Part shown: in pieces, positions 1 to 64,000 of the stretch
Numbering within the stretch: position 1 is the first letter of the stretch
How the letters are laid out: every line of letters starts with the position of its first letter
Assembly (NCBI GenBank): GCA_945881945.1
Contig: CAMCVO010000002.1
Location: 1-64,000 of the forward strand
Direction: 5' to 3'
DNA: 64,000 nt
From: Bifidobacterium breve
GTDB lineage: Bacteria > Actinomycetota > Actinomycetes > Nanopelagicales > Nanopelagicaceae
Translations under genes and position numbers: made by a program
Notes under the pieces: model-generated
Told to the model about the DNA's origin: nothing
Databases searched by the model: none
The model's input: only the letters and a program-made list of their open reading frames with translations

Positions 1-99
1 ATGTCAATACTTCTATTATGTAGTTTTAACTTCGTCCCTACTGTAGTTCAATTTGGCTACATATTCTGATATTCACACTATGTGCAGTATGGGTCAATC

Positions 100-139
100 A
101 GTTCTATAGATCCACACTCTTTATGCGGATATCAGAACT
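100..139. repeat. Imperfect inverted repeat upstream of the secreted protease gene
   Basis: AGTTCT at 100-105 pairs with AGAACT at 134-139, and ATCC at 110-113 pairs with GGAT at 127-130, leaving a 13-base loop. The hexamer CTATAG also occurs twice, at 104-109 and 138-143. The structure lies in the 176-base leader region of the first gene. It could be an RNA hairpin or an operator. Apart from this I see nothing identifiable in 1-176. Confidence 0.35.
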
Positions 140-176
140 ATAGGGGAGGGGACTGACAGAGGTAACCCCTTGCGCT

Positions 177-1202
177 ATGAGATCTAGCAATTACGCTTTA
201 TGGGTGAACAAGACACTGATTTCGTTTCTCTCGATTCTTTCCCTGTCTTTAGCCCATTCTTTAAATTCAGCAAATGCTATGGAGAATGGTTTCGATGCTC
301 CCTTAGATGGGAGAACTGTTCCGATAATCGTTCAACCCATGGGAATAGTTTGTACAGGATTTATGTACTCAGAACGGATCGTATTCACTGCAGGGCACTG
401 TCTGCACAATATGCAAACCAAACAGCGCTTTGAAAATGTGCTTATCGGTGCTCCAAATGAAGTTTTTACATCAAACTCAAAAACTTCAGCAGTGCTAAGG
501 AGTTTTGTTGCTCCCAACTGGGGTAATTTTGGTTGGTCAGATGAAATAAACTTTAATCCAACAGGGGAGTTTGGGATTTATGTTCTCAAGCAACCCATAA
601 AATTAAGTGGAAAAGCAGAAGTCGCAAGCCTTGAAAAACTGAATCAACTAACAGCGGCAAAATCTATGGTTACTAATGTTGCATATGGTAAGCAAACGCC
701 AAATGATAGTTACAGTGGTTTGCCATCTAGGTCTGCAAAATATGCTGAGTTTCCAATTGTGCCTTATGAAACTGCTAAATCATCGATCGATGGAGCCTTA
801 AACTGGAGTGGAAAGAAAAAATACAATATGACTTTTCATGTACTCCAAGTCCCAGGTGGACCAAGTACTTGTAGCAGCGATTCAGGATCCCCATTCTATG
901 TAAAAGAGAATGACAAATTTATATATATAGGTCCGCTTTCTAACGGCTTAGGCGGTATCCCCAATTGCAGTGGAAAACCATGGGAAGATTCGAAAATGTA
1001 CATGGGAGCGGCTGCGGCGTATGACTATTTAGATTTAATCGCAGAGGCAGAAAAATTCGTTGCAAACAATCCTTATGTAGAGCCAAAGGTAACCAACTCA
1101 TCCTTAAATAAGAAATCCACCATCAACTGCACCAAAGGCAAAGCCACAACAAAAGTAAGGGCCATTAATCCAAAGTGCCCAGTTGGGTATAAGAAAAAAT
1201 GA
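177..1202 (+). CDS. Secreted trypsin-like (S1 family) serine protease
   Basis: A 341-residue exported protein. Residues 1-34 form a Sec signal peptide with a hydrophobic core (about 14-27) and a likely cut after ANA34. The S1 fold is shown by TAGHC (His74) with its usual partner Cys59, and by the serine motif CSSDSGSP (Ser236) with Cys232 and Cys264 placed for the second conserved disulfide. The strand that normally carries the catalytic Asp reads GEFGIYVLKQP, so Glu131 seems to stand in for Asp. The C-terminal 25 residues are Cys- and Lys-rich (CTKGKATTKV then CPVGYKKK) and look like a separate surface or tail module. An AGAGG sequence lies at 158-162, too far from the ATG for a normal ribosome site. 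The stop overlaps the next small ORF (ATGA). Substrate is unknown; it is probably an extracellular or wall-associated degradative enzyme. Confidence 0.75.
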   Translation: MRSSNYALWVNKTLISFLSILSLSLAHSLNSANAMENGFDAPLDGRTVPIIVQPMGIVCTGFMYSERIVFTAGHCLHNMQTKQRFENVLIGAPNEVFTSNSKTSAVLRSFVAPNWGNFGWSDEINFNPTGEFGIYVLKQPIKLSGKAEVASLEKLNQLTAAKSMVTNVAYGKQTPNDSYSGLPSRSAKYAEFPIVPYETAKSSIDGALNWSGKKKYNMTFHVLQVPGGPSTCSSDSGSPFYVKENDKFIYIGPLSNGLGGIPNCSGKPWEDSKMYMGAAAAYDYLDLIAEAEKFVANNPYVEPKVTNSSLNKKSTINCTKGKATTKVRAINPKCPVGYKKK

Positions 1203-1297
1203 ATAAGAGATCAATTACGTTCTTGTCAATTCTTTCTCTTTCTTTAGCCCTTCCGCTTATTCCAGCAAGCGCTGCTGCTAAAGCAGTGAGTAATTAG
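1199..1297 (+). CDS. Orphan 32-residue signal-peptide ORF
   Basis: The ATG at 1199 overlaps the protease stop as ATGA. The ORF encodes MNKRSITFLSILSLSLAL followed by PLIPASAAAKAVSN and ends with TAG at 1295-1297. It is a textbook Sec signal peptide (basic start, hydrophobic core, ASA cut site) with almost no mature part. The core closely resembles, also at DNA level, the signal peptide of the preceding protease. Its stop overlaps the AGGAG that serves the next gene. It could be a remnant of a truncated secreted gene, the detached leader of the downstream metalloprotease, or a small peptide that couples translation. I cannot tell which. Confidence 0.45.
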   Translation: MNKRSITFLSILSLSLALPLIPASAAAKAVSN

Positions 1298-1307
1298 GAG
1301 ATAAAGA

Positions 1308-2732
1308 ATGTGCATAATCTGTGTCTCTACGATTGGTATAGCATCTTTATTGGCTCCATCACACGTAACAACTGAACTACCCGTTCAAGCACCAATTCAA
1401 ATTACCACAGTGGTAAAACAAAATGAGGTTCAAGAGTATTTCTCCAAAAAAACCGTGTGCTCTAAATCAAATGTCAATAAGGTTAAAGGCAACACTATAT
1501 GTTTAAAAGTTGGGAAAACGTATAAGTGGGCGACAAAAAAACCTAGTTCAAGCAAAACTCCAAAAATAGAATCAATTACTTATTCCCCTCCATCTCAACC
1601 AAGTGCAAATATCCAAGCCTGTGAAATTAAAGAAAAAAATAAAAATAGAGAAACCATAGGCCCTTCCATGCTACCGACTGGTTTTCCAAGACATACCATC
1701 GCCCAGAAAACAGGAACTGTTAAATGGGCATTAATTCCGCTGGATTTTTCAGACTTACCAGGAGAGGCAAACTTTAGATCACGAATAGATGAGCAAATGA
1801 AATTGACATCTGAGTGGTTTGAAACTGTCAGTGAGGGCAAATTTAAAGTTGAATGGGTTGTAGCGGATAAATGGGTAAGACTTTCTAATCCAAGTAATGA
1901 TTATAAGATTGACCGATCTGATAATTTAGACACCGTGCCCAACGGACTAAAGCTTTGGAATGATGCAATGACCCAAAGTGATAAGGTTTTCGATTTCACT
2001 GGTGTACAAACTATCAACTTTATACTTCCTAAAGGGCAGGACTTCATCACTGAAACTTCTCAAGGCTTTCCATGGGATGCAGCAGTTAAGAATTTTGTGA
2101 CCAACGAAGGGTCTGTGTCTTCTTTTTCAATTCCAGGTAAATTTATGGATTATGAAAAAAAGGGATATTGGTCCTACTTTGTTCATGAGTTTGGTCATGC
2201 AATGGCTATGCCCCATATTGGTTCCTCCCGTGAACCTAATCCATTTCTTGGTTTAGACATTATGAGTAATCAAGATGGAGAATCCAGAGAACTTAGTGGT
2301 TGGATGCGCTTTGTTGCAGGTTGGCTAAGTGATGAAAGAATTTATTGTCAGGAGTTAAGCACTTTGAAAAGTACGGATATTACTTTAATTCCGCTGAGTC
2401 AATCAGATAGTGGCATTAAGATGGTGGTGATTCCAATATCTGATACAAAAGCGGTTGTAATTGAATCAAGGCGTGAAAATAAATTTTCTTGTCAAATGCC
2501 TTCTAAAAGAAATGGTGTTTTAGTTTATACATATGATGGAACACTTATGCACGGAGAAAATTTCTTAAAGCCGCTCACATTTGAAGGAAGAGCAATTGAA
2601 AGTAGTTCTAATTGTATGGTGGCGCCATATCCAAACCCATTTCTCTATAAAGGTGAGAAAATTTCTACTGAGGGGATTACAATAGAAGTGACTGATAGTC
2701 TGAATTATGACAAGGTGAAGATTTCGAAATAG
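1308..2732 (+). CDS. Secreted metzincin-like zinc metalloprotease (M6-like)
   Basis: A 474-residue protein. The zinc motif is HEFGHAMAMPH (His293, Glu294, His297, with His303 ten residues after the first), the metzincin spacing although the usual Gly is Ala. It is followed by a plausible Met-turn, GLDIMSN, at Met319. Residues 2-16 form a short hydrophobic stretch that may be its own signal sequence. Residues 44-78 form a small Cys- and Lys-rich segment (Cys51, Cys65, TYKWATKK), a lysine-rich module like that at the end of the first protease. The start is supported by AGGAG at 1296-1300, seven bases before ATG. It probably degrades extracellular protein. Assignment to family M6 (immune inhibitor A-like) is inferred from the motif only. 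Confidence 0.7.
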   Translation: MCIICVSTIGIASLLAPSHVTTELPVQAPIQITTVVKQNEVQEYFSKKTVCSKSNVNKVKGNTICLKVGKTYKWATKKPSSSKTPKIESITYSPPSQPSANIQACEIKEKNKNRETIGPSMLPTGFPRHTIAQKTGTVKWALIPLDFSDLPGEANFRSRIDEQMKLTSEWFETVSEGKFKVEWVVADKWVRLSNPSNDYKIDRSDNLDTVPNGLKLWNDAMTQSDKVFDFTGVQTINFILPKGQDFITETSQGFPWDAAVKNFVTNEGSVSSFSIPGKFMDYEKKGYWSYFVHEFGHAMAMPHIGSSREPNPFLGLDIMSNQDGESRELSGWMRFVAGWLSDERIYCQELSTLKSTDITLIPLSQSDSGIKMVVIPISDTKAVVIESRRENKFSCQMPSKRNGVLVYTYDGTLMHGENFLKPLTFEGRAIESSSNCMVAPYPNPFLYKGEKISTEGITIEVTDSLNYDKVKISK

Positions 2733-2889
2733 CACTAATCGTTTGATTTATCTGAACTTCAAATCAATCTGCCACCCAACTCAGATGAGGCATTAATTTC
2801 TTTGAGGAAGCCTTTTGTATCATTAGCGTTTGACTGGAAATACTGCCTGAAAGACAATACTTCCACTCATCTACATATTAGGAAGTAGT

Positions 2890-2904
2890 GTTCGTTTTAC
2901 GAAC
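2890..2904. repeat. Hairpin downstream of tRNA-Val
   Basis: GTTCGT (2890-2895) and ACGAAC (2899-2904) form a perfect 6-bp stem with a 3-base loop. It lies 26 bases beyond the 3' end of the minus-strand tRNA-Val. It may end or process that transcript, but no clear T-run follows on the minus strand. The rest of 2733-2930 shows no gene, RNA or mobile element that I recognise. Confidence 0.35.
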
Positions 2905-2930
2905 TTATCTTCCTTATCATGTGTAGCAAG

Positions 2931-3002
2931 TGGACGATACTGGGATCGAACCAGTGACCCCTTCCATGTCAAGGAAGTACGCTACCGCTGCGCTAATCGT
3001 CC
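2931..3002 (-). tRNA. tRNA-Val (GAC)
   Basis: On the minus strand the acceptor arms GGACGAT and ATCGTCC pair fully with discriminator A. The D arm reads AGCGCAGCGGTAGCG, the anticodon stem CTTCC/GGAAG encloses loop TTGACAT (anticodon GAC), and the T arm contains GGTTCGATCCC (part of ACTGG/TTCGATC/CCAGT). No CCA is encoded. It starts only 15 bases after the cupin stop codon, so it is probably transcribed with that gene. Its 3' end faces the accessory protease region. Confidence 0.95.
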
Positions 3003-3017
3003 GGTGGTTAAAGTCTA

Positions 3018-3359
3018 CTAGCGACCGAAATCATCCTCAACACGTTCAATGTCGTCTTCGCCAAAGTAACTACCAGTTTGTACCTCTATAAAAATTAACT
3101 CGATGGTGCCAGTGTTACTAATCCGATGAAGCATGCCCTGTGGTACCTCGATGGCTGAGCCAACATTTACTGGTTGCACCATCCCATTAAGTGTTACTTC
3201 ACCACTTCCTTGCGTTATATACCAATACTCACTTCTCTTTTGGTGGCGCTGATAAGAAAGACGTTTACCAGGCAACACATGTATTGATTTCACCTTGTAG
3301 CCGGCAGATTCTTGCAATACCTCATACCGACCCCATGGCCTATCGGATTTTTCAAGCAT
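3018..3359 (-). CDS. Small cupin protein, ManC C-terminal-like (phosphomannose isomerase type II)
   Basis: A 113-residue single-domain cupin. It matches the isomerase-like C-terminal domain of bifunctional mannose-1-phosphate guanylyltransferases: early PWGRYEVL, metal-site segment RHQKRSEYWYITQGSGEV, and second half EVPQGMLHRISN. Family members either isomerise mannose-6-phosphate and fructose-6-phosphate or bind sugar phosphates. Here the guanylyltransferase domain is absent, so catalysis is uncertain. The ATG at 3357-3359 is preceded by a TAAGGT box with a 6-base spacer, suggesting a leaderless mRNA. The gene sits between tRNA-Cys and tRNA-Val, splitting a cluster that is normally continuous, and reads straight into tRNA-Val. 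Confidence 0.8.
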   Translation of the reverse strand: MLEKSDRPWGRYEVLQESAGYKVKSIHVLPGKRLSYQRHQKRSEYWYITQGSGEVTLNGMVQPVNVGSAIEVPQGMLHRISNTGTIELIFIEVQTGSYFGEDDIERVEDDFGR

Positions 3360-3365
3360 GGAATT

Positions 3366-3371
3366 ACCTTA
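3366..3371 (-). promoter_or_regulatory. Leaderless -10 box for the cupin gene
   Basis: TAAGGT on the minus strand lies 6 bases before the ATG at 3359, the TANNNT spacing expected of a leaderless actinobacterial transcript. No clear -35 is visible. Confidence 0.5.
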
Positions 3372-3471
3372 TGCCCTTTCTCGGTAACTTTAATAACTCA
3401 CATCGAGATATTTCGCTAGGTGCTTTTCGACATAGATTGATAATCTGATTTCAGGAGGGTTATTCAATTAA

Positions 3472-3545
3472 TGGAGGTCGGAACGGGATTTGAACCCGTG
3501 TAGCGGGATTTGCAGTCCCGAGCCTCGCCTCTCGGCCATCCGACC
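3472..3545 (-). tRNA. tRNA-Cys (GCA)
   Basis: On the minus strand the acceptor arms GGTCGGA and TCCGACC pair, followed by discriminator T (U73, the cysteine identity base) and an encoded CCA. The anticodon stem GGGA/TCCC holds loop CTGCAAA (GCA), and the T arm has GGTTCAAATCCC. It is the only one of the three tRNAs here with a genome-encoded CCA. Confidence 0.96.
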
Positions 3546-3578
3546 TTGCTATTCCCAGAGTAAATTTGTTTCGATGCG

Positions 3579-3651
3579 AGCGGACGACCGGGTTCGAACC
3601 GGCGACCTGAACCTTGGCAAGGTTCCGCGCTACCAACTGCGCTACGTCCGC
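3579..3651 (-). tRNA. tRNA-Gly (GCC)
   Basis: On the minus strand the acceptor arms GCGGACG and CGTCCGC pair with discriminator T. The anticodon stem GAACC/GGTTC holds loop TTGCCAA (GCC), and the T arm contains GGTTCGAACCC. No CCA is encoded. It is first in the minus-strand order Gly-Cys-(cupin)-Val and lies 33 bases before tRNA-Cys, so the two are probably one transcript. Confidence 0.96.
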
Positions 3652-3731
3652 GTAAGTGCGGGGTGAAATCTATCGCATTTAGCCACCCTTGGCACAATTG
3701 TATTTTTTCACACCTTTTCTATCGCAGGAGG

Positions 3732-3737
3732 TAGCGT
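3732..3737 (+). promoter_or_regulatory. Leaderless -10 box for pabB
   Basis: TAGCGT ends 6 bases before the ATG at 3744. An AGGAGG at 3726-3731 touches it. That could be a ribosome site at a long spacing of 12 bases, so leaderless and leadered initiation both remain possible. The 92-base gap also holds the tRNA-Gly promoter in the other direction. Confidence 0.4.
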
Positions 3738-3743
3738 ATAAAC

Positions 3744-4730
3744 ATGAATTTATCGCAAGCAACCTTTTGGATGGCAGGTCGGCTTGCAACTGATTGTGTT
3801 GAGATTTCAACTGACCCCAGCTGCCTAGACCGACCAGGTTTTTGGGCGGTGGTAAATACTTTTGAAGGGCAGTGGTTATGCGCACGGTTTGCATCTGTTG
3901 TTGATGCACCTCTTCCGACAGCGCAATGGCGTGGCATAGATGGGCCTTGGGGTTCATCCCAAACTCAAAGTGAGTATCAAAGTAATGTTGAAAAAATAAA
4001 GGAAAAAATTGCAGCTGGTGATATCTATCAGGTAAATCTCTGCCGGGTATTAAGTACTAAATCTGAACAAGGCTTGCAGGGCTTAGCAAATAGATTGCAG
4101 CAAGATAACCCTGCCCCTTTTGCAAGTTATTTGAGATTACCCAGTTTAGAGATTGCATCTGCCTCACCAGAGTTATTTTTAAAACGAGATGGGGCGATGA
4201 TTAAATCCACCCCTATTAAGGGAACGTCCAAAACCGATAATTTTGGAGAAAAAGATCGAGCAGAAAATGTAATGATTGTGGATTTAATGCGCAATGATTT
4301 TGGCAGCATCTGTGAAAGCGGCAGCGTAGATGTGCCAAGATTATTAGCAAGTGAGGCTCACCCTGGTTTGTTTCACCTAGTTTCGGATGTGGTTGGTAAG
4401 TTAAGAAGAAATACTCAATGGAGTGAAATCGTAAAGGCTTTACTTCCTGCTGGATCAATTAGCGGGGCGCCAAAATCATCAGCACTTAAAAGCATTGCAG
4501 AGATTGAAAAAATATCTCGCGGCCCATACTGCGGGGTTATTGGCTGGGTACAAGGGGAGCAGGCGGTACTTTCAGTAGGAATTCGTATATTTTGGTCTCA
4601 CGGGGATGGTCAATTAAATTTTGGAACTGGGGCAGGCATTACCTGGGCAAGTCAGCCGCAAGGTGAATGGGAAGAAACTGAGTTGAAAGCTAAGCGATTA
4701 ATCTCAATTGCATCGGGAGTGTTGGTATGA
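3744..4730 (+). CDS. pabB: Aminodeoxychorismate synthase component I
   Basis: Converts chorismate plus glutamine-derived ammonia to 4-amino-4-deoxychorismate for folate synthesis. The 328 residues cover only the chorismate-binding domain. PIKGT at 157-161 carries Lys159, the lysine typical of PabB (anthranilate synthase has Ala there). DIYQVNL (93-99), ASPELFL and GSISGAPK further mark the family. It is shorter than fused PabAB proteins and lacks a glutaminase domain; a PabA partner must be encoded elsewhere. The stop overlaps pabC by 4 bases (ATGA), so the two enzymes are probably translationally coupled. Confidence 0.9.
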   Translation: MNLSQATFWMAGRLATDCVEISTDPSCLDRPGFWAVVNTFEGQWLCARFASVVDAPLPTAQWRGIDGPWGSSQTQSEYQSNVEKIKEKIAAGDIYQVNLCRVLSTKSEQGLQGLANRLQQDNPAPFASYLRLPSLEIASASPELFLKRDGAMIKSTPIKGTSKTDNFGEKDRAENVMIVDLMRNDFGSICESGSVDVPRLLASEAHPGLFHLVSDVVGKLRRNTQWSEIVKALLPAGSISGAPKSSALKSIAEIEKISRGPYCGVIGWVQGEQAVLSVGIRIFWSHGDGQLNFGTGAGITWASQPQGEWEETELKAKRLISIASGVLV

Positions 4731-5497
4731 AATTACTTATCAATGGCAAAGTAGTAACCGAGCCACTTTCATTGCCTTTTTCACTCTCTTTCATAAGAGG
4801 AGATGGCATATTTGAAACCATCTTAGGCATAGATGAGAAAATCATCGCCTGGCATCGACATTATGAAAGGTTGGCAAAATCTGCCGAGAAGCTGTTGATA
4901 ACCATTCCAGCAAGAATTGATATTGAGGTTGGGATTAATCAATTGTTAACGGGAGTAGTTGGTAAATCTCGAGTTCGAGTTGCTGTATTGGCAGATGGTA
5001 ATTGGCTAATTACGTTGGAGCGGGTGGTAGAGGGCGATAAGTTGCCCAGTTTGATAAGGATGAATCAAACTCTAAATTCAAACTCACCATTGACAGCAAT
5101 CAAATCAATCTCATATGGACAGTCAATGTTGGCTGTTCGCCTAGCCCAAGCTCGTGGATACACAGATGGGGTTTACTTAAATCAAAATGCAGATGTGGTT
5201 GAGACTGGGTCGGCAAACATTGTTATTTTAAAAAATGAAAGGTTTATCACGCCAAGCCTGGATTCTGGATGTTTACCAGGAATTACTAGGCAAATTTTAA
5301 TTAAACATTTTGATATCTCAGAGGAGTTGTTTGCATGGGAGGAGATGCTTGATTCTGATGCAATTTTTCTATGCTCATCTATTCGCCTTCTAATTCCTGT
5401 TTGTAAAGTTGAGGATAAGTTGTTTGAAAGCAACCCCATGGGCGAGAAATTAATTGGTGACTTAAATCAACTTATCAGGAGTAAGATAGATTTATGA
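4727..5497 (+). CDS. pabC: 4-amino-4-deoxychorismate lyase (class IV aminotransferase fold)
   Basis: Releases pyruvate from aminodeoxychorismate to give p-aminobenzoate, the step after PabB. The 256 residues show the class IV PLP fold: RGDGIFET (24-31), the probable PLP lysine Lys126 in AIKSISYGQ, and VVETGSANI with Glu159 in the cofactor loop. Members of this fold also include branched-chain and D-amino acid transaminases; the coupling to pabB decides the call. It overlaps the next gene by 4 bases. Confidence 0.85.
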   Translation: MKLLINGKVVTEPLSLPFSLSFIRGDGIFETILGIDEKIIAWHRHYERLAKSAEKLLITIPARIDIEVGINQLLTGVVGKSRVRVAVLADGNWLITLERVVEGDKLPSLIRMNQTLNSNSPLTAIKSISYGQSMLAVRLAQARGYTDGVYLNQNADVVETGSANIVILKNERFITPSLDSGCLPGITRQILIKHFDISEELFAWEEMLDSDAIFLCSSIRLLIPVCKVEDKLFESNPMGEKLIGDLNQLIRSKIDL

Positions 5498-5787
5498 CCC
5501 CGATAGTTAAACGAATAATCGTTGGAATTGTTGGCGGATTAGTGACATTAGTAGGTGTGGTGGCACTGGTGGCGCCAGGTCCTGGGTGGTTAATCATTTT
5601 TACCGGTCTTGGAATCTTAGCTACGGAGTTTGCATGGGCTGCAAGGGTTTTAACCTCAGCTAAAGAAGCTGCTAGCCGGGCAGCAAATAAGGCGAAAATA
5701 AAGAAGAAGCATCAATTGATGATTATTGCGGCGCTGATATTTTTATCACTTGTTTTACTAATTATTTGGTATGAATACACCTTTTAA
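5494..5787 (+). CDS. PGPGW-family small membrane protein
   Basis: A 97-residue protein with an N-terminal hydrophobic helix running into VALVAPGPGWLIIF, the defining motif of this family (TIGR02611). A second membrane stretch lies near residues 26-38, a basic loop rich in Lys follows, and a C-terminal helix covers about residues 75-95. Function is unknown. It is the last gene of the pabB-pabC unit by overlap and is followed by the separate thrS promoter. Confidence 0.8.
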   Translation: MTPIVKRIIVGIVGGLVTLVGVVALVAPGPGWLIIFTGLGILATEFAWAARVLTSAKEAASRAANKAKIKKKHQLMIIAALIFLSLVLLIIWYEYTF

Positions 5788-5813
5788 TTCGCCACCTTTA
5801 CCGTCTGCTTTGC

Positions 5814-5819
5814 TAACCT
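5814..5819 (+). promoter_or_regulatory. Leaderless -10 box for thrS
   Basis: TAACCT ends 6 bases before the ATG at 5826, and there is no Shine-Dalgarno sequence. This matches the repeated TANNNT-N6-ATG arrangement of the window. Confidence 0.5.
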
Positions 5820-5825
5820 AGCGGT

Positions 5826-7820
5826 ATGTCGGCTCAAATCAAGATCACAGTTAATGGCCAATCCAAAGAGATTTCAAGTGATCAAAAGCCAACTCACCTT
5901 TTTCAGGAGTTATCTGATGTTGTGGTTTGCCGGATTAATGGCGAATTACGAGATTTATGGAGTGATTTAGCAGATGGTGATGTTGTTGAATCGGTAAGCA
6001 TCGCATCGGAGGATGGCTTAAATGTTTTGCGCCACTCAACTGCCCATGTTTTAGCCCAGGCTGTACAAGAGGTTTTCTCTGAAACTAAATTAGGAATTGG
6101 CCCGCCGATCCGAGATGGCTTCTATTATGACTTTGATCCTAAAAATCCATTCACCCCAGCTGACTTAGAAAAGTTAGAGAGTGCGATGCGCAAAATCATT
6201 AAAGCGGGTCAAAGGTTTCGCCGTCGAATAACAAATGAAAAAGATGCACTCCTTGAATTAAAGGCAGAGCCTTATAAGTGTGAGTTAATCGGATTGAAGG
6301 CGAATAATACTGATGAAGAATCAAGTGTTGAGGTTGGGGGTTCGGTATTAACCATTTATGACAATTTAGGTCGCGATGGTAATCCAGTATGGAGTGATCT
6401 ATGTCGTGGTCCACACCTGCCATCGACCAAACATATTCCTGCCTTTAAATTAATGCGGGCAGCTGGGGCATATTGGCGAGGTTCTGAGAAAAATCCTATG
6501 TTGCAAAGAATTTACGGCACAGCTTGGCCAACTCAAGAGGCACAAGATGCGTACCTACTCCTGTTGGAGGAGGCGGAAAAAAGAGATCATCGCAAACTTG
6601 GTGCAGAGTTAGATTTATTTTCATTCCCAGAGGAGATTGGTTCTGGCTTAGCCGTCTTTCATCCTAAAGGCGGAGTTATTCGCCGAGCGATGGAGGATTA
6701 CTCGCGCAAACGCCATGAAGAGGAAGATTATCAATTTGTTTATTCACCACATTTGACTAAAGCTGCCTTATTTGAAACCAGCGGACATTTGCAGTGGTAT
6801 GCCGATGGCATGTATCCACCGATGGTGATGGATGAAGAGTTACATGCAGATGGCACTGTAAAAAAGCCGGGTCAAAAGTATTACATGAAGCCTATGAATT
6901 GCCCATTTCATAATCTAATTTTCCAGTCCTCGCCAAAGTCTTACCGTGATTTGCCACTTAGATTATTTGAATTTGGCACCGTATATCGTTATGAAAAATC
7001 TGGTGTGGTACATGGAATTACTAGAGCTCGAGGTTTCACCCAAGATGATGCTCACATTTACTGCACCAAAGAACAGATGGCTGGTGAGTTAGATAGTCTT
7101 CTTACATTTGTGCTTAATCTCCTGCGTGATTATGGCTTAACAGATTTTTATCTTGAATTATCAACTAGAAACCCAGAAAAATCAGTAGGGGAAGAGCGGG
7201 ATTGGCAGGATGCAACTGAAGCTTTGCGCCAGGCAGCTCAGAAGCAAAAATTAGAGTTGGTGTTAGATCCTGGTGGGGCAGCTTTTTATGGCCCAAAGAT
7301 CTCAGTGCAAGCTCGAGATGCAATTGGTAGAACCTGGCAGATGTCTACTATTCAAGTAGATTTTCAATTGCCACAAAGATTTGATTTAGGTTACGCGGCA
7401 TCCGATGGTTCTCGAAAACAACCGGTGATGATTCACCGAGCTCTGTTTGGATCTATCGAAAGATTTTTTGGGGTGCTAACTGAGCATTATGCAGGCGCTT
7501 TCCCACCATGGCTTGCTCCTATTCAGGTGCGTGGAATACCGGTGGCAGAATCAATTAATCCATATCTTCAAGATGTAGTAAAACAGTTTAAAAAAGCGGG
7601 CATTAGGACTGATATTGATACCTCCGATGACCGGATGCAGAAGAAAGTCCGTAATGCTCAATTAGAGAAAATACCTTTCATGTTGATTGCTGGAGATGAA
7701 GATATGTCAGCTAAGGCGGTTTCATTTAGATATCGAAATGGCGAACAGAAGAATCAAATTCCAATTCAGCAAGCAATTGATGAGGTATTAACTGCTGTTA
7801 AAGATCGCAAGCAAATTTAA
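5826..7820 (+). CDS. thrS: Threonyl-tRNA synthetase
   Basis: Charges tRNA-Thr in the cytoplasm. The 664 residues follow the full bacterial order: TGS domain (about 1-65), second editing domain beginning [13 protein letters not shown], class II catalytic core and anticodon-binding domain (about 560-664). Zinc- and substrate-site sequence is visible in MKPMNCPFH, motif 2 in [10 protein letters not shown], and motif 3 near [13 protein letters not shown]. Length is normal. No T-box leader exists: the gene begins almost at its own -10 box. The HIT gene starts on its stop codon (TAATG). Confidence 0.97.
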
Positions 7821-8362
7821 TGAGTGATCAATCCATCTCAGGTGGTGCTGGAATGCCTGATAGTTGGCAGCGGTTATGGGCCCCGCATCGGATGTCTTAT
7901 CTAGAGGGCGAGAACAGGCCCCTTCCCGGAAATGAGATCGAATGTCCTTTTTGTCGAATAACTAAGTTAAGTGATGAAGAAGCGCTGATTGTTTTCCGCG
8001 GTAATGAAGCGTATGTAGTTATGAACTTATATCCATATAACGCAGGGCATCTATTAATCTGTACTAATCGGCATATTGCAGAATTACCAGATCTAACAGT
8101 TTCAGAGCGAAATGAGGTGCAGGAGATAACTGCTCATGCGATGAAGGTGTTGCGTAAGGTAAGTAATGCCATTGGCTTTAACATCGGGATAAATCAAGGC
8201 GCAGTATCTGGAGCCGGTATTGCAGGTCATCTGCATCAACATATTGTTCCTAGATGGGGCGGTGATGCAAATTTCATGCCGATTATTGGAAAAACTAAGG
8301 TGCTACCAAAATTATTACAGGAGAGTAGAGATCAGTTAGCTGCGGCTTGGAATCAGATCTAA
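7820..8362 (+). CDS. HIT-domain nucleotide hydrolase/phosphorylase
   Basis: A 180-residue histidine-triad protein. The triad HLHQH is at 137-141 with preceding NQGAVSGAG, and NAGHLLICTNRH lies at 74-85. ECPFC (41-45) may contribute to metal binding. It is the counterpart of the actinobacterial HIT protein found between thrS and pgsA, which in mycobacteria acts as a diadenosine tetraphosphate phosphorylase; that activity is inferred here. Ap4A is a side product of aminoacyl-tRNA synthetases, which fits coupling to thrS. Its 3' end overlaps the convergent EF-G-like gene by 27 bases. Confidence 0.88.
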   Translation: MSDQSISGGAGMPDSWQRLWAPHRMSYLEGENRPLPGNEIECPFCRITKLSDEEALIVFRGNEAYVVMNLYPYNAGHLLICTNRHIAELPDLTVSERNEVQEITAHAMKVLRKVSNAIGFNIGINQGAVSGAGIAGHLHQHIVPRWGGDANFMPIIGKTKVLPKLLQESRDQLAAAWNQI

Positions 8363-8926
8363 AAAACGCTTTATTTCAGATAGGCCTAATTTGTTGCTTA
8401 GCATCAGAGGAATGGCTGGAATTATCAAGCCGGCAATGAATTGATCCCAACCCCCTTCCTGCAAAGCATTATCTAGTTCCTCTTTAAATTCTAATATCAG
8501 CTCTTTATGCTCAGGCTCACTTGGAATATCAACCACGGTTTTGGTGGAGTAGTCAGTAATGATTTGGTCTTCTAGATTAATTAGCGCAGTAGGTTGCCCA
8601 TTATCTGCATGTAAGACTAGGTATGGAGTCACTACTGGTTCCAACATCTTTCCAATAATTGCACTCATATCCTCAAAATCAACATCACCATCTTCAAAAT
8701 CAACAACTGCCACAATAGTGGGGATATAAAGCTCCCTAAAGGTTTGCCACTGTGCCACAACTTTTGGATCTATCCCTGATTTAGCACTAGCTACCACCAC
8801 TACTACATCTGCGGTAATTAAGAGCGGATCATCCATTTTGGCAGCTGATACGCCAAGAAGTTCGGAAATCTGCTGGTTCTCAGGAGACATTCCAAGGACA
8901 AACCGTGCGTTAATTAGGTCGGTCAT
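8336..8926 (-). CDS. Degenerate EF-G-like G-domain protein lacking the P-loop
   Basis: A 196-residue protein that aligns by eye with the N-terminal G and G' region of elongation factor G. RFVLGMSPENQQISELLGV (8-26) sits where EF-G has its GHVDAGKTT loop, but Gly-Lys-Thr is gone. The DTPGH region is deleted. ADVVVVVASAKSGIDPKVVA (39-58) matches the strand after switch 2, and the strand that should end in NKMDRE reads AVVDFEDGDVDFE (73-85). The rest (about 95-196) follows the G' subdomain. Domains II-V are absent. GTP binding is therefore unlikely, and function is unknown. Start chosen at 8926 because a longer reading would run deep into pgsA; TAGGCT lies 8 bases upstream. Confidence 0.7.
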   Translation of the reverse strand: MTDLINARFVLGMSPENQQISELLGVSAAKMDDPLLITADVVVVVASAKSGIDPKVVAQWQTFRELYIPTIVAVVDFEDGDVDFEDMSAIIGKMLEPVVTPYLVLHADNGQPTALINLEDQIITDYSTKTVVDIPSEPEHKELILEFKEELDNALQEGGWDQFIAGLIIPAIPLMLSNKLGLSEIKRFLDLIPSRS

Positions 8927-8934
8927 GATCGATA

Positions 8935-8940
8935 AGCCTA
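8935..8940 (-). promoter_or_regulatory. -10 box for the EF-G-like gene, overlapping the pgsA -10 box
   Basis: TAGGCT on the minus strand, 8 bases before the start at 8926. Its first two bases are the complement of the first two bases of the pgsA box. Confidence 0.42.
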
Positions 8941-8944
8941 CGAT
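8939..8944 (+). promoter_or_regulatory. Leaderless -10 box for the pgsA operon
   Basis: TACGAT ends 7 bases before the ATG at 8952. It shares the TA at 8939-8940 with the divergent box, so RNA polymerase cannot occupy both. Confidence 0.5.
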
Positions 8945-8951
8945 GTGAATT

Positions 8952-9548
8952 ATGTTGCAGCGTTCATTACGTGATCCTGTCGCGAAATTAATTGCCCCAT
9001 TGGTCAAAATCTTGATCAAATTAAGGATAAGCGCCAATTTAATATCAACTATTGGTGGGGTTGGAAGCACTATTAGTGCTTTGTACTTTTTCCCAAAGGG
9101 TGAATTCTTCACAGGCGTTCTCTGGGTTGCTGGCTTTGTAATTTTTGATTTATTTGACGGCGCAGTTGCTCGCTCTTCCAGTAAGGGGGTAAGTAAGTGG
9201 GGAGCTGTTTTGGACTCAACTTTAGACAGATTAAGTGATGCGGCAATATTCATCGGAGCCTTGTTGTTCTTTATCGAAAATGATGACCCACTTGTGCCAC
9301 TTATTATTATTGCCGCTGTTGCTGCATTTATGGTTTCCTACATAAAAGCTAGAGCAGAATCTCTAAATATTATGTGTGATGGTGGGATTGCCGAACGTAG
9401 TGAGCGACTGATTATCGCATTAGTAGCTTATGCCCTTCATGGACTAGAAGTTGCGTATGCAATGACTATCGGCATCTGGGTTTTAGTTCTTCTCTCCATG
9501 ATCACCGTAGCGCAACGTATGTTGATTGTTTACAAAGCGGTGAAGTAA
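8952..9548 (+). CDS. pgsA: Phosphatidylinositol phosphate synthase (CDP-alcohol phosphatidyltransferase)
   Basis: Joins CDP-diacylglycerol and inositol phosphate to make phosphatidylinositol phosphate, the first step to PIM lipids. The CDP-alcohol motif is intact over residues 66-92: Asp66, Asp69-Gly70, Ala73-Arg74, Gly84, Asp88 and Asp92. The 198-residue length and roughly six membrane helices fit the family. A glycerol-phosphate acceptor is possible from sequence alone, but the next genes (PatA-like, PimA) point to inositol, as in the equivalent mycobacterial cluster. Confidence 0.9.
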   Translation: MLQRSLRDPVAKLIAPLVKILIKLRISANLISTIGGVGSTISALYFFPKGEFFTGVLWVAGFVIFDLFDGAVARSSSKGVSKWGAVLDSTLDRLSDAAIFIGALLFFIENDDPLVPLIIIAAVAAFMVSYIKARAESLNIMCDGGIAERSERLIIALVAYALHGLEVAYAMTIGIWVLVLLSMITVAQRMLIVYKAVK

Positions 9549-10409
9549 ATGTATTTGCTATATCTATTTGCTTGGAAATTGATTGGTCTAGCTCCAGAAA
9601 AATTTGCATACAAGCTAGCCAACTTCGCCTCTGATCAGATCTATAAAAAAAATGGCAAGGGTATTAAAAGACTCAGAAGTAACTATCAACGAGTAAAACC
9701 AGATTTTTCCGAGGCTGAGTTAAACGAATTAACTAAACTTGGCATGAGATCCTATATGCGATACTGGATTGACACATTTAGATTAAATAAATGGAGCAAA
9801 GAGAGAATTATTCAAACAACTAAGGTGAATAATGAACACTTACTTAGAGATCCCATTGAGAAAAAAATTGGTTGCATTGTTGCGCTTCCACATTCTGGAA
9901 ATTGGGATCATGCTGCCGCTTATTTTTGTTCAACAGGAATCAACCTAACTGCAGTGGTGGAACAACTTAAGCCTGAAGCAATATTTAAGAAATTTCTTGA
10001 TTATCGCCGCAGTATTGGGATCGAGGCGATAAGTCATAAGGAAAAAACTATCCCGATACTCACTGAGAGATTAGAGTTCGGCAAATTGGTTGCATTAGTT
10101 GCAGACCGCGATATGTCACGTAATGGTATTGAGGTGAAATTCCTAGGTGGGATAGCTAAAATGCCATCAGGACCAGCGCTCTTGGCGCTGAAAACCCGAG
10201 CACCATTAATTACTGCTTATATTAGTTACCTACCATCTGGTATCGAAATCTTCTTTGATGAAACTATTGCGCTACCTATTGCTGGCAGCGAAGCAGAGCA
10301 AATCAAAATAATTACTCAATCAGTTGCTGATAATTTTGCTAGCAGAATAAAGAAAAACCCAGTTGACTGGCATATGTTGCAAAGGATTTGGTTAGATGAG
10401 GAAAATTAG
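9549..10409 (+). CDS. patA: PatA-like phosphatidylinositol mannoside acyltransferase (LPLAT family)
   Basis: Transfers an acyl chain, probably to the mannose of PIM1/PIM2 at the inner face of the membrane. The 286 residues contain the LPLAT HX4D motif in HSGNWD (His115, Asp120) and a MPSGPALLALK region for acceptor binding. The hydrophobic N-terminus (1-15) may anchor it. It begins directly after the pgsA stop and overlaps pimA by 14 bases, which supports the PIM role over lipid A-type acylation, which Gram-positive cells lack. Confidence 0.87.
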   Translation: MYLLYLFAWKLIGLAPEKFAYKLANFASDQIYKKNGKGIKRLRSNYQRVKPDFSEAELNELTKLGMRSYMRYWIDTFRLNKWSKERIIQTTKVNNEHLLRDPIEKKIGCIVALPHSGNWDHAAAYFCSTGINLTAVVEQLKPEAIFKKFLDYRRSIGIEAISHKEKTIPILTERLEFGKLVALVADRDMSRNGIEVKFLGGIAKMPSGPALLALKTRAPLITAYISYLPSGIEIFFDETIALPIAGSEAEQIKIITQSVADNFASRIKKNPVDWHMLQRIWLDEEN

Positions 10410-11556
10410 AATTGGAATAGTTTGTCCATATGGTTGGGATACGCCGGGGGGAGTACAAACTCATATCCGTGATTTGGCGGAACACCTAATTGATGAAGGG
10501 CATTTTGTGTCAGTACTAACACCGATTTCAGATGACTCAACTGAGCATCAAAATTATGTTGTTAATGCCGGAAAACCAATATCAATTCCGATTAATGGTT
10601 CCGTGGCCAGAGTTTTATTTGGTCCAATTGCTAGCTCAAGGGCGAAGCAGTGGATTGCTAGTGGTGATTTTGATTTACTCCATCTACATGAACCTGCAAT
10701 TCCATCTTTGTCACTTTTAGCCTGCTCTGCTGCTGAAGGTCCACTAGTGGGTACATTTCATGTTTCTACACCAAAAAAGAAAGCGATTTATGCAATCGGG
10801 CCAATTCTGGAACCCATTGTTGAAAAACTGAGTGCACGAATCGCTGTAAGTGAATTAGCTCGATCAACGCTCAAAGATCATTTCGAAACAGATGCCGTTG
10901 TAATACCAAATGGTATTGATGGTCAAAAATATGCAAATGCAAAGATCATTGATGCTTATTCAAAAAACCACACCATAGGGTTCATTGGCAGATTTGAAGA
11001 GTCACGGAAAGGATTACAGGTACTAATTGATTCACTAGCGATTGTTGCTCGATTTGTACCGGATGTTGAGTATTTAGTAGCAGGCCCTGGAGATAGCAAA
11101 GAGTTCATGAAGAATTTGAACCCACAGTTGCGAAGCCGAGTAAAATTCCTAGGTTTACTAAGTAATGCGGAAAAAGAAAGTTTTTTGAAATCGATTCAGA
11201 TCTATGTAGCACCAAACACCGGTAGTGAGTCTTTTGGAATAATTCTAACTGAGGCACTCTCTGCTGGAACTGCAGTAGTTGCTAGTGATATTCCCGCATT
11301 TAAAGCCGTTCTTGAAAATGGTGAAGCAGGGGAGTTATTCAAAAATGGAGATTCAGCTGATTTGGCAAAGGTTTTAGTTGCGTTACTTCGTGATGATGAC
11401 AAGCGCAAACGATTATCTGAAAATGGTCGATTAAGCGCACAAAAGTATGATTGGCAGGTAGTTGCAGAACAAATTGAGAATGTTTATGAAATGGCTATAG
11501 CTGGTGGGCAACGGGTAACTTTGGCTTCTGAGAATAGATTCTGGAGCAGGCGATGA
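10396..11556 (+). CDS. pimA: Phosphatidyl-myo-inositol mannosyltransferase (GT4)
   Basis: Adds the first mannose from GDP-mannose to phosphatidylinositol. The 386 residues form a GT-B enzyme. The N-terminal acceptor loop PYGWDTPGGVQTHIRDLAE is characteristic of PimA, followed by HLHEPAIPSLSLLA, GTFHVS and VIPNGID. The donor-site segment is NTGSESFGIILTEALSAG with the E-x7-E pair of GT4 enzymes. It overlaps both neighbours, which places PI synthesis, mannosylation and acylation in one transcript. Confidence 0.93.
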   Translation: MRKIRIGIVCPYGWDTPGGVQTHIRDLAEHLIDEGHFVSVLTPISDDSTEHQNYVVNAGKPISIPINGSVARVLFGPIASSRAKQWIASGDFDLLHLHEPAIPSLSLLACSAAEGPLVGTFHVSTPKKKAIYAIGPILEPIVEKLSARIAVSELARSTLKDHFETDAVVIPNGIDGQKYANAKIIDAYSKNHTIGFIGRFEESRKGLQVLIDSLAIVARFVPDVEYLVAGPGDSKEFMKNLNPQLRSRVKFLGLLSNAEKESFLKSIQIYVAPNTGSESFGIILTEALSAGTAVVASDIPAFKAVLENGEAGELFKNGDSADLAKVLVALLRDDDKRKRLSENGRLSAQKYDWQVVAEQIENVYEMAIAGGQRVTLASENRFWSRR

Positions 11557-12059
11557 ATTATCAAGCTCTATTAGCTCTTCTGTTTGTAGTTTTAGTTGGG
11601 TGGTATTTGTCTTTCTCTGCCTCAAGATTAGATCGACTTCATCATCGAGTTGAAACCTCTTGGGCAACCTTGGATGCATTGCTTCAACAGCGGGCTGCGT
11701 TAGCCCATGAGATTGTCGCTGAATCTAATTTAGATCCTGCAACTGCTTACTTAATATCAAGTTCGGCAACAGCAGCACGTAATGCCAATATTGTTGAAAG
11801 ATCTGCAGCCGAGAGCGTTTTATCTGAGTCTTTGAAATTGGTGCAGGGAGCTGCCATTGATCACTCATTGGAGCTACCGTCTGATCTACTGGTTGAGTTA
11901 TCGGATACGACAGCAAAGGTAAAAATTGCAATCAATATTCACTTAGAAGCGGTAAATGCCACAAGAAATGTTCGCGCCAAGCCACTTATAAGGTTGTTTC
12001 GATTGGCAGGTAAGGCTCCGATACCAGTTCGCTATGCATTTGAAGATGATATTTTATGA
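11553..12059 (+). CDS. LemA-like single-pass membrane protein
   Basis: A 168-residue protein with one membrane helix (about 5-22) followed by helical, coiled-coil-prone sequence (SRLDRLHHRVETSWATLDA). This resembles the LemA type and the N-terminal half of the mycobacterial membrane protein encoded next to pimA; the Nudix half found there is absent. Function is unknown. It overlaps pimA by 4 bases and the following DUF3048 gene by 4 bases (ATGA), so it probably belongs to envelope assembly. Confidence 0.68.
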   Translation: MNYQALLALLFVVLVGWYLSFSASRLDRLHHRVETSWATLDALLQQRAALAHEIVAESNLDPATAYLISSSATAARNANIVERSAAESVLSESLKLVQGAAIDHSLELPSDLLVELSDTTAKVKIAINIHLEAVNATRNVRAKPLIRLFRLAGKAPIPVRYAFEDDIL

Positions 12060-13045
12060 AAATTGCTCGACGGTTAATTTTTTTAGCTTCAGCAACTGTA
12101 ATTGTCTTGTCTATTGTTGGCACTAGTAATCTTCCCCAGATATTAGATAAACCAGAGATTCCAAAAAACTTCTTCAACGGGTTACCGGGTGCTAATAACC
12201 AGATATTAGTTGTGAAGATCGACGATACAAATGCGGCTCATCCACAAATTGGAGTTGAGGATGCTGATGTGGTTTATGTAGAGCAGGTAGAAGCTGGTCT
12301 AACAAGATTAGCCGCGGTCTATACCTCAAAACTTCCACCATTGATTGGTCCAATCAGATCGGCAAGAATTTCAGATCTGGAACTTCTTGCTCAATTTGGT
12401 CGCGTTGGATTTGCCTACAGTGGTGCCCAGAGCAAGATGAGGCCCGTTATTGCAGCAGCTAATTTAGAAAATCTCTCTGCTGAGCGAAACCCGCCATCAA
12501 TTTATGGCAAAGATCCAAATCGACCAGGCCCTGTAGACATGATTTTAAAACCAGATTTATTGTTGGAACGAGCAAACTCAAATCCTAAGATAAAAATAGA
12601 TTCACCAACCATTTCAGTATTTCCATTTGGCAAGGTGCCAAAAGGTGAGACAAACACTGCAAATGCAAAAGTTAAGTGGCCAAGTGCTAAGTATGAACTG
12701 CGTTGGGATAGTTTGGCTGAAAAATGGTTAATTTATTTCAATGAAAAACCAAATTTGGCAGCGTCCGGAGAGCATTTATTTGCAGACACTGCAATAATAC
12801 AAATTGTTTCCATTACCCCTTCAATATATGGTGATAAATTTGGTGAAATCACCCCATTTAGTAAAACTACCGGGACTGGAAAAGCAGTTATGTTAAGAGA
12901 TGGTTTTAGCTACCAAATTAGCTGGCAGCGCGATACTGAAACTGAATTAACGAGATGGCAAACAATTGATGGTGAACCTGCCAATTTCAAGCCAGGACGA
13001 ACTTGGATTTTCCTTACTGACCAGGCACCTGTTTTGACCCCTTAG
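12056..13045 (+). CDS. Secreted DUF3048 (YerB-like) protein
   Basis: A 329-residue protein with an N-terminal hydrophobic signal or anchor (about 6-24) and no lipobox cysteine that I can see. The DUF3048 core begins at NQILVVKIDDTNAAHPQIG and continues through VEQVEAGLTRLAAVY and GPIRSARISDLEL, which are hallmark segments. The C-terminal part (about 210-329) carries the family's second domain. Its molecular role is unknown. As last gene of the pgsA operon it is probably an extracytoplasmic envelope factor. Confidence 0.8.
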   Translation: MKIARRLIFLASATVIVLSIVGTSNLPQILDKPEIPKNFFNGLPGANNQILVVKIDDTNAAHPQIGVEDADVVYVEQVEAGLTRLAAVYTSKLPPLIGPIRSARISDLELLAQFGRVGFAYSGAQSKMRPVIAAANLENLSAERNPPSIYGKDPNRPGPVDMILKPDLLLERANSNPKIKIDSPTISVFPFGKVPKGETNTANAKVKWPSAKYELRWDSLAEKWLIYFNEKPNLAASGEHLFADTAIIQIVSITPSIYGDKFGEITPFSKTTGTGKAVMLRDGFSYQISWQRDTETELTRWQTIDGEPANFKPGRTWIFLTDQAPVLTP

Positions 13046-13106
13046 TAAGCCTGCCCGTGTGAGCAAGGCTTCATTTAAGTGTTTTCTCGCCTCGCTGTTG
13101 GATTAG

Positions 13107-13112
13107 TACACT
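13107..13112 (+). promoter_or_regulatory. Candidate -10 box for the pdxS operon
   Basis: TACACT lies 30 bases before the pdxS ATG, leaving a short 5' leader with the ribosome site GGGGAGAG at 13133-13140. I see no convincing -35 and no PdxR-like repeat. Confidence 0.35.
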
Positions 13113-13142
13113 AGGGGACTAGATAATTGCAAGGGGAGAGAA

Positions 13143-14030
13143 ATGTCTAAGGAAACAGGTACAGCTCGTGTAAAACGCGGCATGGCAGAGATGCTTAAGG
13201 GCGGCGTGATTATGGATGTTGTAAATGTTGAACAGGCAAAGATTGCCGAAGATGCTGGCGCGGTTGCTGTCATGGCATTAGAGAGAGTGCCGGCAGATAT
13301 TCGTGCCCAAGGTGGCGTTGCCCGTATGTCTGATCCCGACATGATTACTGCCATTCAAGCTGCAGTATCGATTCCAGTAATGGCAAAAGCAAGAATTGGC
13401 CATTTTGTGGAAGCTCAAGTTCTGCAAACTTTAGGTGTTGATTACATTGATGAGTCAGAAGTTTTAACTCCAGCAGATTATGCAAATCATATTGATAAAT
13501 GGAATTTTACAATTCCATTTGTTTGTGGCGCTACAAATCTTGGAGAAGCACTTCGCAGAATCAATGAGGGTGCAGCAATGATTCGATCAAAGGGAGAGGC
13601 TGGCACCGGAGATGTTTCAAATGCCACCACTCACATGCGGACAATTTCAGGTGAGATTCGCAGATTAACCTCGATGCGTGAGGACGAATTATTTGTAGCA
13701 GCTAAAGAATTACAAGCACCATATGAATTAGTAAAAGAGGTAGCCAGCACCGGAAAGCTTCCCGTTGTCCTATTTACTGCAGGTGGAATTGCAACTCCGG
13801 CAGATGCGGCAATGATGATGCAATTAGGCGCTGATGGTGTATTTGTGGGTTCTGGTATTTTCAAATCAGGAGATCCCGCAAAGCGTGCGGCTGCATGTGT
13901 TAAAGCGGTTACTTACTTTACAGATGCAAAAGTTGTTGCAGATGTTTCACGCGGTTTAGGTGAAGCAATGGTTGGAATAAATGTTGCTGATATCCCAGTA
14001 CCTCATCGGCTTGCGGAGCGGGGCTGGTAA
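13143..14030 (+). CDS. pdxS: Pyridoxal 5'-phosphate synthase, synthase subunit
   Basis: Builds PLP from ribose 5-phosphate, glyceraldehyde 3-phosphate and ammonia. The 295-residue TIM barrel is highly conserved: [29 protein letters not shown] with the substrate-binding lysine, and [15 protein letters not shown] with the second essential lysine. It forms a 12+12 complex with PdxT, encoded 2 bases downstream. The GGGGAGAG site a few bases ahead of ATG suggests strong translation. Confidence 0.98.
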
Positions 14031-14032
14031 TT

Positions 14033-14644
14033 GTGAAAATTGGAGTACTTGCACTCCAAGGTGATGTTCGAGAGCACATTCAATCATTAAGTGATTGCGG
14101 AGTTGATGCCCGAGCAGTAAAGACCAAGAGTGAAATTCAAGATATTTCAGCACTGGTAATTCCAGGCGGTGAATCAACCACCATTGCAAAACTAGCTAGA
14201 TCATTTGATTTGATGGATTTGATTAAAGATCGAATTAACTCAGGGATGCCAACTTATGGCTCTTGTGCTGGAATGATTTTACTTTCAGATGTTGTAAAGG
14301 ATGCTGTAGAAGGACAAGAAACTTTTGGTGGTATTGATATGGTGGTCAGGCGCAATGCATTTGGCAGGCAAGTTGAATCATTTGAAACAGATTTAAAATT
14401 TAAGGGAATTACTGAGCCGGCAGTACGGGCGGTATTTATTCGTGCTCCTTGGGTAGAGTCAGTTGGGGCTTCAGTTGAGGTTTTAGCCGAGATAACTGGC
14501 CAAGATGGAATTAAACATCCGGTTGCGGTTAGATCAGGACACTTACTTGCTACCTCATTTCACCCTGAATTAACAGGAGACAATCGGGTTCATAGATATT
14601 TTGTTGAAAATATTTGTCGTCAACTAACTGGTTCGAAGGGTTAA
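14033..14644 (+). CDS. pdxT: Pyridoxal 5'-phosphate synthase, glutaminase subunit
   Basis: Supplies ammonia from glutamine to PdxS. The 203 residues begin with GTG ([15 protein letters not shown]). The class I glutaminase triad is visible in [11 protein letters not shown] (nucleophile Cys) and SFHPELTGD (His, Glu), with [10 protein letters not shown] as oxyanion loop. It follows pdxS by 2 bases. Confidence 0.97.
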
Positions 14645-14655
14645 TAGGTAAATAC

Positions 14656-15414
14656 GTGAGCGGTCATTCCAAATGGGCAACCACCAAACATAAAAAAGCA
14701 ATTATTGACTCACGTCGAGCAAAGAATTTTGCAAAATTGATTAAGGCCATTGAAGTATCTGCTCGCGCTGGGGGTGCTGATGTTTCTGGTAATCCAACTT
14801 TGTATGATGCTATAGCTAAGGCAAAGAAAAATTCTGTGCCAGCTGACAATATTGATAGAGCAGTAAAGCGAGGAGCTGGGCTTGAAACCGGTGGAAAACA
14901 ATGGGAAACCATTATGTATGAAGGTTATGCCGCAGGTGGAGTTGCCTTACTAATCGAATGTTTGTCTGATAATAGAAATCGTGCAGCTTCTGAGGTTCGT
15001 GTTGCTGTAACGAGAAATGGTGGAAACATGGCTGACCCTGGCTCTGTTTCATACCTGTTTAACCGCAAGGGTGTAGTTATAGTTTCAAAAGAGAATGGGA
15101 AGGTAACAGAGGATTCATTGCTAGAAATTGTTTTGGATGCTGGCGCAGAAGAGGTTAATGATCTTGGTGAATCTTTTGAAATAGTAGCTCAACCATCTGA
15201 CTTAGTAGCAGTACGAACATCGCTACAAACAGCAGGGACTGAGTATGAGTCAGCTGAAACTTCTTTCTTGCCTTCTATGTCTATACCAATTGATTCTGAG
15301 ACCGCCAAGAAGGTTTTTGAATTGATAGAGGCAATCGAGGAATTAGATGATGTTCAAAATGTTTATGGAAATTTTGATGTTTCAGATGAAGTGATGGCGA
15401 GCCTTAGTTCCTAG
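14656..15414 (+). CDS. yebC: YebC/PmpR-family protein
   Basis: A 252-residue member of the TACO1/YebC family. Members act as DNA-binding regulators or as ribosome factors that relieve stalling at proline-rich stretches. I place the start at GTG 14656 because the family starts with [13 protein letters not shown]; an upstream ATG at 14614 would add 14 unrelated residues inside pdx[18 protein letters not shown] is the conserved middle segment. The gene sits between pdxT and ruvC as in many actinobacteria. Confidence 0.93.
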
Positions 15415-15429
15415 AGAAAATCCGCTGAT

Positions 15430-15435
15430 TACTCT
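15430..15435 (+). promoter_or_regulatory. Leaderless -10 box for ruvCAB
   Basis: TACTCT ends 6 bases before the ATG at 15442; no ribosome site is present. I see no SOS (LexA) palindrome in the 27-base gap. Confidence 0.5.
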
Positions 15436-15441
15436 AGTCCT

Positions 15442-15963
15442 ATGCGAGTATTGGCAGTAGATCCTGGTTTAACCCGGTGCGGAATTGGTGTTGTGGATTC
15501 CTCTGGACCTCAATCCCTTGAAATGATTTCAGTTGGCGTGGTGAAGACTGATATTGATGCAGCTCTGGAATTTAGATTATTAGAGTTAGAAAAAGAGATT
15601 TCTATTTGGATTGCAAAGTTTAAACCTGATGTAATTGCAGTAGAGCGAGTTTTTTCTCATCTAAATGTTAAGACAGCTATGGCTACAGGCCAGGCTGCCG
15701 GAGTGGTGCTTTTGCTAGCGGTTAAAGCCGGCATTCCGGTTGTAATGCACACCCCTAGTGAGGTGAAGGCTGCGGTAACTGGATCTGGAAGAGCAGACAA
15801 GAAACAGGTAGCGCAGATGGTTAAACGTTTACTGAAGTTGAAGGAAATTCCAAAACCAGTAGACAGTACAGATGCTTTAGCCCTTGCTATCTGCCATCAT
15901 TGGCGGGGAGTTGGTAATGCCCGATTAGCAACCGCAAAGAAAAAGGCAGTCAAAAAGCGATGA
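15442..15963 (+). CDS. ruvC: Holliday junction resolvase RuvC
   Basis: Cuts Holliday junctions symmetrically after RuvAB branch migration. The 173-residue RNase H-like fold shows the acidic residues in MRVLAVDPGLTRCG (Asp7), VIAVERVFSHLN (Glu) and the C-terminal VDSTDALALAICH pair. Length is normal. It overlaps ruvA by 4 bases. Confidence 0.97.
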   Translation: MRVLAVDPGLTRCGIGVVDSSGPQSLEMISVGVVKTDIDAALEFRLLELEKEISIWIAKFKPDVIAVERVFSHLNVKTAMATGQAAGVVLLLAVKAGIPVVMHTPSEVKAAVTGSGRADKKQVAQMVKRLLKLKEIPKPVDSTDALALAICHHWRGVGNARLATAKKKAVKKR

Positions 15964-16544
15964 TTAGCTCGATAAGTGGCAGCGTTAAATCAACCTCTAT
16001 AAATTCCCTGGTGGTGGAGGTGGGCGGTGTGGGATTGCTGCTACAGGTGCCAGTTCGAATAGCTGCGAAAATGCAGGTTGGTGAGCGAGTAAGTTTTCAT
16101 ACTTATTTAATAGTTCGAGAAGATGCCCTCACTTTATATGGCTTTACTGAAGTTGTAGATCGTGATTTTTTTGAGTTGTTGTTATCAGTTACCGGAATTG
16201 GGCCTAAGGTTGCGCAATCAATCCTGGCAAATAGTGATGCAGCCTCAATTGCTAGTGCGATCATCTCCTCGAATCTTAAGTCTTTAGAGGCGGTACCTGG
16301 GTTAGGTAAAAAAGGCGCACAGCGGCTGGTTCTTGAATTGAAAGATAAGTCTGCAGCATTTGCTAGTGGAAAAAGTGGCTCTGATTTAACAATTTCTAAC
16401 CAAGTTGAAAATGCTTTACAGGGTTTGGGATATTCAAATAAAGAAGCTATCTCTATGGTAAATCAAGTTACGAAGGATGAAAAAATTGAAGGTCTTTCGG
16501 TTGGGCAAGTATTGAAACTGGCACTTAAGAGTGGCGGTAAATAG
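15960..16544 (+). CDS. ruvA: Holliday junction branch migration protein RuvA
   Basis: Tetramer that binds the four-way junction and recruits RuvB. The 194 residues hold the N-terminal OB fold (about 1-62), two helix-hairpin-helix motifs ([16 protein letters not shown] and [13 protein letters not shown]) and the C-terminal RuvB-binding domain (about 145-194). It lies between ruvC and ruvB in the normal order. Confidence 0.97.
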
Positions 16545-16546
16545 AG

Positions 16547-17602
16547 ATGGGTGATCGAGTAATCGATAATGGCGCAGATGATGCTGAACGAGTTGCCGAA
16601 CTTGCCCTTCGTCCAAAGAGTTTAAATGAGTTTGTAGGTCAACTTAGAGTTAGGGATCAATTAGATCTGCTGCTTTCAGCGGCCAAACAGCGTAAATCAA
16701 CCGCTGATCACATTCTTTTTTCTGGTCCGCCAGGTTTAGGTAAAACTACCTTAGCGATGATTGTTGCCACCGAAATGGATAGTCCAATTCGTATTACTTC
16801 TGGACCTGCGATTCAGCACGCAGGAGATCTTGCTTCAATACTCTCATCCTTAGTTGAAGGAGAAATTTTATTCCTTGATGAAATCCACCGGATGTCCAGA
16901 CCAGCTGAAGAGATGTTGTATTTAGCAATGGAGGATTTTCGAGTTGATGTAATTGTTGGTAAGGGTGCTGGTGCAACCTCAATTCCCCTGGAGCTACCAC
17001 ATTTCACCCTTGTTGGCGCAACCACGCGTGCTGGTTTACTACCCAGTCCATTGCGGGATCGATTTGGATTCACAGCTCAATTAGATTTTTACGAAGCTGA
17101 TGAATTATCACAAATTATTAAGCGAAGTGCAGATCTTCTTGAAATCAGTATTGACGCCACTGCTATTGTAGAAATAGCTTCTCGTTCCAGAGGAACACCA
17201 AGAGTGGCCAATAGACTTCTTCGCAGAGTGCGAGATTACGCACAAGTAAATAATGAAAAACTAGTGAAACTAGAGCATGCAAAATCAGCTCTAGAAATAT
17301 ATGAGGTTGATCAAATCGGATTAGATCGCCTAGACAAATCAGTGCTCACCGCGTTACTTAAAAACTTTAATGGTGGACCGGTTGGAGTTTCAACCCTTGC
17401 TATGGCAGTCGGTGAGGAGATTGAAACTATTGAATCCTTAGCTGAACCTTTCTTGGTTCGAATGGGATTTCTAGCTAGAACACCAAGAGGGCGTATTGCT
17501 ACAGCCGCAGGTTGGTCTCACCTTGGATTAAAGCCACCGCTGTCTGCGCAAATTGGAACTGATGCAACTCTGTTTGATCAAGACCCAGATATTGCTCAAT
17601 AA
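16547..17602 (+). CDS. ruvB: Holliday junction ATPase RuvB
   Basis: AAA+ motor that drives branch migration. The 351 residues show Walker A (GPPGLGKTT), Walker B (LFLDEIHR), sensor 1 (LVGATTRAG) and the C-terminal winged helix with the GPVGVSTLA segment. It starts 2 bases after the ruvA stop and ends the unit. Confidence 0.98.
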
Positions 17603-17631
17603 TCTAAGTTTTTCGCCTGTTTTTCGCTAAC

Positions 17632-17653
17632 TTATTGCTTGATTTCTCAATAA
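17632..17653. repeat. Inverted repeat upstream of secD
   Basis: TTATTG (17632-17637) and CAATAA (17648-17653) form a perfect 6-bp inverted repeat with a 10-base spacer, centred about 38 bases before the secD start. It could be an operator or part of the upstream promoter element. Confidence 0.3.
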
Positions 17654-17666
17654 TCTCACCTCAGCC

Positions 17667-17672
17667 TAGAAT
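17667..17672 (+). promoter_or_regulatory. Leaderless -10 box for secDF
   Basis: TAGAAT lies 8 bases before the ATG at 17681. It supports that ATG over the in-frame TTG at 17672, which overlaps the box. Confidence 0.45.
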
Positions 17673-17680
17673 TGGCCCTC

Positions 17681-19222
17681 ATGTCTGCTAATAAAATTGC
17701 AAATACCCAAGCCCGAGCAGTTAGAACCATCTCGATCCTGTTGCTTTCGGTTTTGGCCTTGACTGGTCTTTCTTTTGTTATTGGCGCAACCTCATTCAAA
17801 CTTGGTTTGGATTTGCAAGGTGGTACCAGCGTTACATTGCAACCAAGAATTGAAGATGGCCAAAGTGGCAGAGTAACTGCCGAGGCTATCGACCAAGCGG
17901 TTGAAATTATTCGTCAGCGGGTTAACTCATTAGGTGTTGCCGAATCTGAAGTTTCAGCACAGGGAACAGGTATTAATCGCCAGATCGTAATTCAAGTACC
18001 TGGTGAAACTGGCAGAAGAATTGTCGATTTAGTTGGTCAAACTGCGGAACTTAGATTCCGTCCAGTTTTAGCAGAAGGCGCTGCTAATGCAACTCCGGTA
18101 AGTGCTGATCCAACTGCATCGGTGCTACCACCAGGTGTAACACCTGAGATAAATGCCCAGTATGCGGCTTTAGATTGCACATTGCCGGAAAATCGCCAAG
18201 GCGGTAGCAGTGGCAATGAAGCAGCCACAATTGTCAGTTGTGATCGCACTGGAGTTAATAAGTATATTTTGGCGCCAGCAGAAGTTTTAGGCCGCCAAGT
18301 AACTCAAGCATCTGCCCTGCTGGATCCACAAGGTGCATCTGGTTGGTATGTAACGTTGGAATTTGATGGTGAAGGTGCTTCAAAGTTTGGTGCTATGACA
18401 ACTCGATTAGCCTCATTACCTGCACCACAAAATCAGGCTGCAATTGTTCTTGATGGTTTAGTTTATTCAGCACCCCGAATCAATGAACCGATCAATACCG
18501 GCAATGCGCAAATAACTGGAAACTTCACACAATTAGAGTCACAGGATCTGTCAAACGTCTTAAAATATGGTGCATTGCCACTAACTTTTGATCGTGGCGA
18601 GGTGCAACAGGTATCTCCTTCACTAGGTGCTGATCAATTACGTGGTGGATTAATTGCTGGAATTTTAGGTTTGGCTTTGGTGGTTATCTACTCAATGCTC
18701 TACTACCGTGGTTTGGGTTTGGTTTCCGTTAGCTCACTAATAGTCGCAGCCGTAATGTCATTGCTCTCTTTCGCCCTACTCGGCGAGTTAATCGATTTCA
18801 CATTGACTTTGGCTGGAATTGCAGGTGCGATTGTTGCAATTGGTATTACAGCTGACTCATTTATTGTTTATTTCGAACGTATCAGGGATGAAATTCGAGA
18901 AGGCAAATCAATTAAGTCAGCTGTAGAAACTGGCTGGGTACGTGCCCGTAGAACTGTTATCGCAGCGGATGTCGTCTCCATGTTGGCAGCAATTATGCTT
19001 TACATATTTGCTGTCGGTGGGGTTAGAGGCTTTGCATTCACACTTGGCTTAACCACCATAATTGACTTGATCGTAGTCTTTTTATTCACCAAACCATTGA
19101 TGACCATTTTAGTAAAATTGTCATTCTTCAATAATGGACATCCGTGGTCAGGTTTTTCTACCAAATCCATCGGAATGGTGGAGAAAAATCCACAAAAAAC
19201 CGAGGAGGTTTCTAATGCTTAA
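17681..19222 (+). CDS. secD: Protein translocase subunit SecD
   Basis: Works with SecF and SecYEG to drive export with the proton gradient. The 513 residues have one N-terminal membrane helix, FKLGLDLQGGTSVTLQP (the conserved DLxGG motif), a large periplasmic-type P1 domain (about 60-310), then five helices with the conserved GITADSFIVYFERIRDE segment. The P1 part contains a low-complexity Ala/Pro/Gly stretch (about 135-190). SecF begins inside its last codons. Confidence 0.97.
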   Translation: MSANKIANTQARAVRTISILLLSVLALTGLSFVIGATSFKLGLDLQGGTSVTLQPRIEDGQSGRVTAEAIDQAVEIIRQRVNSLGVAESEVSAQGTGINRQIVIQVPGETGRRIVDLVGQTAELRFRPVLAEGAANATPVSADPTASVLPPGVTPEINAQYAALDCTLPENRQGGSSGNEAATIVSCDRTGVNKYILAPAEVLGRQVTQASALLDPQGASGWYVTLEFDGEGASKFGAMTTRLASLPAPQNQAAIVLDGLVYSAPRINEPINTGNAQITGNFTQLESQDLSNVLKYGALPLTFDRGEVQQVSPSLGADQLRGGLIAGILGLALVVIYSMLYYRGLGLVSVSSLIVAAVMSLLSFALLGELIDFTLTLAGIAGAIVAIGITADSFIVYFERIRDEIREGKSIKSAVETGWVRARRTVIAADVVSMLAAIMLYIFAVGGVRGFAFTLGLTTIIDLIVVFLFTKPLMTILVKLSFFNNGHPWSGFSTKSIGMVEKNPQKTEEVSNA

Positions 19223-20267
19223 ACTCTCAGGACTTGGTGGAAGACTTTATCGTGGTGAAACCTCTATAGATTTTGTTGGCAAGCGAAAAGTTTGGTATTC
19301 AATTTCCGGACTTTTGATATTGGCCTCAGCAATTACACTTTTTGCTCAAGGATTACATCTTGGAATTGAGTTTAAAGGTGGTTCATCTTTCACTGTAACT
19401 ACTCCAAATGCTTCAATTGATACTGCTAAACAGTCTTTAACTGAAGCGCAAATTACAACCCAAAATATCATTCAAAAAGTTGGTAGCGATAAAGTGCGTA
19501 TTCAAACAGATGCGCTAACTTCGGTAGAACAAAGTACATTAGAAACCACGCTGGCTAAGAATTTCAATGTCACTATTGAATCTATTGATTCGCAAATTAT
19601 TGGGCCATCCTGGGGTGAAGAGATCACTCGAAAAGCACTATATGGATTATTCGGATTTTTATTGGTGGTAATGCTTTATCTTGCTATGACTTTCGAAGCT
19701 AAAATGGCGATCTCGGCCATCATCGCAGTAATACATGACGTGGTTATCACGGTTGGTATTTATGCACTTGTGGGCTTTGAGGTAACACCAGCTACCATAA
19801 TTGGATTCTTAACTATTTTAGGTTACTCCTTATATGACACGGTAGTAGTCTTTGATAAAGTTCGAGAGAATACAAAAGGAATAGCCGCAACTGGCAGAAC
19901 CACCTATTCAAAAGCAGCAAACCTGGCAGTAAATCAGACCATTGTTCGTTCATTTAATACATCCTTAGTTGCCCTATTGCCGGTTGGATCGATTTTGTTC
20001 GTGGGAGCAGGCTTACTAGGTGCTGGAACTTTAAAGGATCTATCTTTGGCTTTATTTATTGGGTTAATTACCGGTACCTATTCCTCTATTTGTATCGCTA
20101 CACCAATTTTGGCTGGCCTGCGTGAGAGAGAACCTGCGATGCAAGCATTAGCAAAAAGAGTAGGCACAAGGGGAGATAAAGTTTCCGCAACCACTCCCAC
20201 AGTTGTCGTTGAGTCTAGATCTGATCGTGGTCCTCGCAATCAGCCTAAACGCGATCGCCGCCGCTAA
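19215..20267 (+). CDS. secF: Protein translocase subunit SecF
   Basis: Partner of SecD. I choose ATG 19215 because GAGGAGG lies at 19202-19208 and the family starts with a short cytoplasmic segment before the first helix; an in-frame ATG at 19134 would add 27 residues read out of secD. The 350 residues show GIEFKGGSSF, six helices, and LGYSLYDTVVVFDKVREN. The tail after about residue 315 is basic and charged. It overlaps secD by 8 bases. Confidence 0.97.
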   Translation: MLKLSGLGGRLYRGETSIDFVGKRKVWYSISGLLILASAITLFAQGLHLGIEFKGGSSFTVTTPNASIDTAKQSLTEAQITTQNIIQKVGSDKVRIQTDALTSVEQSTLETTLAKNFNVTIESIDSQIIGPSWGEEITRKALYGLFGFLLVVMLYLAMTFEAKMAISAIIAVIHDVVITVGIYALVGFEVTPATIIGFLTILGYSLYDTVVVFDKVRENTKGIAATGRTTYSKAANLAVNQTIVRSFNTSLVALLPVGSILFVGAGLLGAGTLKDLSLALFIGLITGTYSSICIATPILAGLREREPAMQALAKRVGTRGDKVSATTPTVVVESRSDRGPRNQPKRDRRR

Positions 20268-20300
20268 ATTAATTGATTTAACAAAAGCAGCCGAAGCGCT

Positions 20301-22469
20301 ATGACAACCATCGAATTGTTAAAGCCGCTTTCGGATGGATTGGCTCGTTCACATCCTGGATTTTCTAATTTGGATTTAGAGCGAGCATTTAATGCGGCAG
20401 ACAAGGCTCACTCAGGTCAACTACGCAAATCTGGTGAACCATATATAACCCACCCTGTTGCAGTTGCTCACATCCTCATCGATCTTGGAATGGATTTGCC
20501 TACGGTAATGGCCGCACTTTTGCATGACACAGTTGAAGACACCTCTTACTCAATTGAGTATATTAAAGGTGACTTTGGTGATGAGGTGGCTGCGTTAGTT
20601 GATGGGGTAACCAAGTTAGACAAGTTGACTTATGGACCAACTGCCGAAGCTGAAACTCTTCGCAAAATGGTTGTTGCAATGTCACGAGATATCAGAGTTT
20701 TAGTCATCAAGCTTGCTGACCGCTTACATAATGCAAGAACCTGGGAATTCATTGCCAAAGAAACTGCTGAACGAAAAGCTCGCGAAACCCTTGATATTTA
20801 TGCTCCACTTGCTCATCGTTTAGGAATGAACGCTATTAAATGGGAACTAGAGGACCTATCGTTTAAGACAATTGAGCCAAAAAAGTATGAGGAGATTGAA
20901 AGGTTAGTTGGCGAGAGGTCACCAGCTAGAGATTTACTGACTAATGAAGTAGTTACTGCAATTGATGTTGATTTAAGAGCTGAGAGTATTGAGGCAAATG
21001 TCAGTGGCCGACAAAAACATTTTTATAGTGTTTATCAGAAAATGGTGGTACGTGGTCGGGAGTTTAATGATATTTATGATCTAGTCGGAATAAGGATTTT
21101 GGTTGATTCAGTAAGAGATTGTTATGGGGCGTTGGGTGCGATTCATGCCAGATGGAGTCCTGTACCAGGTAGATTTAAAGATTACATTGCTATGCCCAAA
21201 TTCAACCTGTATCAATCGTTACATACCACTGTGATTGGTCCTAGTGGGAAAGCCGTTGAAATTCAGATTAGAACTTTTGATATGCATGCTAGGGCTGAAT
21301 ATGGAATTGCCGCTCATTGGAAATACAAATCCAAAACCTTTGATCAACAGAAAAATCCAGAGATTTTGTGGATGAAACAGTTGCATGAATGGCAACAGGA
21401 AAGTGAGGATGTAAGTGATTTTCTTGAAACACTTCGCTATGACCTACGCACTCCCGAAGTATTCGTCTTCACTCCTAAAGGTAATGTTATTGCGCTGCCG
21501 TCAGGCTCAACACCTGTTGATTTTGCCTATGCTGTTCACACCGAAGTTGGTAGTAAATGTATTGGTGCAAAAGTAAACGGAAAACTAGTGCCACTTGAAT
21601 CGCATTTGGTAAACGGCGATGTGATTGAAATTGTTACTAATAAAAATCCCAATGCGGCCCCCAGCCACGATTGGCTGAATTTTGTCACCTCATCACGTGC
21701 AAGATCAAAAATAAAAGCTTGGTTCTCCAAAGAGCGTAAAGAAGAGGCAATAGAAGCTGGTCAAGAATCGATCGCGCGGCAGATGCGAAAAGCAGGCTTG
21801 CCAATTCAAAAAATTCTTGGGGGGCATGCCCTTCTAGAATTGGCACATGATTTGAAGTATGAAGATATTGAATCTATGTATGAAGCAGTTGGGAATGGAC
21901 ACATCTCCGCTCATTCTGTAATTGAGAAATTAATGGCATTACTTGGCACAGGAGAAAGTAATCCAGAAATTGATTTGGCACCATTAATTGCACCTGTAAA
22001 GAGAGCTCGTAAGAGCATTGCCGGGGTAGATGTCGAAGGAACAGCTGATGTTTTAGTTAAATTGGCTAGGTGTTGTGCTCCTGTTCCTGGTGACCAGATA
22101 ACAGGTTTCATTACCAGGGGTAGTGGAGTTTCAGTACACCGAAGTGATTGTATCAACGTGAATGACTTACAAATTCATCAAGGCGATCGGCTGGTAGGAG
22201 TTAAGTGGAATCTTTCGGCAAAAAGTACTTTTCTTGTGAATATACAAGTTGAGGCTTTAGACCGAGCACGATTACTTTCTGATGTGACTAAAGCACTTTC
22301 AGATCAGCATGTGAATATTCTGAGTGCTTCGGTTTTAACAAACAAAGATCAGACTGCAATATCAAAATTTACATTTGAAATGGCTGATGCTTCACATCTG
22401 GATTCTGTACTAAATTCAGTTAGAAGCATTGAAGGTGTTTATGATGTGAATCGAGTTTTTAACAATTAA
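20301..22469 (+). CDS. rel: Bifunctional (p)ppGpp synthetase/hydrolase Rel
   Basis: Makes and degrades the starvation alarmone. The 722 residues follow the long RSH order: HD hydrolase (LLHDTVEDT, His75-Asp76), synthetase with RFKDYIAMPK at 291-300 (the RxKD charge pattern of bifunctional enzymes), TGS domain (EVFVFTPKGNVIALPSG), helical and Zn-finger region (ARCCAPVPGD) and C-terminal ACT domain. Both activities look intact. Its TAA shares the palindrome TTAA with the stop of the convergent DUF349 gene. Confidence 0.96.
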   Translation: MTTIELLKPLSDGLARSHPGFSNLDLERAFNAADKAHSGQLRKSGEPYITHPVAVAHILIDLGMDLPTVMAALLHDTVEDTSYSIEYIKGDFGDEVAALVDGVTKLDKLTYGPTAEAETLRKMVVAMSRDIRVLVIKLADRLHNARTWEFIAKETAERKARETLDIYAPLAHRLGMNAIKWELEDLSFKTIEPKKYEEIERLVGERSPARDLLTNEVVTAIDVDLRAESIEANVSGRQKHFYSVYQKMVVRGREFNDIYDLVGIRILVDSVRDCYGALGAIHARWSPVPGRFKDYIAMPKFNLYQSLHTTVIGPSGKAVEIQIRTFDMHARAEYGIAAHWKYKSKTFDQQKNPEILWMKQLHEWQQESEDVSDFLETLRYDLRTPEVFVFTPKGNVIALPSGSTPVDFAYAVHTEVGSKCIGAKVNGKLVPLESHLVNGDVIEIVTNKNPNAAPSHDWLNFVTSSRARSKIKAWFSKERKEEAIEAGQESIARQMRKAGLPIQKILGGHALLELAHDLKYEDIESMYEAVGNGHISAHSVIEKLMALLGTGESNPEIDLAPLIAPVKRARKSIAGVDVEGTADVLVKLARCCAPVPGDQITGFITRGSGVSVHRSDCINVNDLQIHQGDRLVGVKWNLSAKSTFLVNIQVEALDRARLLSDVTKALSDQHVNILSASVLTNKDQTAISKFTFEMADASHLDSVLNSVRSIEGVYDVNRVFNN

Positions 22470-23773
22470 TTTGTAAAATCAGTTAATCCCTTTTGGGCTT
22501 GTTCTAGCCAAACACGACGTGCGGCTGCAGCCTCTCTAGCCACCATTGCCTTAGCAGTTTGACCAGCAGCCTCGGCTTTTGTGGCTTGCTTCTCATAATT
22601 TTCAATTGCCTCTGCCAAACCCTGTACAACTTTATTGGCTTGCGCTTTGGCTGTTGGATCACTTTTGCGCTGATAATTGCGTTCTAGTTCATTTATCTCG
22701 TCTTCAACTTTCTTTATTTTTGCGTCAAAACTGGTGCGTTTTTTGCGATCAGTCATTCCGATTTTTTGCCACTTACCCATCAGATCATAAAATTTCTTCT
22801 TAGCGCCCTTGAAATCAGTTATCGGCAACAGCGCTTCAAATTCAACGATTAATGCTTCACGTTTTACGAGATTCTCCGCCATTGAATTTTTTCGTTTATC
22901 CATATCCGCATTCTTAGCTGCAAAAAAAGTATCTTGAGCCGCTTTGAATCTACTCCATAGCGCTGCATCTGTAGATTTTTTACCTCTTCCTGAGGCTTTC
23001 CATTGGTCCATTAAAGACTTGAACTGCTTAGCAGTGTTTAGCCAATCTTTAGAGTTTGCAAGTGATTCAGCCTCTTTAACAATCGTTTCTTTTGTAGATG
23101 CCACCTTCTTATGTTCGCTAGCAAGATTGGCAAAATGTGTACGGCGCCTCTTATCAAATTTATTTCGAGATGAAGAGAACCTCTTCCATAATTGAGCATC
23201 AACTTTCTTATCCAACCGTGGTGCTTTTTTCCACTCCTCCAACAAGACTTTTAATCGCGCTGTTGTTACCTTCCAAGCAACTGAATCCACCAAGCTCTCA
23301 GCCTCGACAACCAGTTTCTCTTTGACCGCAGTAGATTCAATTTTTCGAGCTTCTCGCTCTGCCGCTTGAGCAGCTTTTCGCGCGACATAAGCGCCTTCAT
23401 GTTCAGTTATAAGAGATGGAATCTTTTCAAGTGATTCTGCTAAATTTACTAAATCACCTACCCCATTTAAATCTGTAATCTGTGAACGCAATTTATTTAC
23501 TGCTTCATGAGCATCACTTGGCACCATTGCGCCAGAACGAATTCTTGCTGCTAATAGAGCAACCTCAGATGCGACCATTTCAAACTTCTTAACAAAGTAA
23601 GCAAGAGCCTCTTCTGGGCTTTTTCCGGGATAAGAACCAACAGCTCGATCGCCTGTTGGAGTTATTACATAAACGGTGCCATCTTCGCCGACACGGCCAA
23701 ATTTTGCTGGATCACCAATTAGTGCTGATGCTGCCCCGGTGGATGAAAGGTTTGATGTAGATGTATTTTCCAT
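22466..23773 (-). CDS. DUF349-repeat coiled-coil protein
   Basis: A 435-residue, strongly basic, helical protein with several DUF349 repeats recognisable by the spaced Trp pattern (EEWKKAPRLDKKVDAQLWKR, then DQWKASGRGKK and GKWQKIGMTDRKK). Actinobacteria encode it beside rel and hisS. Its role is unknown; some members have been linked to ribosome or replication control. I start it at ATG 23773 (MENTSTSN), which has AAAGG 8-12 bases upstream; the longer in-frame reading to 23902 has no family support and overlaps the structured leader. Confidence 0.85.
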   Translation of the reverse strand: MENTSTSNLSSTGAASALIGDPAKFGRVGEDGTVYVITPTGDRAVGSYPGKSPEEALAYFVKKFEMVASEVALLAARIRSGAMVPSDAHEAVNKLRSQITDLNGVGDLVNLAESLEKIPSLITEHEGAYVARKAAQAAEREARKIESTAVKEKLVVEAESLVDSVAWKVTTARLKVLLEEWKKAPRLDKKVDAQLWKRFSSSRNKFDKRRRTHFANLASEHKKVASTKETIVKEAESLANSKDWLNTAKQFKSLMDQWKASGRGKKSTDAALWSRFKAAQDTFFAAKNADMDKRKNSMAENLVKREALIVEFEALLPITDFKGAKKKFYDLMGKWQKIGMTDRKKRTSFDAKIKKVEDEINELERNYQRKSDPTAKAQANKVVQGLAEAIENYEKQATKAEAAGQTAKAMVAREAAAARRVWLEQAQKGLTDFTN

Positions 23774-23799
23774 TAGGTTTACCTTTCGTTGCACGATTT

Positions 23800-23810
23800 C
23801 TGGTGACCAG
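23800..23810. repeat. 11-base palindrome CTGGTGACCAG
   Basis: CTGGT and ACCAG flank one central base. With so short a centre it suits a dimeric DNA-binding protein better than an RNA hairpin. It sits 27 bases before the DUF349 start codon in the divergent region shared with the MBL-hisS-aspS unit. Confidence 0.35.
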
Positions 23811-23871
23811 ATCTCGTTATGTGGGGGCGTGGCTATCAATTTTGCACTTAGCATCATTGATTGCTGGGTTT

Positions 23872-23909
23872 GGTGCTGGCTAAAAGATAGCCTAAGCACC
23901 ATCTTTTAG
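23872..23909. repeat. Two mutually exclusive hairpins in the DUF349/MBL divergent region
   Basis: Hairpin 1 pairs CTAAAAGAT (23880-23888) with ATCTTTTAG (23901-23909), a perfect 9 bp. Hairpin 2 pairs GGTGCTGGCTA (23872-23882) with TAGCC plus AGCACC (23888-23900), 11 bp with a 2-base bulge. They share bases, so only one can form. On the plus strand, hairpin 2 is followed by ATCTTTT, which resembles a weak terminator ahead of the MBL gene. On the minus strand they would lie in the DUF349 leader. The remainder of 23774-23951 has no gene I can support. Confidence 0.5.
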
Positions 23910-23951
23910 GGAAATTTGAACCTAAAAACAGATGAGAGAGCGGGGCGATAA

Positions 23952-24644
23952 TTGCTGATTGATCGGGTAATTGCTCCCTATTTTGAAACCAATTGTTGGA
24001 TTCTTGCCTCAAAAATTGGTCAAGAGTGCATAATTGTCGACCCTGGTATGGCCCGGCCAAACTTAGTTAACGAAATCGTAACCAAAGTTTCGGAACATAA
24101 TTTAAAACCTATCGCAGTGCTTATCACTCATGGTCATCTTGACCATATTTTCTCAGTGCTGCCATTAACTGCTCAGGTTCCGATGCGAACTTTTATCACC
24201 CCTGCAGATCGATTTTTACTCACCGATCCCATGGGAGCTCTTGATCGCAATGGGATTAGCCAGCAATTTCTTAATGCATTTGGGAATGAAAAATTGAAAG
24301 AACCGGATGAAATTGTGGAGTTGGAAGATTTTGAAACATTTGAATTGGCGGGTATGCAGATCACATCAATATTTGCACCTGGTCACACCAAAGGTTCGGT
24401 GATCTTTACGGTTGATGACCAACAGTTAATTTCAGGTGATGTTCTCTTTGCTGGAAGTATCGGTCGGACTGATTTACCTACTGGTTCAGCCAGTCAGATG
24501 AGAAATACCTTACGAGATCGAATTTTAACCCTGTCTGATGGCCTAAATGTCCTGCCTGGACATGGAGGGCAAACTACAATCGGCATTGAGCGCGTGAGAA
24601 ATCCTTACTTGCAGAGTGATTTTCTAGATCAGAGTGGGCGGTGA
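23952..24644 (+). CDS. MBL-fold metallohydrolase (glyoxalase II-like)
   Basis: A 230-residue metallo-beta-lactamase fold protein. THGHLDHI (His60, His62, Asp64, His65) supplies the dinuclear metal site, with further ligands in [17 protein letters not shown] and LPGHGGQTT. The lack of the C-terminal glyoxalase II substrate domain suggests a general thioesterase-type hydrolase. The start is TTG, 6 bases after a GGGG. It precedes hisS and overlaps it slightly, an arrangement common in actinobacteria. Confidence 0.85.
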
Positions 24645-24648
24645 GATT

Positions 24649-25905
24649 TTGAGTAAATTTCAGGCGCCTAAAGGAGTAAGTGAGTATGTTCCGCCAAACT
24701 CAAATCAATTTGAATACGTTAGAGATCAATTACTTAACGCCGCAAGGCTTGCTGGTTACAATCTAATTGAGTTACCAGTTTTTGAAGATACAGAAGTTTT
24801 TACGCGTGGCGTAGGTGAATCAACCGATGTTGTTAGTAAAGAAATGTATACCTTCGAAGATCGTGGCGGTCGCTCAATCACTTTAAGACCAGAGGGAACC
24901 GCAGGAGTAATGCGCGCAGTAATTGAACACAATCTTGACAAGGGCCAGCTGCCTGTAAAACTCTTTTACACCGGTCCATTTTTTAGAGCTGAACGTCCGC
25001 AGGCAGGCAGATACCGTCAGTTTTACCAAGTTGGAATTGAGGCAATTGGTTACAACGATCCAGAGATTGATGTAGAGGTTATTGCAGTAGCAGATGCGGC
25101 ATTCAAGGCATTGGGTTTGAAGAAATATACATTGAATATTACATCTCTTGGGGATTCCAGTAGTCGTGATGCCCATCGAAAAGATTTAGTTAAATTCATA
25201 TCTGGTTTAAAGCTTGATGAAGCAACTGTTGCAAGAGCAAAACTTAACCCTCTAAGACTATTTGATGATAAAAGAGAAGAGGTTAAGTCGGCAATGGTCA
25301 AAGCGCCTTTGCTTCTTGATTATTTAAATAAGGAGAGTAAGCAGCACTTTGAAACAGTTCAGGGCTTATTGAAAAACATAGGTATTGATTTTCAGATAAA
25401 CCCAAGAATGGTTCGAGGTCTGGATTATTACACCGGAACTACCTTTGAATTTGATCATGAAATGCTTGGCGCGCAATCTGGAATTGGTGGCGGGGGCCGA
25501 TATGACGGCTTGATGTCATCTTTAGGTGGGGCAGATGTGAGTGGTATTGGATTTGGCTTGGGAGTGGATCGGATATTAATGGCATGCCAGGCGGAGAACT
25601 CTTTGCCGGCAGTGATAAATCAGATGCAATTGTTTGTTGCGCCAATCACTGAAGCAGGTAAAGCAGCTGCATTCAAGTTGATTGCCGAATTACGTCAGGC
25701 TGGAATTATATGCGATATGGCTTATGGAGATCGTGGGTTGAAAGGTGCTATGAAAGCTGCTGATAAAAGTGGTGCAAAATATGGCTTAGTGATTGGCGAT
25801 GATGAATTGGCCACTGGGAATTGCCAATTGAAAATAATGAGCAGCGGTGAGTTGTTATCCAGTAGCCTTGATGCTTCAGATCTAGTGAAAAAGATTGGTA
25901 AATAG
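24649..25905 (+). CDS. hisS: Histidyl-tRNA synthetase
   Basis: Charges tRNA-His. The 418 residues begin [15 protein letters not shown], as expected of the family, so I favour TTG 24649; GTG 24634 in the same frame would add five residues and overlap the upstream gene. Class II motif 2 is seen in [17 protein letters not shown], and the histidine-specific loops are [15 protein letters not shown] and GGGGRYDGL. The C-terminal anticodon domain starts near residue 325. No T-box leader is present. Confidence 0.96.
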
Positions 25906-25911
25906 TAAATA

Positions 25912-27663
25912 ATGTTGCGTACCCATGATGCTGGTTCATTAAATGCTAAGTCAGTGGGTACCACTGTTGTTTTAGCTGGCTGGGTTGCACGTCGTAGGGA
26001 TCATGGTGGGGTGGCCTTTATTGATCTAAGAGATTCATCTGGCGCAGTGCAGGTTGTAATAAATGATGAAAAGATTGCTGGGGAATTACGTGCTGAATGG
26101 TGTGTGCTAATTACAGGTGTGGTAAAAACCCGCCCAACTGGAAATGAAAATAAAGATATTCCTACCGGTGAAATAGAGGTGGTTTGTGAGTCGTTAGAGG
26201 TTTTAAGTGAAGCAGCAGCTCTTCCATTTCCAGTAGATAGTGGAGATATTGGAAACATTTCCGAGGAAATTAGACTTAAGTATCGATATTTGGATTTAAG
26301 ACGCGAGGGTCCGGCCAAGAATCTGAGATTGCGCTCCAAAGTAACCTCTGCAATTCGTGAAGTAATGGCAGATCAGGATTTCCTAGAGATTGAAACACCA
26401 TACTTAACAAGATCTACACCAGAAGGTGCCAGAGATTTTCTTGTTCCGGTTAGGTTGCAACCAGGTTCTTGGTATGCCCTTCCACAATCACCCCAATTAT
26501 TCAAGCAGTTATTAATGGTTGCTGGAATGGAAAGGTATTACCAAATTGCCCGTTGTTTTCGTGATGAAGATTTCAGGGCAGATCGACAACCGGAGTTTAC
26601 TCAGTTAGACATTGAGATATCTTTTGCAGATCAATCTGATGTAATCGCGGTGGCAGAGAAAGTACTGACCACCGTTTTCAACAAAGTAGTTAACTACACG
26701 ATTCCAACGCCAATTCCACACATGACATATCGTGATGCCATGCGTGACTATGGCTCGGATAAACCTGATTTACGATTTGAAAGTAAGATAATTGATGTAA
26801 CAAGTTTTTTCAAAGAGACTTCATTCAGAGTATTTCAAGCCGAATATGTTGGTTGTGTAGTTATGCCAAAAGGAGCAGGTACTCCTAGACGTGAATTAGA
26901 TGCTTGGCAAGATTGGGCCAAAGCTCGTGGCGCCAAAGGGTTGGCTTATATATTAGTTGGTGAAGATGGAACTTTATCCGGACCAGTAGCTAAGAATTTG
27001 TCAGAGAAGGAAAGTGCTGGGATCACAAATGCTGTTGGGGCAAAAAATGGGGATGCAATTTTCTTTGCTGCAGGTGCCACCGTTTCATCTCAAAGCTTAT
27101 TAGGTGCGGTGCGATTAGAAATTGGTCAGCGATGTAATTTAATTGATGAAAAGGCTTGGAAGTTTGTTTGGATAGTTGATGCACCAATGTTTGAACCAGT
27201 TGATGCAGAAAATCCTGCAGCTGGCTGGACAGCAGTGCACCATCCATTCACTGGACCTAAACCAGAGTACGCAAATACTTTTGATACCAACCCACAAGAG
27301 GCTTTGGCTTATGCATACGACATCGTTCTGAACGGTAATGAGATTGGTGGTGGGTCAATTCGTATCCACCAGCGAGATGTTCAGCAGCGAGTATTTAAAA
27401 CAATTGGATTGTCAAAAAGTGAAGCTGAAAGTAAATTTGGATTTTTACTTGAAGCATTTAATTATGGCCCACCACCACATGGTGGTATTGCCCTGGGACT
27501 GGATAGATTATGTGCATTATTAGCTGGGGCTCAATCAATTCGAGAAGTTATTGCTTTTCCAAAAACGGCCAGTGGCGGTGATCCTCTAACAGGTGCACCA
27601 ACACCTATTACGCCAGCACAACGTAAAGAGTCAGGGGTCGATACTCCAGCAGTTGCCAAATAG
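25912..27663 (+). CDS. aspS: Aspartyl-tRNA synthetase, probably non-discriminating
   Basis: Charges tRNA-Asp and, by inference, tRNA-Asn. The 583 residues have the OB-fold anticodon domain (1-110), class II core with the bacterial GAD insertion (about 280-410), and motif 3 ([16 protein letters not shown]). RRRDHGG places His at residue 31 and RPTGNEN places Gly at 78, the His/Gly pair associated with non-discriminating bacterial AspRS (discriminating enzymes have Leu and Lys). If so, GatCAB must finish Asn-tRNA. It starts 6 bases after hisS. Confidence 0.95.
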
Positions 27664-27679
27664 TTCCCACCTTTTCAGG

Positions 27680-27685
27680 TATTCT
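27680..27685 (+). promoter_or_regulatory. Leaderless -10 box for the DUF948-alaS operon
   Basis: TATTCT ends 7 bases before the ATG at 27693, without a ribosome site. This is one of the clearer examples in the window. Confidence 0.5.
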
Positions 27686-27692
27686 TCCCAAC

Positions 27693-28004
27693 ATGGGTCC
27701 AGGTGGAATTGCAACGATTATTGCCGCGTCCAGCCTTGCTGTAATTGCGGTTGCAATTGCCTACACCGTTATTCGAGCATCCAGGCTGATTGATGAAATA
27801 ACTAAAACAGTTGCCATGATTAACAGTCCTTTAAAGAGTTTAATTAATGCAGGAAAATCAATTGAGAATTTAACAAAGAAGGTATCGACGGCAACTGAAT
27901 CATTCCTAGATGAGAACCCGATAGCCATGAAAGCCGCAGCTGCGGTCTTTGGAGCGGTTAAGCAAAAGAAAAAGGGTAAGAAAAAAAGCAAAGCGAAGGC
28001 GTAG
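27693..28004 (+). CDS. DUF948-family membrane protein
   Basis: A 103-residue protein with one N-terminal membrane helix (about 7-28), an amphipathic helical middle ([20 protein letters not shown]) and a very basic tail ([14 protein letters not shown]). This is the usual DUF948 form found between aspS and alaS in actinobacteria. Function is unknown. It is separated from alaS by 2 bases. Confidence 0.8.
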
Positions 28005-28006
28005 TC

Positions 28007-30688
28007 ATGAATTCTGCTGATATTCGCTCTAGATGGTTAAAGTACTTTGAATCGAATAATTCTTTAAACTTACCCCATACGGTTGTTCCGTCAGCATCAT
28101 TGATTGCAGATGATCCAAATTTACTACTGGTAAATGCTGGCATGGTCCCTTTCAAGCCGTACTTTCTGGGAGAGATAAAACCTCCATACAAACGTGCAAC
28201 TTCAGTACAAAAATGTGTTCGTACTTTAGATATTGATGAGGTTGGCAAAACAACTAGGCACGCATCATTTTTTCAGATGTGTGGAAATTTTTCCTTTGGA
28301 GATTACTTTAAAGAGGGAGCCATAGCACTTTCCTGGGAGTTGTTAACTAAATCAACTTCAGATGGTGGCTATGGATTTAGCGAAGATAAACTCTGGGTAA
28401 CTGTTTATAAAGATGATGACGAGGCTGCACAAATTTGGGAGAAACAAATTGGAGTCCCGAAAAATCGAATCCAGCGAAGAGATATGGCAGATAATTTCTG
28501 GTCGATGGGTGTTCCTGGTCCATGTGGACCTTGCTCTGAAATCTATTTTGATCGCGGCAGTGCGTATGGGAAAGAGGGCGGTCCGATCGCCGATGAAGAT
28601 AGATACCTTGAGATTTGGAACCTTGTTTTTATGCAAAATGTTCGCGGTGAAGGAGGGGATAAGAACACCTTCCCAATTGTGGGTGAGTTACCGGCGAAGA
28701 ATATTGATACAGGGTTAGGGTTGGAAAGAACTGCAGCTTTGCTGCAAGGTGTTGAAAATATTTATGAAATTGATACCACAAAAATTATTCTTGATAAGGC
28801 CTCTGAATTAACTAAGGTCAATTATGGCAAAGAGGTTAAAGATGATATTTCGTTGAGAGTAGTTGCTGACCATAGTAGAACAGCAATGATGCTAATCGGT
28901 GATGGGATAACGCCAGGTAATGAGGGCCGTGGTTATGTTTTAAGAAGAATGATGCGTAGAACAATTAGAAATATGAGATTACTTGGTTCGCAAGATTTGG
29001 TGATTTCTGAGTTAATAAAGAGCTCAATACAGGCTATGGGACCTCAATATCCAGAACTAATAAAGGATTCAGAGCGCATTTTATCTATCGCCCAAGCCGA
29101 AGAAGATTCATTTATTCAAACATTAAAAAGTGGAACAAGTATTTTTGATATCGCTGCTGAGGACTTAAAGAAGTCAAAACAAAAGGCAGTCTCTGGGGAT
29201 ACAGCATTTAAATTACATGACACCTATGGGTTCCCATTTGACCTCACCTTAGAGATGGCCCGCGAACAAGGTTTAGAGGTTGATGAGACAGGTTTTAGAA
29301 AATTGATGAAGGAACAGAAAGATCGAGCAAAAGCTGATGCAAAGCTTAAGAAAAGTGGTCATACCGATTTAACTGAATATAGGTCAATAATCGATGCAGC
29401 AGGTCCTACTAAATTTATTGGTTATGAAAAAAACTCCGCCGAGGCAAAATTGACTGGATTACTAATCGCCGGTAAGAAATCTGGTGAAGCAAATATAGGT
29501 TCTGAAATCGAAGTAACTCTAGATCGAACACCATTTTATGCTGAAGGTGGTGGCCAATTAGCTGATGCTGGAAAAATAAAGTTATCAAATGGAGCTGTTA
29601 TTCAAATTGATGATGTTCAGTCACCACTGCCAGGATTAATTGTTCACAGGGGAACGGTAATAAGTGGTCAGGTAAAGCAAGGTGATCAAGTACTAGCCGA
29701 GATTGATCTAGGGCGAAGAATGGCGATCTCTAGAGCGCATACAGCAACTCATATGGTTCACAAAGCATTTCGGGAGGCTTTGGGAGAAACAGCCACACAA
29801 GCAGGCTCTGAGAATGCACCTGGAAGATTTCGATTTGATTTTCCTTCAACAAGTTCAGTGCCCGATTCCGTATTAGCTGATGTTGAAAGTCGAGTGAATG
29901 AATTATTGATCGCAGATCTATCGGTAGAAGCCCAGGTTATGACTCAAGATGCTGCTAAAGCGATGGGTGCGATGGCGCTATTTGGTGAAAAATATGGCGA
30001 CCAGGTCCGCGTGGTGAGCATCGGCGATTGGGCCAAAGAATTGTGCGGCGGAACTCATGTAACAAGATCTGGCCAATTGGGATTGGTTAAATTGCTATCT
30101 GAATCTTCAATTGGTGCAGGCGTTAGAAGAATTGAAGCTTTGGTAGGGCACGATGCTTACCAGTTCTTAGCTAGAGAGCATGTCCTACTTAATTCTCTAA
30201 CAGAAATTATTAAAGGAGTAAGAGCGGAGGAGTTACCGCAGCGAATCTCCGAGCTGGTTGAAAAAATGAAGATTATGGAGAAGGAGTTGGCGGTTGTTAG
30301 AAGTGCTAAGGCGATGGCTTCAGCTGCTGAACTTGTTAAGAAAGTAAAGCAGATTGGTCAAGTTAACTTATTAACCGCTCAATTGGAAAATGAAGTATCA
30401 GTGGATGACATGAGGTCTATTGCTATTGACCTGAAAGGTAAGTTGAGGAGCGGGGTGGTTGTACTTGCAACAATCAACAATTCAAAACCCATGTTGGTAG
30501 CTGCAGTATCTCCAGAGGCAATAAAACTTGGTGTTAAAGCAGGAGAGTTAATAAAGGTTGGTTCAACCGTACTCGGCGGAGGCGGAGGCGGAAAAGATGA
30601 CTTTGCCCAGGGCGGCGGAACTGAGCCGAAACTGATTGATCAAGCACTTACAGAAATTACGAAAGTAACAACCGGAAAGATTAGTTAA
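28007..30688 (+). CDS. alaS: Alanyl-tRNA synthetase
   Basis: Charges tRNA-Ala and edits Ser/Gly mischarging. The 893 residues include the class II core, editing-domain zinc ligands in [12 protein letters not shown] and [12 protein letters not shown], and the C-terminal oligomerisation domain with [15 protein letters not shown]. Full length. It is followed 8 bases later by ruvX, a common actinobacterial order. Confidence 0.97.
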
Positions 30689-30696
30689 ATAGCTGG

Positions 30697-31155
30697 ATGG
30701 AAATGAAAACACCAATCGCCCAGGGCCGTCGAATTGGTTTTGATTATGGAGAGAAGCGGATAGGAGTTGCTACCTCTGATTCTGAATCAATTCTTGTTTC
30801 ACCTCATGCCACAATTAACAATGACGCTGATTTGTATTTAAAAATCGGTGAGATTTTAAATGATGTACAACCTATATATATCGTGATTGGAAATCCAAAA
30901 CACTTGTCTGGTGCAGACAGCTCAAAATCCCATGAAGCTGCCAGTTTTGCAGCGCTAGTTAGGTGTCTATATGAAGGTCCTATCTATTTGGTTGATGAAA
31001 GACTTAGCACTCAAGTTTCTTATGCTCAGATGCGAGAAGCTGGTAAAAGTGCGCGAGATAGTAAAAGCGTTATTGATCAGATCGCTGCGGTGAATATTCT
31101 TGAAACTGCGTTGTTAAATGAAAAATCCAATACTTCGATCGGAAACCGTTTTTGA
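30697..31155 (+). CDS. ruvX: RuvX/YqgF putative Holliday junction resolvase or pre-16S nuclease
   Basis: A 152-residue RNase H-like protein. RIGFDYGEKRIGVATSD carries the first acidic residue, VIGNPKHLSGADS the second segment and VDERLSTQVSYAQM the last. Members process the 16S rRNA 5' end or act on junctions. It has two possible ATG starts six bases apart. Its TGA overlaps the TTG start of mltG. Confidence 0.92.
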   Translation: MEMKTPIAQGRRIGFDYGEKRIGVATSDSESILVSPHATINNDADLYLKIGEILNDVQPIYIVIGNPKHLSGADSSKSHEAASFAALVRCLYEGPIYLVDERLSTQVSYAQMREAGKSARDSKSVIDQIAAVNILETALLNEKSNTSIGNRF

Positions 31156-32147
31156 GAAAAATAATTCCTCCACTGGCGGTAGCTATAATTTTCACCTTAT
31201 TCGCAATCTCAACCCATAACGCATTCTTACTAAATGACTACCGAAATATTAGCTCTGCAGAAAAAGTTGAGATATTGATTGAACCTGGGGATACAGGGGT
31301 GAAGATCGCTCAAAAACTTAAAGAGTCTGGAGTGATTAAAGCAGAGAAGGTATTTATCAAAATTGCTATCAATGATAAGCGGGCAAATGGTATTTCACCT
31401 GGTTTACACGAGTTGGATTTAGGTATATCTGCGCAATCTGCATTGGAACAATTACTTGATCCAAAACGTAACCGCGGATTATTTGGTTTTGTTGAAGGAC
31501 TTAGAGAAAATGAAATATTTGATTTGTTGGCTAAGTCCAAATTAGTCACTGGCAAGTACTCGACAAATGCCAAGATCGATCCACTTTATAAGGCAAAAGA
31601 TGTAGAAGGCTTTCTCTTTCCAGCTCAGTATTCGATAGTTCCTGGTACAACTTTTGATCAAGCAGTTGACCAAATGATTCAGCGATTTTATATATCAGCC
31701 AAGAAGAGCGGTATAGAGAATGGCTATCGAGGCTATTCACCTTTCGAATTATTGATAATTGCCTCGATGATTCAGTCCGAGGGGGATATTGTGGATTTTC
31801 CTAAGATAGCGCGGGTGATTTATAACCGCCTTGAAATAGGCATGCCTTTGCAGATCAATGCAACCATTGATTACGCAACCAATACTCGTGGAAAAATAAG
31901 GCTCCCGTACAAGAGGTTGGATACGAATTCTAAATACAACACCTACAAGTATCGAGGGCTACCGCCAGGACCAATTAGCAATCCAGGTGAACAAGCAATG
32001 TCAGCAGCTGTTAATCCAGCAAACGGGGATTGGTTGTATTACGTTACAGTCAAACCAGGAGATACCAGATTTACCAGATCTTTCGACGAATTTAATGTTT
32101 GGGCAAATGAATTTAGAAAAAATGAAGATGCGGGGTTGTTTGGTTGA
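31152..32147 (+). CDS. mltG: Endolytic murein transglycosylase MltG
   Basis: Cuts nascent glycan strands outside the membrane. The 331 residues start with TTG and one membrane anchor (about 4-22), then a LysM-like region (EPGDTGVKIAQKLKESG) and the YceG catalytic domain (about 140-315). The catalytic segment reads IIASMIQSEGD, the actinobacterial variant of the E-x-E site, followed by VIYNRLEIGMPLQINATIDY. It overlaps ruvX and aroE by 4 bases each. Confidence 0.93.
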   Translation: MRKIIPPLAVAIIFTLFAISTHNAFLLNDYRNISSAEKVEILIEPGDTGVKIAQKLKESGVIKAEKVFIKIAINDKRANGISPGLHELDLGISAQSALEQLLDPKRNRGLFGFVEGLRENEIFDLLAKSKLVTGKYSTNAKIDPLYKAKDVEGFLFPAQYSIVPGTTFDQAVDQMIQRFYISAKKSGIENGYRGYSPFELLIIASMIQSEGDIVDFPKIARVIYNRLEIGMPLQINATIDYATNTRGKIRLPYKRLDTNSKYNTYKYRGLPPGPISNPGEQAMSAAVNPANGDWLYYVTVKPGDTRFTRSFDEFNVWANEFRKNEDAGLFG

Positions 32148-32941
32148 TTAAATTAGCAGTCGCTGGCTCGCCGATAGCGCATTCTCTTTCGCCACTTCTA
32201 CACTCCACGGCATACCAAATGCTTGGCGTGGAAGCGGAATTTCTAGCTCACGAAGTTAGTGACCAGGATTTTGGAAACTTCTATTTTGAATCAAAAAATT
32301 CTCAGTATCGAGGCTTGGCACTGACCATGCCATTGAAGGAGATTTGTATTGGATTCATAGACAGGGTAGATCCAATCGCCAAACAAATCTCATCAGTCAA
32401 TACTGTGATTTTCGAATCAACGGGAAGCATTGGAATTTCTACTGATTTGTTGGCATTTAAGAACTTGCTGCAACCATATTTTGGCAAGAAGATTGCAATC
32501 TTAGGGGCGGGCGGCACGGCCAGGGCCGCACTTGGCGCCCTTAAAGGTACAAACACCGATGTAACGGTGGTGACCAGATCGAAGGTCAGACATGATCAAC
32601 TTCATGCAGCTCTGGCAGACTTAGACATTAATTTTCTGGATTGGCACAACTTTGACGAGATACAAGATCGTGATTTGATCATATCTACAACACCGGCAGG
32701 TGCCACAGATGGTCTATCAATTATCTCAACTAAGGCGGATTTTTTTGAAGTTGTTTATCACCCATGGCCAACTGAACTAGCCAAACGTTATCAAAACCTC
32801 GGAAAACATGTAATCGGTGGGCTAGCTTTACTGGTTGAGCAAGCTTTATTTCAGATCAATTATTTCTCCCAAAAAGAGTTTGATTTTGATTCCATGAGGC
32901 GAGAGTTGCTTAAGGTTGCGTCGGAGGCGGTTAGAAAGTAA
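32144..32941 (+). CDS. aroE: Shikimate dehydrogenase
   Basis: Reduces 3-dehydroshikimate with NADPH. The 265 residues begin KLAVAGSPIAHSLSPLLHS, the shikimate-binding segment, with catalytic Lys in LTMPLKE. The Rossmann loop is ILGAGGTARAAL, and the C-terminal GLALLVEQALFQ is conserved. TTG start inside the mltG stop. It opens the shikimate block that continues with aroCKBQ. Confidence 0.94.
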   Translation: MIKLAVAGSPIAHSLSPLLHSTAYQMLGVEAEFLAHEVSDQDFGNFYFESKNSQYRGLALTMPLKEICIGFIDRVDPIAKQISSVNTVIFESTGSIGISTDLLAFKNLLQPYFGKKIAILGAGGTARAALGALKGTNTDVTVVTRSKVRHDQLHAALADLDINFLDWHNFDEIQDRDLIISTTPAGATDGLSIISTKADFFEVVYHPWPTELAKRYQNLGKHVIGGLALLVEQALFQINYFSQKEFDFDSMRRELLKVASEAVRK

Positions 32942-32986
32942 TCCACAGGAGTGCATCTAGTTCACAAATTTAAGTAATCTAAATGA

Positions 32987-33370
32987 GTGCTGCTAGAGAT
33001 ATTGGCGTTTATTTGGTTCACCAAAATAGCAATCTATGATGTTCAAGCTCACCTGATTAGAAATATCGACTTGGTAATCGTAGGCATACTTCTAATGCCT
33101 CTTCACTTTATGAATTGGAAAATAGGGTGTTTTGGACTTGGCATATATCTCTTAATAAATCTAGTTAGTGGTTCAAAAATAGGTTATGGAGATATAAAAC
33201 TTTCATTTATTTGTTCAATTACCTTGGCCACAATTGATGAACTCTCAATTGCATTAACATCAACATGGATCCTTGCGGGTTTATTTGCATTGACTCAACC
33301 CCAAAGGAGTATTCCTTTTGCGCCATTCATGATAATTGGCACTTATTTCACAAAGATTCCACTGTTGTAA
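32987..33370 (+). CDS. Minimal A24-family prepilin peptidase-like membrane protein
   Basis: A 127-residue, four- or five-helix membrane protein beginning at GTG. The two catalytic aspartates of type IV prepilin peptidases are present: Asp18 in IYDVQAHLIRN and Asp69 in IGYGDIKLS. The methyltransferase domain and cysteines of PilD are absent, as in archaeal or Tad-type enzymes, and the protein is shorter than these. It would process pilin leaders at the inner membrane, but no pilin gene lies in the window. Placement between aroE and aroC is common in actinobacteria. Confidence 0.78.
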   Translation: MLLEILAFIWFTKIAIYDVQAHLIRNIDLVIVGILLMPLHFMNWKIGCFGLGIYLLINLVSGSKIGYGDIKLSFICSITLATIDELSIALTSTWILAGLFALTQPQRSIPFAPFMIIGTYFTKIPLL

Positions 33371-33439
33371 GGGTTAATTGAGCGCAGGATAAGTGCCAGA
33401 TCTGAGAGAATACTCCCATCAAACTTGAGTGGAGATAAT

Positions 33440-34624
33440 GTGTTGCGTTGGTTAACAGCAGGTGAATCCCATGGCCCTGCCTTATCTGCAATTGTGGAAG
33501 GTATTCCAGCTCATGTGGAAATCACCAGCAAAGATATTGATGCCGATTTATCACGCAGAAGATTAGGTTTTGGCAGAGGAGCTCGACAGAATTTTGAAGC
33601 TGACAAAATTACAATTACAGGTGGAATAAGACTTGGTAAAACTCAGGGCGGTCCCATAGCAATTCAAATAGCAAACTCAGAGTGGCCAAAATGGGAAAAG
33701 ATTATGAGTTCTGATCCAGTTGATGACAAGGAGATTAAAGATTTAGCTAGAAATGCACCTCTTACTAGACCTAGACCCGGACATGCTGACTTAGTAGGAA
33801 TGCAGAAATTCAATTTTAACGATGCTCGTCCAATACTTGAAAGGGCAAGTGCCAGGGAGACTGCGGCACGAGTTGCTTTAGGTGCAGTTGCACGTGCTTT
33901 TCTTAAACAAAGTGTCGGAATTGAAATATTGAGTCATGTCGTATCAATAGGAAAAGTTCATCTGCCAGAGGATTATCTATTGCCAAAAAGTATAGATCGT
34001 CAAAAAATCGACGCTGATCCCGTTCGTTGCATGGATAAAAAAACTAGTGATCAGATAGTTGCAGAGATTGAGTTAGCTCATAAAGAGGGCGACACGTTAG
34101 GTGGTGTAGTTGAGGTTCTAGCTTACAACCTACCTCCTGGACTTGGATCACACACTCATTGGGATAAAAGATTAGATGCCCGGCTAGCTGGTGCAATGAT
34201 GGGAATTCAGGCAATTAAAGGTGTGGAGTTAGGTGATGGTTTTGCTTCTGCAACTAGACGTGGGTCTATTGCGCATGATGAAATTGAAAAGAATGATAAA
34301 GGCGCAATTGTTCGTAGGACTGATCGAGCTGGTGGTACTGAGGGCGGTATGAGTAACGGAGAAATCTTGAGAGTTAAAGTCGCCATGAAGCCAATTTCAA
34401 CCGTACCTAAAGCCTTAGACACAATTGACACTAAAACTGGCGAAGCTGCAAAAGCTATTAATCAAAGATCCGATGTGTGCGCAGTACCTGCTGCCGGCAT
34501 AGTTGCAGAGGCTATGGCAGCACTAGTTCTTGCTGACGCAGTTTTGGAAAAATTCGGCGGAGATAGCGTTCAGGAAACCAAGCGCAATTTTGAAAACTAT
34601 ATTGCAACCCTAGAGATCAAGTAA
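33440..34624 (+). CDS. aroC: Chorismate synthase
   Basis: Makes chorismate from EPSP with reduced FMN. The start is GTG 33440 with GGAG at 33431-33434 and the family-typical [14 protein letters not shown]; an in-frame TTG at 33425 would add five residues. The 394 residues include [21 protein letters not shown] and [12 protein letters not shown]. It overlaps aroK by one base (TAATG). Confidence 0.96.
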
Positions 34625-35139
34625 TGATTAAGAAGGTTGTTCTCATTGGCCCACCTGGGGCTGGAAAATCTACTATTGGCAAAGCACTAGCGAAAGAGAT
34701 TGCTACCGAATTCATTGACAGTGACAGTGAGATTGAACGTATAACTGGGAAAAAAATATCTGATATTTTTGTTGAAGAAGGTGAGGCAGTTTTTCGAAAG
34801 ACTGAAGTAGAGGTAGTAACTGCGCTACTAGATGGGTTTGAAGGGGTCATCGCACTCGGAGGTGGGGCACCAATCAATACTCAGATTCAAGAGGCACTAA
34901 CTGGGGTTGACTTTCCAGTCATCTTTATAGATGTATCAATTTCTCAAGCGGCGAATCGAATCGGATTCAACAAAGATAGACCTTTGTTGTTGATTAACCC
35001 AAGGCAGCAGTGGATGAATTTAATGAGTGAGCGGCGTCCAATTTATGAAAAGGTGGCGTCGCAAACTGTTAATTCAGATAGCCAGAAACCGCATGAGGTA
35101 GCTAAGTTGATTAGTGAGAAATTGAAGGCAAAGTTGTGA
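34624..35139 (+). CDS. aroK: Shikimate kinase
   Basis: Phosphorylates shikimate. The 171 residues show the P-loop GPPGAGKST, the shikimate-site DSDSEIER with FVEEGEAVFRKTE, GGGAP and the lid RDRPL-type NKDRPLLL. It is coupled to aroC and overlaps aroB by 4 bases. Confidence 0.95.
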   Translation: MIKKVVLIGPPGAGKSTIGKALAKEIATEFIDSDSEIERITGKKISDIFVEEGEAVFRKTEVEVVTALLDGFEGVIALGGGAPINTQIQEALTGVDFPVIFIDVSISQAANRIGFNKDRPLLLINPRQQWMNLMSERRPIYEKVASQTVNSDSQKPHEVAKLISEKLKAKL

Positions 35140-36161
35140 AAATTGTTAAGGTGAACGCTGAACGCGAATACCAGGTACAAATTGGAATTAATGCAGTTGA
35201 AAAAATCAATGAGATTTCAGATTCGCACAATAAGGTTTTGCTGGTAGCTCCAAATTCTTTAATCTCAAAGTTCAAGATCAAACCAAGAGCAAACCTGAAA
35301 GTATTTGGCACAGCAGATGGTGAGAATCAAAAGGGTTTAGCTACGTTAGATCGTGTTTGGAAAAAATGCGCGAGTGAAGGCATTAAGCGTTCCGATGCAA
35401 TTATTGGACTGGGCGGAGGGGCAACAACTGATTTAGCTGGATTTGCATCTGCCACCTGGATGAGGGGTATTGATTGGTATGCAATGCCAACCTCATTAGC
35501 AGGAATGGTTGATGCTTCAGTAGGAGGTAAAACTGGCATCAACGCAAGTTCTGGGAAAAATTTGATTGGAGCGTTCCATTCACCTAAGCAGGTCTTTGTA
35601 GATTTAAAATTTTTGGATCGATTACCTGCGCGAGATCTTTCAGCTGGGATGGCAGAGGTTATTAAATGTGGTTTTATCTCTGATTATAAGATTTTGAATT
35701 TAGTGCAAGATGATCAAATTGATTATGAATCTGTTATATATAGAAGTATCAAGGTAAAAGCTGAAGTTGTATCCCGAGATTTTAAGGAAAGTAAGTTGCG
35801 TGAAATTTTGAATTATGGTCATACATTGGGTCATGCAATCGAAAAAGAAAGCGGATATAAATTAAGACATGGCGAAGCAGTCAGCATAGGAATGGTGTTT
35901 GCCGCTGAGTTAAGTTCAGAACTTGCAGGTTTAAACAAAGACGTAGTGGATTTACATCGTGAATTGTTGCGTAATTTCAGCCTACCAATTAATTATGCCG
36001 AGAAAAAATGGCCAAGGCTTTTGACTCATTTAACTCAGGATAAGAAAGTTAAAGGTTCTCGTCTTAGATTCATAGGAATTCGCAAAATTGGAAAACCTAT
36101 TTGGTTTGAAGATGTTTCTACCAGCCAGCTCGCTAAGGTTTATGAGAGAATAGCCAAGTGA
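35136..36161 (+). CDS. aroB: 3-dehydroquinate synthase
   Basis: Cyclises DAHP to dehydroquinate with NAD and a metal. The 341 residues include GLGGGATTDLAGFASATW, the lysine-rich VDASVGGKTGIN and the metal ligand segment LNYGHTLGHAIEKESGY followed by RHGEAVSIGM. GTG start overlapping aroK; its own stop overlaps aroQ. Confidence 0.96.
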   Translation: MKIVKVNAEREYQVQIGINAVEKINEISDSHNKVLLVAPNSLISKFKIKPRANLKVFGTADGENQKGLATLDRVWKKCASEGIKRSDAIIGLGGGATTDLAGFASATWMRGIDWYAMPTSLAGMVDASVGGKTGINASSGKNLIGAFHSPKQVFVDLKFLDRLPARDLSAGMAEVIKCGFISDYKILNLVQDDQIDYESVIYRSIKVKAEVVSRDFKESKLREILNYGHTLGHAIEKESGYKLRHGEAVSIGMVFAAELSSELAGLNKDVVDLHRELLRNFSLPINYAEKKWPRLLTHLTQDKKVKGSRLRFIGIRKIGKPIWFEDVSTSQLAKVYERIAK

Positions 36162-36589
36162 AGATACTTATTCTTAATGGTCCAAATCTATCCAGATTAG
36201 ACTTACGTGAACAGAAATATTATGGAGAGATGGATTATGCACAACTTCAATCTGCTATCAAGCAGAAAGCTCAAGAAATGAAAATTGATGTTGAAATAAA
36301 ACAAAGTGATAGTGAAAGTGAACTTATCTCATGGTTGCATGATGCAGCTGATAAGAATCTACCCGTAATTTTCAATCCAGCAGCTTTTACGCATTATTCC
36401 TATGCAATAAGAGATGCGGTATCAATGTTGACAGCCCCGGCGATCGAAGTACATCTTTCTAATCCGTTAAGCCGAGAAGAGTTCCGACATACTTCAGTTA
36501 TCAGTGGGGTGGTTCAAGGAACCATTGCAGGTTTCGGAGTGGATAGTTACCACTTGGCTTTAATCGCTATGCAAAAAATCATTGACTGA
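36158..36589 (+). CDS. aroQ: 3-dehydroquinate dehydratase, type II
   Basis: Dehydrates dehydroquinate. The 143 residues show LNGPNLSRLDLREQKYYG (catalytic loop with Tyr and Arg), NPAAFTHYSYAIRDA, EVHLSNPLSREEFRH and SGVVQGTIAGFG. SRLD replaces the more usual NLLG in the first loop. GTG start. The EPSP synthase gene (aroA) is not in the window. Confidence 0.95.
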   Translation: MKILILNGPNLSRLDLREQKYYGEMDYAQLQSAIKQKAQEMKIDVEIKQSDSESELISWLHDAADKNLPVIFNPAAFTHYSYAIRDAVSMLTAPAIEVHLSNPLSREEFRHTSVISGVVQGTIAGFGVDSYHLALIAMQKIID

Positions 36590-36654
36590 CAGGGTAGACT
36601 GAGCACATCTCTTAAAGGAATATTCGGAAAGTTTGATAATCAGATAGGGCAAAC

Positions 36655-37215
36655 ATGGCTACGACTAATGACTTGAAAAATGGCATGACTTTGAATTTAG
36701 ATGGGCAATTGTGGAACGTGATTGAGTTCCAGCATGTTAAGCCTGGAAAAGGCGGTGCATTTGTGCGAACAAAAATGCGTTCAGTTTTGTCTGGAAAAGT
36801 TGTTGAGAAAACTTTTAATGCTGGGGTAAAAGTTGAGGTGGCTTCAGTTGAGAAAAGAAATATGCAGTACCTCTATCGAGATGGTGAAGATTTTATGTTT
36901 ATGGACTCCACTAATTACGACCAGATCTCGGTAAGTAAGCAAACAGTTGGAGAGGCTGTTGACTATTTATTAGAGAATGCAGGTGTGGTCGTTGCCATGC
37001 ATGAGGGTAATCCGCTATTCATCGAAATGCCTGCCTCGGTTGAGTTGGTAATTACCTACACTGAACCTGGTTTGCAAGGCGATCGTTCATCTGGCGGCAC
37101 AAAACCAGCAACAGTAGAAACTGGAATTACAATCCAAGTTCCTCTCTTCATAAAGCAGGATGAGAAAGTATTAGTTGATACTCGAACTGGTGCATACCTA
37201 GGTCGAGCTAACTAA
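36655..37215 (+). CDS. efp: Elongation factor P
   Basis: Relieves ribosome stalling at polyproline. The 186 residues cover three beta-barrel domains; the tip loop is [14 protein letters not shown] with the lysine that is modified in some bacteria. A TAGACT box at 36595-36600 may give a roughly 50-base leader of its own, but no good -35 is seen. nusB follows after 2 bases. Confidence 0.97.
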
Positions 37216-37217
37216 AG

Positions 37218-37625
37218 ATGTCTGCCCGCAATAAAGCTCGTAAGCGGGCCTTGGATTTTTTGTACGAAGCAGATATCAAGAAAGCCAATGCAACTGAACT
37301 ATTTTCTAGCCGAGGGGCTAAAGAGTTGTCGCAAGAACCATATGTTTTAGTATTGCTAAACGGGGTTGCTGAGCATTTAAATAAAATTGATGAATTGATT
37401 ATCACCTATGCCCAGGGTTGGGATATGGATCGAATGCCACCGATCGATAGAAATATTCTTCGGATTGCGATATTTGAAATTTTGTGGGCCCAAGATATCG
37501 ATCTTCAGGTAGCATGCGATGAAGCGGTGGAGTTGGCCAAGTCTTTATCAACCGATGAATCCTCAAGTTATATAAATGGTGTCCTAGGCAGAATCATTAA
37601 ACTCAAGGATTCGATCGCAATCTAG
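37218..37625 (+). CDS. nusB: Transcription antitermination factor NusB
   Basis: Binds boxA RNA with S10 during rRNA transcription. The 135-residue all-helical protein begins ARNKARKRALDFLYEAD and ends ESSSYINGVLGRI, both typical. Its TAG is part of a CTAG palindrome that also contains the stop codon of bldD on the other strand. Confidence 0.95.
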   Translation: MSARNKARKRALDFLYEADIKKANATELFSSRGAKELSQEPYVLVLLNGVAEHLNKIDELIITYAQGWDMDRMPPIDRNILRIAIFEILWAQDIDLQVACDEAVELAKSLSTDESSSYINGVLGRIIKLKDSIAI

Positions 37626-38071
37626 GCTGCCAGGAACTCAGCCTCTCTTAGATAATCAAGGGTTGCTACCTCATCGAGGTTTAGCAATAGCGAAAGAAAT
37701 GCTAGATCATTATCTCGGATGGTTAGAATGTAACCATTCCAATCTTTGCGTCGATTACTCAAAACTCTGGTGAAATTACGTAGCTTTTCAGTTTGTGGCA
37801 CTAGTGAAGCATTTATTTTTGCTAGGTCTAGAGTGATGTTTCTGGCTATAATTTTTGCTGTAGATTCGGGGAATAACTCACTAATTGGGACTTGATAGAA
37901 ATCCATTAGTGCAATTGCTTTTTTGAGTGATATGGCTCGGTCAGATCTTTCGTATGAACCAACCACAACCGCCTTCCATTTTCCATTTGAGTGGTGTTCT
38001 ACATCTTGTAGGCTCCACCCTTTTGATTTTCTGATTGCTCGTAACTGTTCTGCTGGGTTATTTTTGTTCAT
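37622..38071 (-). CDS. bldD: BldD-type transcription regulator with c-di-GMP motif
   Basis: A 149-residue regulator. The N-terminal HTH (about 8-65) contains WKAVVVGSYERSDRA, a BldD signature. The C-terminal domain (about 78-149) keeps the c-di-GMP binding pattern RxD-X8-RxxD: Arg108-Lys-Asp110, eight residues, then Arg119-Asp-Asn-Asp122. In Streptomyces, c-di-GMP dimerises BldD on DNA to repress development genes. A sporulation role is unlikely in so compact a genome, so targets are unknown. Leaderless TAGCCT box 6 bases before ATG. It diverges from pyrR, which may be affected by it. Confidence 0.92.
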   Translation of the reverse strand: MNKNNPAEQLRAIRKSKGWSLQDVEHHSNGKWKAVVVGSYERSDRAISLKKAIALMDFYQVPISELFPESTAKIIARNITLDLAKINASLVPQTEKLRNFTRVLSNRRKDWNGYILTIRDNDLAFLSLLLNLDEVATLDYLREAEFLAA

Positions 38072-38077
38072 GGGTGC

Positions 38078-38083
38078 AGGCTA
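38078..38083 (-). promoter_or_regulatory. Leaderless -10 box for bldD
   Basis: TAGCCT on the minus strand, 6 bases before the bldD ATG; no ribosome site. Confidence 0.5.
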
Positions 38084-38129
38084 GCCACACCGTGATTTTG
38101 TTGATTTACGATATCCACAGCCGTTCTGC

Positions 38130-38135
38130 TAACAT
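38130..38135 (+). promoter_or_regulatory. Candidate -10 box for the pyr operon
   Basis: TAACAT would place the transcript start near 38142, giving a leader of about 45 bases that contains the PyrR-binding hairpin. The -35 is not clear. Confidence 0.4.
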
Positions 38136-38155
38136 ACGGCGATTCCTTTAACGAT

Positions 38156-38171
38156 CCGTCCAGAGAGGCGG
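38156..38171 (+). promoter_or_regulatory. PyrR-binding RNA loop
   Basis: CCG TCC AGAGA GG CGG folds into a hairpin whose core TCCAGAGAGG matches the conserved PyrR-binding loop known from Bacillus and mycobacterial pyr leaders. It ends two bases before the AAGGAGA ribosome site (38174-38180) of pyrR (ATG 38186), and no terminator follows. UMP-loaded PyrR bound here would block translation, the mechanism described in mycobacteria, rather than cause termination. Confidence 0.82.
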
Positions 38172-38185
38172 CGAAGGAGAAGTAA

Positions 38186-38707
38186 ATGGGTATTTTGCTA
38201 TCGGGTTCCGATATTGATCGGGCTATTAAGCGTATTTCACATGAAATCATCGAACACAATCAGGGTGTCTCTAATTTAGTTCTAATGGGTATTCCTACCC
38301 GCGGTGCTTATCTGGCTGAGCGGATATGTAAATTTATAACTGAAATTGAAGGCGCTGTTGGATGTGGCGTACTGGATATAACTCTTCATCGTGACGACCT
38401 AAGACTTCGCCCACCTAAGCCAATCCTGCCAACAAAGATGCCACCGGGTGGCATTGAGGGTAAAGATCTAGTCCTAGTTGATGATGTTTTATTCTCAGGG
38501 CGAACGATTAGAGCTGCCTTGGATGCAATTGGAGAGTTAGGCAGACCTAAATCTGTTCAACTGGCTGTTTTAGTTGATCGAGGCCATCGTGAACTACCAA
38601 TTAGAGCTGATTTTGTCGGGAAAAATATTCCAACATCAATTAGTGAGAGCGTGAAGGTGCATTTGCGCGAATATGACAGCGAAGATTTAGTGGAGTTGAT
38701 CAAATGA
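38186..38707 (+). CDS. pyrR: PyrR pyr-operon regulator / uracil phosphoribosyltransferase
   Basis: Senses UMP and PRPP, binds pyr mRNA and has uracil phosphoribosyltransferase activity. The 173 residues contain the PRPP motif [18 protein letters not shown] and the basic RNA-binding surface segment [14 protein letters not shown]. First gene of the UMP operon with a matching RNA target in its own leader, so it should be autoregulated. It overlaps pyrB by 4 bases. Confidence 0.95.
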
Positions 38708-39654
38708 TCACAGGACACCTCTTATCAGCCTCAGATTTAACTAAAGAGAGCGCGCTGGGATTATTAGCAACCGCCAAGGAGTTAGCACAGATTACCGATG
38801 GACCAAATAAGAAACTGCCTACATTAAGGGGCAAAACAGTTGTAAACCTATTTTTTGAGGATTCAACTAGAACGCGGATAAGTTTTGAAAGTGCGGCCAA
38901 GAGATTATCTGCAGATGTAATCAATTTTTCAGCCAAGGGATCATCGGTCAGTAAGGGTGAGAGCTTGAAAGATACTGCTCAAACTTTGCAAGCCATGGGT
39001 GCTGATGCAGTTGTTATCCGTCATTCAAGTTCAGGTGCAGCAAAGCGACTTGCTGATACTCAATGGATTCAAGCTGCGGTGATTAATGCAGGAGATGGAA
39101 CTCATGAACATCCCACCCAAGCTTTGCTAGACGCCTTCACGATAAAGCAACATTTAAAGTCATCAGAAAAAGATCTCTCAGGAGTTAAAGTATTAATTGT
39201 GGGAGATATTCTCCACTCGCGAGTTGCACGCAGTAATGTAATTTTACTAACTAAGTTGGGTGCTAAGGTAACTTTGGTTGCTCCACCCACCTTACTTCCA
39301 GTGGGAGTTAATGATTGGCCAGTGAAAATTTCATATAATTTTGACGAAGAGATTGAAGATTGTGATGTAGTAATGATGCTCAGAATTCAACTTGAGCGAA
39401 TGAACGACTCTTTCTTCCCATCAGCACAGGAGTATTCAAAGAGATATGGTTTGAATACTTCTAGGCTTCAAAAATTATCTAAGAGTGCAATTGTGATGCA
39501 CCCAGGTCCGATGAATAGAGGGCTTGAGATATCGGCAGAAAGTGCTGATGATCTTAAATCTGTGATTATTGATCAGGTAAAAAATGGCGTAGCTGTGAGA
39601 ATGGCAGTCTTGTATGAATTGCTAGGTGGCGCACCGATTGGAGAGCAAAGATGA
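38704..39654 (+). CDS. pyrB: Aspartate carbamoyltransferase, catalytic chain
   Basis: Joins carbamoyl phosphate and aspartate. The 316 residues show [15 protein letters not shown] (carbamoyl phosphate site), [13 protein letters not shown] and [13 protein letters not shown]. No regulatory chain (pyrI) is present. Overlaps pyrR and pyrC by 4 bases. Confidence 0.97.
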
Positions 39655-40958
39655 TCAAGATTGTTGGGGCCAAATTAGCTGATGGCAGGGTGATAGATCT
39701 AGATATTGATAACCAAGTAATTGTTAAAATTGAAAATTCAGCTCGTAATCTTAGTAATGGTGCAGTTGACGGTAGTTCCAAGTTATTAATACCAGGGTTA
39801 GTAGATATGCACACCCATTTAAGAGAGCCTGGCCGTGAAGATTCTGAAACAGTTTTGACTGGCTCCAGAGCAGCAGTAGCTGGAGGATTTACCGCAGTTT
39901 CAACGATGGCCAATACAAATCCTGTGGCTGATAATGCTGGTGTAGTTGAACAAATTTACCGGTTAGGAAAAGAGGCAGGTTTAGTTGATGTTAATCCAAT
40001 TGGGGCGGTCACTAATGGCTTAAATGGTGAAAAACTATCGGAGATGGGCGCAATGGCTGATTCCATCGCCAAAGTTAGAATTTTCAGTGATGACGGCAAA
40101 TGTGTATCTGATCCATTAATAATGCGAAGAGCACTTGAGTATGTAAAAACCTTTAATGGCATCATCGCCCAGCATGCTCAGGAACCTAGGTTGACTGTTA
40201 ATGCCCAGATGAACGAGGGAAGTGTTTCGGCTCGAATTGGTTTACCAGGTTGGCCAGCAATCGCAGAGGAAGCTATTATTGCAAGAGATATTTTATTGGC
40301 AGAGCATGTTCAATCACGCCTGCATATTTGCCATGTTACAACTGCAGGTGGCGTGGAGCTGATACGTTGGGCAAAACAGCGTGGGATTCAGGTCACAGCC
40401 GAGGTTACGCCACATCATCTACTGCTTACCGATGATTTGGTAGAGAATTATGATCCGATATACAAGGTTAATCCACCACTTAGAACGCAGAAAGATGTGA
40501 TGGCATTACGAGAAGGATTAGCAGAGGGAATTATTGATATTGTGGCAACAGATCATGCACCACATCCATCTGAAGATAAAGATTGTGAGTTTCATGCCGG
40601 AGCTTTTGGAATGGTTGGTTTGGAGACAGCTTTATCTGTTGTGGTTAAAACTATGGTCGAGACTGGTCTTATGAGTTGGCCTGATTTAATAGATCGCATG
40701 TCAATTGCCCCAGCCAAAATTGCGGGATATGCAACACAAGGTAGAGAGATAGAAGTGGGTATGCCTGCAAATTTCATTTTGATTAACCCAGATCAAAGAT
40801 GGACAGTTGATAAGAACAAATTAAAATCCAAGAGTAAAAACACGCCATTTAATGGCCTAGAACTACCTGTAGTAGTGACGGATGTTTTTCACAACGGAGA
40901 GCATGTCATGAAAAATGGCGAGATCTTGAATATGAAGGCTGGTAGTAATGGGCGGTAA
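39651..40958 (+). CDS. pyrC: Dihydroorotase
   Basis: Cyclises carbamoyl aspartate. The 435-residue type I enzyme has the metal pair [10 protein letters not shown] (His54, His56), later ligands in IAQHAQEP and ICHVTTAGG, and the catalytic Asp in VATDHAPHP. Active residues are intact, so it is not the inactive pyrC-like form seen with some pyrB complexes. carA starts inside its end. Confidence 0.96.
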
Positions 40959-42096
40959 AAAACCTGCATATTTAGTACTTGATGATGGTCGAATATTTGA
41001 AGGCTTTGCGTGGGCAAAAACAGGAGAGGCTTTCGGGGAAGCGGTTTTTTCAACCGGCATGACGGGTTATCAAGAGACCTTAACTGACCCCTCTTATCAT
41101 AAACAAATAGTGGTGATGACAGCCCCGCACATCGGTAATACCGGGGTGAACTCTATTGATAAGGAATCATCAAAGATCTGGGTTGCCGGTTTTGTGGTTC
41201 GAAATCCTTCCACCATTACAAGCAATTGGCGTAGTGAAAAAAGTTTAGAAGAGGATTTGATTCAGTCAGAGGTAGTTGGTATCCAAGGTGTTGATACCAG
41301 AGCGATTACTCGACATCTAAGAGATCGCGGTGCGATGCGGGTTGGAATTTTTAGTGACACTGGATTATCTAGAGAAGAAATGGTTATTAAGGTTCGAAAA
41401 ATCACTCCCATGAGTGGAGCATTTCTCGCTTCAGATGTAACCACAAAAAAGTCATATGTAGTTAACCCGCCAGATGGCACACCAACTAGATTGAAAGTAG
41501 CGGCGATTGATCTAGGAATTAAGGGTGCAACACCTAAAGCTATGGCTGCACTTGGCATTGAAGTACATGTGATGCCACTTGGTACAACCTTTGAAGAGAT
41601 AAAAAAGATCAAACCCGATGGAGTTTTTCTATCGAATGGTCCTGGTGATCCAGCGGCCATGACTGATGTTGTTGAGTTAGTTAGAAATGTTTTGGCGGCG
41701 GAGATACCTTTCTTTGGTATTTGTTTTGGCCATCAAATTTTGGGACGAGCATTAGGATTTGAAACTTATAAGTTGCCGTTTGGACATCGGGGAATTAATC
41801 AGCCGGTAATAGATTTAACTACCGGAAAGGTGGAAATAACTGCCCATAATCATGGTTTCGCAGTGGCAGCTCCGAAAGACCATGAATTTAAAACTGTTTA
41901 TGGTGATGGCCGGGTAACTCACATCTCTTTGAATGACGCAGTAGTTGAAGGGTTAGAGCTTATATCTGTACCGGCTTTCTCTGTTCAATATCACCCTGAA
42001 TCTGCTGCTGGCCCGCATGATGCTTCCTACCTTTTTGCAAGATTTGCCGATCTGATGGAAAATCCAAAAATAGGTTTAAAGGACATAAATGCCTAA
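40948..42096 (+). CDS. carA: Carbamoyl phosphate synthase, glutaminase subunit
   Basis: Releases ammonia for CarB. The 382 residues have the small-subunit N domain ([17 protein letters not shown]) and the glutaminase triad with the nucleophile in [10 protein letters not shown] and His/Glu in [14 protein letters not shown]. It overlaps pyrC by 11 bases and carB by 8. Confidence 0.97.
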
Positions 42097-45000
42097 AGAC
42101 AACTCGATTAAAAGCGTATTGGTTATTGGCAGCGGTCCAATAGTTATTGGCCAAGCGTGCGAGTTTGATTACTCTGGAACTCAAGCATGTCGAGTGCTTC
42201 GTTCTGAAGGTATCCGAGTAATTCTTATAAATTCAAATCCCGCAACAATTATGACTGACCCTGAGTTTGCAGATGCAACCTATATCGAACCAATTACTCC
42301 TGAAGTTATTGAAAAAATATTGGATAAGGAAAGACCCGATGCTGTGCTAGCCACCTTAGGTGGGCAAACGGCACTAAATGCAGCCATGGCTCTTCATGAA
42401 CGTGGCTCATTTGAAAAATTTGGATCCAGATTAATTGGTGCAGATGTAGAGGCTATTAAACGTGGAGAAAATCGAGAGGTGTTTAAGAAAATTGTAGAGA
42501 TTGTAGGTGGAGAATCAGCCAAGTCGAAAATTTGTCATTCCATGCAAGATTGCTTGTCAGCAGTTCATGAGCTTAAGTATCCGGTGGTGGTTCGCCCTTC
42601 ATTTACTATGGGAGGTCTAGGTTCTGGTATTGCATTCAATGAATCTGATCTAAATCAAATTGCTGGCGCTGGTCTGCGTCATAGCCCGACCTCTGAAGTG
42701 CTTCTCGAAGAATCAATAATTGGTTGGAAAGAGTATGAATTAGAGGTAATGCGTGATAACAAGGACAACGTAGTTATCGTCTGTGGAATTGAAAATATTG
42801 ATCCAATGGGCGTACATACTGGAGATTCAATAACTGTCGCACCAACAATGACACTTACAGATGTTGAGTATCAAAAACTCAGAGATCTGTCCATAGATAT
42901 TATCCGAGAAGTTGGCGTTGCAACTGGAGGTTGTAATATCCAATTTGCAGTTAATCCAATTGATGGCCGAATAATTGTGATTGAGATGAATCCAAGAGTT
43001 TCCCGTTCATCGGCTTTGGCCTCCAAAGCAACTGGTTTTCCGATTGCCAAGATTGCTACAAAATTAGCAATCGGTTACACATTAGATGAGATCGAAAATG
43101 ACATTACAAAATCAACTCCTGCATCCTTTGAACCGGCTTTAGATTATGTTGTAGTGAAAGTGCCAAGATTTGCATTTGAAAAATTCCCAGAAGCAGATGT
43201 ACGTTTAACAACAACTATGAAAAGTGTTGGCGAAGCTATGGCTATTGGCCGAAGTTTTCCTGAAGCACTCCAAAAAGCGCTTCGTTCGTTGGAGAAAGTG
43301 GGGGCTAGCTTCACTTGGGATAAGGGTGATCTTGTTGATCTGATGGAAAAGATCAAAACTCCAACTGAATTTCGCCTGCAACAGTTGCAATCTGCATTAT
43401 TTAATGGTGCTACGAGCGCTCAGGTGCATGAGGCGACAAAGATTGACCCGTGGTTTATTGAACAGATTAACTTGATCAATGCGCAAGCAATCGAACTAAG
43501 CTCAGCGGGGGAGTTAACTAAAGAATTACTCAAATCCAGCAAAATGCTTGGTTTCTCAGATTATCAAATTGCTAAGTTGCGCAAACTTACTGAAATCGAA
43601 ATACGTCAAATTAGATCCAAGATGAATCTACATCCAGTCTTTAAAACAGTTGATACTTGTGCAGGAGAGTTTGCAGCATCAACTCCTTATTACTACTCAG
43701 CTTATGATGAGGAAAGTGAGGTGCTTCCTAGGACCAAACCTGCAGTTATTATCTTGGGAAGTGGACCAAATCGAATTGGTCAAGGTATTGAGTTTGATTA
43801 CTCCTGCGTTCATGCATCATTTGCTTTACAAAAAGCTGGATATGAAACAATTATGATCAATTGCAATCCTGAAACAGTATCTACTGATTATGACACCTCC
43901 GATAGATTGTATTTTGAACCTTTAACTCTAGAAGATGTATTAGAGGTAATTGCCGCAGAAACTCAAGCTGGACCAGTAGTTGGAGTGATCGCTCAACTTG
44001 GTGGGCAGACACCACTTGGCCTAGCTAGAGGATTATTGGAGTCAGGGGTGAAAATTCTGGGCACATCACCTGATGCCATTGATTTAGCAGAAGAACGAGG
44101 GGCCTTTGCAAAGGTGCTGGAAAAGAATAATTTGAATGCACCAAATTTTGGTATGGCCAGCTCTTATGATCAATCTGAGCAGATTGCTGCAAACATTGGT
44201 TATCCAGTATTAGTAAGACCATCCTACGTTTTGGGTGGAAGAGGAATGGAGATTGTTTATGACCAAGAATCATTACGAGGATTTATAGAAAAAGCTACAG
44301 CGGTAACACCAAATCATCCCGTGCTAATTGATAAGTTTTTGGATGATGCAATCGAAATTGATGTGGACGCGCTATATGATGGAACTGAGTTATACCTAGC
44401 AGGAGTAATGGAGCATATCGAAGAGGCTGGCATTCATTCCGGTGACTCTGCCTGTGTATTACCCAGCACCTCTTTAGATGTAACGATGATAAAAGAGATT
44501 AGATCGGCAACTGAGAAAATTGCAGCAGATGTGGGAGTAAGGGGTTTGATCAATATTCAATTTGCAGTTAGCGGAACTCCTCAAAAGCTCTACGTACTTG
44601 AAGCTAATCCGCGTGCGTCAAGAACTGTCCCTTTTGTGGCTAAGGCAACGGGAATCCAATTGGCCAAAGCCGCAGCGCTAATCGCCACAGGCATAACAAT
44701 TACTCAATTAAGAAAAGATGAAATCCTTCCAAAAAATGGTGATGGAAAGGCAAATGGAGTCTCAGTAAAGGAAGCAGTACTTCCTTTTAATCGTTTCCGT
44801 AGATTAGATGGAACTGGTATTGATTCAGTACTCGGACCAGAGATGAAATCAACTGGTGAAGTAATGGGAATTGCAAGTAATTTCGGTTTAGCATTTGCAA
44901 AGAGTCAGACAGCCGCTTTTGGTCCACTTCCAAAATCTGGCGCAGTTTTCATATCCTTGTCTCAGCGAGATAAAGAGGCTGGTTGGCGATCAGCTAGAGG

Positions 45001-45340
45001 TTTACATGAATTAGGCTTTAAAATTTATAGCACATCGGGCACTCATGATTTTTTGATAGAAAAAGGCATACCATCTGAAAAAGTAAGGAAAAATTCTGAC
45101 CCAAATAATCAGGAGTTAAGCGCGAGTGATGTTATTACCAAAGGTATGGTGCAACTAGTCATAAATACCCCACTTGGTAGGGGTTCGCGACAGGATGGTT
45201 TCTTAATTCGAACTGCTGCCGTTTCACGTTCAGTATCTTGCATTACGACCATTCCAGGATTTAAAGCAGCTTTGGCAGGTATCTCGGCGCTTCAGAAGGG
45301 TGACTTTGAGATTAAGTCTTTGCAGGAGTGGATGTCATGA
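42089..45340 (+). CDS. carB: Carbamoyl phosphate synthase, large subunit
   Basis: Makes carbamoyl phosphate. The 1083 residues contain two homologous ATP-grasp halves, each opening with GSGPxxIGQ ([19 protein letters not shown] near 12 and [16 protein letters not shown] near 556), and a C-terminal MGS-like allosteric domain (about 945-1083) with [13 protein letters not shown], where UMP or other effectors bind. Full length. Ends in ATGA with pyrK. Confidence 0.98.
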
Positions 45341-46191
45341 TCACTCCACAAAAAATTAATCGAAGCGCAATTCAGATTCAAGCAGAGGTATTGAGTAACA
45401 AGAAAGTTGGTCCGTACCATCACATAGTTTTTGCAGTGGATAAAATGGCTGCTGCATGTAAGCCTGGAAACTTTGTCGCCATCTCAGTTGGCGGTGAGCA
45501 ATCAGCTTTAGTTCTTCGTCGTGCATTTGCAATCTATCGGGCAAGTGACAAGGGACCCATGGGTGGCAGCATCGAATTGGTGGTTGCACCACATGGTCAA
45601 GGAAGTAAGTGGCTATGCGCTCAGAATGTTGGTGAGTTCATTGACATGGTTGGCCCGCTTGGAACATCCTTCGGAGTTCCAACTACCAATGCCAATACGC
45701 TCTTAATTGGCGGTGGGTACGGATCTGCTCCACTATTTGCTTTAGCTGAAGTTTTAAAAAATCGGGGTTGTAGAGTCGACATGGTGCTTGGCGCAAGTAC
45801 CGCTGGCAAGATCTACGCACCTCTTGAAGGTAAGCGCAGTGTTTCATCTTTAACCCTAACCACCGATGATGGCAGTACTGGAATTCATGGCCAAATTAGC
45901 GAAGCAATACCGCGATTAATCCGTGAGAATGCAACTGAGGTTATTTACTCCTGTGGCCCAATGGGGATGTTATCTGCAATCTCTAAGATCGCGATGGAGT
46001 TTGATATCCCGCATCAATGCGCTGTTGAAGAATCGATGGCATGTGGCATAGGTGTCTGTATGACCTGTGTTGTGCCAGTTAAAAATGATGGCGAAATTAA
46101 AATGGTGAGAAGTTGTATAGATGGACCGGTTATGGATGGATCAGAGATTATTTGGGATCGAAAATCAGTTTTGGATGCGTTACATCCATGA
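45337..46191 (+). CDS. pyrK: Dihydroorotate dehydrogenase electron-transfer subunit
   Basis: FAD and [2Fe-2S] subunit that passes electrons from PyrD to NAD+. I choose ATG 45337 because AGGAG lies at 45324-45328; GTG 45328 is the alternative. The 284 residues show FAD-site [12 protein letters not shown]-site [14 protein letters not shown], and the cluster ligands in [17 protein letters not shown] plus RSCIDGPV. The final TGA overlaps the pyrD ATG. Confidence 0.93.
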
Positions 46192-47120
46192 GTTCTTTAG
46201 ATTTCTCCACCAAAATCGGAAGTAAGCGATTCTCAAATCCCATTTTTACAGCAAGTGGTTGTGCCAGCTCTGGACAGGAATTGTCGCAGTTTTTCCCGCT
46301 CACTGAGATTGGTGCGATTGTCACTAAGTCAATTATGACTAAAGCTCGAACGGGTCGAGCCACGCCAAGGATGGCCGAAACTCCAAGTGGCATGCTCAAT
46401 TCAATCGGTCTTCAGGGCCCAGGAATCGATGCGTTTTTAGAAAATGATATTCCGTGGTTAGTTTCAAACTCGGCAAAGATTATTGTTTCAATTGCCGGTG
46501 AAACTGTTGATGAGTATGGGGTATTAGCTAGAAGGTTAAGAGCAGTTCCTGGAATAAGTGCGGTAGAGGTAAATATCTCCTGTCCAAACGTTGAAAATCG
46601 GGGCCAGGTCTTTGCTTGCCATCCTGATACTGCCATTGCAGTGATTGAGTCAGTACGTAGGAATATCGGAGGAGAGTTGCCGATAATTGCTAAATTATCA
46701 CCGGATGTAACAAACATAGTTGAAATTGCTCAGTCTGTGATCAATGCAGGTGTGGATGGATTGGCTTTAATCAATACATTGCTTGGTATGGTCATTGATA
46801 CAAATACTATGAAACCAAAATTGGCTGGAAAAACTGGCGGGTTATCAGGCCCTGCGATTAGACCAGTAGCAGTCAGGGCCATATATCAAGTACATCAAGC
46901 TTTCCCAAACACTCCTATTGTTGGAATGGGAGGTGTGGCAAGTGGCAGAGATGCATTTGAGTTGGTATTGGCAGGAGCAAGTGCGGTTTCAATTGGCACA
47001 GCCACTTTTGGAAATCCAACTGCAGTTTTGCAAATACGTGATCAGCTATCTGAACTTTTATTAGAAAAAGGTATCACCGATTTTAGAGATGCTATTGGTT
47101 TTGCCCATCGGGGAGTTTGA
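46188..47120 (+). CDS. pyrD: Dihydroorotate dehydrogenase, class 1B catalytic subunit
   Basis: Oxidises dihydroorotate to orotate with FMN. I start it at ATG 46188 ([11 protein letters not shown]), coupled to pyrK; an upstream in-frame ATG at 46113 lies within pyrK. The 310 residues have NPIFTASGCASSGQEL, the catalytic Cys segment VNISCPNVENRG, and FMN phosphate loops GMGGVASGRDA and GTATFGNP. Together with PyrK this is the NAD-dependent class 1B enzyme, unlike the quinone-linked class 2 enzyme of mycobacteria. Confidence 0.95.
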   Translation: MSSLDFSTKIGSKRFSNPIFTASGCASSGQELSQFFPLTEIGAIVTKSIMTKARTGRATPRMAETPSGMLNSIGLQGPGIDAFLENDIPWLVSNSAKIIVSIAGETVDEYGVLARRLRAVPGISAVEVNISCPNVENRGQVFACHPDTAIAVIESVRRNIGGELPIIAKLSPDVTNIVEIAQSVINAGVDGLALINTLLGMVIDTNTMKPKLAGKTGGLSGPAIRPVAVRAIYQVHQAFPNTPIVGMGGVASGRDAFELVLAGASAVSIGTATFGNPTAVLQIRDQLSELLLEKGITDFRDAIGFAHRGV

Positions 47121-47812
47121 TGAAAAGCCCAATAATCCTTGCCCTAGATACTAAAGATATTGATCTTGCTGGCAAATGGATCGCAGCGGCATCCACACAT
47201 ATAGATCATTTTAAGATCGGATTAGAGTTTTATCTTCAACATGGAAGTGCTGGTATTGAAAAACTGAGAAAAACTGCGCAGTTTGAACTTTTTTTAGATC
47301 TTAAGCTTTATGACATTCCAAATACAGTAAAAGGTGCTGTGGAATCGGTGGCAGATTTAAACCCTAAGTTTCTAACTGTTCACGCTTCAGGTGGTGCTGC
47401 GATGATCTCAGCAGCTAAGAGTGCTCTACCAAATGGTTCAATCACAGCGGTAACAGTCTTAACCTCTTTTTCGGAGTCAAATTTTGCCGAACTTGGCTTT
47501 AAATCCTCAATCGAGGAAACTGCAACAAATTGGGCGGTGATGGCTACTGCAGCTGGAGCTTCATCAATAGTTTGTTCACCTTTTGAAGTTGAAAGTTTAA
47601 GGAGAGTAGTTGGCGAGACAATTTTGATTACACCTGGAGTCAGAGTTGTAGGTGATGATCACGCAGACCAAGCCCGCGTTATGTCGCCGAAAGATGCTAT
47701 CCGATCAGGAGCTGATTTTGTGGTTATAGGAAGATCAATTACCAGTTTATGGGATGGCTCAGATAGCGGTATGCTAAATAAAATCGAACAAATAATAAGT
47801 TCATTAGAGTAA
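47117..47812 (+). CDS. pyrF: Orotidine 5'-phosphate decarboxylase
   Basis: Makes UMP, the last step. The 231 residues contain the catalytic tetrad in FLDLKLYDIPNTV (Asp-x-Lys-x-x-Asp) and the phosphate loop TPGVRVVGDDHADQARV. Its length and motifs fit the common bacterial type 1 rather than the longer mycobacterial type. Overlaps pyrD by 4 bases; the mIHF-Gmk gene starts 2 bases later. Confidence 0.96.
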   Translation: MMKSPIILALDTKDIDLAGKWIAAASTHIDHFKIGLEFYLQHGSAGIEKLRKTAQFELFLDLKLYDIPNTVKGAVESVADLNPKFLTVHASGGAAMISAAKSALPNGSITAVTVLTSFSESNFAELGFKSSIEETATNWAVMATAAGASSIVCSPFEVESLRRVVGETILITPGVRVVGDDHADQARVMSPKDAIRSGADFVVIGRSITSLWDGSDSGMLNKIEQIISSLE

Positions 47813-47814
47813 TT

Positions 47815-48681
47815 ATGTTACCGCCACGTTTAAGCAGAAGATCGCGCAGGAAGGCTGGGGAGAGTGCGGTTAAGGCAAGACAAGAACGGGCAAAGGTTAA
47901 AGAATTAGTTATGAACGGTGAGCTCTTCTTTTTTGATCTATTTGAGGATGAACGTAACTCAGTCAAGCGTATGAAACTAATGGATCTACTACATTCTGTG
48001 CCTGGGATTGGCAAAGTGCGTGCAGAAATAATTATGGGTAAAGCTCAGATCTCACCATCACGTAGAATTGGCGGTGTTGGTAAACGCCAACTTGAGACTT
48101 TACGACAGGAGTTTTTATTGATTAAAAACTCACGAAGAAGTGGAAAGCTTTTAGTTGTATCAGGTCCAAGTGGTGTGGGAAAAAGCACCCTGACAAATCG
48201 AATGCGTGGCGATGAGCGTTTTTGGATTTCAGTCTCAGTAACTACTCGAAGCATGCGCACAGGTGAGGTAGATGGTGTGGATTATCACTTCGTATCTGAT
48301 GCAATCTTTGATGAGATGATAAAAAAAGAGGAGTTTCTTGAGTGGGCAAGTTTTGCCGGCGCAAAATACGGTACACCTCGCAGGGATGTTGAAGCAGCAC
48401 TTCAATTGGGCAAAAATGTAATTTTGGAGATTGAACTCAATGGGGCAAGGCAGGTTAGGAAAAACTCTAAGGATGCTGTCTTAATATTTATTGAGCCCCC
48501 TTCTTGGGAGGAATTGACTGCTCGATTGGTAAAAAGGGGCACAGAGTCAGTTGATTCAACGCAGGCTAGGTTAGATAGGGCCAAAGAGGAGCTCTCTGCT
48601 GCGTCAGAGTTTGATTATGTCGTGGTAAATCACCAAGTAGATGAATCAGTGGCCCAACTGGTATCTTTAGCCCTTCGCTAA
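47815..48681 (+). CDS. gmk: Fused actinobacterial integration host factor (mIHF) and guanylate kinase
   Basis: A single 288-residue ORF. Residues 1-100 match mIHF: basic helix [20 protein letters not shown], then [20 protein letters not shown] (55-74) and [15 protein letters not shown] (82-96), which bind DNA. Residues 109-288 are guanylate kinase (GMP to GDP): P-loop [10 protein letters not shown] (116-125), [17 protein letters not shown], and [12 protein letters not shown]. Most actinobacteria encode these as adjacent separate genes. An AGGAG plus in-frame TTG at the junction could also give a separate 187-residue kinase. It follows pyrF, so purine and pyrimidine nucleotide synthesis share a transcript with a nucleoid protein. 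Confidence 0.9.
48107..48120 (+). promoter_or_regulatory. Possible internal ribosome site and TTG start for stand-alone Gmk
   Basis: AGGAG at 48107-48111, six bases, then TTG at 48118-48120 (codon 102, in frame). Initiation here would give a 187-residue protein starting [16 protein letters not shown], the normal size and N-terminus of guanylate kinase. Confidence 0.5.
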
Positions 48682-48707
48682 TCCGCAGAATTTTAAAAAA
48701 GGACCCA

Positions 48708-48986
48708 ATGAGTAATCAAGCGCTAGATGGAATTACAAACCCACCAATCGATGCTTTATTGGATAAAGCTGGCTCAAAATATAGTTTGGTGCTTTATGCA
48801 GCCAAAAGAGCACGCCAGATAAATGCTTATTATTCACAATTAGGTGAGGGTCTGCTTGAGTACGTAGGTCCTCTAGTTGAAACTTATGTGCATGAGAAGC
48901 CGTTATCAATTGCACTTCGTGAGATAAATGAAGGCTTACTAACAATTGAGAATCTAGAACCAAAGCAAACCACTCCAGCGAGTTAA
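48708..48986 (+). CDS. rpoZ: RNA polymerase omega subunit
   Basis: Stabilises the beta' subunit. The 92 residues include [29 protein letters not shown], the conserved core, and [20 protein letters not shown] precedes ATG by 6 bases. It follows gmk as in most actinobacteria. Confidence 0.95.
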
Positions 48987-48993
48987 AACCGCC

Positions 48994-50193
48994 ATGTTTC
49001 CCCGTGGTCGAAAGATTTTGCTTGGTGTCTCAGGTGGAATATCTGCCTACAAGTCTTGTGATCTGCTTCGTCGCTTACAAGATCATGGATTTATAGTTGA
49101 TGTCGTGCCAACCCAAGCTAGCTTAAATTTTGTTGGCAAAAGCACCTGGGAAGCACTCTCTGGCCGAAAAGTTTATATGGATCTTTGGAGTGATGTTGAA
49201 AAAATTCCGCACATTTCCATGGCTAAAGAGAATGATTTAATCGTTATTGCACCGGCTACAGCTGATTTGCTTGCAAAGTTGGCAGCAGGTCGAGCAGATG
49301 ATCTACTAACCAATATTGTTCTAGCCTCTACTGCTCCGAAGGTTTTAGTTCCTGCAATGCATACTGAGATGTGGCTAAATCCTGCTACAACTGAAAATGT
49401 AGATACTTTGCGTAAACGTGGATTTATCGTGGTGGAACCAGATGAAGGCCGGATGACTGGAACCGATATAGGTGTTGGTCGATATCCAGAAAGTACCAAG
49501 ATCATTAAAGCTATTGATGACGCACTAATTGCCACATCTGATTTGGTAGGCAAGAAAATTATAATAACTGCCGGTGGAACACGAGAGCCAATTGATCCAA
49601 TTAGATTTATTGGAAATCGCTCCTCTGGTAAACAAGGTTTCGCCCTAGCCATGGCAGCTGCAAGTAGAGGTGCACAAGTTCATTTAGTAACCGCAAACAC
49701 AGAATTGCCAAATATCGAAGGCATAACAGTTACAAATGTTGAAACTGCTGAACAAATGTTGGCAGTATTGGATTTAGAATTTCCTCATTGCGATGCTCTT
49801 ATAATGTCAGCGGCGGTAGCTGATGCAAAAGTTGTAAATTATTCTGATTTTAAAATAGGCAAAGAGAGTTTAAATACATTAGCTCTTATCAAGAATCCTG
49901 ATATTTTGAAATCTTTGTCAGGTACAAAAAAACCGGGTCAAATTTTAATTGGATTCGCCGCTGAAACGATCTCAGATGTCAAAGAGCTCGAGGCCAACGC
50001 AACTGCAAAACTCTTGAGCAAATCTCTCGATATGATCTATGTAAATAATGTTGCAGGCGGGGCGATATTTGGAAGCAACGTGACTCAAGGCCTGATTATC
50101 GACAGGGATAAAAATATTATTCAAGTGCCAGAGATTAGTAAAGACACGCTTGCGGACATATTGCTTGATCAGTTAGTTAGTAAGTTAGGTTAG
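48994..50193 (+). CDS. coaBC: Bifunctional phosphopantothenoylcysteine decarboxylase/synthetase
   Basis: Two successive steps to coenzyme A. The 399 residues have the FMN decarboxylase half (about 1-185) with [16 protein letters not shown] and [13 protein letters not shown], and the CTP-dependent ligase half with [27 protein letters not shown] and the CoaB loop ending in NNV. Seven bases after rpoZ. Confidence 0.95.
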
Positions 50194-50197
50194 GCGA

Positions 50198-51388
50198 GTG
50201 AAAAATCGATTATTTACATCAGAATCTGTAACAGAAGGACATCCAGACAAGATCGCAGATCAGATCTCTGATGCAATTTTAGATTCACTCCTATCTCAAG
50301 ATGCTAATAGCAGAGTTGCAGTCGAGACTTTGATAACAACTGGTCAAGTTCATGTTGCTGGCGAGGTAACCACCGATGGCTATGCAGATGTTATGAACAT
50401 AGTGCGGGATACCGTGCTAGAGATTGGATATGACTCATCTGATAAAGGTTTTGATGGCAATAGTTGTGGTGTTTCAATATCGATTGGACAGCAATCACAA
50501 GATATTGCGCAAGGGGTTAATGATGCTTTTGAAAGTAGGGTTTCGGCATCCGCTGATCCATTGGATTTGCAGGGTGCAGGTGATCAAGGTTTGATGTTTG
50601 GTTACGCCTGTACTGATACTCCAGAGCTAATGCCACTACCAATAGCGTTGGCTCACAAATTAGCCATGCAATTAACAAAAGTCAGAAAGGATGGAACACT
50701 TTCTTATCTGAGACCAGATGGTAAAACTCAAGTTACTATCGAATATCAAGGCGACAAGGCAGTTGCACTAAACACAGTTGTTATCTCCACTCAGCATGCA
50801 CGAAATACCGATTTAGAGAAACAGCTGGCACCTGAGGTAAAAAAGTTTGTTATTGATCCAGTAATTGAATCACTTAATCTAGATATTTCATCAGTAAGAT
50901 ACTTGATAAACCCAACTGGGCGTTTTGTAATCGGTGGCCCAATGGGCGATGCAGGTTTAACTGGACGAAAAATCATTGTTGATACTTATGGTGGTATGGC
51001 TCGTCATGGGGGCGGAGCCTTTTCTGGCAAAGATCCTTCAAAAGTGGACAGATCAGCTGCTTATGCGATGCGATGGGTGGCTAAAAACATAGTTTCAGCG
51101 GGATTAGCAGAGCGGTGTGAAGTTCAGGTTGCTTATGCAATCGGAAAAGCACAGCCAGTTGGTTTATTTCTAGAAACATTTGGTACCGAGAAATTTGATC
51201 CAACAAGTATTAGTGATGCGGTAAAACAAGTTTTTGATCTTCGCCCTGCTGCAATAATTCGGGATCTTAATTTGCTCCGACCAATTTATGGAAAAACAGC
51301 TGCTTACGGACATTTTGGTCGGGAGTTGCCAGATTTCTCCTGGGAAAAAACAGATCGAGCCTCAGCACTTAGGGCTTTAGTAAAATAA
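50198..51388 (+). CDS. metK: S-adenosylmethionine synthetase
   Basis: Makes SAM from methionine and ATP. The 396 residues carry [32 protein letters not shown] and the P-loop-like [22 protein letters not shown] start, 4 bases after coaBC; no SAM riboswitch is present upstream. It supplies the methyl donor for RsmB encoded further down. Confidence 0.97.
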
Positions 51389-51391
51389 TCA

Positions 51392-53293
51392 GTGGCCACT
51401 CCACTTAAATTAAAGCGTCAAAATAGCACTGCACGAGTTAAAGAAAATAAATTGATTGTCTCGAGATTGCCTGTAGCGGCTGTGCTTGTAGATACACCGG
51501 TATCTCATCTTGAGGGAATCTATGATTATTTGGTACCTGTTGAGTTTGATGAGATAGCGATAGCCGGAACCAAAGTAATTGTGCCTTTTGGAAACTCCAA
51601 AGCCGAAGGTTTAGTGGTAGCTCGCAAAAATCAATCCTCTGAAGCAAAAAATCTTAAGGTGATCGCAGAGGTAACCTCGCCAAAAGCAATGATAACCGCT
51701 GATGTCATGAAGCTAGTGGAATCTGTGCGCAATCGCTTTGGGGGTAGTTATTGGGCTGTTATGAAATCAGCTATCCCACCAAGAGTTGTAAAGGAAGAAA
51801 AAACTATTGAAGCAGCCGTGAGTAAAAAACAATTTGATTATTCAAGTTCATCATTGATTGCTCTTATGGGCAGGGCAGATTATGGAATATTGTTAGGAAA
51901 ACAGCGCATAAGGTGGGCGTTGAGTCTACCGATTGGTATTGATCCATCTGTATTCTTGGCAGAACTTGTAAAAGTTAGAGCTGTAAATAGCCAGGTGCTG
52001 ATAATCGTTCCTGATGAGAAAGATGTTTCGCAACTGCAGCGACAGTTAAGTGATTACTTTGAAGATCATATGCTCATAATGGGATCACATCTTCCAAAAG
52101 CCCAGCGCTACCGCCATTTTTTACAAGCTACTTATCATTCACCTCAGGTTATTGTCACAACTAGAAGTGGTTGTTTTTTGCATCTATCAGACAATGCAAC
52201 TGTAATTATTTTGTCTGATCTGGATAACTCACATTACGAACAACATTCACCGGGTTGGAATACTCGAGATGTTTCTTTATTAAGAGCAGTGACCTCATCC
52301 GTGATATTTGTCTCTGCCTCACATTCATTAGAGGTAGCTCGTTTGGTTGAGTTAGGTTGGCTAGAAAAGAAGAACTATAGAAGCAAATGCAATATTAAAT
52401 TCTCTTCTAATGACTCAGGCAGAAGCTATATTCCAACGATTAAGAGCGCTATCAAGAGTGGGAATGTTTTGGTAAATGTATCAGAAAAAGGCTATGCCAA
52501 CCTGTTTCTGTGTGCTCGATGTCGAAACACAGCTAGCTGCTCCTGTGGCGGAAAATTGCAGATTCTTGGTGCAAACTCAATTCCTGTTTGCTACATATGC
52601 CATACCCAAAAAAAGGATTGGCGATGTAACTATTGTGGCGATGTCAAGCCTTATGTTATTTCTAAGGGAATAGATCGCAATGCAGAGGAGATAGGCCGAA
52701 CCATACCTAAAACTTCTATTTTGATTTCATCTGGATCAAAGCAAATACAGTCATTGCCAAAAGGCCGGCATATTGTTCTGGCTACTGCGGGTTCAGAACC
52801 CGACGGTCAATACAGTGGAATAGTTTTACTAGACGGAGAAAAGATATTTAATCGTCCGTCACTTAGGGCTGAAGAATTAGCAAGGCTTACTTGGTTTGCA
52901 TCTTTATGTAGATCAACTGATAACTCTGAAGTTTTCCTCTCCTTGCCAAACAGTCATCCTGTTGTTCAATCTATGCTCAGATTTGATTCTCAATCTGCTG
53001 CTATCAGCGAGTTGAGAAATCGAGAATTAGCTAAGTTGCCACCGTTTTATCGAATAGCTGTTGTGTCAGGAGAGGGTACGGAAATTTCAAAGTTTGCAGG
53101 GAATCTGAAAGCGAGCGGAAAATACGAAGTTACAGGGCCTATTGATGTAGAAAAAGGCCAAAAAAAGATCTTTATTAGAGTGTCTCTTTTGAATGGCCAA
53201 GAGCTAGTTGATTTACTAGACGATGTTACAAAAGTACAGGGCGTAAAAGGCAAAAACATCTTTAAGATCAGATTTGATCCATATGATTTATAG
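51392..53293 (+). CDS. priA: Helicase-less PriA-like primosomal protein
   Basis: A 633-residue protein with the N-terminal DNA-binding domain of PriA (PVSHLEGIYDYLVP), a degenerate helicase core, paired cysteines of the zinc module (LCARC, CSC, VCYIC, WRCNYC) and the C-terminal domain. The Walker A position reads GKQRIRWALS rather than GxxxxGKT, and Walker B has no DEEH. Actinobacterial PriA proteins are known to lack the helicase motifs, so this is the normal clade form and not a pseudogene. Role in replication restart is inferred. GTG start. Confidence 0.9.
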   Translation: MATPLKLKRQNSTARVKENKLIVSRLPVAAVLVDTPVSHLEGIYDYLVPVEFDEIAIAGTKVIVPFGNSKAEGLVVARKNQSSEAKNLKVIAEVTSPKAMITADVMKLVESVRNRFGGSYWAVMKSAIPPRVVKEEKTIEAAVSKKQFDYSSSSLIALMGRADYGILLGKQRIRWALSLPIGIDPSVFLAELVKVRAVNSQVLIIVPDEKDVSQLQRQLSDYFEDHMLIMGSHLPKAQRYRHFLQATYHSPQVIVTTRSGCFLHLSDNATVIILSDLDNSHYEQHSPGWNTRDVSLLRAVTSSVIFVSASHSLEVARLVELGWLEKKNYRSKCNIKFSSNDSGRSYIPTIKSAIKSGNVLVNVSEKGYANLFLCARCRNTASCSCGGKLQILGANSIPVCYICHTQKKDWRCNYCGDVKPYVISKGIDRNAEEIGRTIPKTSILISSGSKQIQSLPKGRHIVLATAGSEPDGQYSGIVLLDGEKIFNRPSLRAEELARLTWFASLCRSTDNSEVFLSLPNSHPVVQSMLRFDSQSAAISELRNRELAKLPPFYRIAVVSGEGTEISKFAGNLKASGKYEVTGPIDVEKGQKKIFIRVSLLNGQELVDLLDDVTKVQGVKGKNIFKIRFDPYDL

Positions 53294-53309
53294 TTTTGCT
53301 TAATTAAAG

Positions 53310-53315
53310 TATGAT
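53310..53315 (+). promoter_or_regulatory. Leaderless -10 box for def-fmt-rsmB-rpe
   Basis: TATGAT, one mismatch from the classical TATAAT, ends 6 bases before the def ATG at 53322. It is the clearest -10 box of the set. Confidence 0.6.
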
Positions 53316-53321
53316 ACTTCC

Positions 53322-53882
53322 ATGGCAATTCAACCAATACGTTTCTTTGGTGATCCAGTGTTGGTTACGCCGGCATCTCCTGTAGTTGATTTTGATAGGG
53401 AGCTACGTCAGCTAGTTAGTGATTTAACTGAAACTATGCAAGCAGCACCTGGGGCAGGTTTAGCTGCCCCGCAAATTGGTGTTCCTCTTAGAGTTTTTGT
53501 ATGGGATGTTGATGATGAAATCGGACATTTGATAAATCCATCACTTGACTTAAGCGATGAAATGCAGGAGGGGGAAGAAGGGTGCCTGTCGTTTCCAAAC
53601 TTAGTTTATGAAACTCCAAGGGCTTTTCGCGCTGTTGCAAAGGGTTTTAACATGCATGGGGAACCGATTGTCGTAGAAGGAACAGAGTTGTTAGCTAGAT
53701 GTCTGCAACATGAAACTGATCATCTAAATGGGGTGTTATTTATTGATCGCATGGGAGCAGAAAGTAGGAAGTTAGCTATGAAAGAAATACGTGAATCTGA
53801 ATGGTTTGGTGCTGCTATAGAAAAAGGAACAGCTCCTACTATTAAAGTTTCACCGCACTCTACCTTTGGTCTAGGTACTTAA
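53322..53882 (+). CDS. def: Peptide deformylase
   Basis: Removes the formyl group from new proteins. All three motifs are intact in 186 residues: GAGLAAPQIG (44-53), EEGCLSFP (Cys88) and QHETDHLNG (His130, Glu131, His134). It pairs functionally with fmt, 4 bases downstream, which adds the formyl group to initiator tRNA. Confidence 0.97.
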   Translation: MAIQPIRFFGDPVLVTPASPVVDFDRELRQLVSDLTETMQAAPGAGLAAPQIGVPLRVFVWDVDDEIGHLINPSLDLSDEMQEGEEGCLSFPNLVYETPRAFRAVAKGFNMHGEPIVVEGTELLARCLQHETDHLNGVLFIDRMGAESRKLAMKEIRESEWFGAAIEKGTAPTIKVSPHSTFGLGT

Positions 53883-53886
53883 AGCA

Positions 53887-54807
53887 TTGAAAGTATTGAT
53901 AGCTTCATCTTCATTGTTAGCAATCCCACTTTTTGATGAATTAGGAACATCAAAAGCTCATGAAATTCTAGGATTATTGACCAATCCCGATAAACCAACT
54001 GGTAGGGGACAAAAAATTGGAGCTAACGATCTTGCATTATGGGCTGAAGAGAATGATTTTGCCACTTACAAGCCAAGTAATAGTGCCGAAATTGAATCGA
54101 TCATCAGTGAGCTCAAGCCTGATTTGGTTATAACTATCGCATATGGGCAGTTGATCAAAAAAACGGCTTTGACTATTCCCTCATATGGTTGGATCAATAT
54201 ACATTTTTCAGCTTTGCCAAAATGGCGTGGTGCCGCACCAGTACAACACGCAATCATGCAAGGGGAAAGTCAAACTGGAGTATCGATTTTCAAATTAGAT
54301 GAGGGTATGGATACCGGACCTGTTTACATCACTAAGCTAACCGACATTGACGCTACCGAAACCACTTCTGAATTGCTGCAGAGATTAAGCCTGATTGGCG
54401 CTGAAATGACGCCACAGGTTATTGATATGATCAAGGCTGGTGAAGAGGCAATGCCTCAACAGTTATCTGGTGTTAGTTTGGCACCGAAAATAAATAAAAA
54501 TGATGGAAAAATTCAATGGCAAGCAGCTGCATCACAAATACATAATCACTTTCGTGCGCTCAAGGATAATCCTGGAGTTTGGTGTAATTTTGGGGAGAAT
54601 CGAATCAAAATTGATGGGTTAAAAATTACAGATCTGTTTAATCATTTGGAACCCGGACAGGTACTTATTGAGAATGAGAAATTGATAGTAGGAACTAAAG
54701 ATATGGCTATTGAATTGTTAAGGATTACTCCAGCGGGTAGAAATTCAATGACTGCAGCTGAATTTATTCGAGGACTCTCTGTGAAAGATGGTTTGTATCT
54801 TGGGTAA
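53887..54807 (+). CDS. fmt: Methionyl-tRNA formyltransferase
   Basis: Formylates initiator Met-tRNA with 10-formyl-THF. The 306 residues show the folate-site motif HFSALPKWRGAAPVQHAI and EGMDTGPVYI, then the C-terminal tRNA-binding barrel (about 205-306). TTG start. rsmB begins inside its last codons. Confidence 0.95.
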   Translation: MKVLIASSSLLAIPLFDELGTSKAHEILGLLTNPDKPTGRGQKIGANDLALWAEENDFATYKPSNSAEIESIISELKPDLVITIAYGQLIKKTALTIPSYGWINIHFSALPKWRGAAPVQHAIMQGESQTGVSIFKLDEGMDTGPVYITKLTDIDATETTSELLQRLSLIGAEMTPQVIDMIKAGEEAMPQQLSGVSLAPKINKNDGKIQWQAAASQIHNHFRALKDNPGVWCNFGENRIKIDGLKITDLFNHLEPGQVLIENEKLIVGTKDMAIELLRITPAGRNSMTAAEFIRGLSVKDGLYLG

Positions 54808-56128
54808 ACCACAGCCCAACCCAGCTCGTTTACTCGCTTTTGAATTAGTTATGCAGGTAAATCAAGAGGGTGCTTATGCAAACATCAGGTTGCCAGAATT
54901 ACTAGGTAAGTCAAAGCTCAACTTGGCAGATAGGGCATTTTGCACTGAACTTTCCTACGGCACCCTTAGATTACAGGGCAGGCATGATTATATTGCGACT
55001 AAATTTTTAGATCGTCCGCTTGATGAAATTGATTCAAAGATAGTGAATTTGATTCGAATCGGTATTCACCAACTAACAAAAATGCGAGTAGCCCAGCATG
55101 CTGCTGTCTCTGAAACTGTTGAAGTTGCCAAACGAGTAGCGGGGGAATCAAAAGCCTCTTACGTAAATGCAATTCTTCGTAAAGTTTCTACTCATGATAA
55201 TAACTTGCCGGAGTTACAGAATCTGCAACCACTTTCTAGATTAGCAATTGAATACAGCCATCCAGAGTGGATCGTTTCTGCTTTCCACGATCTACTTAAG
55301 GATTGGCAGATGGTTGAGGATCTGCTTGCTGCAAATAATGCACCTGTTATGCCTGATGTAGTTGCTTGGCCTGGCAAATCCACCCTTGATGAGCTGGTGA
55401 AATTAGGAGCAACACCAATCAAGGGTTATGTGAATGCGGCTAATCTAAATGTCATACCTATGAACTTTGCACCCATTACTGAACGCCGAGCAGGTGTGCA
55501 AGATCGAGGCTCGCAACTAGTGGTAGAAAATTTCTTAGCGACCTTTGAATCAGGACTTTCTTGGCTTGATATGTGCGCAGGTCCGGGAGGCAAGGCTGCT
55601 TATCTCTACAACTCACTTGCCATTAAGGATCCACAGGCAAAATTTCTTGCTAACGAACCAGTACCGCACCGTGCCGAACTTGTAAAAAGGGTTGTCAATA
55701 ATCAACAAGTAATAAGTGTTGATGGTACCAATGCTTCTAATTTTCCAGAGTTGTATGACCGAATTTTGGTAGATGCCCCCTGCACAGGATTAGGTGCTTT
55801 ACGTCGTAGACCTGAAGCAAGATGGCGTAAGAATCTTAAGGATCTTAAGGAGCTAGTTTTACTGCAAAGACAGTTATTGGATAGTTCATACAACCTACTG
55901 AAGCCAAATGGGGTAATAGCTTATGTAACCTGTTCACCGCACATTGCCGAAACGCGAGGACAGGTAATGGATTTCCTGTCGGGGCACAAGGATATGAATA
56001 TTCTTTCTCTTAATGATCTTCCAGGTGCACATTTGAATGGTTTGCTGCCTGATGGAAGCCTGCAACTTTGGACACACCTAGATCAGTCAGATGCAATGTT
56101 CATGGTTTTGTTTAAGAAAGTGGGTTAA
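54788..56128 (+). CDS. rsmB: 16S rRNA cytosine-967 C5-methyltransferase RsmB
   Basis: The 446 residues have an N-terminal NusB-like RNA-binding domain (about 8-145) and a Rossmann methyltransferase: SAM loop DMCAGPGGKAAY, DAPCTGLGALRRRPEARWR with one catalytic Cys and AYVTCSPHIAETRGQV with the other. ATG 54788 is taken as start; TTG 54800 in frame gives MGKPQPNPARLLA and is equally plausible. Overlaps fmt. Confidence 0.93.
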   Translation: MVCILGKPQPNPARLLAFELVMQVNQEGAYANIRLPELLGKSKLNLADRAFCTELSYGTLRLQGRHDYIATKFLDRPLDEIDSKIVNLIRIGIHQLTKMRVAQHAAVSETVEVAKRVAGESKASYVNAILRKVSTHDNNLPELQNLQPLSRLAIEYSHPEWIVSAFHDLLKDWQMVEDLLAANNAPVMPDVVAWPGKSTLDELVKLGATPIKGYVNAANLNVIPMNFAPITERRAGVQDRGSQLVVENFLATFESGLSWLDMCAGPGGKAAYLYNSLAIKDPQAKFLANEPVPHRAELVKRVVNNQQVISVDGTNASNFPELYDRILVDAPCTGLGALRRRPEARWRKNLKDLKELVLLQRQLLDSSYNLLKPNGVIAYVTCSPHIAETRGQVMDFLSGHKDMNILSLNDLPGAHLNGLLPDGSLQLWTHLDQSDAMFMVLFKKVG

Positions 56129-56136
56129 ATAACCTC

Positions 56137-56820
56137 ATGGCTGCTCAGGTTTATATTTATCCAAGCATTCTGAATGCGAATTTTGATGATTTAGAGAATG
56201 AGATCAAGAAAATAACACCAGCTTCTGATGCGCTACATCTGGATGTTATGGACAACCAATTTGTTCCAAATTTTACATTTGATATTGCCAGAGCTTTTGA
56301 AATAATCAATTTTACAAAGCTACCTGTCGATGCTCATCTGATGATTTGTGACCCAGATTCAATTGCTCCAAAATACGCTGAGCAGGGTACACATTCTGTG
56401 ACTTTCCATTTCGAAGCTGCGAATAATGTGGCAACTACCATTAGCAATATTCGGTCCAACGGTGCAAAAGTTGGTTTAGCAATTAAACCAGCAACCTCTT
56501 TCCAGGAGATAGAAGAATTCATGGCCGATATCGACATGCTTTTAATAATGACTGTTGAACCAGGATTTGGTGGTCAATCCTTTATGCATGATCAAATGGT
56601 CAAGGTCAGAACAGCTAGAGAACATATTGGAAGAATGAAAAAAGAGAAACCGCTCTTGCAAATAGATGGTGGAGTTTCATTAGTTACCATCGCTGAAGCG
56701 GCTTTGGCTGGAGCAAACTGTTTTGTTGCTGGTAGCGCCGTTTATAAATCAGCAGATCCAGCGAAAATGGTTGATCAACTTCGCAAATTAGCCTCTGAGA
56801 ATTTTGTAGTTAAAAACTAA
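56137..56820 (+). CDS. rpe: Ribulose-phosphate 3-epimerase
   Basis: Interconverts ribulose and xylulose 5-phosphate. The 227-residue barrel includes PSILNANFDDLENEI, LHLDVMDNQFVPNFTF (metal His/Asp), PVDAHLMI, TVEPGFGGQSF and the final phosphate loop VAGSAVYKS. Last gene of the def unit; its 3' end overlaps convergent serB by 11 bases. Confidence 0.96.
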   Translation: MAAQVYIYPSILNANFDDLENEIKKITPASDALHLDVMDNQFVPNFTFDIARAFEIINFTKLPVDAHLMICDPDSIAPKYAEQGTHSVTFHFEAANNVATTISNIRSNGAKVGLAIKPATSFQEIEEFMADIDMLLIMTVEPGFGGQSFMHDQMVKVRTAREHIGRMKKEKPLLQIDGGVSLVTIAEAALAGANCFVAGSAVYKSADPAKMVDQLRKLASENFVVKN

Positions 56821-57982
56821 TCCCCATCAACGGTAAAACTGCAGCTAGATCTTTTGTACTGATTGTGGTGTCAGCGGCTGCAACCACTTTGGGTTTAGCA
56901 TTGAATGCAATACCAAGTCCGGCAGCCTTGATCATTTCTAGATCATTGGCACCATCACCTATAGCTACAGTCTGATTCAACGATACATTCTCTTGCGCAG
57001 CAAAATCCTCCAACGCTTTTTTCTTAGCCATTGAATCAATAATTGGACCTGTTATCCTTCCAGTCAATAAACCGTTTGAAATCTCCAGCTTGTTTGCAAC
57101 GTAATAATCGATCTTCAATGATTTCAAAATTGGTTCAATTACATCAATGAATCCACCGGAGACTACTCCAACCTTATGACCTATTTTATGAAGTTCCTGG
57201 ATTAACGTTTGAGCCCCTTTGGTTAGCGAGATTTGATCTCTAACCTTTTCAATCACTGATTCACTGACTCCAGAAAGCAGCTCTACCCTGGTCAGCAGTG
57301 CCTCCTGAAAATCTATTTCACCAGCCATCGCGCTTTTGGTTATCTGTGCAATCTGATCTGTTTTGCCAGAGTAGGTACCTAATAAATCAATAACCTCTTG
57401 CTCAATTAAAGTTGAGTCCATATCCAGCATTACGAGACGTTTGGACTTACGTGTTGGACCTCCTGCCTCCACAGCTAAATCGATCTTATTCTCGATTGCA
57501 ACTTTTGCGAGCTCACCTTGTACTTTCTTTAGCGAGTGATTTGGAATAGTTAGATCCAGCTCAATTGCAAGTAAAGGATCAGTTGTAGTTCGCTTGATCG
57601 AAGTTATGTTTCCGCCAAGTAATGCGATCTGACCAGCGACTGCGGCTATACCTGCTGGCTTAATGTTCTCACCAACTATAACTACCCGAAGATTCTCTGA
57701 GTTAGCAAGAGTCAAATTCTGTTGGGCAAAGTCCACAGCAATATCCAACCCGATTTCTTTTTGCAGGATATCCAAATCCTCTAAAACAGCTTCACTATGC
57801 GCTTCATCAAGTGAAACAAGAACTGTTAGCAACAAACGATCTCGAATGATTAACTGCTCGATATCTAAGATCGTGACAGAAAACTGCGCCAAAGTGGTCA
57901 TCAATTTCTCGGTAATTCCAGGTCTGTCTTGCCCAGAAACAAGTATCAGGCCTGTAAAAGATGAATGATTTTCAATCGGCAT
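56810..57982 (-). CDS. serB: Phosphoserine phosphatase with N-terminal ACT domains
   Basis: Final step of serine synthesis. The 390 residues have two ACT-like regions (about 10-90 and 98-170) and a HAD phosphatase whose nucleophile lies in MLDMDSTLIEQE (Asp187, Asp189). Further motifs are GVVSGGF (Ser/Thr motif) and IGDGANDLEMIKAAG (metal Asp). The ACT domains suggest feedback by serine, as in mycobacterial SerB2. Leaderless TAATCT box 6 bases before ATG. Confidence 0.95.
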   Translation of the reverse strand: MPIENHSSFTGLILVSGQDRPGITEKLMTTLAQFSVTILDIEQLIIRDRLLLTVLVSLDEAHSEAVLEDLDILQKEIGLDIAVDFAQQNLTLANSENLRVVIVGENIKPAGIAAVAGQIALLGGNITSIKRTTTDPLLAIELDLTIPNHSLKKVQGELAKVAIENKIDLAVEAGGPTRKSKRLVMLDMDSTLIEQEVIDLLGTYSGKTDQIAQITKSAMAGEIDFQEALLTRVELLSGVSESVIEKVRDQISLTKGAQTLIQELHKIGHKVGVVSGGFIDVIEPILKSLKIDYYVANKLEISNGLLTGRITGPIIDSMAKKKALEDFAAQENVSLNQTVAIGDGANDLEMIKAAGLGIAFNAKPKVVAAADTTISTKDLAAVLPLMGISF

Positions 57983-57988
57983 TGGGTC

Positions 57989-57994
57989 AGATTA
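57989..57994 (-). promoter_or_regulatory. Leaderless -10 box for serB
   Basis: TAATCT on the minus strand, 6 bases before the ATG at 57982. Confidence 0.5.
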
Positions 57995-58018
57995 GCCATA
58001 ATCGGGCTCTTGGCGAGG

Positions 58019-58024
58019 TATCTT
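58019..58024 (+). promoter_or_regulatory. -10 box for the ABC ATPase-ung pair
   Basis: TATCTT lies 8 bases before ATG 58033 and supports that start rather than the in-frame ATG at 57961, which lies inside serB. Confidence 0.42.
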
Positions 58025-58032
58025 TCACTCCT

Positions 58033-58815
58033 ATGAGGCCGATATTGGAGTTATCAAATATCAGCGTCCAGCGAGGCGATCGGATAATACTCGGGCCTAT
58101 GGATTGGCAAGTTCTAGAAGGTCAGCGTTGGGTCATTCTGGGACCCAACGGAGCTGGTAAAACCACGTTGCTGCAGGTTTGTTCTTCATTAATCCATCCA
58201 ACATCAGGTGAAGTAAAGATTCTTGGTCAAACCCTTGGAAAGACTGATGTTTTTGAATTACGAACTCGAATAGGTTTGACCTCATCAAAACTAGTGGAGC
58301 AACTTCCTGGTGATGAATTGGTAATTGATGTTGTTCTAACAGCGGCGTATGCAATGTTGGGCCGGTGGCAGGAAAAATACGATCTATGGGATGAATCTAG
58401 AGCCATGGCATTACTGACTGCCCTTGGGGTAAGAGAATTGGGGGGTAGAGAATTTGGCAGCTTAAGTGATGGCGAGAAGAAGCGAGTACAAATCGCACGT
58501 TCCCTGATGGCAGATCCAGAATTACTACTGCTAGATGAACCCGCATCCTCATTAGATTTAGGTGGGCGAGAAGATCTATTAAAACGAATTGAAACATTCG
58601 CTAGTGATTCACTAGCCCCAGCAACTGTGATAGTTACCCATCACATCGAGGAGATACCTTCAGGAACTACCCATGCTTTGCTTCTGAAAGAAGGCAGAGC
58701 AATTGCTCAGGGAGTTATTGAATCAGTAATAAATGATGTGAATTTATCTACCGCTTATGGTTTGCCGATTACGGTGCAAAGCCAAGGTGGCCGCTTTTTT
58801 GCCCGTGCAAATTGA
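58033..58815 (+). CDS. ABC transporter-type ATP-binding protein
   Basis: A 260-residue stand-alone ATPase. Walker A GPNGAGKTT (37-45), signature LSDGEKKRVQIARSL, Walker B LLLLDEPASSLD and the H-loop VTHHIEEIP are all intact. No permease or binding-protein gene is adjacent, so the substrate is unknown. Mycobacteria also keep an ABC ATPase beside serB. The ModF-like character (two-part donors in photorepair-type ATPases) is only a possibility. ung starts inside its end. Confidence 0.87.
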   Translation: MRPILELSNISVQRGDRIILGPMDWQVLEGQRWVILGPNGAGKTTLLQVCSSLIHPTSGEVKILGQTLGKTDVFELRTRIGLTSSKLVEQLPGDELVIDVVLTAAYAMLGRWQEKYDLWDESRAMALLTALGVRELGGREFGSLSDGEKKRVQIARSLMADPELLLLDEPASSLDLGGREDLLKRIETFASDSLAPATVIVTHHIEEIPSGTTHALLLKEGRAIAQGVIESVINDVNLSTAYGLPITVQSQGGRFFARAN

Positions 58816-59437
58816 TCTAAATTCTCTGCTACCAGAGCAGTGGCAGAGTTTGATTGATACATCCTCACTAAATCAAATATCTCAGAATCTAACAGGAGAT
58901 TTTCTTCCACAAAGATCAAACATCTTCAAAGCTTTTGAATGCGACCCAGATTCGATCAAAATTATCATTTTGGGGCAGGATCCCTACCCAAATTCAGCGC
59001 ATGCGATGGGTTTAGCCTTTTCAGTACCCGACACTATGACCACATTGCCTTCTTCACTGAAGAATATCTTCCTTGAATTGAAATCAGATTTAGGGATAGA
59101 GAGAAGAAATGGTGATTTGTCAGATTGGGCTACGCAAGGTGTATTTCTGCTAAATACTTGTCTTACTGTTCTTCCCAATGATCCGTTGGCACACACAAAA
59201 ATAGGCTGGCAACAATTCACTGAATCTATAATCGCTCACCTAAGCAAACGTGAAGTAATTGGTATTTTGTGGGGTAACCATGCGCAGAAAATGAATCACT
59301 ATTTTGCTCAAGAGGATTTATTCACCTCTGTACATCCAAGTCCTTTATCGGCTTATCGAGGATTTTTCGGATCAAAACCTTTTAGTAAGAGCAATAATAG
59401 ATTAATTGAAAAAGGATTATCACCTATTAAATGGTAA
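58805..59437 (+). CDS. ung: Uracil-DNA glycosylase
   Basis: Removes uracil from DNA. The 210 residues include the water-activating Asp in ILGQDPYPNSAHAMGLAFS and the DNA loop VHPSPLSAYRGFFGSKPFS. I choose GTG 58805 (QIDLNSLLPEQW); an ATG at 58757 would lie within the ABC gene. Length is near the usual 220. A strong terminator follows. Confidence 0.93.
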   Translation: MQIDLNSLLPEQWQSLIDTSSLNQISQNLTGDFLPQRSNIFKAFECDPDSIKIIILGQDPYPNSAHAMGLAFSVPDTMTTLPSSLKNIFLELKSDLGIERRNGDLSDWATQGVFLLNTCLTVLPNDPLAHTKIGWQQFTESIIAHLSKREVIGILWGNHAQKMNHYFAQEDLFTSVHPSPLSAYRGFFGSKPFSKSNNRLIEKGLSPIKW

Positions 59438-59438
59438 A

Positions 59439-59469
59439 GGGGGCGAACCTTTCGGTTCGCCCCCTTTTT
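59439..59469. terminator. Bidirectional intrinsic terminator between ung and the purine permease
   Basis: GGGGGCGAACC (59439-59449), loop TTTC, GGTTCGCCCCC (59454-59464), then five T. The stem is 11 bp and perfect. AAA precedes it on the plus strand, so it can also end the minus-strand permease transcript. It is the only textbook terminator I found. Confidence 0.93.
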
Positions 59470-59478
59470 GATAACAAC

Positions 59479-60915
59479 TTATGCAGTCCAGATATTGATT
59501 GGAGATTGCAAGAAGTAAACCATGAACAATCCGGCAACGATCCACATCAAAGGACTGACCTCTTTTGTGCGACCTTGGAATAATCGGATTACTACATAAG
59601 AAACAAATCCTGCGCCGATACCTACAGAAATATTGTAAGTGAATGGCATCAGAATAATTGTTAAGAATGCAGGTATTGCAATACCTAGATCATCCCAATC
59701 GATTCCTTTGATTTGAGTCATCATCAAGAATCCAACAATGATCAGAGCTGGAGTTGCAGCCTCATAAGGAATAACTGCAACAAGTGGAGCTAGGAAGGTT
59801 GTAAGCAGGAATAGCACACCAGTTACAACTGATGCTAAACCTGTTCGAGCACCTTCGCCAACACCTGATGCTGATTCAATATAAGAGGTGTTTGAAGAAA
59901 CAGAACCAGCACCACCTGCAGCTGCTGCGATTGAGTCAACAAGTAAAATGCGGTTAGCACCTTCAACATTGCCATCTCTATCAACTAGCCCAGCCTGCTT
60001 GCCAATTGCTGTCATTGTTCCCATAGTGTCAAAGAAGTCTGCTAGTAATAGAGTGAAAACTAGAAGAACAGCAGCTACTAATGAGATTCGATCAAATCCA
60101 CCCAATAGATTGAAGTCACCCAGGATTCCAAAATCTGGTGTTGCAGCAACTGTTTCTGGCATCGCTGGCACATTTAAATTCCAACCCTTTGGATTTACAG
60201 CGCCAGTAGCACCATTAAACAATGGTCCGATCTTGAAAGCTGATTCAACTGCGATAGCAACGGCAGTTGCAGCAACAATTCCGATCAAGATTGCAGCTTT
60301 AACCTTCTTAACGGTAAGAGCAATTGTTAGGAAAAGACCAAAGGCAAAGACAATTACTGGCCATCCAACAAGATTTCCGTTATCACCAAGTGTTACCGGC
60401 ACAGGTCCAGTTCCAGTTCGGCGAACAAATCCTGCGTCTACAAGTCCGATAAGTGCAATAAAGAGACCGATACCAACTGATATCGCAATCTTTAGTTGTG
60501 TAGGTACAGCCCTAAATACCGCAGTGCGGAATCCGGTAAGTACCAAAATTAGAATTATTAAGCCTTCAAGGACTACAAGTCCCATGGCATCTGCCCAGGT
60601 CATTTTCGAGGCGATACCAACGGCAACGAAGGTGTTTAAACCTAATCCAGTTGCAATGGCTAATGGAAAGTTAGCGACTAAGCCCATCAAGATGGTCATA
60701 ACGCCGGCAATGAGTGCGGTAGCAGCTGCAACTAATGCAAGATTAGGAGCATCGCCTCCGCCAATATATTTTCCATCAGCATCTTTTGCTAAACCGATGA
60801 TGAGTGGATTGAGCGCAACTATGTAGGCCATTGTGAAGAATGTGACGATGCCGCCACGAACCTCTTGAGCTACGGTTGAGCCACGCTGACTGATTTTAAA
60901 GAAACTATCAAGCAT
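59479..60915 (-). CDS. NCS2/AzgA-family purine (adenine/guanine/hypoxanthine) permease
   Basis: A 478-residue membrane protein of about 12-14 helices. The family segments are EVRGGIVTFFTMAYIVALNP at the start, ATGLGLNTFVAVG, and LLADFFDTMGTMTAIGKQAG, which place it in the purine branch rather than uracil or xanthine. It brings nucleobases into the cell by proton symport (family knowledge), matching a salvage strategy. AGAAGGG precedes ATG, and the 92-base leader contains two possible stem-loops. It ends at a strong shared terminator. Confidence 0.9.
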   Translation of the reverse strand: MLDSFFKISQRGSTVAQEVRGGIVTFFTMAYIVALNPLIIGLAKDADGKYIGGGDAPNLALVAAATALIAGVMTILMGLVANFPLAIATGLGLNTFVAVGIASKMTWADAMGLVVLEGLIILILVLTGFRTAVFRAVPTQLKIAISVGIGLFIALIGLVDAGFVRRTGTGPVPVTLGDNGNLVGWPVIVFAFGLFLTIALTVKKVKAAILIGIVAATAVAIAVESAFKIGPLFNGATGAVNPKGWNLNVPAMPETVAATPDFGILGDFNLLGGFDRISLVAAVLLVFTLLLADFFDTMGTMTAIGKQAGLVDRDGNVEGANRILLVDSIAAAAGGAGSVSSNTSYIESASGVGEGARTGLASVVTGVLFLLTTFLAPLVAVIPYEAATPALIIVGFLMMTQIKGIDWDDLGIAIPAFLTIILMPFTYNISVGIGAGFVSYVVIRLFQGRTKEVSPLMWIVAGLFMVYFLQSPINIWTA

Positions 60916-60937
60916 GGAATAGACCCTTCTGTTTTTT

Positions 60938-60995
60938 TAACATGGTGTTTTCGACATGTTGTCAGATTCGGTCCGACAAACCGAGGGGAGTAGTT
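60938..60995 (-). promoter_or_regulatory. Structured leader of the purine permease gene
   Basis: On the minus strand TCGGT and ACCGA (7-base loop) form one stem, and AACATG and CATGTT (10-base loop) a second, ending about 22 bases before the start codon. I do not recognise a purine riboswitch core. They may be operator half-sites or RNA hairpins. Confidence 0.3.
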
Positions 60996-61007
60996 GAACT
61001 CTATTTG

Positions 61008-61715
61008 TTACTTTGAGGTAAGCCTGCCCAAGACACCCAGGGAGATTGCAACAGATTGACCAATAAATAGAGCAAAGAGGGCAGTGCCCACGCCTAAAGA
61101 GCCGCCAAGTAAGGCACCGGTGGTTAGAGCCAACACCTCAATTCCAAGGCGAACTCGCCCTACCCGTACTCCAGTTCTGTAATGCAAACCTGTCATCAAG
61201 CCATCTCGAGGGCCGGTACCTAATCCGCATGTGATGTAGAGAGCCGAACCGATTCCAACTAAAAGTATTCCAAACAATACGTAGAAAAGCTTAAGAGATA
61301 TGTTTTCTACTTCAGGAATTATCAGCAATCCAAGTTCGATAGCAACAGCTATAACAACTATATTTGCAAGTGTTCCAAAACCAGGTTTTTGCCTAAGTGG
61401 AATCCAAAAAAACAAAACAACTAGGGAAACAAAAAAAGTGGCCTGGCCGATATTCAAATTTGAATTTAATGATATGCCTTCTGATAAAACTACCCAGGGA
61501 GAGTTGCCAAGAGAGGTGACCACCAGAAAAGCTTCGCCAATACCAAATACAGTCAATCCAAAAATTAAAAGGAGGAATCGTTGCAAACTCTGATTTCCAT
61601 TAGTCAGCCCCCAGGTTGATTCAGCTCGCCAAGAAGTTATCGGTATAGTTCTAGAGGGTTTAAGAAAATTACGTATGATGTATAACCAATTCTCGTTATT
61701 ATTGGTATCACTCAC
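61008..61715 (-). CDS. YczE/YitT-type integral membrane protein
   Basis: A 235-residue protein with about five to six helices. TSLGNSPWVVLSEGIS and CGLGTGPRDGLMTGL are the repeated Gly-rich segments of the YczE family, which are of unknown function. Start is GTG with a TAGAGT box 6 bases upstream, so the 50-residue hydrophilic N-terminus is probably real. It ends 92 bases before the permease gene on the same strand. Confidence 0.8.
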   Translation of the reverse strand: MSDTNNNENWLYIIRNFLKPSRTIPITSWRAESTWGLTNGNQSLQRFLLLIFGLTVFGIGEAFLVVTSLGNSPWVVLSEGISLNSNLNIGQATFFVSLVVLFFWIPLRQKPGFGTLANIVVIAVAIELGLLIIPEVENISLKLFYVLFGILLVGIGSALYITCGLGTGPRDGLMTGLHYRTGVRVGRVRLGIEVLALTTGALLGGSLGVGTALFALFIGQSVAISLGVLGRLTSK

Positions 61716-61721
61716 TGCTAA

Positions 61722-61727
61722 ACTCTA
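61722..61727 (-). promoter_or_regulatory. Leaderless -10 box for the YczE-like gene
   Basis: TAGAGT on the minus strand ends 6 bases before the GTG start at 61715. Confidence 0.48.
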
Positions 61728-61757
61728 TCTTAATTACCCCAAGAAGGATGGTTAATC

Positions 61758-62621
61758 TTGAGTTTTACTTATGAGCAAGCAATAATCATTGGTTTTATTC
61801 AAGGATTAACAGAATTATTCCCAATTTCAAGTCTTGGTCATGCGATTTTAATCCCAGCTTGGATAGGTGGATCGTTCAAGCAATTCATTAGTGAAGAGAA
61901 CGAAGCTTATTTACTGATAACCATCGCAATGCACCTTGCAAGTTCGGTGGCGCTATTTTTGGTGTTTAGGAAACGTTGGATAGGTTTAATCTCTGGTACA
62001 TTCAAAGCAGTAAAAAGTAAGAATTATCAATCAACGCCATTTCGAGTTCTTGGCTATATTGTTATTGCAACAATTCCAGTCGGAATCCTTGGTTTAGTTC
62101 TAGCTGATTACTTTCAAAGTATTTTTGGCAAACCCCAGTATTCAGCCCTTTTCCTTACGATAAATGGATTGATACTGATCACTGCTGAACGCCTTTCGAG
62201 GCGAGATATATTGCATGAACTCCATGACTCTGATGCTGAGATTGATCGACGTGTCAACGCTAAAACAGCCCTTGCAATCGGATTTGGACAGAGTTTGGCT
62301 TTATTTGCTGGGATCAGCAGATTTGGTGTAACCATGAGTGCAGGTTTGATGAGAAAATTGAATCACTCCGTTGCTTCAGATTTTGCCTTCCTTCTATCCT
62401 TGCCAGTGATCTTAGGTGCTTCAGTGGTGAAATTACCTGAGCTATTTACAACCGATACTAAATTGGTGTTGGGACAAATTTTTGTGGGTTCGGTAGTTTC
62501 CTTTATTGCCACATACTTTAGCGTTACCTTTCTTGTTCGATGGTTCAAAACCAAAACTCTTTATCCGTTTGCGATCTACTGTCTTGCTTTTGGCGTAATC
62601 TCATTTGTGAGATTTATCTGA
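61758..62621 (+). CDS. uppP: UppP-family undecaprenyl-diphosphatase, variant motif
   Basis: Recycles undecaprenyl diphosphate for wall synthesis. The 287 residues have QGLTELFPISSLGHA (Gln15, Glu19, His28) and the second motif GFGQSLALFAGISRFGVTMSAG. The consensus PGISRSG here reads AGISRFG: Arg188 is kept, but Pro and the second Ser are replaced. This may be a clade variant with altered activity. TTG start with AGAAGG 10 bases upstream. A more typical paralogue could exist elsewhere in the genome. Confidence 0.83.
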   Translation: MSFTYEQAIIIGFIQGLTELFPISSLGHAILIPAWIGGSFKQFISEENEAYLLITIAMHLASSVALFLVFRKRWIGLISGTFKAVKSKNYQSTPFRVLGYIVIATIPVGILGLVLADYFQSIFGKPQYSALFLTINGLILITAERLSRRDILHELHDSDAEIDRRVNAKTALAIGFGQSLALFAGISRFGVTMSAGLMRKLNHSVASDFAFLLSLPVILGASVVKLPELFTTDTKLVLGQIFVGSVVSFIATYFSVTFLVRWFKTKTLYPFAIYCLAFGVISFVRFI

Positions 62622-63355
62622 TGTTTCCAGGAGCTGGTACGGTAATAAATGTTGCTGCCATAGCGCTGGGGTCTTTAGTAGGAGTGCTAATTGGAAAAAA
62701 ACTAAGCGAAAAATTCAGATTGTTGATCACTGATGTGCTTGGTTGCGTAACTGCAATCTCTGCGGCCGATGCACTTTCTGCTTATTGGGATGAGAGTTTT
62801 ACAAATGCTCTTCCGGCGGGCGGTGCAATAATTGTGGTTGTTTTTTCATTATTAATTGGAGCAATGATTGGTAGCTGGCTCAAGATCGAGGAATCATTGG
62901 AAGTTTTCGGTGGAAAACTAAGAGATAAATTTAGTAAAAAAGATGAGTCAAACTTTGTGGAAGGGTTTGTTTCAGCTTCTTTAGTCTTTGCCATTGGACC
63001 GTTGGCTATTTTAGGAAGTATCTCAGATGGTATGGGAGAGGGGATAGATCAACTAATGCTAAAAAGTACTCTTGATGGCTTTACCTCTATTGCGTTTGCG
63101 GCCTCCCTTGGTTGGGGCGTTGCTCTGTCCAGTTTGCCAGTTGGTATTTATCAGATGTTTTGGACAGGGGTAGGAATAACTCTTGGTGCAGTATTGAGTG
63201 CCTACCAAATTGCGGCGATGACAGCAGTGGGTGGAGTTCTGCTGATCGGCATATCATTGCGTTTGCTTAAAATTAAAGAGATTGCAATCGCTAATTTGCT
63301 CCCAGCGATAGCCTTAGCCCCTGTTATAGCTTTCTTATTGAGTCAATTAAAATAA
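62621..63355 (+). CDS. DUF554 (YqgA-like) membrane protein
   Basis: A 244-residue, six- to seven-helix protein beginning MFPGAGTVINVAAIALGSLV, the family start. The ATG overlaps the uppP stop (TGATG), which decides against the upstream in-frame ATG at 62540. Function is unknown; possibly transport. Convergent with tdk, 14 bases apart. Confidence 0.85.
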   Translation: MFPGAGTVINVAAIALGSLVGVLIGKKLSEKFRLLITDVLGCVTAISAADALSAYWDESFTNALPAGGAIIVVVFSLLIGAMIGSWLKIEESLEVFGGKLRDKFSKKDESNFVEGFVSASLVFAIGPLAILGSISDGMGEGIDQLMLKSTLDGFTSIAFAASLGWGVALSSLPVGIYQMFWTGVGITLGAVLSAYQIAAMTAVGGVLLIGISLRLLKIKEIAIANLLPAIALAPVIAFLLSQLK

Positions 63356-63369
63356 AATTCAAGCTAGTA

Positions 63370-64000
63370 CTAATTATTAAATGGCAGTGATTGTTCTGCT
63401 GCGGGGTTTGATACTCTTGCAGTGACTTTACGCATGTGATGACGCCGACAGAGAACCTCATAAGCAATATTTGTGGATTTACCAACATCGCCCACTACAA
63501 CCTGCTCTCCCTCAGTTACCATCTTGCCATCGACGGTTCGGGCATTATGAGTTGCCCGTTCCCCGCACCAGCAAAGAGCCTCTACCTGCAAGGTTTGAAC
63601 TCGATCAGCTAACTCAACTAAGCGTGCACTGCCTGGGAATAATTTGGTTCTAAAATCAGCAAGGATTCCGAAAGCATAAACATCTATGCCGAGGCCATCA
63701 ACAATCTTGGCGAGTTGTTCAATCTGTATCTCAGAATAGAATTGTGCTTCATCACAAATGATAAAACTTACTTTCCCGCCAATTGACAACCTTTCCACGA
63801 TCAATTTATGTATATCAAGATCTTCATCTACTTCTAATGCATCAATTTGCAAGCCCAGTCGAGATGAAATCAATCCCTTGCCAGCTCTATCTTTACTAGT
63901 GAAAATAACGCCCTCACGACCTCTTGATCGGTGATTATGAGCGGTTTGTAAAGCTAATGTGGATTTTCCACTATCCATAGTTCCGCAGTAGTAAATTAAT
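63370..64000 (-). CDS. tdk: Thymidine kinase (5' end beyond the window)
   Basis: Salvages thymidine to dTMP. The visible part includes the P-loop GTMDSGKST, whose first residues (LIYYCG) are read upstream of the internal ATG at 63978, so that ATG is not the real start. FIICDEAQFY supplies the catalytic acid, LADFRTKLFPGS the lasso start, and CWCG and CRRHH the zinc ligands. This is the small type II enzyme (about 200-210 residues). Only a few N-terminal residues are missing. Confidence 0.93.
   Translation of the reverse strand, partial: LIYYCGTMDSGKSTLALQTAHNHRSRGREGVIFTSKDRAGKGLISSRLGLQIDALEVDEDLDIHKLIVERLSIGGKVSFIICDEAQFYSEIQIEQLAKIVDGLGIDVYAFGILADFRTKLFPGSARLVELADRVQTLQVEALCWCGERATHNARTVDGKMVTEGEQVVVGDVGKSTNIAYEVLCRRHHMRKVTARVSNPAAEQSLPFNN

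Follow-up and report, generated by a model that had tools for sequence, protein, structure and literature searches.

A conserved putative internal start in an mIHF-guanylate kinase fusion gene of Nanopelagicaceae

The fused gene and its setting

In the window, i.e. the whole stretch of 64,000 nucleotides that was analysed, the locus has the gene order carA, carB, pyrK, pyrD, pyrF, mIHF-Gmk, rpoZ, coaBC, metK, priA, def, fmt, with the neighbouring genes named from their translations. The gene between pyrF and rpoZ is a single open reading frame (ORF) joining an actinobacterial IHF (mIHF/sIHF) domain to a guanylate kinase (Gmk). Its ATG is separated from the pyrF stop by 2 nt and has a weak Shine-Dalgarno (SD) sequence, with a duplex score of −2.4 kcal/mol. 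The features are as follows.

47815..48681, + strand: mIHF-Gmk fusion ORF, 288 aa, ATG start (uninterrupted open frame)
47824..48114, + strand: mIHF/sIHF domain, residues 4-100 (NF041260, PF22525, PDB sequence matches)
47953-48114, + strand: H2TH part of the mIHF domain (Pfam H2TH_5)
48107..48111, + strand: AGGAG, Shine-Dalgarno-like, including codon 99 GAG (SD duplex score and conservation of codon 99)
48115..48141, + strand: junction or linker, residues 101-109, right behind the native mIHF C-terminus (..REF) (alignment)
48118..48120, + strand: TTG, codon 102, putative internal start codon six bases after AGGAG (conservation tests)
48118..48681, + strand: free Gmk of 187 aa predicted to start at the internal TTG (conservation tests)
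48142..48669, + strand: guanylate kinase domain, residues 110-285 (TIGR03263, PF00625)

Both domains are complete and exceed curated cut-offs, which bears out the uninterrupted mIHF-Gmk fusion proposed in an earlier note. The first part matches NCBIfam actino_IHF (NF041260) with 84.1 bits against a cut-off of 60 over residues 4-100, and Pfam H2TH_5 (PF22525) with 59.4 bits against a cut-off of 27 over residues 47-100. Sequence matches to solved mIHF/sIHF proteins extend from residue 2 or 4 to residue 100, e.g. Streptomyces coelicolor SCO1480 (4itq, E = 5e-15) and an mIHF (6tob, E = 3e-12); 6bek was also matched. This part is predicted to be a DNA-binding and compacting domain. It resembles mIHF/sIHF (NF041260; Rv1388, SCO1480) in having the whole domain and in its operon place directly before gmk, but the window protein has no stop after the domain and runs on into Gmk. 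Only one protein of the window genome exceeds the H2TH_5 cut-off, namely the fusion, and no other mIHF was found; an HU-type protein is also encoded in that genome. The mIHF of Mycobacterium tuberculosis is an essential protein that ranks in the top ten by abundance; because of polarity, gmk and rpoZ had to be supplied for its deletion (PMC6155035). Codons 81-87 (about 48055-48075), in the ISPSRR region of the mIHF part, show raised synonymous conservation in genera g1 and g37 (z about 4).

The second part matches NCBIfam guanyl_kin (TIGR03263) with 227.7 bits against a cut-off of 160.45 over residues 110-285 (profile positions 1-177 of 180), and is above the cut-off of Pfam Guanylate_kin (PF00625) over residues 110-283. 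In structure matches it is 46-47% identical to M. tuberculosis Gmk. The P-loop GPSGVGKS begins at residue 117, and S141, T144, R145, R148, Y157, E176, Y185, T187, and E205 are invariant in an alignment of 27 relatives; by analogy with yeast Gmk, we take these residues to be the GMP-binding site. The window gene is therefore like Gmk (TIGR03263; Rv1389, PDB 1s4q/1znw) in its whole domain and in the invariant nucleotide-site residues of its relatives, and unlike it in that the long form carries an N-terminal nucleoid-protein domain. The window genome (86% complete) has a single guanylate kinase above the cut-off, again the fusion, and the complete genomes of g1, the genus of the window, have one match each. 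With these single matches, the fusion gene must supply both functions, and GMP kinase activity is predicted for it as the sole Gmk found in the window genome and the complete g1 relatives.

Two further observations concern the gmk part. Its P-loop (window 48160-48186) differs by lineage, being SGPSGVGKS in g1, SGPGGVGKS in most other Nanopelagicaceae, and AGPTAVGKG in Microbacteriaceae, Arthrobacter, and Rothia. Near its 3' end (48656-48667), the stretch CTGG-TATCTT (TATCCT or TAGCCT in relatives) is, in every Nanopelagicaceae genus tested, the part of the gene with the highest synonymous conservation (z 5-7), and Microbacteriaceae have GTAGACTTGA at roughly this position. The stretch resembles an extended −10 element and is perhaps a promoter for rpoZ embedded in the gene.

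In the alignment, the mIHF part ends in its native C-terminus (..REF) and Gmk is joined to it without an insert. An AlphaFold2 model built from 32 sequences has two confident domains (mean pLDDT 89.8, pTM 0.62) and a weak joint (pLDDT about 62 at residues 101-110). The linker varies in length and sequence among relatives, with no residue conserved in the manner of a protease site.

Distribution and history of the fusion

The fused or split state was read directly from the tblastn frame. A survey of Nanopelagicaceae gave a match in 271 of 296 genomes, including all 108 that are more than 90% complete. The two parts are fused in genera g1, g7, g37, g6, g11, g13, g2, g3, g4, g8, and g40 and split in g5, g9, g10, g12, g38, and g39, in some cases by a single in-frame stop. 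Four apparently split cases in fused genera (G064, G071, G075, and G144) proved to be contig breaks. Public MAGs titled "Streptomycetaceae bacterium" and "Bifidobacterium breve" (L222, L229) carry a Nanopelagicaceae-type fusion and are probably mislabelled.

The earlier note had suspected related fusions in other small-genome actinobacteria. Many Nanopelagicaceae do have them, but the fusion is not limited to such organisms: it was present in every Microbacteriaceae genome read, i.e. in Leifsonia, Agreia, Naasia, Subtercola, Frigoribacterium, Glaciihabitans, Pseudoclavibacter, Agromyces, Cryobacterium, Planctomonas, Homoserinimonas, Protaetiibacter, Microbacterium, Yonghaparkia, and Frondihabitans. 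From near-identical junctions, e.g. that of L097 compared with the Cryobacterium locus L261, we infer that the group coded f36 is also Microbacteriaceae. The genus f34g99, of another family, is fused as well. The Microbacteriaceae fusions share with the window gene the domain order and the single uninterrupted ORF; they differ in their separate position in the tree and in having no junction SD and start. The fusion itself is thus not rare, occurring in many sequenced genera, and the new part is the form with two starts. We found no paper on an mIHF-Gmk fusion in the literature searched, whose coverage leaves out most subscription journals.

A stop lies between the adjacent genes in Streptomyces, Kitasatospora, Rothia, Arthrobacter, Pseudarthrobacter, and Tessaracoccus; in Streptomyces, Rothia, Arthrobacter, and part of g39 the stop separating the two parts is in-frame. 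Adjacent mihF-like and gmk genes with an in-frame stop between them were also seen in three MAGs labelled Coriobacteriales, Nitriliruptorales, and Thermoleophilia (L248, L269, and L285), which suggests an ancient origin of this pairing within Actinomycetota.

In a tree of six concatenated proteins, the state changes five times between fused and split, and at least four of these changes are forced by well-supported branches; gains and losses of the fusion fit this tree alike. The fused groups are Microbacteriaceae, f34g99, clade A (g2, g3, g4, and g40), clade B (g1, g6, g7, g11, g13, and g37), and g8. In the simplest history, the stop of mihF would have been lost in an operon with adjacent mihF and gmk. 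Clade B would then have retained the ribosome-binding site and start of gmk itself, which clade A would have either lost or never needed.

The start codon at the junction

The earlier note had pointed to AGGAG followed six bases later by TTG at codon 102, giving a Gmk of 187 residues, and this arrangement is confirmed in the sequence. The internal TTG has an SD duplex score of −6.6 kcal/mol, compared with −2.4 for the ATG of the ORF, and a score as low is reached by only 2.8% of 965 in-frame internal NTG codons in the window. The mean SD-energy profile along the gene does not single out the junction, the GG-rich P-loop codons giving equally strong SD-like windows. As such a profile is uninformative alone, we used codon-level tests.

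These tests covered 76 genomes of clade B (g1, g7, g37, g6, and g11), and all 76 have TTG, GTG, or ATG inside codons 100-103. Residue 102 shifts among Leu, Val, and Met in this set while NTG stays. The start is TTG at 102 or ATG at 103 in g1, TTG or GTG at 102 in g37 (23/23), and ATG, GTG, or TTG somewhere in codons 100-103 in g7 (28/28). Among the g1 species, TTG102 is found in 10 of 10 without ATG103 and in 1 of 11 with it. The junction start is also present in 4/4 clade-B genomes outside the counts; the single g13 genome, which belongs to clade B, is without it.

Taking the expected count from the codon usage of each gene, the clade-B genomes without ATG at codons 100-103 have TTG or GTG there in 40 of 40 cases against 16.6 expected (P = 1.8e-16); thinned to below 85% identity, the figures are 29 of 29 against 12.1 (P = 4e-12), both P values treating as independent genomes that are not fully so. 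Within genera, synonymous codon identity has a median of 37-45%, i.e. synonymous sites are largely randomised, so that common descent alone would have blurred the junction pattern. At codon 102, TTG:CTG is 34:1 compared with 403:274 elsewhere, and GTG to other Val codons is 17:3 compared with 279:1146. At codon 99, which forms part of the SD, GAG:GAA is 71:5 compared with 1019:907 elsewhere.

In a control scan of 786 four-codon windows from pyrD, pyrF, the fusion, rpoZ, and coaBC, the junction alone reaches 100% and has the four highest z-scores (10.7 to 7.3), compared with at most 5.2 elsewhere. A five-codon scan of synonymous conservation ranks the junction 5th of 279 in g37, 14th in g1, and 12th in g7; the only moderate ranks in g1 and g7 reflect the movement of the start site between codons. 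The strength of the junction SD in g37 is modest. Taken together, the comparisons give strong evidence that the putative internal start codon and its SD are under nucleotide-level selection in g1, g7, g37, g6, and g11.

The earlier note had asked whether relatives retain the junction SD and start. This holds for g1 and four sister genera (start codon in 76/76, GAG:GAA at codon 99 71:5), but most other fused lineages are without them. Clade A, f34g99, and Microbacteriaceae show no start-codon or SD bias of the clade-B type at the junction, and most of their junctions have no start at a proper distance from an SD. In g40 (Ca. Planktophila), codon 99 is unbiased (GAG 30, GAA 25), and 38 of 55 genomes have ATG at codon 101, right behind EF and about 3 nt from GAG; a related pair (L201 and L214) has TTG at this position. 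The ATG may be a weak or relic start. At one column, each of the five g8 genomes carries GTG or ATG, which is only suggestive of an internal start. Since sister clade A and Microbacteriaceae carry the fusion without an evident internal start, a free Gmk is not generally needed; in the lineages with a single gmk match, the tethered Gmk suffices. Dual products, as predicted from these junctions, are not a general property of mIHF-Gmk fusions.

Probable products of the fused gene

We consider it quite probable that one mRNA of the window gene gives two proteins, the full mIHF-Gmk and a free Gmk of 187 aa, and that this arose by loss of the mihF stop with the gmk start being kept. Ribosomes coming from pyrF would start at 47815, probably by translational coupling, and make the full protein, whose synthesis is required as the only mIHF found is part of it. 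A second initiation at 48118, on the TTG six bases behind AGGAG, would yield a free Gmk of the usual length. The long product would supply both mIHF and a DNA-tethered Gmk. Use of the TTG by ribosomes and activity of both products are presumed here, and the free form may allow kinase dosage to be set independently of the DNA-bound form. Given that mIHF is one of the most abundant M. tuberculosis proteins, extra kinase would seem unneeded on dosage grounds alone.

One alternative is that mIHF-Gmk is the single product and that the junction SD and TTG are coincidental codon usage. A single product is likely for clade A (g40, g3, g4), f34g99, and Microbacteriaceae, with codon 99 unbiased in g40 and mostly no start at SD spacing, but for the window gene this alternative is unlikely, as its clade has kept the start codon and SD far above the expectation from amino acids and codon usage. 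Equally improbable is a protease that cuts the long protein at the linker into separate mIHF and Gmk, leaving no functional fusion. The short linker, of low confidence in the model and variable in length and sequence, would suit such a cut; however, with cleavage the conserved internal start would be superfluous, and the linker lacks the conserved residue expected of a protease site.

The junction could also be an SD-like ribosome-pausing signal that aids separate folding of the domains rather than a start site. Its location right on the boundary of the domains and the conservation of the SD-like GAG agree with pausing, which we nevertheless regard as very improbable, since pausing needs no start codon, yet TTG outnumbers CTG 34:1, NTG stays while Leu, Val, and Met interchange, and the site shifts within codons 100-103. 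Finally, an assembly or sequencing artefact concealing a stop or frameshift, a concern of the earlier note that gains some weight from the fact that most of the genomes are metagenome assemblies and from the real in-frame stop of Streptomyces, Rothia, Arthrobacter, and part of g39, is refuted by an open junction in about 150 fused Nanopelagicaceae relatives, some of them complete genomes, including single-contig g1 and g40 genomes, and in many Microbacteriaceae isolate genomes.

The probable dual-product gene can be compared with bacterial genes whose in-frame internal starts give pairs of N-terminal proteoforms (PMC11005335, PMC9094748). It shares with them the single ORF, the SD with a downstream in-frame start, and the C-terminal product. 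It differs in that the predicted short product is a complete essential enzyme and that the pair stems from the fusion of two genes still separate in relatives.

A wider idea is that the fusion tethers the sole GMP kinase to the chromosome and so ties the supply of guanine nucleotides or its (p)ppGpp control to the state of the nucleoid, that clades differ in the free cytosolic pool kept via the internal start, and that the repeated fusion is adaptive convergence. Inhibition of Gmk by (p)ppGpp is known in several phyla and depends on dimer contacts (PMC6783271). We regard this idea as doubtful, and a chromatin-bound, (p)ppGpp-linked role of the kinase is speculation.

In summary, one gene pair is found in every state, i.e. 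separate, in-frame with a stop, fused with a kept putative internal start, and fused without one. With this series, both the course of gene fusion, step by step, and the selection acting on internal starts become open to direct test. Should the two products be confirmed, one form of an essential enzyme is being overlooked by standard annotation in bacteria that are among the most abundant in freshwater, and there would be a physical link between a nucleoid protein and a nucleotide kinase.
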